A DNA stretch of 64,000 bases from Pontederia crassipes (lineage: Eukaryota; Streptophyta; Magnoliopsida; Commelinales; Pontederiaceae): NCBI GenBank assembly GCA_030549335.1, contig CM060194.1, positions 59,734,547 to 59,798,546 of the forward strand, in the 5' to 3' direction. Positions 1 to 64,000 of this stretch are shown piece by piece. Numbering within the stretch: the stretch's first letter is position 1; each line of letters begins with the position of its first letter. A program made the position numbers and the translations under genes. The notes below the pieces were generated by a model. That model was not told where the DNA came from. It was given only the letters and a program-made list of their open reading frames with translations, and made no database searches.

Positions 1-1146
1 GTGATTTTGTGAGGGAAAATCTAAAAGGGATTATCCTCCTCATTGAAAGCATCATTTCAAGCTTTGATAATAGTTCAACTGTGCCCTCTACAATATTGTT
101 GCAATGAGAGTTGAATACTTGAGCAGATTTATTGAATCCTACCTTTCTTATCCATAATAGTAGTGCCTTGATATCCAACACAATGTTTGTGGTGAACTAA
201 TGTTGAAACTACTTTATTTCCAATTTACATTTCATTAGCTACATTCTTTTTTATTAGATTTCATTACTACAAAAAATGCCAAAAGCTTAGTAACCTTATA
301 TTTTATTTTGCAACTGCAATTTCACAAATCCCTTTAATTTTCATTAAGAAGTCCATCACTCAATTCAATATATTTAGCTCTTGTTTACGTATAACTTATT
401 TCTCCCAATGGATACGATACTCCAAGTACTACAATTAGTACACCATGCACCTATGATTAATTAAATTAATATATTATAATATAGGGTTCCTTTTAAGTCT
501 ATGAGTTGTATTACTTTGGTTATAATTGATTGTTGCTTCACATCATTGCATGTAAGTTTTTACACTTCTAAATAGTGTACAGATGAAAAGTGAATTTTTT
601 TGCCGATGCTCCATTATTACTCTTTCAAGCATGATATCACTAGCTTTCAACAAAAACACTATACATGGTCATATAGTTAAATATGATAAGTGGATAACTA
701 GACCACAAAATTCTTTAATCATCAATTGAATCACTATTCATGACTAGCATACTGTTTTCTCATAAATTTAATTTCCATTCAACTTCTTTTTTTTCCTTTT
801 TTATCGATGAATAGATCACTTTACTTGTATGGCTTAGATGTTCCTATTTCTCACAATATTGATTCAATTTATTTTTGAAAGGGGTGCTCTAACATCCTAA
901 GGGATAATATGTATTTTCTCGATAGAGACGATATGATTCTCTATTGACTGATATGTATGATTCTCTAATGAGTGATATGACCAATTATATTTTTTGGGAT
1001 TGTTATGCTTTTTTTATGAATTTGATTCATGAATTCTCGAGTTTCTAGTGAATTGAAATTATAAATTGCTTGTATGATACTTTGTTTCAATTTGATTATT
1101 TTAATTTTTTTTTCCAAATTGGTGCAGTATGAAACCTAAATTATTT

Positions 1147-1151
<5 letters not shown>
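1..1151. other. gene-free AT-rich sequence
   Basis: No open reading frame of convincing length or composition and no recognisable protein remnant in either strand. The sequence is AT-rich with short homopolymer runs, typical of plant intergenic DNA. I see nothing definable in it. Confidence 0.6.

Positions 1152-1218
<67 letters not shown>
1152..1218. repeat. (GA)n microsatellite
   Basis: Uninterrupted GA dinucleotide array of about 67 bases, flanked by unrelated AT-rich sequence. Long pure arrays like this are usually length-polymorphic. No gene is close enough to suggest a GAGA-type regulatory role. Confidence 0.97.
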
Positions 1219-1222
<4 letters not shown>

Positions 1223-4200
1223 TGAATAGGATACATATGGGAAAAACTAGTTAGAAGTTAAATTGAAAGTTCCATGAGCCGTGATAAGGAATCATGAGCC
1301 ATGAAATTCGAGCACAAAATGAAAACATTCTTCTAATGGTGTGAAAATTAGTATGAGCTTTAGTTCTTTATTTTATGGATTGTGACATTTGTCTTACAGG
1401 ACATGCCAATTGAAAATGAACTTGTAAGCTCGAAGAGTAGATTATGAGTTGTAATCCTCACAATCCATTTCGCAAAATTACTAGCAATGTATGAGTTGTG
1501 AATCATCAAATGAAAATTGGCTAACAAACTATGATCAAGTCAATCTAAGCTGTGAGCAACTAGTGAGAAATTATCAATTCATTATTATGGTTATGACCAA
1601 GATGTCAAGAGCATATGTATGTTAAGTCATGGCCATGAAAATATTATCAGAGGCCATGAAATGCTTTGTCTTACTAATTAATTAAACTTTTATTGCTATG
1701 CTATACTATAATGAGTTATTAATGATATTCCTACTTATGAATTAATATGTAAGATTATGAAACATGCTATAGATTTTTCTAAGTAACGATGTCATGATAT
1801 GATTGACATGAATGTTTATCTCACATAAATATTGAATTCCATGGTAAGTCATAGTGTTAAAAGTAGTATTGCATTAAAGCAACACATTGAATTTAACTTT
1901 GATTCTTTGATGACTGATTCGCAAAAGTGTATATAGAGAATATTGCAAGAAAGGGGAGGCAAAGGCCTCTAAGACATAGGTCTACCCAATACTCAAGCGT
2001 ATAAACCTTTGACACAAGAATATATAACGAATGAAGTTTTAAAATTTGTAATATCTCTACACTATCGAAATGCGATCCACAAGTGTACGGTGTATCATTG
2101 TAGTGCTTGAGGTTCGCAAAATCTTTGAGAAAATCCTTCGGAGTATTGGTAAAAAGTGAATGCTGAAAACAAAAAAAAAGATGATAAAAAAATGTGACAT
2201 AAAAAGAGGTTAAACATTTTTTGTGATTTTTGAAATATAGAAGAAGAAGCGATGCAAGAGTGATGATTAGTATTATGATAAAAGGCAAGGCGATAGGTTG
2301 AGAGCACGTGTTGAGAACTTATGGGAGATGCTTTTGTCTTGGGATTAAAAGTTATTTAGTTTGACATGTTATAGGCAAAATAACTGAGTCCCCCTTTCCA
2401 ACGAGAGTTAGATCGATTTCAATAATAAAGACACTCGACTCTGCACCTACACGTCCGTGTTGGTAGAAAGACTGTGCTTACATGCATGAAGGGAGTTCGT
2501 AAAAGGAAGAATCCATGTTATCGTCATAATACAAATTGCGCTTTCCTTTAGGATTTGAGTCTAAGTTTTGTGTCTACGGAGTATTAAAATTCAAAAGGAG
2601 TACACCTAATAGAAGGAGGCTACGGTCGGCTCACGCTTGCCTTAGTGGAATGTAGATCGCCCTCTCGGGTAGAATGCAAAATATTAGTATTTCCAAGACG
2701 GCTTAGACACTTTCGCAGGAGAAGAAAAGTTCGATTCAGAAAGTATGAGATGAGTTTACTGGAAGTTCTCAAAAGTAACTCATCTCTTGTTTACCCGACG
2801 CGGGTCATAATCTTGAATGAGCATTTGAAGGATATCGTGCCTTGAATCGAACTTCCGGTAAACTCGAAAAAAAATCAAAAGCAACAATGGTGAAGTAGAA
2901 ATCTACGCACATCCTTTAAAACCGTCCAAAATGATCCCAAACTTCTGACTCAGTTTGGTCATTTATTGCCAGAAATCCGGAGTACACTCAACCTTCTCAA
3001 GTCACATATTAAAGGTTGAACGACGTCTAAGCTATATTACAAAAAAAACTCCATTGCTGATTCCGCGAAAACTAACACCATGAATTACTCTTTACTTTAG
3101 GCCAGATTTCTTCATGTTCAGTCGCTATGGAGCATATAACATCCCTACGCTCGGGGTGCAAAGCAGCAAGTGATTCAGAAAACTTCTCCTACACCTATAA
3201 TCACACTGAAAACACAGGAACTACACGCGGAAATATTTTCATCCAAGCTAGATTTCTTCACGTTCGGTCGTGATGGAGCCTAAAATGTCCTTATGATCGA
3301 GGGTGTAAGATGAAGATAGTTCATAAACTCAATTCTATACACAGGTTTAGAAGACATGGAATCAGCACTTTGATATTATCAAAATCACAGGAAAGCTCAA
3401 TACTTGGCATCAATCATGAAGAAAATCAAAATGAAACACAACTAAAGAACATGCATCCCAGTCGCATAAGCACCTCTCGGTCTCAGTAGGGTCAGTTAGT
3501 TATAAGTCATTTTGCGAACACACACTTCTCCACAAATTTTCAAAAGCATTGTTTTCGACTCTCTTTCTCTCTTCTTTCTGGTTTTCTTCTCTCTTCTCCC
3601 TAAAAGAGCCCCACTTCTTCTTGCCTCTTTTTCCTCCTTTTATACTCTCCCTCTCTCCCAATCTGCAGGCTGCGATAGCTTTTGTTTGTGGTCCCCTGTT
3701 CTTGAGGGAAGCTTCCTTGTACTAGAGAAATGTAGAAGCATGCTGGTCCTCAATCATGGATGGTGTTTGCTATTTTGCTTTCTTTTTTGCTCCTGGTGTA
3801 GCCTGCCTGGTAGCAAACCACTAGGCCTCAATAGTGCCTGGTTCAATTGCTCTACTCTATCACATGGAGCTTATCAGCTCTCTTGCAGAAAGGGATTTTA
3901 ATCCGAGTAAATTTTCAAACTAGCAAGATCAAACTTTAGTAATAATATGCAGATGGTCATTTATGCGGAGAATTTTTGAAATGTAATGAATTCATGCCAT
4001 GCACATGTTCTAGGTAAAGAAATAATTCTAGAATAAGTGCAATGTGCATGCAAAATAGTAAGGAAATTATAAACCAAAATTCTCCACATCAATGACTTAA
4101 TTTCTTGTTATGGATTCTAGGTGGGAGTAAATGTGACAACCTTCGTTGTGTCTATTTGGGTGCAGATGCAACCTGACTTAACTAGCCATATGGCATTAAA

Positions 4201-4696
4201 AGTGAACTAACCATTCAAATAAATGGACCCAACTTAACAAAAATTGATTAAGAACCTAAAGAGACAACGAAGATATGATTTGAACATATGAAGTTATTAT
4301 TGTTATTACTATAGGCATTAAATGTTATTGCAAATAGTCTTGCAAGCCACTAATTTATGGATAATGAATTATAATTTATATATCTATTGTCTGATGATAT
4401 TGTGATGAATATATATTATGCTTTATAATATACTTGTAAGCTCTTTTTCTGAACATGGCTTCTTGTCTTACTCTATATCTAAGTTCGTACAAGTAAAGCG
4501 TGATCTTGATCGGGTGGCATGCTCATAACGAGGAAGCTGCTCACGGTGACGATAAGTTCATCAAGTTCTTTTATATATTTTATTCTTAATTATTATGTAA
4601 TAATGTTAATCTATCGGCTTTTGGATATGAAAACTTGTTAATATTATGTTTTATGTTCTCCTAAAAAATGTTACGTTTTATGTTCTTTGTGTTAAG
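1219..4696. other. gene-free stretch with diverged repeats
   Basis: No gene recognised. Short reading frames near 1893-2288 (-) and 3512-3901 (+) are low-complexity and resemble no family I know. Visible structure: a 17-base inverted repeat with one mismatch (2754-2770 against 2849-2865), and a diverged direct repeat of roughly 75-90 bases at about 3103 and 3248, both starting with a variant of AGATTTCTTCACGTTCGGTCG-like sequence. A short echo of that motif occurs near 31968 inside gypsy-like DNA, so this stretch may be decayed retroelement sequence. Confidence 0.4.
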
Positions 4697-5187
4697 ACTT
4701 CAAGCACGGCCGACTCTAGATGTCATGAGGCCTAAAACAAGATTATATATTCAAGGTATTGTTAACTTTTCAATATGAACACGTAATTATATCTTTAAAA
4801 ATAATTAATTATGAAGATAACAAATAAGAAGTAATTTAAATGTAGGTCTACAATGTTAAAAATAAATTGATGTTAATTGTGAACAAAATTAATAATATTT
4901 TCTCATTGATTATGAGAAAATTAATTGTCTTATTGTTTATTGAGAATAAATTAAATATAAAAAGAATTCATAAATTAATTATGATTTAGGTGATTAATAT
5001 TTGAAATGAAAGATTAGATACATATTTGTTGATGATTTTAAATCAATAAGAATCTAAAATTACTAGATTTTAATATTAATTTAATATTATTAATACCAAT
5101 TAATGCATACTAAGGGGCCTTGTATAAGGGTGAGGCCTCGGGCCACTGCTCGAGTGGCCTCACCCTTGAGTCGGCACTGACTTCACG
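4697..5187. mobile_element. hAT-type MITE with 8-bp TSD
   Basis: A 475-bp element (4705-5179) flanked by ACTTCAAG (4697-4704) and ACTTCACG (5180-5187), an 8-bp target-site duplication with one mismatch, which is the hAT signature. The ends are imperfect terminal inverted repeats sharing GCCGACTC, matching the GGCC-rich termini common in plant hAT MITEs. The interior is AT-rich and non-coding. Near the right end is a perfect 12-bp stem (5126-5137 with 5156-5167). Confidence 0.75.
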
Positions 5188-7306
5188 TGATATTTGTATT
5201 ATATTTTACAGCATCTTTTGCTTGGATATTTATTAGCAATTGCGATTAATGTTATGGGCAATTTGAAAACACAATCGGGTGAAACCGGGGTCGATTCCAC
5301 CAAACACCAGGCAACGACCTAGTTCTTAGGGGGAACTAGGTTGCATTTATTAAAGTGGAACTAAGGTCACGTGACCCTTGTTCCATTTTTTTCCTTTTTT
5401 TGGATTGACGTGACTTTTTTATTTTGCAAATTATTTTTTTATTTCACTATTTTCTTCTTTTTTATTTTTCTTATATAAAATAATTTATTTATTACATATA
5501 AAATATTTATAATACATTATAATCTAATATTATTTATTATTTATTTTTCATTAAAAATTTAATATTCATTAAATATGAATTATTAAAAATGGTTTTTTAT
5601 ATTTAAATAATATAATGTCAAACAAAATCTTTTGATAAAAATCTTTAAACTCTAAAATTATACTTTATATTTATAATAATTATTTTTAATCCAAAACCTA
5701 TCAAAATTAATTTATCATATCTATTTTTTTCTATCAAATTAATCTTTTAATTCTTCATTATTAATTTATACTTCATTTAAATATAAATCGAACTACTCTA
5801 TCAATTTAACTATTCACTCATAATAGAAGCACGGTTCTTCTGTATGTTCCACCAGCTGCTATGATATTATATGATTAATATATATTGATGTCTCGCATGT
5901 GACTCCACTATGAGATATGCTCGTAACACTTGTCATTGGACAGATTTCGAGTGTTGGTTATAAATATTTTGTACAATGTTAGGTTGAAGTTTGACCAATA
6001 TATATTTGAAGGGACGAGTTCGTAGTTTGTATTAACTAATGAGAGATCTATATATCATATCATATATGTAATGCAGTCAACTTCCTGTACAGTCCTCGGG
6101 GACGTGGAATTAATATATATATATATTCAATAGCATTATTAATTATTCTTATCATCGCAAAGTCCGGCAGAAAACAAAGCTGAGAGCTAGGCAAAGAGAT
6201 TATAATATTTCTGTAATTTTTTTATACAAAAAATGGATCCGAGCGTTTATATAATACATAAGAAACCCCTAATAAAAAGAAATTAGAGCCACTCCTAAAA
6301 TCTTAGTAGCAATTTTTTTAAAAGATAATTTTACTCTTTGACTTTGACTATTATAATGATGTATAAAATGTTATTTAAGATAGTGACGAACAATATAGGG
6401 ATCCTAAAACAAAATCCACATTAAGCATGAAATTAATTAAGGAAGCATCGGTACCACTACGTACTTACGTCCTTGTGATTTAGAGCAGCCAAACCATGCA
6501 CGATGCATGCATGCTGACTCAGTTAATTTACTGTGGGCTCTAATCTAATGAATAATAATATACATGTCTCAACTTTGAATGCATAGCTAGGCACCTTCCT
6601 TTCCTTCCCTTATCTGCAAAGTCCAAATGGAAGAGCACCAATTGCACTTTCATTAAGAAGTCATATATATTGTTAAGAGGCGTAATTTCTAATTCATGTG
6701 CTACGTACGTCGTAATGTGCAGGCATTGACCAATGTGCATGCATATATTATCCATTTTCTTTAGGCTGAATCATCATATTAATTAGACAATTAATACTTG
6801 ATCATTATGCACATTCAACTATTATATATACGAGATATTTTTATAATTAGAATTGAAGTTAGGTCTCAAGTTGACTACTCGAAATTTTAGTGAATTAATA
6901 CAAAACATGTTTAGTGAATATAAAACGAGAGGATGAGATTATCTTTATTTTGTATACAAATAATTCGTTTAATTTATTCGATAATAGGAATACATGAGCA
7001 TTATTTTCTTCCAAATATTACTAAATATATACGCTTATGAACTCTCTTTACAAAAGTACACTTCAGTCGATCGAACCAATGAGTTTTATGTGAAATTGTT
7101 GGATCATAAATTCGTTACAACATCGAACAAAAAAAAAAGACAGAAAAAAAGAAGAAAGGCGTTCCTGATGTTTCGAGTGTTCGGAAAAGAATCTGAACTT
7201 TTTTCACAGCTGTGATATTTAAAGTTTTGCCTTTTTTTTCATCTCTCTTTTTTTTATGTTAGCTGCTTTTCTGATCATGCTCACTTTTTTGAAAAAAATA
7301 ACAAAA
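5188..7306. other. gene-free AT-rich stretch with palindrome
   Basis: Mostly AT-rich sequence without coding potential. Two structured points stand out: an inverted repeat around CCTAGTTC/GAACTAGG near 5319-5341, and a 30-base near-perfect palindrome at 5356-5385 centred on GTCACGTGAC. Nothing else recognised; small reading frames at 6540-6755 and 6994-7215 look random. Confidence 0.5.
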
Positions 7307-7513
7307 TATATGTGTGAAAAAAAAACTCCGTCTATGTTTTATAGCCGATCTCAAGTCCGGATAAAAGGAGGAGGGTTGTGTTAGGCCCCGACAGCCAGCG
7401 TAAAATTCTGTCAAATCTCATGAACATGCATGGATCAACGAATGACGTCGTATGATCCATGTAGCCGACCCCACCTAGTGGGATAAGGCTTTGCTGTTGT
7501 TGTTGTATATGTG
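7307..7513 (+). mobile_element. SINE, (TTG)n-tailed
   Basis: A roughly 190-bp repeat (7315-7505) ending in GGGATAAGGCTTTGCTGTTG and further TTG units. The conserved core CCCACCTAGTGGGATAAGGC and the TTG tail match the 3' end of a widespread plant SINE of the Au type (family assignment from memory, moderate). Flanks carry TATATGTG on both sides (7307-7314 and 7506-7513), a short and probably eroded target-site duplication. Two further copies occur at 7584-7628 and 21584-21755. Confidence 0.72.
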
Positions 7514-7567
7514 CACCAAAAAAGAGGTGCCAATATCTTCTTATTTGCGATTTTTTTCTGTAAAAAA

Positions 7568-7644
7568 AAATCAATTAAGATTACAACAACAACAACAACA
7601 AAGCCTTATCCCACTAGGTGGGGTCGACAAATCAATTAAGATTA
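7568..7644 (-). mobile_element. 5'-truncated SINE copy with perfect TSD
   Basis: Only 45 bases of the SINE 3' end are present (7584-7628), starting with the CAA-repeat tail when read on the plus strand. The insert is flanked by a perfect 16-bp direct repeat AAATCAATTAAGATTA at 7568-7583 and 7629-7644. This is a textbook target-primed reverse transcription product that stopped after 45 bases. It sits 71 bases from the larger SINE in inverted orientation. Confidence 0.85.
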
Positions 7645-8343
7645 TTTGATTTTATAAAATTTACTATAAATATTATTGGCTAAAGAATATATATATATAT
7701 ATCATTAGCTCATATACAAATTTAATCAGTGTTTTAACAAATTAGTTTCCATGCATAATGCTCTCATCTTTCACATAAAAGATAAAAAAAATATTGTTTA
7801 TTTTATTTTCTTCAAATCAATAAAAGATAATAAATTCATAATTGTCGGTCTATTGATAGGAAAAGTGGTCAACACTTTTCCTCTATTTACCATCTGGACA
7901 GTGAGAAATTAATATTTACTAACAAACAAGACAGCAAAGTTGGTGGGATCCTAAAATCCTGACCGTCGGATTTGCCAATTTGATTCCAGACCGTTCTTGG
8001 ATTTGCCATTTGTATCCTTTACTTCCTGCCGTATGTCCTCAGATCATTATCATCATCAGAAGTAAAAGAATCAGAACATAATTCTTTTTTACATTAGAAA
8101 CAGAATCAAAGAACATAAATTCGAAGTTTCATTTTATGTGAAATGTGAACCAACTTTGACATCTTTCATATTCCGTTCATCATCGTGTCATGTGTCTTTT
8201 TTTTTTCCTTTTAAAACAAAACAAAGTCGGTAGGAGTCTGTGGATGCCAGAAGACGTGTTGAATTGAATGGTTCATCTGTGGAATTTGACAGACTTGTTT
8301 GGATAACACCTCTCTCTGTCTCTGTCTCTGTGAGGGGTGTTTA
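7645..8343. other. upstream region of UGD
   Basis: AT-rich non-coding DNA with an (AT)n run near 7689-7700 and pyrimidine-rich stretches close to the gene. It should contain the proximal promoter of the UGD gene. I could not assign specific transcription-factor sites with any confidence. Confidence 0.5.
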
Positions 8344-8390
8344 CTATTTAAGCAGGGGCAAGTCTCCACCCTCTCTCTTACACTATATAT
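8344..8390 (+). promoter_or_regulatory. putative UGD core promoter (TATA)
   Basis: CTATATAT at 8383-8390 lies about 330 bases upstream of the UGD start codon and about 90 bases upstream of the inferred 5'UTR intron donor, a sensible TATA position for a transcript starting near 8415. A second TATTTAAG-like box lies at 8344-8352. Choice between the two is inference; no transcript data are available. Confidence 0.5.
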
Positions 8391-8482
8391 CACACTTGTT
8401 CTTCTCCTTTCCCCCCTTCTTTAAAGTGCTGAATTCATTATCTTCATCTGGATATTGGAGTTAGTAGTGAAACATTCCTTAG

Positions 8483-8491
8483 GTACGTACT

Positions 8492-8531
<40 letters not shown>

Positions 8532-8693
8532 CAATTAGCATCAAATTACTATGATTCTTATTTCACTCCCTCCAAATGCTCTAAATTGTGTCAGCTCAAA
8601 AAGCTATTCAAGTTTCAGCTCTGAAACTTGTTTATGTTGGTTGTGTTTCCATATTTTGCGTTGCTCTACTACGTACATGCTACTACTTGACAG
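8483..8693 (+). other. UGD 5'UTR intron with (CT)n
   Basis: A good donor (TTAG|GTACGTAC at 8482/8483) and acceptor (TTGACAG| at 8693) define a 211-base intron 24 bases upstream of the ATG. It begins with a 33-base pure CT array (8496-8528). Plant UGD genes characteristically have an intron in the 5' leader and an intronless coding region, which fits. Such leader introns often raise expression; that role is inferred here. Confidence 0.75.
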
Positions 8694-8717
8694 GTACGTA
8701 AAAGAAACACTCGAAGA

Positions 8718-10178
8718 ATGGTGAAGATTTGCTGCATTGGAGCAGGCTACGTCGGCGGTCCGACCATGGCCGTCATTGCCCTCAAGTCTCCGTCCATCGA
8801 GGTGGTCGTCGTCGACATCTCCCTCGGCCGCATCAACGCGTGGAACAGCGACCACCTTCCCATCTACGAGCCGGGACTCGACGACGTCGTCAGGCAGTGC
8901 CGCGGGAGGAACCTCTTCTTCAGCACCGACGTGGAGAAGCACGTCTCCGAGGCCGACATCGTCTTCGTCTCCGTCAACACCCCCACAAAGCACCGCGGCC
9001 TCGGCGCCGGAAAGGCCGCCGACCTGACCTACTGGGAGAGCGCCGCGCGCATGATCGCCAACGTCTCCAAGTCCGACAAGATCGTGGTCGAGAAGTCCAC
9101 CGTCCCCGTGAAGACCGCCGAGGCCATCGAGAGGATCCTGAACCACAACAGCAAAGGGATCAAGTACCAGATCCTCTCGAACCCGGAGTTCCTCGCCGAG
9201 GGCACCGCCGTCCGAGACCTGCTCGAGCCCGACCGCGTTCTCATCGGCGGCCGGGAGACGGCGGAGGGCCGCAGGGCCGTTCGGGCGCTGAGAGACGTCT
9301 ACGCCAACTGGGTGCCGCAGGATCGCATCGTCACGACCAACTTGTGGTCCGCGGAGCTGTCGAAGCTCGCGGCCAACGCGTTCCTGGCCCAGAGGATTTC
9401 CTCCGTCAACGCGCTGTCCGCGCTCTGCGAGGCAACCTGCGCCGACGTCTCTCAGGTGGCTCACGCCGTGGGGAAGGATTCCAGGGTCGGTCCCAAGTTC
9501 CTGAGCGCGAGCGTCGGGTTCGGCGGCTCCTGCTTCCAGAAGGATGTCCTCAACTTGGTGTACATCTGCGAGTGCAACGGCCTCGCGGAGGTGGCCGACT
9601 ACTGGAGGCAGGTCATCAGGATTAACGACTACCAGAAGAGCCGCTTCGTCAACCGCGTGGTATCCTCCATGTTCAACACCGTCTCCGGCAAAAAGATCGC
9701 CGTCCTCGGGTTCGCGTTCAAGAAGGACACCGGTGACACGAGGGAGACCCCCGCGATGGACGTGTGCAAGGGGCTACTGGGGGACAAGGCCACGCTCAGC
9801 ATCTACGACCCGCAGGTGACCGAGGACCAGATACGGCGTGACCTCGCCTCCGTGGACGAGCGCGACTGGGTCGATCACCCGCATGATCAGCTGCTGCGGC
9901 GCCCGCTGAGCCCGTCGGTGGCCGAGAAGCAGGTGACGGTGGCGCAGGACGCATACGAGGCCGCGGAGGGCGCGCACGGAGTCTGCATCCTGACGGAGTG
10001 GGACGAGTTCCAGCGGCTGGATTACGAGAGGATCTACGAGAGCATGCGGAAGCCGGCGTTCGTCTTCGACGGGCGCAACGTGGTGGATCCGGAGAAGCTG
10101 CGCGCAATCGGGTTCGTGGTGTACGCCATCGGTAAGCCTCTGGATGCGTGGTTGAAGGGCATGCCCGCCGTAGCATGA
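8718..10178 (+). CDS. UGD: UDP-glucose 6-dehydrogenase
   Basis: Cytosolic enzyme that oxidises UDP-glucose twice with NAD+ to UDP-glucuronate, the precursor of UDP-xylose, UDP-arabinose and pectin/hemicellulose sugars. The 486-residue product is close to the usual plant length of about 480 and is encoded by one uninterrupted exon. Visible motifs: N-terminal Rossmann GAGYVGG (glycines 8, 10, 13), [10 protein letters not shown] at 155-164, the conserved lysine in [11 protein letters not shown] at 216, and the catalytic cysteine in [10 protein letters not shown] at residue 272. The C-terminal UDP-binding domain ends with ILTEWDEF and FDGRNV motifs. The start is the first ATG after the leader-intron acceptor and gives the canonical [15 protein letters not shown]-terminus. 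Codon third positions are strongly G/C, unlike the AT-rich flanks, as in many monocot genes. It is convergent with helicase copy A. Confidence 0.97.
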
Positions 10179-10710
10179 TGGAAGCGGAGCAATAATATTG
10201 TGCTTTTAATTATGCTATTTTTTTCGTACGCCATTGTTAATTTACTGCTTTTTTTCTTTCTCTAAAAGACTTATGGAGTTGGCTACGTTTATTTTATCAC
10301 TTTCTTGTTTATAGTTATATCTATATTGTGCTTTTAAATATTGCTTCCATGCAAAATTAAAACGGTTGTAAAACCATAAAATTAATATACACCAATGTTG
10401 TTAATATGAGGATCTTATGTTGTTATAAGTCGTCAAATCGAATAAAGAAAGTATTTTAGTAAAAAATATTTTAAAAAATAAAATTTAAAAAATATGAGGA
10501 TCTTGTGCAAGTACATGAAAATTCCAACACGGAATGAAAGTACGTACAAATTCGAACCTAATGGAATCAATCCTTTCTTTTCGCTGGAAAATTGGTTCTT
10601 GTATCCCAAACCTCAAACTCAAAGTATAGCCGTGCGCCTTCCCTGGTAGCTGGGGAAAAGCAAAAGTAGTGCGCTCCTTGCGCCTGCATTTGCTCGTGCG
10701 CCTTCCCCTG
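10179..10710. other. convergent intergenic region (UGD / helicase A 3' ends)
   Basis: AT-rich spacer between two genes transcribed toward each other. It should hold both 3'UTRs. AATAAA-like signals occur around 10440 on the plus strand. From about 10490 rightward the sequence is recognisably related to 42130-42430 downstream of helicase copy B, so the duplicated segment begins near 10490. Confidence 0.6.
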
Positions 10711-17901
<7,191 letters not shown>

Positions 17902-19442
17902 CTACACAGTACTGGAAGTTCTTAGAACTCATTCTAGAAACATGATAAACTACTTAAGAAAAATCAAATTCATGTGAACTTATTTGAACCATAAAAGCAC
18001 TGGCTAACAGATACTACAATTATTGTATCTTTAAAGCAGGGCAAAACTAAAGATCATGGAGATTATGTGTTTAAGCATGATGTAGAACTGATTGTCCAAG
18101 AGAAAAAATGTAAGAAACACCCAATTTGCTTTTGAGCTGCCAAGAAAATGCTGAAAATAGATCCTAGTCAATCACTTAGAACTCATCCAGAATTATAAAA
18201 TAAGTTATCCAACATGATAAAATCTAAAAGCTAATTGCATTAAGAAGTTTCTCTAGCTGTAGGTTTTAACTAAAAACAAAGCAGTGCAACCAAAGTTGAA
18301 AATGGCAGGAGACAATATCAAATGGAAGTTAAACTGAAAGTAACAAAGAAAAATCATGGCTAAGCAGTAGCAGAGATTTATAAGTATGGAACATGGCCCT
18401 GTAGATAGTTTTTGGCTTTTAAGGATCACACCTATCGATGTTGTCAAATACGTAAAGGCAGCCGGGAGAACACAAAATCATATACACGTGTAACATGACA
18501 TGGCCGATTCTACTAGAAAAAATATTTTATATATTAACTAGCATAGATAAAAATAATATATGGCATTTTTTAAAAAATGAAGCAGAATTTTCAACTTAGA
18601 ATCATCGAACCATCGACGAAGTTCATACAAAATGAAAATTGTCAAATGATCATATGCCTACAACTATATTAATTGTATGTTTTAACACACTAATCAATGA
18701 ACAAGTAACAAGTAGATGGAGGCACAAAAAAATAACTTAATCTAACATTCTACCCCCACCCCACCCCTTAGTTCAACTATTTGCAAACATACAGAGAAAG
18801 GAGGGACCAAGCTCGATTCCTCTGTTCGCAAACACACAGAAAAGGGAGGGAGGTTCCTCTGTTCACAAACACAAAGAGCAAGAGGGAGGGAGGATGCAAA
18901 CAATCTCCAACAGAGAGAGGAGTAGGATGCTAACATTCATAAATATGTAGAGAAAGAGGGAGGGAGGGCGTACTGACGGCGGTAGAAAGGGAGGGTAGAC
19001 AGAGGTGGCTATAGGGGCGAACGACCCAAGCGGTGGCTGCAGGGATGAATAGCACGAGCAGGGGCGTGATAAGATTCTTTACTAATATAATAATATTAGA
19101 AGTAGGAATAGTTAGTTTTCCTTTTATTAGTATTAGCTATTTACTTCCTAATTTGATTAGCACTCTTTTTTTATTTCTAGTTCTACTAGGACTTGTTTGA
19201 GTTTACCCTATAAATAGGGACCCTTTTTAATCATGCATATGAGAAGTAATTTTCTTTTGATAATTGCTTAGAGCAAGTATTTTGGATGCTTGACCCCTCG
19301 AAGTGATCTATTGGATGCTTGATCCCCTCGAAGTGATCTAAAAGGATCCTAATTCGACTAGGAACTTGTATCAGAATTGTTCGATCCTCATCGGACAATT
19401 GTGATATCTCGGATATTTTGTTGGACCAATAACCTAATTACT

Positions 19443-20147
19443 GTTCCCTACCACTGATATGGAGGATGGCTGGAGGTGGAAATCAGATACTTTCAATGTG
19501 CGTGAGGTTTACTCCCTGCTTGGCTGGGGTCACGGCAATCAAAGTAATGAGTTCCTACTGACTTGTAGATTAATTTGGAAATCAAGGGCCCCCCTCAGGG
19601 TGCAGGTTTTCTCTTGGCTGCTGCATCGAAAAAGAATTTTGACCAGGGTTTACAGATCATGCTGGGTCGGTGGCACCGACATTTGCTGTCCATTGTGTGG
19701 ATAGGCAGATGAGGATACTGCCCACTTGTTTTTTGGGTGTTCGATGGCCCGTCAGGTCTGGGCAGAGGCAGATATTAGATGGACTGATTCTTCTTCAGAG
19801 GCATCTTTTTGGCGGTCTTTCTGCAATGGTTGCAGAAACCTTCATCAACGTGTGTACATCTGCAGGCGGCAGATGGCTCGTCCATTGACTTACATCTGGG
19901 TCATCTGGCTGCAACGGAATGACGTCATTTTTTGGAATGATCGTGTTTATGATGAGAATGTTGGTTTCCATGCTAAGGCAATTTTTTTGGAATGGAAAAA
20001 GTATTTGTAGTGTGGTAAAAGATGTAATCGGGTGGAGATGCATACCCTTTTTCACATTTATTTCCTAATTAGTTGTAACTCTTTTTTACATCAACGAAAC
20101 TCCCGGATGACTACCTCCTTGCTAGTCATCCTTTCTTGTTTCAAAAA
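19443..20147 (+). mobile_element. 5'-truncated LINE (zf-RVT end)
   Basis: Encodes only the C-terminal part of an L1-type ORF2. 19459-19704 carries the zinc-binding RT-associated segment (IWKSRAPLRVQVFSWLLHRK then CCPLCG), followed in another frame by HLFFGCS and a conserved W-rich tail to about 20010. A frameshift separates the halves, so it is dead. The 3' end has a GGATGACTA...TAGTCATCC hairpin (20105-20131) followed by an A-rich stretch, like the LINE at 43492-49188. Flanking CACTG motifs hint at a target-site duplication, but it is weak. Confidence 0.78.
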
Positions 20148-20262
20148 ATTATCTTCGTCTCCCACTGTCATCTGTCGCATCTGCTGCAATTCACTTCATT
20201 CATCATCGTCAACCGTCGACTGACACTGTCAATCACTACATCGACTCGGCAGAAAAAATTTT

Positions 20263-20880
20263 ATGCTCTTAATCCGACATAAAAATACAAGCTCGACATA
20301 TCAAGTTTACAGGACTCCTCTATGGCTTCTCAAGCATCTATCAAGTTCAAAATTTACTTCATTGTCTGTACTTGAGGAACAAATTAAGAATATAACACAA
20401 TTGATGGAACAACAAGTCAATTTAAAGCGAGGAGACACTTTAAGTTCTTCACGTGATAAAGATTATCAAGATGATGGACATGTTGATCAATCTACAACAA
20501 CCTTATGTATGAAAGTAGAGTTTACACATTTGCACGAGAATGATCCATTTGGATGGATTTCTCGTTCTTCTACTCTAGAACCATCAAAAGTGGAGCTTGC
20601 ATCAATCAATCTTGGTTAGAAATGAGACGAGGACCCCGAACTTTGGAAAAAAATTTTGAACAATTATTAGCACGATTCAGACCGCTGGAGTTCAAAAATA
20701 TACATGGAGAGCTAGCCAAAGATTTGTCAAACTACGACTATATTAGAGTATCAGACTCATTTTGAGCGGCCTTCAAATCATGCAAAGGATTGGAGTGAAC
20801 GTCATTTGGTCGAAACATTTGTTGAAGGCCTTCTTCCTGATATTCGACGAGAAGTTAAAGCTTGAAGACCTATGACAATG
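20263..20880 (+). pseudogene. gypsy gag remnant
   Basis: Broken reading frames match the core of plant Ty3/gypsy gag: a DPFGWI motif near 20545, RRGPRTLEKNFEQLLARF near 20625, LEFKNIHGELAKDL near 20690, and WSERHLVETFVEGLLPDIR near 20790-20850. At least two frame shifts and several stops interrupt it. This identifies the host element of the nested insertions; no functional capsid can be made. Confidence 0.8.
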
Positions 20881-21540
20881 GTAGTTGCTATCTCGTTTGC
20901 TCGAGTAGAAGAACGATTAAAAGATAGACGATCAAATAGAATTCCAAGCATTGCAATGAATGGTACCCCTTCTTTATATGCTCCATCTAAACCTTTAACT
21001 AATGAATTATCACAACAGAACATGAAGGAACATGCTCGTAAAGATTTTATGCTTTCAGTTTAACAAGAAGTGGCAGAAAGATCATATTTGTAACAAAGGA
21101 CAATTATTAGCTATTGCACCTTTGGTTGAATTATAAAATCATGAAGATGAGAGTTGGAAATAAAAATATCATAGTTGAATTAAAAATGCATGTGCTTAGT
21201 GGTTATACAAATCTTCATACTATGAAATTAGATGGACTTCTGAAGAAGCATCCAATAAATTTTTGGATTGATACCAGAAGCTCTAATAACTTTATGAAGG
21301 TTGAATTAGTCATGCAATTGGGGCTTGGTATTGCACCATGTTCAAAGTTTGATGTCAAGCTTGCTGATGGTTGAATTATGACATGTGAAAACAAGCGTTC
21401 TCGTGTTAAACTCTCCATCCAAGGTCATGAATTATTTATCGACTTTTATCTTTTACCAATTGATGATTATGAAGTTATTCTAGGAATACGATGACTACAC
21501 ACACTTGGACAAGTTACTTGAGATATCTCAAAACTTATCA
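20872..21540 (+). pseudogene. gypsy protease-region remnant
   Basis: Downstream of gag, 21114-21540 contains a degraded retropepsin-like domain: INFWIDTRSSNNFM stands where the family has the catalytic D-S/T-G triad, followed by VKLADG, KLSIQGHELF and a YEVILGIR segment. The catalytic Gly of the D[ST]G triad is replaced (DTR), and stops follow. The reading then runs to the integration site of the SINE/accC composite at 21568. Confidence 0.75.
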
Positions 21541-21567
21541 TGGTGTTCAAGTGGATTACCTCTCAAT

Positions 21568-21580
21568 TATGCATCGAGTC

Positions 21581-21612
<32 letters not shown>

Positions 21613-22371
21613 AGCCTTATCCCACTAGGTGGGGTCGACTACATATTCGTTGATCCATGTTCATGAGATTCGACAGGATTTTACGCTGGCTGTCGGGGCC
21701 TAACACAACCCTCCTCCTTTATCCGGGCTTGGGACCGGCTATAAAACATAGGCGGAGTTTTATCATAAAGGAAACATTATCATAAAGGAATATAGAGCGA
21801 ATTAACAAGTGAGATCACTTAATTTGACTGACAAGATTAGCCCAGCAGTTGATACCTGAGGATTAGACTAGCAGTTGGTATTCTCCCATCTAAAAGAAGT
21901 GATGATGAAGCATAAAGTGGCTATTAGGAGTTTTTTTTACCATATGTATATTTAATGGTTCTTGATCACCTTGTGGATTCCTAGCGGGTGCTAGTGGTAG
22001 CTCTTACTGGGATCAGTTGATTATTTTAATGTAGGATTTTGTATTTATCGCAAATCAAAGGGCGAACAAGAAAAACTTAAGATTCCCTAACTAAGAAGAG
22101 ATTAAGTCAAGGTTTCCTTCTGCTTACTAGATTATATTTTCCATTCACTTCTTATCAAAGATAGAGAAAATACCAGGCCCTGGACGAAATCCTTTGAAAG
22201 GATCTTCTGCATTGATACGACACTCGATTGAATGTCCTCTCAAAACAATATCTTCCTGCTTGTAAGTCAGTCTCTCTCCAAGCGCCACTTTAATTTGTTC
22301 TTCAATTAGATCAGTTGAGTAAATCATCTCGGTGACAGGATGCTCCACCTGGATCTATGCATCGAGTCAAC
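21568..22371 (-). mobile_element. SINE-tailed retroinsertion carrying a gene exon
   Basis: A 772-bp insert (21584-22355) lies between perfect 16-bp copies of TATGCATCGAGTCAAC (21568-21583 and 22356-22371); removing the insert rejoins the gypsy internal sequence. On the minus strand the insert reads: biotin carboxylase exon (22355-22174), its intron beginning with a proper GT donor (22173 downward), then a SINE (about 21755-21612) ending in a (TTG)n tail that abuts the target-site duplication. The tail position, long perfect duplication and 5' truncation inside coding sequence are what LINE-driven target-primed reverse transcription of one continuous unspliced RNA would leave. Confidence 0.8.
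22174..22355 (-). pseudogene. CAC2: accC / biotin carboxylase exon fragment
   Basis: One captured exon of the plastid heteromeric acetyl-CoA carboxylase biotin carboxylase subunit. The translation [11 protein letters not shown]...DLIEEQI, then [20 protein letters not shown], is a near-perfect match to the conserved substrate-binding part of the ATP-grasp/biotin carboxylase domain. The exon ends at CCAGGGCCTG followed by an intact GT donor, so it derives from genomic DNA or unspliced RNA rather than mature mRNA. The frame is open across the exon. It is a fragment and cannot encode the enzyme. Confidence 0.88.
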
Positions 22372-22514
22372 GTATGGAAATAATTATATCGAAGAATCAA
22401 CTTATTGAACGAGTCACTAAGAAGAAGAACTTACCCTGGCATAACACAAGGCAGTCAAGATTAATTCTTCCTCAAGAATATCATCATGTACCACAAGCTT
22501 GCAAAAAGAAAATA

Positions 22515-23336
22515 TGTTAAATAATGCCTTGAATCATACTTTAACTGAAAATCTGTTTGGATCCAAAGAAGTAATAGAGAGACTTCGAGAGATGCTTGGA
22601 CGAGAAGTGCAAGGTCGAAAGGATTCCTACTTCTAGTAGGAATAGGAGTCGGCCGGTTTCCGATGTCGAGAAGGATACGACGGATTCTTGGAGGGCCGAG
22701 CTCCCTTCTGGACCGAAGAGCACTTGGATATGAAGTCTGGACGTAGAGGAAGACTTGAAGACAGCAGGGATGCCTGGAGGAGTCCCAGTCCGAGTGGGAC
22801 TCGGACTGGATAGCCAGGGCGTGGCGGGCGCCAAGTGGGCGCCTGACCCAATTTGATTCTAGGGAGGAATTCAAGTTGGTCGAGATCTTCAAGGGTCTTC
22901 AGGAAGTCAGATTTCTACTCCTAGTCCAAGGAGGTTTTTCTAGAGAAGGGACTTACATGCCTAGTAGGATTAGGTCCTTAAGTTAGAGTAGGAGTTGTTT
23001 CTCCAAGGCCCTATAAAAGGACTTGTAATCAAGGCTTGTAAGATCATCCTAGATAATCCTGGATCATCTGATCTTGTAATCCTCTTCTGTTTCTTCCATC
23101 TAATACAATTCTGCGTTGCCTTAAATTTCTCGGGTTTTCTCGCGATGCGTAATTTCTCTCGTGCAGAAATCGTAACAAACCCTTCTCGACATCAGAAACC
23201 GGCCGACTCCTATTCCTGGATCATCTGATCTTGTAATCCTCTTCTGTTTCTTCCATCTAATACAATTCTGCGTCGCCTTAAATTTCTCGGGTTTTCTCGC
23301 GATGCGTAATTTCTCTCGTGCAGAAAAATTCTAACA
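22515..23336 (+). repeat. copia 5' LTR with inverted/direct self-duplication
   Basis: The canonical 663-bp LTR (22515-23177) is followed by a 36-base inverted copy of its own interior (23180-23215, complementary to about 22645-22680 with one mismatch). A second direct copy of its 3' end follows (about 23214-23336), with the primer binding site after it. The TATAAAAGG box near 23014 is the likely LTR promoter TATA. The arrangement suggests a template switch during reverse transcription. Confidence 0.88.
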
Positions 23337-23435
23337 AACTGGTATCAGAGCGAGGCTTCATCATCGATCCTCCGTCAGGCGTAGAGATGGCATTGCACAA
23401 CGTCAACGTCGAGAAATTTATAAGACGAAATAGTT

Positions 23436-23660
23436 ATAGATGTGAAGATTGAGGATGAAGATGCTGCCTTAATTCTGTTAGTTTCGCTTCCTCCATCATA
23501 TGAAAATTTTGTTCAGTCTATGATTATCGGGAAGGAAACTATAAGTCTGGAAGAAGTAAGATCGAGTCTACATACTCGTAAACTTCGTCATAGGGCGTCT
23601 GACAAGGCTGTGAAAAATCAGAACAGGGATTGGCGGCGGCAGAGAGTGTTAGATATCTGA
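23436..23660 (+). pseudogene. copia gag fragment
   Basis: Encodes roughly 70 residues matching the UBN2-type gag polyprotein of Ty1/copia elements: a LPPSYENFVQSM motif followed by ISLEEVRSSL and a basic RHRASDKAV stretch. It is truncated on both sides, and no zinc knuckle, integrase or reverse transcriptase follows before the 3' LTR. Confidence 0.85.
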
Positions 23661-23688
23661 TTGTAGGATTCAATTCAAGGTGGAGATT

Positions 23689-24352
23689 TGTTAAATAATG
23701 CCTTGAATCCTACTTTAACTGAAAATCTGTTTGGATCCAAAAAAAGTAATAGAGAGACTTCGAGAGATGCTTGGACGAGAAGTGCAAGGTCGAAAGGATT
23801 CCTACTTCTAGTAGGAATAGGAGTCGGCCGGTTTCCGATGTCGAGAAGGATATGGCGGATTCTTGGAGGGCCGAGCTCCCTTCTGGACCGAAGAGCACTT
23901 GGATATGAAGTCTGGACGTAGAGGAAGACTTGAAGACAGCAGGGATGCCTGGAGGAGTCCCAGTCCGAGTGGGACTCGGACTGGACAGCCAGGGCGTGGC
24001 GGGCGCCAGGTGGGCGCCTGACCCAATTTGATTCTAGGGAGGAATTCAAGTTGGTCGAGATCTTCAAGGGTCTTCAGGAAGTCAGATTTCTACTCCTAGT
24101 CCAAGGAGGTTTTTCTAGAGAAGGGACTTACATGCCTAGTAGGATTAGGTCCTTAAGTTAGAGTAGGAGTTGTTTCTCCAAGGCCCTATAAAAGGACTTG
24201 TAATCAAGGCTTGTAAGACCATCCTGGATAATCCTGGATCATCTGATCTTGTAATCTTCTTCTGTTTCTTCCATCTAATACAATTCTGCGTCGCCTTAAA
24301 TTTCTCGGATTTTCTCGCGATGCGTAATTTCTCTCGTGCAGAAATCGTAACA
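23689..24352 (+). repeat. copia 3' LTR
   Basis: 664-bp LTR, TG...CA ends, nearly identical to the 5' LTR. It lacks the inverted duplication seen in the 5' LTR, so that rearrangement was not copied to both ends. Confidence 0.93.
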
Positions 24353-24999
24353 AAATAGTAGTTCTTCATCGCAAGGAACAATTTTCTAAATTTGTTGCTC
24401 CTACAAAGTATAATACAAAAGAGGGGGGAATGATAAGATTCTTTATTAATATAATAATATTAGCAGTAGGAATAGTTAATTTTCGTTTGATTCAATTAGC
24501 ACTCTTTTTTCTTTTATTTTTAATTATACTGAGACTTAGGGAGCATGGAACCTTTTTAATCAGAAAATAATTGCTTTAAGGCAAGTACAGTGAGCATCCA
24601 CATACAGAGATAAAGAGGGACTAGGGAGGGAGGGCATACCAGCAACCGAAGAAAGCGAATGAATATCACGAGCGGACGGCGGCAAGAGGTTAACGGTAGC
24701 TGCAGGGCCTAACAACGCAAGCAGTAGCAGTACGAGAAGGCGCAGCTGTAGGCGGCGAACAGTGCAAGAAAGGGCTGCGGCATCGAACGCCAGCAGTAGT
24801 GAACGAACAACGAGAGTTGCAGCAGCGGCGTCGCAGCTGACGAAAAAGGATTAGGGATTCTGCGAAGGCCAGTTGCGTGGGGTTCTCAGGTGGGCGAACG
24901 AGCGGGAGGAAAAAAAACGGATCGGCGGACTCGCGATTCCACCATTTTTACATGCTGGAACGCGATTCAGGTTCGATCTCTTCGATGGAATCAAATAGT

Positions 25000-25773
25000 T
25001 GCTTCAAACAATTACGTTTTCAGGATCTGAAGTCCTAAGTCCTAGTCAAAGAAAGAGTGCTAATCAAAATATTATTTATAATTCTTGTGTGTGTATAATT
25101 ATAATGTGCCGTATTGTTTATAATTCATACCAGTTATTATTCATTTATATACATAGTTTCAATAACGAACGATTGTCGTAGATTTAAAATAAGATTGCTA
25201 GAAATATACTTGTTGTCAATATTTCTTGCTGAAGTGTTCTTATAGGGAAGTTAGCATGAAAATAATAAACTTTTTTGAGAAAAAAAGAACTTTAATCAAG
25301 AAGATAGAAAAAAAAAAGATCCTTTTAATGTCAATTTTTATATCTTTAATTGTGATAGTTGTGTAAGAACTACGAAATATTATAGACAATTTTGCCACAC
25401 AACTTGTCAGTACACATAATGATAATAAACATATAATGTACCTTTTGGATGTCGATTTCACAACTTTTGTCATTATATTTATTTGTCTGCCCCGAGTTTT
25501 ACTTTTACCCCCTTCCCGTGTAGGACGCCGACCTCCTGCTCAGAAATTATATTTGTTAACAATATTTTGTTTCTCTGCTTCTATTCATTCATTCTTCTGG
25601 CCGGTTCTTCTCCTCGGTCCGGGATGAACGCAGGGGTTGGTCATGTCTGCTCAGAAGAATTAGCAGCTCTTGAGATTAGTGAGCCATTATAAGAGAATTT
25701 TAGGCTGCGGCAGCGTCAGAGACTCACTGTTGCATTGATCCATATATATAGGCTAAGAGGAGAATAACGAAAG
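25000..25773. other. upstream region of O-fucosyltransferase-like pseudogene
   Basis: AT-rich non-coding DNA to about 25480, then mixed composition. A TATATATA box at 25742-25750 is only about 24 bases ahead of the first ATG (25774), so either transcription starts elsewhere or translation begins at a later in-frame ATG. No other feature recognised. Confidence 0.45.
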
Positions 25774-26208
25774 ATGGTGGTGCTGCGGAAGAGATGCCAC
25801 CAGGAACGATATCTGATGCCGGCGGTGCCGATGTCCGGGGCGATCACATTGGCGGCTGTCCTGCTACTGCTCATTCTCGCCTTACACACTCTCCTCGCGT
25901 CGCCGGTCTTCGACGTCGACGACCGCCGCCACGACAACTTGCTGCTGCAGAAACCACCTCTTCACAACCGTCGCTACAAGTCTTCTGCCACATTGGTAAC
26001 TTCCCGAAATCTCCTTTTTTCTGTCGGAAAACCCCGTCTTGGCACGTTTCCAAACGTTTCTTCGCCGTAAAAAAAAATCCACCTTTGTAGATAAAAAACC
26101 CAGTGTAGCTGCAGCAAAGGAATGTGGTTGACGCCACCGACATCTTTCGTGTGCCGGTGTGTTTTTCCTTGAATCGAAAGCTTTCCTTGTTACTGGATTT
26201 TGATTGAA

Positions 26209-26209
<1 letters not shown>

Positions 26210-26238
<29 letters not shown>
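26210..26238 (+). repeat. poly-G run (29 G)
   Basis: Uninterrupted run of 29 guanines in the second intron of the O-fucosyltransferase-like pseudogene, close to the left end of the CACTA-like insertion. Long G homopolymers are rare in plant DNA and prone to sequencing and assembly error, so the exact length is uncertain. Confidence 0.9.
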
Positions 26239-26239
<1 letters not shown>

Positions 26240-26286
26240 TGATGAAACGTCCTTGTTGGCTCAAAGTTGACATATTTCATGGCTTC

Positions 26287-27599
26287 TCTTGAAAATTGGG
26301 TTTTTCCGACGGGCAGTTTTCGACGGATAGAAATTCGTCGAAATTTACGACGGATTTTGTGATGGATAGCGATCTGTCAAAATTTTCGACGGCCACAATC
26401 ATCGAAAATAAAAATAATAAATTATGTAATTTATTATATTATTATTTTATTTTTCGACGATTAGGATCATCGAAATTTCCGACGGATATCTATCCGTCGT
26501 AATTTTCGACGGTCCTGACCGTCGATAAATATAAAATAATATAATATAAGGAGTATTTTATTAATATAATTAGCGATAATTTACACCGTCATAATTTCCG
26601 ATGGTTCCGACCGTCGATACATGAAAAATAATATAATATAAGGAGTATTTTATTAATATAATTAGCGATAGTCCGAACCGTCTCAATTTCCGACGGTTTC
26701 AACCGTTGATAATAATTAGCGACAGTTCAAATCGTCGATATCGGTAAATTTATCATATTCATATATATATCATGATAAGTTTCTGACAGTCATAGTCATC
26801 GGTAATTAAAATTTCACTATCCCGCTGCTACTTTTTTTCTCGCTCTCTCATCTTTTCATATATATATATATATATATATATAATCTTTCCCCTATCCCAA
26901 TCTCTATTTTCCCCCTCTCCTCTCCCTCTCCCTGCCGACGAGCCTCCCGACTGGAAGACAACCCTCTCCCGCCAGCGACCCTCTCCCGATCGGACGAACC
27001 TCTCCCGCCTCCCCCTCCCTCCCTCTCTCTCTCTCTCTCTAGCCCGGACCGTCAGACGGCCGGATCCAACCGCTGACGGTCGGATCCGGCCGCCCGCGTT
27101 GGCAGTCGAATCCAGTCACGGGAGGCTGTATCCGGCCGTCCGCGCCGGTGGCGTTGGCAGTCGAATCCAGCCGCAGGAGGTCGGATCCGGCCGCGCTGGC
27201 GGTCGGATCCAGTCGCTGGCCTTCGGATTGGTCGCCTGGCGGCCGAATCTGATCGCTGGCCGGCTAATTTTTTTATATTATGAAAATTCTTTGCGATAGC
27301 TTTGACCGATTCGGTCGTCGCGACCGTGAGGTTCGACGGCCGTCGCAACCGTCGAAAGTTTGGGCGGTCGCGACCACCGAAAGTTTCGACAGTTTCGTCG
27401 ACCGCCGCAAATATCGTTGAATCGACGGTCGTGACCATCGGACTTCCATCGGAACTTCTGACATTTTTTGCCCAACCGTCGAAAATTAATTTGCGATGAC
27501 CATTTTTTCGACAAATCGATTCCGTCGAAAAATCGATCAAAAATCATCATTTCCGATGGCTTTCAGGAACCGTCTGTAATTGCCTTCTTTCTTGTAGTG
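26287..27599. mobile_element. CACTA-type element, non-autonomous
   Basis: The right end is TTTCTTGTAGTG (27588-27599), the reverse complement of the CACTACAAGAAA terminus that defines plant CACTA (En/Spm) elements. The interior, especially both sub-terminal zones, carries dozens of direct and inverted CGACGG/CCGTCG motifs with TTTCCGACGG spacing, the usual sub-terminal transposase-binding repeats. The left terminus is eroded (CTTGAAAATTGGGTTTTTCC near 26290 matches the motif following the CACTACAAG end). No transposase frame is visible; a GC-rich central part carries repeated GGATCCGGCCG units (27060-27260). Confidence 0.78.
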
Positions 27600-28758
27600 T
27601 GACGGCATTGATCGATTTGTTCCGTTTTGGGAATTGCTAGAGCGGTGGGAACAGCGTGCGAAGGGCCTCTGGACGTCGCATTTGTCGAAGAACTTCCATG
27701 GTTGCAGCAACGGCAGCATCGAGTTCGCAAGTAGGCATTCATTTTATTGTGCTCTGGTTTCTTGCCTTGCTCAAATGATAGAACATTCGAGTCATTACAC
27801 TGGTCCTTTTGTGATGTTGTTATTGTCTGAACAGTCTTGATGATACTTCATGTTGGGAAGCTCTGTCTCTCTCGGACGTAAAACTTGCATCTTTGCCTTT
27901 CCGCAGCTGCTGAGGACATCACCCAGCCAAACAGATTCTTGATGATCGCAACCAGTGGGGGCCTGAACCAACAACGAACAGGATGAATTTTGTCTCAAGT
28001 GCATCTTTAAAATTTTCAACTTTTCTGTTGGTTCCGTGAATGACCTAAATTAGGAAGAGGTTAATGTCTGATTCAATGTAACAGTATATTTTGCAGTTCT
28101 TTAATAATGCAATAAGAATTTGACAAAATCTTCAAGTCAATAAGAGAAATTAAGTTGCTCATTTTTTTATAAGATTCGCTGGCATGCAACTGTGAAGAAA
28201 AATATTAGATGTGCCACAACTATCGATTTAATTTTTTAGGGATTTCTAATTTTAGCATGGTTTCTCGTTCAAATTTTATAAACATATTGTTTTGCGCTGA
28301 TTCTTACTGAATGCATTAGAATATAACATTGAATAAACATTTTCTTCTGATGGAGAAAGTTTTCTTGTGTTTGATGACCAGATCACTGATGCTGTTGTGG
28401 CTGCTCGTATTCTGAATGCAAGGCTTGTGATTCCAAAGATGGATGGACAGATCCTTTTGGAAGGATGCTAGGTTTGTATTTTGCATCTGATAAATTTTTT
28501 ATGGATCGGACATTTCGACAATGGGAGTTACAAGATAGGAAAATGCTAATATTGTTTCTTTTTATGTTTAACAGTTGTTTTTTTGAAATTTTTTATGTTG
28601 ACTGGTTCATCTCTTCACTTGCGAATGATGTTAAAATCATAAAAAGTCTTCCCAGGAAAGTCTGTAATGTTGAAGGGACTCCTTATAATACGCGCGTTCC
28701 GAGGAAGTGCAACCCAAGATGCTACGAAAGTCGTGTGCTTTCTGTCCTTAAAAAAAAA

Positions 28759-29451
28759 AAGGGTAAATTACATCGAATGCCCTCCAACTTTCAAGTTTGC
28801 TCAATGATGTCCTCTAACTTCACTTTGTAACAGCGATGTCTTTCATCTTCAAACTTGTTGCATGAAATGCCCTCCCGACCAGAAATACTCGGTTTCCCGA
28901 TCGGTCTGCTAATGTGGCGATGCACTCTCTCCGCCACGTAGGAGAGCAGGCGCCACATCAGCAATTTTTTTAAAAATAAAATGTTAAAAAAGCCACTTCC
29001 TCTCTCTAGGAATAAGAGGAGGCCGACGAAAAGGGGGAGGCCCCCCCCCCCCCCCCCTTTTGCTCTTCGGCAGCGCGAGCAAAGGAGGGGGCCTCGCCCC
29101 ACTTTGCTGCCCCCCTTTATTGTTCGTCGGCGAACAGCAAAGCGGGGGGGGGGATTTGCGACCTCGCCGGAGGTCGTCGAGGGGGGCGAGCGCCCCTATC
29201 GTTGACATGGTTTTTTTTATTTTTTAACTATTTTTTATTTTTTAAATATTGTCACGTCTCTGCATGTTAATGTGGAGAGGAGAGAGTCAGCGCCACGTCA
29301 GTTTCGTGATCGGGTAATCGTCGATTGTAGGTAAGGAGGGCATCGAGTGAAATGAGTTAAAAGATGGAGGGCATTCGTGTTACAAAGTGAAGTTAGAGGG
29401 CATCGCTGAGCAAACGTCAAAGTTGAAGGGCATTCGGTGTAATTTATCCTC
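28759..29451. mobile_element. Mutator-like MITE inside an exon
   Basis: Long terminal inverted repeats of roughly 100 bases: GGGTAAATTACATCGAATGCCC at 28761 onward against its near-complement ending GGTGTAATTTATCC at 29449. Flanks are A-rich and compatible with a 9-bp duplication (AAAAAAAAA against AGAAAAAAG). The centre is GC-rich with an 18-base C run near 29041-29057 and a G run near 29144. The element splits an exon of the O-fucosyltransferase-like gene a few codons before its donor site. Confidence 0.8.
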
Positions 29452-29463
29452 AGAAAAAAGCAT

Positions 29464-29929
29464 GTGAGTATTTAGACCTAGGATAAACTGATTTGTTTTG
29501 TTTTATCTATTGATGTTGTCTAAGTGTGAATTCCGACAATGGAGAATAAGATTCAAATGGTAGCTTGTCACATCCTACTCTATGACTAAATTTTAATCTC
29601 AACTATTATCTTCCTTAATTATGTTTAACAATTCTATAAATAAAATCAGCAAAACATCATCCCTTATCTTGTGTTATTTGTCAGTACATATAAAAAATGC
29701 ATATATATTCATCAAAATTAGATAAATAGTTATAAGACATGTCACTCACATATTACCATTATAATTTTTTTCACTAACCACCTCACATATAACATTCCAA
29801 AGCATCAAGTTTTATACAATCTTACAAAAAATATTCTAATAAATTCTAGTACAACTCTCGAGCTTATCTATTACATGTATATTTTTTAAAAAAAATGAAA
29901 GTGAAGGAAAAATAAAAGTGCTCCAATGG
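29464..29929. other. gene-free spacer
   Basis: Begins as the intron following the broken O-fucosyltransferase exon (donor CAT|GTGAGT at 29463/29464), then becomes AT-rich DNA without recognisable coding content. I looked for the next exon of the family and did not find it. Confidence 0.55.
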
Positions 29930-32441
29930 CTCGACCTCTTCTATATGCATTAAAGGCAAGCTTCGAGTCGAATCAACTCGAGAACTTAGAATTATTTGAA
30001 AATTTTAATAATGATAATGTGAGCAACAATCATTTGCTCAATGAGTGGAATAAAGTACAACACATGTGAACAATACGAGTGCATATAACATTTAGATAAT
30101 CACATTTCTTTCATATAAGAAAACATTTAAAGCATATTTTCAAATCATATGAACTTTTATATAAATAAAAATTGTTCAAGATATCATTATATTCACATTT
30201 AAACTCCATACATGTATCATCGCATATACTCATGTCAATATGTATCCCTCCATGATCATGTGTCATACAGTTAAACAGAGCTTCATAATCAAGAATATCG
30301 AATACGCAGAGCAAATCATGGATCAATACGTATCCCTTCATGATCATGTGTCATACAGTTAAGCAGAGCTTCATAATCAAGAGTATCATATACGTAGAGT
30401 AAATCATGGGTCAATATATATATCCATCCAAGATTGTGTGTCATACAGCTAAGCAAAGCTTCACAATCAAAGAGTTTCAGAAACGCAAGGTAAATCATGG
30501 ACCAATACGTATCCCTTCATCTGGGATATGTGGAGCATATCATAGGTCAATATGTGCAAGCAGAGCATTTCCTAAAGGGAAAAGACACTTGATATACGTC
30601 TCAAAGGCTTCACGTATATCGAATGTGGACCCAAAGACTGTTTTCAAATAGCATGACTAATGAACACGTAGAGTTTAATAATATCAAAGTACGCATGTCA
30701 TAATCACATATCATTATCAAGTAAATTTATTTTAACTTCACAAACATTATTCCCTGTAGATATTTTAATGTAAGAGGTTGCTCTATCTCATATGAAATCC
30801 TTGAAATATATCATAAATACTTTTCATAATTCAAGATATATTTCAATAATAACAATAATAATATTTGCTTGAGATACAACTATAAATAAAAAAAATAACA
30901 TATATCATTTTGCTATGTTGTAAATTTATCCACTCACCTTGTACTTTATCCTTTCAATGAGGTTTATTAGATTTTCTCCCTTTTACTTGTACCTTGATGT
31001 TTTCCTACAAGTAATAATGTCTTTTTACTTTTCAATTACTAATAAGGTAATATGCAATGCATGCTCATGATGCATGAACCCTTGTTCATCTCAAAATGCA
31101 TATAATCTCATCTGGTATTAATATCTAATTTCAAATATTTATATTCACATACTATTTCACACTTGGAACATCTCAATCTTCCATACCTAACTAGATGTTG
31201 TCTCTGAATTCTAGACTGAATATGTGTCAATAAATAATTCATAACTTCTTAACCCTAAGTGCAAATCTTATGATTCTAGATAATTTAGAAATTAGACTCA
31301 TTAAGGTTTCCAAACCCAAATATCATTAGCTAATTCGAAATGATCAAGTCATAAAATTCAAGGCAATCTAACCTAGAGTTTATGCTCTGGCAGACTGTGC
31401 ATCACTGAATGATTAATTTATATCTTTAATAATACTTGTACATTTGGCAAGATCCTAATTTTTCTACAATCCAGACTTCATTGAGTTTAGGAATAAAAAT
31501 TGTATAATTTAACTCCTTGTATGCCCTTATAACAAAATTAATCAATTCATGTCATGTCCTATCTATGTCCTGAAATCTGACAGAAGAGGCCCTACGAAAT
31601 GCAAAATTCATTTCTCCATGTATACAAGTCTAAATTAGATGATTCCACTTCTCATCGAACCGTTGTGAAGTCTAATTTAACATGTCTAAATTTCAAGTCC
31701 TAATTATATTTAATCTAATCATTCCCTAATTGACAAGGTGGACCTATCTCTGACTCGGGACAGAGTAAGCGACTCATGAAGATCGGTTCATAACTATCTC
31801 TATAAATGTTATTTTTAGATGATTATTGTGTTCGTGGAAAGATACTTCAGATAGACGAAGCACGTAAAATTTCAAGATTTATGAAGAATGAATCAGGAAG
31901 ATACAATCATATGAAGGTGAAGGTCGATTTTGGATCCACAGATTTACCTGAACCTAGCAAACTTGTAGAATTTCTTCACGTTATTCGGCTATAGATTTGA
32001 TCTTAAAAAAATTTTGACTTGCCGAGGATGAGAATAAGTGATCTATATATTATTTTCATAATTTTAACACGTCATATGGCAGTTTGGAAAAATCATTTTC
32101 TAAGCAGTTGGTCAGCTACTTGCTTGAGCTGCTTGAAATCCTATTGATTAAAATAAAGGTCTAATCATATTATTTTGTTAAACATTAGTGTTAAACCTCT
32201 AATTAACATTAGTTAATTATAGTTAAACATATTTATTATAATATTTACAAATATTAAAATTTATTCCTAATAGTCTTATATTTTTTTATAACACTTATCT
32301 ATAATTTAATTATCATTATGCTTTAATCCAAAAGTTAATTACTACACACAACCATGACTATATAAGCATCTAAACTAACTTAATGCGCTAATTAAAAGTA
32401 AGAGTATGTTAAAATGATATTTGAAAAGCACGTCCGTGGCA
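29930..32441 (-). mobile_element. gypsy LTR-like segment
   Basis: Two blocks (about 29930-31010 and 32065-32441) are recognisably related to 61219-61951, which lies immediately upstream of a minus-strand gypsy gag. Shared stretches include CTCGACCTCTTCTATATGCA and CCACTCACCTTGTACTTTAT. In minus orientation it starts TGCCACGGACGTGC at 32441, an LTR-like TG start. The middle, about 31030-32060, has no counterpart in the other copy. No gag or pol follows on either side, so it is probably a solo or partial LTR plus leader. Confidence 0.55.
30225..30530. repeat. tandem repeat, about 100-bp unit x3
   Basis: Three imperfect units, each holding CATGTGTCATACAG or a variant, then AAGC(A)GAGCTTCATAATCAA and TAAATCATGGxxCAATACG. 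It lies inside the gypsy LTR-like segment, where such arrays are common. Unit boundaries are approximate. Confidence 0.8.
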
Positions 32442-33303
32442 TAGCCGAAGATTTCTAAATATCAATAGGGAGGAATCATCGGTCAAAGTCGTGATGTTCG
32501 TGCAGTCCACAAACAATAGGAACATAGTTGATTTTTCAACAAATTTAAGGTTTGTAAGGGGATCCCCATGGCATCAGTTTTTCGTAACATGGACTCATGT
32601 ACTCTTCTTCATTATACAGAGATTATATTGATATATTATTTGAATCGATTGAATATTGTATGACATAGATAGGATGATCGAAAGTTGTGTCAAAAACATA
32701 ATTTTTCAACGGCGACAAAACTCGGCCCAGGTTCTGTACTGCCCGGCCCGGGTTCAACAGAATCAGGATAGAATTGTAGTATGAACCGGACCAAGTTCCA
32801 TGAACCCAGCCCGGGTTCTTATAGGCACAGCCAGAGTTTCCTTACATTAGTGCAACAACGAAATTGAATTACTAGAACCGGATTGGGTTTCGGCTTACCA
32901 AGCCTGGGTTCCGAAGACTCACTAATAACGAATTGAAATCAAATCAATATGGCCCCATTTCTGATATAGAAATTGGAAAAAGTAAAATAGATGAACCGGC
33001 CCGGATTTGTCCTAGTGCGGGTCAAATTACAAGGGTTTTAAATATATTTTTAAATAATTATTTAAGTTAATTGCATTGTAGTTCATGACCTTGCATTAAT
33101 ATGTATTGGTCTATTGATTGTGATTGTTATGTTGATTGACGTTAATCAATTATAATTGTAATATGCTAATTGATAATAATTTATTGAGGATTGATGGCCT
33201 TGTTCAATTGGCATAAATTGATAGATAATGAAATTATTGATATTGATTGTGCATCGTCCAAGTGACGATACGAAAAATTACTATCATTGAATTGTTAAAT
33301 TGA
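32442..33303. other. gene-free stretch with recurring CCGGCCCGGGTTC motifs
   Basis: No gene. Between about 32710 and 33010 the string CCCGGCCCGGGTTC and close variants (CCAGCCCGGGTTC, CCAAGCCTGGGTTC, CCGGCCCGGATT) recur five or six times at irregular spacing, alternating with AACCGG. The pattern resembles sub-terminal repeats of a DNA transposon, but no termini were found. Confidence 0.45.
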
Positions 33304-33580
33304 TAATTAAAACATTCATGGTCGATGGAGGTTTTTATGGTCGATGGAGGCCCTTGCGATCGATTGAGACTTTTATGATCGATAGAGACTCATGGAGTCG
33401 ATTGATAATACATAATGATTAATGGAGTCCCTTTGGGTCGATTGAGGCCTTTATGGTCGATGGAGACTCTTGTGATTGATTGAGGCGTTTATGGTCGATG
33501 AAGACCGTTGTGGTCGATGGAGACCCTCGTGATCGATTGAGGTCCATTGTGGTCGATTGAGATCGTTATGGTCGATGGAT
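33304..33580. repeat. degenerate minisatellite, about 20-21-bp unit
   Basis: About a dozen units of TGGTCGATGGAGxCxxTT alternating with GATCGATTGAGG over 277 bases. The alternation gives a higher-order period of about 41. Units are diverged, so the array is not recent. No reading frame runs through it. Confidence 0.88.
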
Positions 33581-34874
33581 GTTTTCATAATTAAATTGAA
33601 TTATTGATTGAATTGCTTCCTAGTGCTGATAGAATATTGGTTATGTCATAGTGGATGATAGATAATTGAATTGATAAATTATTAATAGAATTGATAATCG
33701 ATAATTGTTATTGTAGTCTTCGCCGATCTCTGGCCAATTGGTAATTGATTTAAGATAATGGAATCGAATTGGATAGATATTGGTCATCAATAATTGATGA
33801 TATGGATAATTACTCTGATTGGTCAAATTGTTTATTATTTATCGATTATTGTTAAATGTTATTTATTCCGACCAATTATATATTATTATAGATAATTGTT
33901 TATTGATACTATTGATATTGTTGACCATGATTCGTACTATTTATGGTAATAGGTGACCTTACGTACTGATATATCTCATTGAGGTTTGTCTATGTACTTG
34001 GATCCGTATAGGTGATGATGATGACGATGGTGAGACGATTAGTGGGTCATCTAACGGGTGACATACATATGGATATAGGGTCCATTATTGTATAGACGTG
34101 GGCCATAACACAGGTTATTGGATATTATATAAATGACTTCCGCGGGTTGTATAAATTATTATAAATTAAGTCTTCCGCTAGTGTAAACTACCATGATGAC
34201 TGATCATAGTTAAGTCGTATAATTAAGTGATATCGTCGAGATAGCCTTCTGAGCAAACAAAAGAAAAAAAATCTCGACGCGTTAACAATTGGAGCGAGCA
34301 GCGTCATCCCCGCCAATGTTGGATCTCGCGATGATTGGGGCGATTCGTGGCATGCGCAGTCAGGACGAGCAGCGTCATTCCCACCAGCGTCGAATTTCGA
34401 GGCAATCAAGGTGATTTGGGGTACGCTCCATCGGGGCAAGTACCGTCATCCCCATCAACATCAGATCTCGTGGCGATCGCCAACGGCATTGGGGCGACCG
34501 ATGTCAGGGTGAAGTGCAAGTTTGGAGGTTTTAATGCAAAATAAAAAATGGGAATGGTTTTTTCTTCCAATTTGTGAAAAAACTAGTGGTTCAATCTCAT
34601 TTTACAATGGACGACCAACTAAGCAGATGGTCTTGACGTCCATTTAACCCATATATACATATAATATATATAATACATACACACACACACATATATATAT
34701 AAGTAGACATAAAAGTACATAAAGAAAATATCTTAAAATCACTTTAAGTCCTATTTGAGGACATCATAAAAGTAGTTCTTTTCCTATCGCAATAAAATTT
34801 ATGTGATGACGTTTGGATATTAAAATTTTTTAATTTAAAATTACAATTTGAAGTTCGTTATGTTGTAAAAAAAA
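33581..34874. other. gene-free stretch
   Basis: AT-rich to about 34200, then a short GC-richer patch (34270-34540) with repeated GGCGATTxGGGxCG-like words, then an (AC)n/(AT)n microsatellite at about 34677-34702. No gene recognised. Confidence 0.5.
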
Positions 34875-35194
34875 GGGTATAATGGATGTCCCCCCAACTG
34901 AAATGGGGGGACACTCCACCCATTAAACCGTGCCCGTCTGATGCACATCGGACGGGCGCCGATGAAAAAAATGTAAAAAAAAGCCATTTTATCGTAAATC
35001 GGCGGTCTACAGAGCGGTTCATCACAAAAAAAAGTCGATCGGGCTGATCACTCGTACAAAAGGCGCTCGATGAAAAAAAATGCCCTTTTACTCTCTCTTT
35101 CTCTCACCTCACCTCTTTCACATCTCTCTCGTGTGCGGCGACCGGCGGTCTGATCGAGCTTTTCCCCCCTTGTGCGGCAAACTCGACCCGTCAC

Positions 35195-35375
35195 CGATGA
35201 GATCTGTGCTGAGGTGACCGCGTCCGACCAAATCTGCCTGCCGCCATCGAGATCCATGTCGAGGCGACCATCTCCGACCAGATCTGTCCGCCGCCATCGA
35301 GATCTGCGCCGAGACGACCGCATTCGACCAGATTTGCCCGCCGCCGATGACGTCTGCGCCGAGACGACCGCCTAT
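35195..35375. repeat. GC-rich tandem array, about 55-60-bp unit
   Basis: Three to four units of CGACCAGATCTGCCCGCCGC, ATCGAGATCTGCGCCGAGA and CGACCGC inside the left arm of the 2.76-kb element. Reading frames through it are products of the repeat. Confidence 0.75.
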
Positions 35376-36174
35376 GACCTCGGAAGTGTCTCCCTCTTCC
35401 TTTTCATTCTCACAATTGCTTTCCCCCTCTTCCTTTTCGTTTTCTCACTTTCTTCCTCGTTTCGACCAAATCTCCTTGCTGCCCCGCCCACCTTGCCGCT
35501 CCTGTAGACCGCCGCCCGCACGAACTGTGCCTCGACGACCTCATCCATCCATATCTGCTAGCCGACGATGAGGACGACCTCTTCAGCGCTCCTCCTCCCC
35601 GCCGCCGACCCCCTATCTCTCTTCTTCTCTCTCTCTCTCCTCTTTGTTTCGCTCTCTTTCCGCTCGTCTCCTCTTGCGACGGCGCCTCGCCGCACGACCG
35701 GAGACCTCCTCAATGGCTAGATCTGTGCATCAGGGCAACTGTCGTCGACCGGATCTGCTTGTCGCCGACTTCGCGCAGTGCCGACCCCCTTCTCCAACCT
35801 CGCTCGCACGCCGCCGCCATGACGCCGACCATCTTGCGTTGTAATTAGTTATTAATCGACACTATAATTAAGTGTTAGTCATTGTGTAATTAATTATAAT
35901 TTGCTTATTATGTAATTTATTGTATTGCTTAAGACTATGAATGTAAACTGGCTAGAACTATTTATTTGTTGAACCCTCATTAACTTGAATACCGAGGCTA
36001 ATTGCCCCTTTGAACCGAAAATGAATGTGCTATGTAATTCATTAGAGATCTGTGATAGAAAAGATACTTGAAGTCGAGATTGAATTCAAAAGTCTGCACA
36101 AAGAAAGAATGAACAATTACGGATTTGAGGGGAAAATCAAAGTTAATTTATCCACGCAATGTGTGCACAAAGCA

Positions 36175-36450
36175 GACGGACGCGGCGACACTAGGAGCAT
36201 GGTGGCGCGTGAGGGGGTTGGCAGCGGAGCTCGACGGTGGGCACCAGGAGCATGACGGGTGTTAACTCGGAGGCGGGCGTGTGAGGGGTTTGGCAGTAGA
36301 GCTCGATGGCGGCGCGGCGAAACCAGGAGCATGACGATGGTCATGACGTGAGGGGTGTCGACGACTTAGCTCGAAGGCGGTGCTCGGTGCCCGGAAGGCG
36401 GGCGTGGCGACACCAGGAGCATGGCGGGGGTCGCGGCGTGAGGGGTCATG
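36175..36450. repeat. tandem array, about 85-bp unit
   Basis: Units share CACCAGGAGCATGxCGG, GCGTGAGGGGTTGGCAG and AGCTCGAxGGxGG. About three to four imperfect copies near the middle of the 2.76-kb element. Confidence 0.7.
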
Positions 36451-37630
36451 ATTAAGATATTTACACATGTATTAAACATGAATTAACAAGAAATTATAAA
36501 AATAACATTGACTAACTAATTACAAGTTCTAAGAATAATTAGATTGTACATTGCAATGTGATTAACGCTAACTTATAGAGTGATTAACATTAATTATAGA
36601 GTATTAACACTAATTATAGTATGATTACATAGTGATTAATCCAGAGATTAACACATGTTCATTACACTAATTGTGTTTTGACAGTGTCGTGGGGTGGGCG
36701 GGCGGGCGGGCAACATCGACGGCAGTCAGCTGGGTGCAGGGCAGGTGATGCAGCCATGGAGTGGGCGAACTCGGCGGTGGCGGGGCGGGAGAACTCGGCG
36801 GTGGCGGGGCGGGAGAACTCGGCAGGCGGCCGCGAAGCAGGTGAACTAGGTGTTGACGTTGCGGGCAAAGTATGTCAGCAGAGCTCAGCGTGAGGAAGGA
36901 TGGTGGCGGGCAGATCTTGGAGATCCATTGTTGTTCATGCGGGGGTTAGTGACGGGCCGAGCATATCAGCGTGCTCGAGTGTCGTGGCATCCTGGAGATG
37001 ACGACGAGATCGGGTCGGACCAAGGGAAAAAGGTAGAAAATTAAAAGAAAGAGGGATACATTCGACCTCGCCGGTGAGCAGATCTACGACGGATGGGCTC
37101 GGAGATCCGCTGTTGTTCGCACAGGAGTCGGCGGCGGGCAGATATGTCCGACGGGCGTCGGATGAGGTTGCCGCACGGAGAGGAGGGGCGCTTCAAGCTC
37201 AGATGCCATCGCGAGGGAGGCGGCGGCAGGACGAGGTCGGACGAGTGCTTCAAGCTCAGAAGTCATCGTGCGGGAGTCGGTGGCGGGTAGATCTGCCGGG
37301 GCGAAGTCACCGCGTGGAGAGGAGGAGCGCTTCAAGCTCGGATGTCGTCGCACGAGGGTCGGCGGCAAGACGAAGTCGTATGAAATCGGTGGCGGGACGA
37401 GATCGGAGAGTTCGGAGCGGAGAGGAGAGAGAGAAGAGAAAAAAATGGGGGAAGCCTAGGGTTTTCGGGTTATATACCTATTCGAACCGGCCCACTCATC
37501 GAACCGTCCAGTCCACTCATCGAACCGCGTCGTCGACTACTCTTCATTCACAAAACTCGCTCAAATCTGTGTCAGCCATCGGATGCCCTCCAACGGCCGA
37601 CTCATATGTTGGGGGACACCCATATTTCCC

Positions 37631-38045
37631 AAAAAAAAATTGGAGGTATGGGGTCAGTAATTTTTTCTTTAGGCTGCTGCTTCCGTGTGATGAGACGTGA
37701 AGAAGATATATTCAGTCACTTCATTGATATTTTTATTTTATTTTTCTACCGTGACATTGTGCAGCCAAACACCTCTCAACTGATTTCTTTTTAGATGATT
37801 ATAAACTGCAGTATGACATTTCTTGACAATTGACATACCACAAGATTTTTTACTCTATCCGATAAAGTACTTTTTAGCCAAAACACGTCCTTAAAAGGTA
37901 ATCTTGACTAGAATGTTTTGATAGCTGGATTTTTTTTGTCTTATTTGCATATTTTATAGATAAAGAAGTATCTTCCAATAATACATATTATATAACATAA
38001 TAACATATGTAGGCTTGAAAGGTAAAATTAGTCTCACTAAAAGTA
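37631..38045. other. gene-free spacer
   Basis: AT-rich DNA between the 2.76-kb TIR element and the nested MITE pair. Nothing recognised. Confidence 0.55.
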
Positions 38046-39040
38046 GGGAGTAAATTACAAGATTAGTCCTTCAACTTTGAATCATTTTTAAATCGGTCAC
38101 TCCATTTCAATTTATAATCAGAACGTCTTTCATTTTTAATTTTCTTACATGATTAGTCCTCTTGATCGGTGATAGCCTCGATTGTCTTGCGTACGTAGCC
38201 GACACGTGAGTCATTTCTCTCTCATTCATGTCATTTAACACTACAAAAATGGATAAATTATACGGATCGTCCTCCAACTTTGAGTCGATTTGTAAACAGT
38301 CCTCCAATTTTAATATTATTGTACGATTCATCCACTTGACCGTAAGAGATAGTCTCCCGATTATCTTGCTGACATGACATAATAAAATATAATAAAATAA
38401 TAATTTATTGACATGGCACAATAAAAAATAAAAATATTAATAATTAACAAAAAAAATAAAAAATGCAGAGGATGCCGACGAGCTCGCGAGGGGTGTTGGC
38501 GCCTCTTGTGCAAAGTTCGCCAAAGGACAAGCTTAGAGAGGGGGGACGACCCCCCGTGCCAGCTCGTTAAAGGGCGAGCTTGGAGAGGGGGGCCGGCACC
38601 CCTCTCTACGAGCTCGCTCACATCCTTAAATTTTTATAATATTATTTTTTATTGTGTGATGTCAGCTAGCTATATTTTTTTATTATATTTTATTACATCA
38701 CGTCAGTAAGATAATCGAAAAATTGAAGTGGATGAATCGTACAATAATATAAAAGTTGAGAGATCGTTTAAAAATCGACTCAAAGTTAGAGGACGATCCG
38801 TGTAATTTATCCGATTTTATAGCATTAAATGACGTGGATGACTTAAATGACGTGGATGAGAGAGAAATGTCTCACGTATCGACCACGTATGCAAGACAAT
38901 CAAAAAATCCACTATCACCGATCAAGAGGACTAATCGTACAAAAAAATCAAAGATGAAAGATATTCTGATTACAAATTAAAATTAAAAGATCAATTTAAA
39001 AATGATTCAAAATTAGAAGATTAATCGTGTAATTTACCCC
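38046..39040. mobile_element. MITE with long inverted arms, hosting a second MITE
   Basis: Outer arms start GAGTAAATTACAAGATTAGTCC (38048) and end with its near-complement ATCGTGTAATTTACCCC (39040). The arms extend about 200 bases on each side up to 38250 and from 38813. The family is related in sequence and architecture to the MITE at 28759-29451 (GTAAATTAC...TCCAACTTT start). The inner element at 38251-38812 occupies its centre. Confidence 0.78.
38251..38812. mobile_element. inner MITE at the dyad of the outer MITE
   Basis: Ends GGATAAATTATACGGATCGTCC at 38251 and the near-complement GGACGATCCGTGTAATTTATCC at 38812, arms about 150 bases. The GC-rich centre (38470-38625) has duplicated CTCGCxxAAGGxCxAGCTTxGAGAGGGG blocks. 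No direct target-site duplication is visible at its borders; the outer sequence on both sides is instead mutually complementary. Confidence 0.72.
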
Positions 39041-39431
39041 GAATTAAATATAATAGTGCAAACTTAGTTTGACTACAAGTAATAGTTTTGGTTTGATTAA
39101 AAAAAAGATAATGACTATAGTAGAAGTTTCCATCTTTAGGGTCTCTTTGAATTAAGGAATATAAAGGAGTGGGGTAGAATATGGGGGAATGAAATTAGTT
39201 AAATTATGTTTGGCTATATTTTTTTATTTAAATTAAGAGGGGTGGGGTGAAATAGCTAAGCCCTTTGAACACCATATTTTTTATTCCACCAAATTGATGG
39301 AATGATGAGGGATAGATTATTTTAGACCAAATTAACATCTTTCCTTTTTTTATTACTAAATTAAATTATTTCTCTTCTTACCAAATTAAATCACCTCTCT
39401 CTCTTATCTCTTCTCTCTCCCTTACATTCAT

Positions 39432-39467
<36 letters not shown>

Positions 39468-40956
39468 TACATTATCTTTTTTCTAAAATAAATACACATT
39501 TATCCATAATTTTTTATTAAATAAAACTTTTTAGTAAATATAAAATTTTATTTAAAATAAATATAAATATTCTATTTAAAAATAATTTAATATTAATATA
39601 ATATATTCATTTGAGTTGAGATGTAAATCTAGATTCGGTCCTGACCCAATCCGGTCGAGTGTTAAATAAATGAGACTCGGTCTTGACTCAATTATTCATC
39701 GGGTCGGGAAAATTTTGAAAAATTCCAACCGATGCAGACGAGGACGACCAGGTCATCTCGGTTCGTGCTCACCCCTAATTAATGATTATAAATATTTTAA
39801 ATATGTAATGAAGGATAAAAATAACTTTTATACAAATAAAATTTTTATTACTCCACCCCACATTTTATATAAATTATTATCCAAATATAAACTTTCTAAT
39901 AACACATTATGTCACCTCATCTCATCACTCATCACACTCCCTCCTCCTATATCTCCATTAGTTATTTGTCAAACAAATTTTTAGTGAGTGAATTATACGT
40001 GTCGTAAGTGTACTAATTATCCGGTCCTCTCAACCAGACTTTTCTCGAAGTTCAGAATTCTTGCACGTGTTGTCGTCGATAGTAGGTTTGTCCATTGCAC
40101 TGATGACGTGATGAAACAAAAATAATAATAAATCAATAAAAAATTTAAAAAAAAGAGGCTGCCATAACATAAGGCTGCTGCCCCTCGTCAGAGACGGAGG
40201 AAGGACGTGATACGACGCCCAGAGTGATGAGCAGGGATGGATCTACATATATTTTAGGGGCCTTTAAGTTTTTAAATTTTTATTAATTATAAAATTGATT
40301 TCAGCCTCGCTTAAATAATGATTCGAATGAAATTTTTCGCAAGAATTGTTTTATTCCGGTGGTTGGCTAGTGTGATGAGTTTTAGAGAAGTTAACTGATT
40401 ACGAGAACACAGAAAAGGTCGTGACCATTCCATTCAAGAATTGAGCTTTGGTGCGGCGATCACTACTCACGGGTCGGAAACAGAACGAACGGAGTAGAAG
40501 AACATGCAAGAGGAAAAAGAAGACGAAGAACTGGCGGAACGAACAACGAAGAACGTCTATTCAAAAGATTCGAATTACAATCAGCTATACATCAACGGAA
40601 CTCACAAATTCAATTCACGACCAGCTCCATTTATACTAAATGTCGTCTTATAGAAGAAGAATAAAGTGGTACATCAACAAAATAATCGTGCTACAATACC
40701 AGTGTGACGCCGACTCTGTAACTCTGGTGACGGCGTTCCGACAGCATCTGAACGCACTCTATTGGCGACGACGTCATGAACATCAACAGGCTATGCTTAT
40801 TTTATCACTTTCTTGTTTCTAGTTTGATTGGCTAATTTAATTAGGCGAAATGAGCCAAGTTAATAGAACAAATATTGGGATCTTAAGTGATATGTTGCCA
40901 AGATGATAAAATGGGTCTTAACATTGAAAATTATAAAATATGAGAAATACATAAAT
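39041..40956. other. gene-free AT-rich stretch with (AT)n array
   Basis: Long AT-rich region with a pure AT microsatellite at about 39434-39465. A 34-base segment near 40787-40820 resembles 10287-10320 beside the UGD gene (TTATTTTATCACTTTCTTG shared), suggesting a shared dispersed repeat. No gene recognised. Confidence 0.5.
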
Positions 40957-41312
40957 AGAGTTGTCCACGGGTCACGTTCGACCGATTCATCCCATCCAAT
41001 TTTGGTAGGGTAGGGTTGACTTATCCGATCCGACCCGGTCCAATTTGAATCGAGTCGAATGGTCGGATTATTCGACCATCTTTTTCTTTTTTTTTTCCTT
41101 TTTATTGTAAACATTTTTTATTTTAAAAAATATTCACATAATATTTTATCTTAAACCATGAAAATACTATTTTTTTATATTTTAAAGGTTTTATTTTCAT
41201 CTTTTTAAAAATTTTAATCATATAAACCTCTAAATTAAATAAAAAATAGATCAATTTAAATATAAAATATAAAAAAATAGGTCAGGTCGGATTGATGGGT
41301 GAACACTCCTAA
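40957..41312. mobile_element. possible MITE
   Basis: The left end GAGTTGTCCACGGGTC and the right end (minus strand) AGGAGTGTTCACCCATC are imperfect inverted repeats. The left part has repeated TCGACC/TCCGATCCGACCCGG words, a pattern familiar from a common plant MITE class whose ends read GTGTTCACGGGTCGG. The target-site duplication is unclear, so the assignment is tentative. Confidence 0.4.
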
Positions 41313-42432
41313 TGGTAAATATTAAAAATATATATTTATAAATAATATATATTGATAAATTTGTTGTTAATTCATATTTATATTAATTTTTAAATTAAAT
41401 AACCTGAAAAGAGTAAGAACTAAAAGGGCAAACTTATATTCTTCTAAATTAATTTTATTATCATGAATACATTTTATTATTATTTAAACAATTATAATAA
41501 TCCTATAAATAGTATTTTATAATCAGGTATTACCATAAGCTCGTGCAATAAAAAATAGAATTTTATTAAAATCTTTGTAATTATTTTTGAACCTTAACAA
41601 CATTGGTTACCACGTCTAATTCGAACTTTGGAGCTCGGCCATGACGTTTGGATGTGGCTAATGAATCTATAATATTTATTCAAGGTTCCGTGCAAATATA
41701 CATAAACAAAGAGATATTTCCACTTTGATCGGGGAGTTTCTGAAAGTGAAAAGGATGCTGCAATCATCCAACTTTATTGCTCGGGCTGATATATACAAGT
41801 TCAAGTTGCAGTGTCGCACCATGTAATGTGTCATTAACATCACATTCTCCACATAGCATTGCTCCCATTTGATCGGGGGGTACAAAAGATTTAGTTGCTA
41901 TTGGTACAAATTAACTATTTCATATCGCGCGGTTACAAAAAATTAAACAATTTTACGACTTGCTGTCAAAACTGCTTTCATTCAGTTTATCGAAATAAAC
42001 GTTACAAGATCATAATCCTAATGGAAGCAATCCTAGTTTGTGTTGTGCTGTTATATCTGTTCCCAGTAAGGATTTGGATTTTGAAACCTAACATGGTCTT
42101 GTTTGAAACCTAACATGGTCTCATAATCATGAGATCAGGGACACTGCGCAAGTATATGTAAAATTCCAGCATAAGGAATTATGATATGTACAAACGTCCA
42201 GTAACATTAGACTATAGGTGTCATCCTTTCTTTTCGCTGAAAATTGGTTCTTCTATCCCAATCTCAAACTCAAAAAGTATCGAATATAGGTGTCATCCTT
42301 TCTTTTCGCTGGAAAATTGGTTCTCTCCCAATCTCAAACTCAAAAAGTATCGCCGTGCGCCATCCCTGGTAGCTGGGAAAAAGCAAAAGTAATGCGAACC
42401 TTGCGCCTGCATTTGCTTGTCCACCTTCCCTG
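41313..42432. other. 3' flank of helicase copy B
   Basis: Non-coding. From about 42130 to the stop codon the sequence parallels 10490-10710 beyond copy A. It contains an extra 72-base tandem duplication (42213-42284 and 42285-42350, starting TATAGGTGTCATCCTTTC) that copy A lacks; it probably lies in the 3'UTR. Confidence 0.6.
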
Positions 42433-56931
<14,499 letters not shown>

Positions 56932-57080
56932 GTATCTTCTTGTCTTGGTCCCTTTGATAGATTGTTACCTCTTTCAGCTTTCCCAGATTAAAAACAAATT
57001 GCTATAAAATGAGAAACAAATAAATAATTAGGAGAAGCCCATCCAAAATCCACAAATAGAAAGAAAGGAACTTAATGAAA

Positions 57081-58231
57081 CAACCAATCAGTGTTGTCAA
57101 ACACGTAAAATGGACACGACACGGAGAAGCCGGGAAAACACGAAATCGTATACACGTAACACGACACGGCCGATTCTACCAGAAAATTATTTTATATATT
57201 AATTACAATAGACTCAGATAATATATGGCATTTTTTTAAAAATGATGCAGAATTGCTTACTTAAAATCATCAAACCATCTGCATACAAAATATCAAATCA
57301 TCAAATTTTCTAACATTCTCAACCCCTCACCCCCTCGGTTCATCTAATCACAAACATAAGGGAGGGACCGAGAGATGTTCTGACACTTCCTCTGTTCCTC
57401 TGTTCGCACATACAAAGAAAGAGGGACTGAGGGAGGTTCCTCACTTCCTCTGTTCCCAAACAAATAGAGGGACGGCGGGATTCAGCTGTTCGCACATACA
57501 ACAAAAGAGGGTTCGCAAACAAATAGAAAAAGAGGAAGGAAGGAGGACGGGCACAATCATAAACACGTAGAGACACACCACGAGCAGGAGGGCGTACCGG
57601 CACAGGCGGACAGCTAGGTCAGCGGGTGAACGACGTGAGAGGTGGCTGCAGGGATGAACAACACGATCAGGCGAAGTGAGGTCGCACATAGAAAGGCGAG
57701 AGATGGCACTGTGAGCAGCCACATACAAAGAGAGAGAGAGACAGAGAGAGAGAGGCAGAGAGAGGGAGCGGGGGAGCGAGGGAGAGTACCAGGCTACCAA
57801 CAGTAGAAGAAAGCGAACGCCGGAGTTGGAGCAACAGGAGCAGGGCACGAGAGAGTAGCAGAATGATCAGGATTCAGGGGCGCCGGAAGAAGTGAATGAC
57901 GGCCGGCGAGAGTTGGAGCAGCGGCGTCGTGTTTGGAGCAGCAGCGTCGCGGTGCATCATGGTGGCGAAAGTTGGAGCAGGGAAAAGGGGTTAGGGCATC
58001 AGCGGTTTTGGAAGGAAAAAGGGAAGTCACGCGCCGTCTCACGTGGGCGAACGAGCGGGAGGAGAAAAAATGGGGACGCGATTCTACCATCTCTACGTCT
58101 TGATGCGCGATTCTATTGCGTCCCAGTCAAACGCGATTCCGGGTGGAATCGAGCACGTTTCGCCGGGGTGGAGTCGTAGAATCGTACGATTCTACGATTC
58201 AAAACGCGTTTTTTACTACCTTGCAACCAAT
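57081..58231. mobile_element. hAT element upstream of helicase B, perfect 8-bp TSD
   Basis: 1,135 bp (57089-58223) between perfect CAACCAAT duplications (57081-57088 and 58224-58231). The ends are CAGTGTTGTCAAACACGTAA and, on the minus strand, CAAGGTAGTAAAAAACGCGT, short imperfect hAT termini. No transposase frame. It contains purine-rich ACATACAAAGAGAG blocks and a GC-rich right half. It begins about 160 bases upstream of the helicase B start codon, so it supplies part of that promoter region. Relative of the hAT at 18438-25000. Confidence 0.85.
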
Positions 58232-59230
58232 GTTGTCAAACATGTAAAAGGGACACTACACGGAGGGCCGAGAAAAATCCTAAATCATGAACAGGACACA
58301 TCCGTCCCTACAGATTATTTATTTATATATTAATTAACACGAACCTAAATACAATATTATAATTTCTTTGTAATGAAGCAAAATCAAATATTAAGCAACA
58401 TGTCAAAGGACCAATACCAAATTCCAAATTACCAAAACTAAACTAAGTTTTAACACAATAACGAATTGGCATATGCATAGAAGACGACTGATGCATTTTT
58501 TTCTGACTACTCTTGTAGCTGTAGATGTTCCAGCACTTCCAACTTCAGGCACATTTGTGTTTCCAACTCCTGAACCCGAATCAGATGCCATTTTCCTTTA
58601 CAGAAGGGCAACAACTGTTACTTTTATAATCCTAACTTAAAGGATTAAACAGGCCTAAGCAATTACTTATATAATCCTATTCTTAACTTAAAGTCATAAT
58701 TCATAAACACCGGTCTCCCTCTTGCGAGCCCTGCACAAGCAGGAGATGTCCCAGCTCGGGAGCAGAGAGCCCTGCGCTGTTCCCTTCGCTCTGAGGTCGG
58801 GAGCAGGGAGACAACAGCGCGGGCCTCCCTGCTTCCCTGCTCTTATCTGTGCGCTGAGGTCGCACGGCTCCCTGCTCGCGAATTGAGGGAGGGATGAAAA
58901 GAATGGCATGTGCGATAGAAAAAGAACGGCGAGAGAGAGAGATTGAGGGAGGGAGGAGTAAGGGAGTAACGACGACTCACGGCGAGCGATGACAGCAGGG
59001 CAGCAACGGGATGCGGCAGCAGCGCACAGCAGCAGGCGGCTGCACAAACGGCGGCAGGAAGCGGACGGTAACAGCTGGCGGAGGCGGCAAGGCGGAGGTA
59101 ACTAGGGCACGGCGGCAAGGCACGGTTTTCTGTTTCTTCCTTGATTGGCTTTGAGAACCGAAAAATCAAACGCTGGACCAGAGACAAAAATTTAAAGCTT
59201 TTTTAGACTCGAATAGTCGAACTAGACGAA
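58228..59230 (-). mobile_element. second hAT element with transposase N-terminal scrap
   Basis: Starts CAATGTTGTCAAACATGTAA immediately at the right duplication of the neighbouring hAT, with the same terminal motif. The minus-strand frame 58591-58403 encodes MASDSGSGVGN...GTSTATRVVRKK, a Ser/Gly-rich then basic leader like those preceding the BED zinc finger of plant hAT transposases; nothing of the catalytic domain follows. The right half is GC-rich with GAGGGAGGGA blocks like the other two copies. The right end is not precisely defined. Confidence 0.65.
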
Positions 59231-59259
59231 TTTTAAATTTAAAAAAAAAAACACCAGGG

Positions 59260-61951
59260 AGTCTGATAGAAACTTACATAATTAACAAAATGTTATATTA
59301 ATATTATATATTACATGTTAATATATATAATTACTCAATAAACACATTATTTATCCCATTATATGTATAGAAAATTAATATAAGTCATAAATAGCACTAT
59401 TACAATATATTACTTTTATAATTGTAAAATAAGTAAAATATAAAAATAATTATAAATGACATGTATTTAAATGACACATTATTTATAATATAAAAAGTAA
59501 TATCACAAGATCTGTCGGTCTTGCAAAGCAACTTTGACTCTACAATCCTTCGACAATAATAAAATCTTCCACGGATGTATGTACTAACATAGAACATTCT
59601 AAATGACTAAATTTCATATCGACATGCATGAAAAAGTCTTTTGATATGAATAAATGAGTACAACTAAGATCAATAAGAACATATGCATTTTTATCAAAGA
59701 TAGTCAACGTATATATCACTACATCAGGAGTAGCCAAAGCATCATGTTCAATTATTGCAAAGACACGTGCTTAAGTTTGTGGTCTCCCCGGTGAATTCGT
59801 CGGTTTTGATATACTTGGAACATTTTCATTAGTTGTTTTTATGCTTGTATCAGGAGTAATTTTCATTTGAGACTTCACAAGAGGATATACTACTTTTTCA
59901 GAATGCTTTTACTCTTTTCTATAAATCAACAATTTTCTATTTTGTGTTCCATTTGACTATATTTAAAATAACCTCCTGTGAATATTGAGCATTTTTTAGG
60001 ATGGCATCTTTCACAAATTATGCAATATGCATTCGTGCGGTACTGTTCTTATCTTAATCCAACTCTATTTTAATTTTCTGAATATGTTCTTCTAATTGCA
60101 CTAGCTTGGGTACTCATATTTTTCTAGTTGGCGTGATATTTTTGTGCATCATGGGATCCATTTTCATATCCCCTATTATTGTAGAAGTTATCATGAGATT
60201 GAAATGTGTCATCACTATATCTTGTCATTTTATTACTTGGCCCAGTCTGAGTAAAGTTGAAGTTTGGTCTTTTCAAGTGTTGGCTAACTTGACTTCTATA
60301 AGATTTTCAGTTCTTAGCATTGTTGCCACTAATTTGGAGTAGTCAGTGAACTCCAACACTTCAGCTTTTTCTTCGATGTTTAAGTGAAGTTCTCTTTCGA
60401 ATCTCCTACACTTGTCATTTTCATCTGATACTAAACTCGATGCATATTTTGGTAGTTGGGTAAACTTTAATTCATACTCTGCAATTGATAATGCTCCTTG
60501 TTAGATTTATCAGTGTACACTTTGGACAAATATTTCTTTTGGAATTCTCGAAGAAAGTCCTCTCATCCAAGAGTACTTGGAAAATTTTGACTATCAAGAA
60601 TTGTCTCCCATCAATCCAAAGCATCTTTTTGCAATAAGGAAATAATATTATCAAACTTTTCTTCATTGGAGCACCGCATCTGATTGAATATACTATCCAT
60701 ACGCTTTAATCATGCCTCTGCCTTTGATGGGTCAACTGTACTTTCAAAATTAATTGCATCTTATTTTTTAATTTTGTCGTAGAACCTATTTCTTTATATA
60801 ACTTGGGAGGTCAGGTTTACTCCGCTCATAATAGTTCTTAAAGCTTGTGCAGGAATTTAAGCAACACTTTGATTCTCAATAGTATTGACTTACACAACAA
60901 TATGATGAAGTCTTGATGGACCTGCTAAAATCTCATCATCACATAAGGGAGAGTTATACATCTCATACCACACCTTGTATTGATGCAAGAGATGAAACTG
61001 ATGGACTCCTATTAGGTCGACTGCCTGGTGGAGCAGAATGCCTTAGTCCAATAATAGCAAATTGGTCATCACCACGACGCCTACGTGATGGCATTTTTTC
61101 TTCTTTTAAAATAAAAATAAAAACAAAGTCAGAAGAATGCACTATCAATCTAATGCAAATAATGTCACATAATCTTAAACTTAGGTTATATTGTCTGCAA
61201 AATCTTATAACTTAAGCCAGCAGCTCGACCTCTTCTATATGCAGCAAAACAAGATTTAAGTCGACTCAACTCGAGAGCTTACGATTATATGAAAAATTTA
61301 AAATGGGTATTGTGAGCAACAATATTTGCTCAGTGAGTGAAATAAAATCTTGTAAGATGATACTCCATCTCATATGAAATCTTTGAAGCATATTATAAAT
61401 ATCTTTCTTAACTCAAAGCATGTTTCAATAATAATACTAATCTTTACTTCAAATAATATCATAAATAAAAGAAGTAACATATATCATTTTGCTATATTAT
61501 AAATTTATCCACTCACCTTGTACTTTATCCTTTCAAGGAGGTTTACTAGATTTCCCCCCTTTCACTTACAACTTGATTTTTCAGAACTTTCTAACGTCGT
61601 AAGGCGATTCGAAAAAATATTCCTTTAAGCAGCTATTGCTTCAGCGGCTTGAAATTTAAGTGATCACCAATCATATTTTTTTTATCATAATTAAGTGTTG
61701 TAACCCTAATTAAGCTTACTTAATCTTATTTAAACATATATATTATAATATTTAGAATTTTTATAATTTATTCCTAATAACTTTATGTAATTACTTTGTA
61801 AAGTTTATCAAAAATTAAGTAATCATTATGATCTAATCACAATATTAATTACTATATACAACTATCACTAAATGAACATCCAAACTAACTTAATATGTTA
61901 ATTAAATGCATTATTATATAAAAATGATATTTGTAAAGCACGTTTGTGACA
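59260..61951 (-). mobile_element. degraded Ty3/gypsy element
   Basis: Reads on the minus strand. LTR-like sequence (61951 to about 61219, TG start, related to 29930-32441) is followed by gag beginning MPSRRRRGDDQFAIIGLRHS at 61148. A capsid-like part spans 60780-60450 in shifting frames. Next comes a zinc-knuckle-like CERCHPKKC...GGYF...HKIENC at about 60040-59930, then a protease-like domain at 59737-59540 (AYVLIDLSCTHLFIS, where the family has DxGSTHSFIS). No reverse transcriptase remains. Multiple stops; inactive. Confidence 0.75.
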
Positions 61952-61979
61952 CTTTGCGTTCTAAAGAGGCATCGCAACT

Positions 61980-62750
61980 TTTCTCCCCCGGATTCAACCA
62001 TATATGATTCCCTTTCTCGTGAGGCTTTTTCTTTCTGGCATCATGATTGGATTCATGAGGATTCTCAAGCAGGTTTCCTTGCACTGATTCATGGACCCCC
62101 TCCCCCACTTTCGTAATAGGTTTTTAGGATAGGCACATTTCGAAGTTTATGGGCCTTCATTAGAGGATTGCCCCATTTTGGTCGGACTCATTCCGGACCT
62201 GAGAATAAATTTAATGAGACTTTACTGCTTGCAATTTCTATTTTTGTTTCCTCCTTGTCAGCTTGATTCCAAATGCCCTCAAGGAAGACTTCTGACTTTT
62301 GACTTATTTGACACGTCAGGGCGTCGCTTAAAGTTAATATTTTTGCTTGGTTTACGCAACATGATAAGATCCACACCAAACTGTATAGGGTGAGATGTGA
62401 ACCCCACATTGACATGTCATGTGTTCTATATGGAGAGGTGGACGATGACACCTCACACTTATTCTTCGGTTGCATTGAATTTTTAGAGGAGTTGTTGCAA
62501 CTTAGTTGGGCTAGTGGTCCACTCCTTACGTCGAAAGAATTTTGACAATCATCAACGTCCTCGGAGATAACACTAAAGAGCACCACTAGCAATTTTTTTA
62601 GTCGGTGCCTAAATCACTCGGCTCTAATGTAATCAGATTATTTTTTATGAAGAGAGATGTTAATTGTACATCATATCTCGTTCCTTCTCAGGAGTGGAAA
62701 TTTTGATGGTGGATATACTTGCCCTCCTTACTAGTACATTTTTCACGTCA
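61980..62750 (+). mobile_element. LINE relic (zf-RVT)
   Basis: The plus-strand translation around 62310-62475 gives RASLKVNIFAWFTQHDKIHT then SCVLYGEVDDDTSHLFFGC, matching the zf-RVT domain of the LINE at 43668-44447 with one zinc-binding Cys changed to Tyr. SDYFL near 62630 matches the ORF2 C-terminus. The segment at 62711-62740 (GGATATACTTGCCCTCCTTACTAGTACA) is a decayed version of the 3' hairpin. Older than the other two LINE copies judging by divergence. Confidence 0.7.
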
Positions 62751-64000
62751 TAATGATATATATAAGTCTTATTGGAGTTGGCAAACTACAGAGGAGGAAC
62801 TAAAAAATCATAAATTGGGAAACGATTTAAGTGATTATGGAACATTTTGACAATTTTAAGGATGGAATTGACAAAATTCTAATGATGGATATAGACTCCC
62901 ATCCTCTTTCGGGGGATTCGTGTAAAAAATATTAGGAGAGAGATATAAATACAATATGGCTCAAACATGGGAATTCCATACTCTGCGGAACGACCAATTG
63001 GTTTATTTGGTGGAGATTTAGGTGCCTCCTTGGGGATGTCCAGTATTATTCTCGGGCGAGTCCAGTATTATTCTCGGGCGACCTAGGCGGATTATTGGAG
63101 AGAGTGGTAGTTTTATGATATAAAGCCCTTTTCCTTTAAGCTTGAGCATCACCCTCTTGTCAACTGCTAATGACAAGAAGAAGAGAGGAGATGAAGATGA
63201 AGAGAGGAGATGAAGATGAAGAGAATGAGAGGAAAATAATAAGAAGAGAACCTTTATCAAAGAGCAAAAGTGGCAATGACAACAATGGTTGGAGTGGATG
63301 AAGGATGAGGTTTGGACGGTGGCGCAGCGACCTTGACGGTTGGCTGCAACAAACGAACGATGAGCTTTGGTCCGAGAAAGAGGAGAGAGATGGTTTTGTC
63401 AACCATTTATTATTGGGAATAGGAAAGTTGGGGACTTTTGTTGATCTCACGATCGACAGTTGTCTTGAAGATGCTCCAATGAGGCTTGGTTCAACGTCTT
63501 CTCGAGCAAATTTCTCTGCTTTGCTTCATCCGGTTCGTGATTTCCCCTCTCCCCACCCCAACCCCCTTCATCTTTCTCCATTGGAACACCCTTGCCAGAA
63601 CATCTGAGTCGGAATGCCCCTACCGGAGCACCTTTATCGCAACACTCGTGTCGAAACACCCCTGATCAGAGGTCGCTATCGTCGGAACGCCCTTGTCATG
63701 GACGTTGCATCACATTCTCCAGGTTTAGGGCATCAAAAAGTTCATCCCTGCCTCGAACACCCCTATCGGTCCTTCCATTCTTCATCGATAATGATGTCGC
63801 CCTAGAGGAGAGAGGTGTGTCGGTCATTGCTGCTCTTCCCTTTCTTCTTGTCTTTATTTTCTTCTACATACATATGAGAGATTTTGAGGCGGAACAAATT
63901 TGCATCCAAGGTGGGGTCCAGAGAGACGGTGATGTCATCGGACCTCTCTTGTCTAAGAGTCAGTCTGGGCGACGACGTGGGGTGAGTGCTGCGCTGGCAG
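62751..64000. other. unassigned right end of window
   Basis: No gene recognised. A 22-base tandem duplication (CAGTATTATTCTCGGGCGA, 63041-63086), GA-rich repeats (63175-63235), and a degenerate 20-22-base tandem pattern around GGAACACCCTTGTC (63580-63780) are visible. A plus-strand frame at 63305-63607 has mixed composition but no family resemblance. It may be another retroelement cut by the window edge. Confidence 0.45.

Follow-up and report, generated by a model that had tools for sequence, protein, structure and literature searches.

Probable 5′ transduction of a partly spliced biotin carboxylase fragment from the tail of an intronic RTE-derived element in a plant genome

How did a fragment of the fatty-acid-synthesis gene for biotin carboxylase (BC), still attached to part of an intron and to the tail of a short repetitive element, come to lie between perfect direct repeats on a plant chromosome? 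The window, that is the whole stretch of 64,000 nucleotides analysed here (C12:59734547–59798546 of a 1.13-Gb genome), carries an insert of 772 bp (21584–22355) between two copies of TATGCATCGAGTCAAC, and their identity at 16/16 positions confirms what the preliminary description had claimed. Direct-repeat comparison places one copy of this target-site duplication at the tail end (21568–21583) and the other at the 5′-truncated cDNA end (22356–22371), while any 16-bp direct repeat occurred in 3 of 2000 random 2-kb sequences of a first-order Markov control. The TATGCATCGAGTCAAC pair also abuts the element tail exactly, and since the GTTG of the tail-side copy can be assigned equally to the tail, the duplication measures 12–16 bp. 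Read on the minus strand, the first duplication copy is followed by BC coding sequence, a GT donor with its intron, a 176-bp element ending in (TTG)n and the second copy, with one single outer duplication enclosing the BC part and the element together.

When the two flanks were joined without the insert, they matched related repeat copies uninterrupted across the junction at 38 of 43 other places (68–90% identity), indicating that relatives of the surrounding repeat have the insertion site in its empty state. This search scored the best 40 of 57 candidates and listed 45 places, two of which are the window’s own flanks; the remaining five of the 43 are pieces of the left flank only. Searched alone, the left flank gave matches to neighbouring repeat copies that end near 21555 at almost every one of 39 other listed places.

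The coding part of the insert is BC (the best solved-structure relative is a biotin carboxylase, E 1.4e-32), and its minus-strand codons run up to ...GFRPGPG, where a GT donor follows. Translation and alignment to the BC gene on C3 bear out the earlier claim of BC coding sequence followed by an intact GT donor and intron. In minus-strand order, exon N contributes its terminal 7 nt (GATCCAG; 22349–22355), fused directly to exon N+1 (93 bp, 31 residues; 22256–22348), followed by exon N+2 (82 bp, 28 residues; 22174–22255) and by the retained 5′ part (414 bp; 21760–22173) of the element-bearing intron, which starts at the GT donor. At the splice junction between the two exons (22255–22256, minus strand), a 114-bp GT-AG intron of C3 (GTGTATTTGG...TTGACAACAG), which splits the exons in the parent, is removed to the base. 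An 85-bp intron of the parent was probably removed by splicing as well, as the insert bases fit the exon end at 7/7 positions and the C3 intron end at 6/7, that is with one extra matching base. Hence, the earlier description of the piece as unspliced is wrong in part: one intron is kept, one upstream intron is precisely gone and a further one probably so. Since only the element-bearing intron is kept whereas the upstream intron(s) are missing, the intermediate would have been a partly spliced RNA, and the precise loss of the 114-bp intron makes the case for an RNA step stronger than in the earlier reading. Intron removal as the mark of an RNA intermediate is found in the BC insert and, with 104 bp, also in a further insert (L041, see below).

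Apart from the query locus and element copies, a whole-genome search with the insert retrieved two gene loci among the best 40 of 1033 candidates. The locus on C3 matches with 97% identity over query positions 29–696 and 98% over 688–794, whereas the match on C4 (94% over 202–696 and 688–794) leaves out the element. Correspondingly, the element-bearing intron spans 644 bp in C3 versus 480 bp in C4: the C3 intron holds the element at the same position and in the same orientation as the insert, and the intron of the C4 paralogue is without it. The preliminary description had proposed to inspect the parental intron after the VEHPVTEM exon, and the presence of the element there in C3, together with its absence from C4, supports its core idea that BC exon, intron and intronic element tail were reverse transcribed as one RNA unit. 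The parental C3 intron continues past the tail, where the insert stops. In the BC gene on C3 (L009), the 85-bp intron before the VEHPVTEM exon is of the GC-AG type (GCATTTGG), and that of the C4 paralogue is GT-AG.

C3 and the insert differ at 11 of 755 aligned columns, eight of which fall at the border between tail and parental intron and three elsewhere. At a substitution rate of 1.3e-8 per site per year, as in grasses, the latter three differences point to a young event, in the order of 10^5 years. The tail reads GGCTTTG+(TTG)4 in C3 versus GGCTTTG+(TTG)10 in the insert, where the last TTG lies within the duplicated bases; the TTG tail was lengthened at insertion or later.

The borders of the element also bear on the order of events. 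At the element site, the C4 intron reads ...TTCCTTTATGATAATGTTTCCTATGAAG... and has no element. In the insert, TTCCTTTATGATAATGTTTCCT is followed by TTATGATAA and then by the element, and in C3, TTTCCTATG is present beyond the tail and the near side has one 17-bp unit fewer than the insert. According to the C3/C4 alignment, a 14-bp unit that includes TGTTTCCT stands twice at 17-bp spacing directly upstream of the element in the window (21760–21790, minus strand), and once in present-day C3. TGTTTCCT is a probable short 5′ duplication from the element’s own earlier insertion into the BC intron, which in C3 amounts to about 8 bp (TGTTTCCT) followed by 9 bp of local filler. On the simplest reading, the element entered the BC intron first, with the short TGTTTCCT duplication and a little local filler, and the transduced copy either predates the 17-bp loss in C3 or came from an allele still holding these 17 bp. 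As C3 is without a 17-bp unit that the insert has kept, the present-day parent is not letter-for-letter the source.

The element itself (21584–21759, minus strand; 176 bp including the (TTG)n tail, with its 5′ end AACTCCGCC at 21759) aligns in two parts to a LINE: nt 1–117 correspond to LINE nt 2–118 (95.7%) and nt 116–165 to LINE nt 3125–3174 (96%). Judged by this alignment, it is an internally deleted RTE-type LINE of this genome. A tRNA-derived SINE was rejected because the 5′ part is the LINE’s own 5′ end, and ARAGORN found no tRNA in the window. Of the SINE with a (TTG)n tail that had been described, the tail at one end of the insert thus stands, but the SINE identity does not. The LINE (L042) measures 3174 bp, is flanked by a 19-bp duplication, encodes an endonuclease domain and an RVT_1 domain, each in an open stretch of its own, and has the same tail; a candidate 3-kb host capture at this locus was discarded, as it is the complete-length LINE. 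The two domains, the (TTG)n tail and a C-terminal motif, which we take to be RTE-type, would assign it to the RTE-type LINEs. The short element and this LINE have the 3′ end and the (TTG)n tail in common within one genome, as in non-autonomous elements mobilised by RTE. The exact 33-base 3′ end occurs in 18,490 genome copies (9308 forward, 9182 reverse) and the reversed control pattern in none; a set of viral contigs contained no exact match to either of two element patterns. The tail plus duplication search also found a 45-bp 5′-truncated tail copy in the window (7584–7628, minus strand) between perfect 16-bp duplications AAATCAATTAAGATTA (7568–7583 and 7629–7644), and the similarity search an older copy of the short element (7323–7505, plus strand; 85% identity) with a degenerate duplication TATATGTG... 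(12/16). Tail-only insertions resembling window 7568–7644 are also present at L059, L067 and L085. Ohshima 2013 (PMC3747384) counts seven families of RTE LINEs in flowering plants, each of which terminates in (TTG)n or (TTGATG)n.

Tails of this type were surveyed at 86 places: 74 from a list of C1 copies, six at element-similar loci, three in the window, two at the BC locus and one at a parent locus. The C1-list tails, in 70 loci, stem from the first 100 of the 18,490 exact copies and are a non-random sample, all near the start of C1. Upstream DNA was examined over 1.5, 4 or 1.2 kb per tail, depending on the batch, and exact duplications only were considered, so that longer or older captures may be missed. 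Duplications of at least 12 bp, with a mean of 16.4 bp, were found at 54 of the 86 tails. For an earlier set, exact duplications of at least 12 bp accompanied 41 of 65 tails versus 16 of 277 shifted anchors, and those of at least 14 bp 37 of 65 versus 9 of 277. Among the C1-list tails, 47 of 74 have a duplication of at least 12 bp and 27 have none. Nineteen of these 47 start at the element 5′ end, 25 are truncated copies, LINEs or others (including L026 and L028 with small extras), and three carry host DNA from another locus (3/47, 95% interval 1.3–17.5%; 3/74 over all). The proposed search for other non-SINE DNA ending in this tail with duplications yielded L041, L035 and L039 in the C1 sample.

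Several candidates were not counted as host-gene captures. The extra ~50 bp at L026, considered as such a capture, look by eye like the 3′ flank of the insertion site in inverted orientation, which suggests that insertion involved a jump to local target DNA, and the extra 22 bp at L028 are element sequence. L082, with exons upstream of the tail that are presumably syntaxin-like, and L046, with extra DNA upstream of a short tail, were left out of the count since no duplication was found.

The insert at L041 comprises 377 bp between 17-bp duplications, and its host part derives from a C13 gene whose 104-bp GT-AG intron is precisely removed. In the C13 parent, the same truncated element follows shortly after a stop in the open frame, and these alignments make L041 a second clean case of 5′ transduction. 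Pfam gave no match for the gene. A paralogue on C14 has a (TTG)5 stretch at this place but no element core, so that it is not a plain empty site. The parent search used as query a stretch offset by 15 bases from the extra piece, and 1.5 kb of upstream sequence in the C13 parent contained no match to the first ~9 nt of the L041 host part. L090 (C1:28372750–28373650) likewise combines the last exon of this gene with the element, making it a third such place; there, about 16 bp of the intron end precede the exon, and no clear duplication is seen.

The other two cases are of a different make. L035 is a 952-bp insert with a 14-bp duplication and CPI1-like exons, the gene being, as we assume from the peptide, cycloeucalenol-cycloisomerase-like; Pfam gave no support for this name. 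The GT-AG introns of 81 and 683 bp in the C7 parent are absent, and apparent later introns are kept. At the junction, both the C7 and the C8 parent are free of an element; the short tail insertion that C7 carries 5′ of the junction is a different one and is absent in L035. This points to a probable template switch onto partly spliced RNA, or else to an element in a lost allele. The best match to L035, the CPI1-like gene on C7 (L063), is without 79 bp, apparently including an exon end, which are present in L035 and C8. L039 holds a bromodomain exon (Pfam) with unspliced introns between 22-bp duplications; its C9 and C10 parents do not have the terminal element at the junction and carry 72 bp of other DNA there. 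By its sequence, L039 is a composite in which intron removal is not seen. As the parents of L035 and L039 are without an element at the junction, template switching probably also operates in this genome.

For the BC insert, we are highly confident that target-primed reverse transcription by the RTE machinery started from the intronic (UUG)n tail within BC pre-mRNA, which would constitute a 5′ transduction. According to this model, a short, internally deleted RTE-type LINE would first have inserted in sense orientation into the C3 BC intron. Later, a BC pre-mRNA from which the upstream intron(s) had already been removed, with the element-bearing intron still in place, would have been bound at the element 3′ tail by the RTE machinery, whose protein presumably acted in trans. 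First-strand synthesis would start in the (UUG)n repeat on the nicked chromosomal target, go back through element, intron and two exons, and stop 7 nt into the preceding exon, generating the 5′ truncation; joining would then leave the 12–16-bp duplication. The spliced upstream exon implies that the transcript started at an upstream promoter, presumably that of BC. The BC and L041 parents both continue past the tail and nothing of this continuation is found in the copies, arguing that synthesis began in the tail, which would fit internal initiation in a longer RNA and an RNA ending at the tail alike. The loss of upstream and retention of downstream introns in the BC insert and L035 is what would be expected for nascent transcripts spliced from the 5′ end. 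In both donor (C3) and copy, host DNA lies directly 5′ of the element, and in the copy a single target-site duplication encloses both, as in a 5′ transduction; unlike an L1-type processed pseudogene, the insert ends in (TTG)n instead of poly(A) and partly retains one intron. Hence, of the formerly proposed 5′ transduction by a SINE, the transduction is supported, but the mobilising element is a LINE derivative.

Alternatively, an independent element RNA could have served as the first template, with synthesis then switching to a BC pre-mRNA. L035 and L039, which end in element tails and whose parents have no element at the junction, provide probable precedents for such a template switch, but the C3 intron passes without a break into the same element at this junction, which makes an exact landing there superfluous, and we regard this route as improbable for the BC insert. 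Even less likely is a patch at the DNA level, in which BC genomic DNA is copied into a staggered double-strand break: it would account for the retained intron, and filler insertions in plants can produce duplications, yet DNA copying does not precisely remove a parental intron, and the insert ends exactly at a tail type that comes with duplications of at least 12 bp in the majority of C1-list tails (47/74). Equally slight is the probability that a BC fragment and then the element inserted independently at the window site. The short inner duplication TGTTTCCT adjoining the element might be read in this way, and separate duplications around exon and element had been named as the observation that would speak against a single event. 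However, the far copy of TGTTTCCT lies beyond the tail in the C3 intron, indicating that the element entered in the parent, and one outer duplication flanks the whole insert. The element does have a short duplication of its own, but this was acquired earlier in the parental intron and is nested. We therefore retain 5′ transduction from the intronic tail as the preferred explanation.

Pack-MULEs, Helitrons and LTR elements are regarded as the main agents of gene-fragment shuffling in plants. Semi-processed, intron-retaining retrogenes such as rodent insulin are known; the BC insert differs from these in ending in an intronic element tail without poly(A). The tail of the human SVA elements is poly(A), whereas the BC insert is a plant case with an RTE-derived element, a (TTG)n tail not of the L1/poly(A) kind, and the element inside a retained intron. 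5′ transduction as such has been described for SVA elements in the accessible sections of a 2026 review (PMC13317346, reference there Damert et al. 2009), and there as here, a non-autonomous element takes along the host DNA that lies upstream of it, in sense direction (PMC13317346). The same sections give 5′ transduction as unreported in plants, and plant SINE/LINE transduction literature, with subscription journals thinly covered, contained no earlier case like the BC insert among the matches listed. Thus, the kind of event is already known from SVA; what appears to be new, on these searches, is the plant form with an RTE tail, an intronic element, a partly spliced host part and an identified donor. 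The tobacco TS SINE and RTE-1_STu likewise have a (TTG)n tail and a LINE 3′ end in common, but the window’s short element also has the LINE’s own 5′ end; closest to it, as far as the accessible text goes, are the mammalian RTE1-N1_LA, MAR4 and Bov-A2, given there as “5′-end of RTE” or BovB (PMC3747384). An Arabidopsis retroCNV also keeps an intron, but it is flanked by LTR retrotransposon pieces (PMC4838847). Chimeric Sadhu retroposons are plant non-LTR copies with extra sequence, too; for these, template switching was suggested and 150 bp “may have been transduced”, and no donor gene or spliced exons are reported in the available portion (PMC2848041). For the BC case, a single genome provides the donor, the paralogue without the element, the copy, its duplications and the evidence of intron removal.

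RTE-derived elements in introns can thereby supply a start point for copying and relocate gene parts, and the pattern of kept and removed introns preserves how far the template had been spliced, which suggests a nascent nuclear transcript. There is perhaps an even chance that RTE tails represent a general exon-moving engine, in which tails in introns and 3′ UTRs would lead to copying of nascent, partly spliced RNAs and template switching would add more. If so, given at least 18,490 tails and three of 47 sampled duplicated tails with host DNA, between several hundred and more than a thousand fragments of host genes may lie scattered over the genome.

The window has further features. Stretches 10570–18435 and 42223–55804 form a segmental duplication of ~84–86% identity with two helicase (Helicase_C + HA2) gene parts, and a self-inverted repeat of nearly 1 kb (~71% identity) lies at 38047–39040. 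Direct repeats of ~669 bp (22512–23179 and 23686–24354), 98% identical and 1.17 kb apart with smaller related pieces nearby, are possibly a young small LTR element. Finally, one long open frame of 486 aa at 8718–10178, in a GC-rich stretch, encodes UDP-glucose dehydrogenase.
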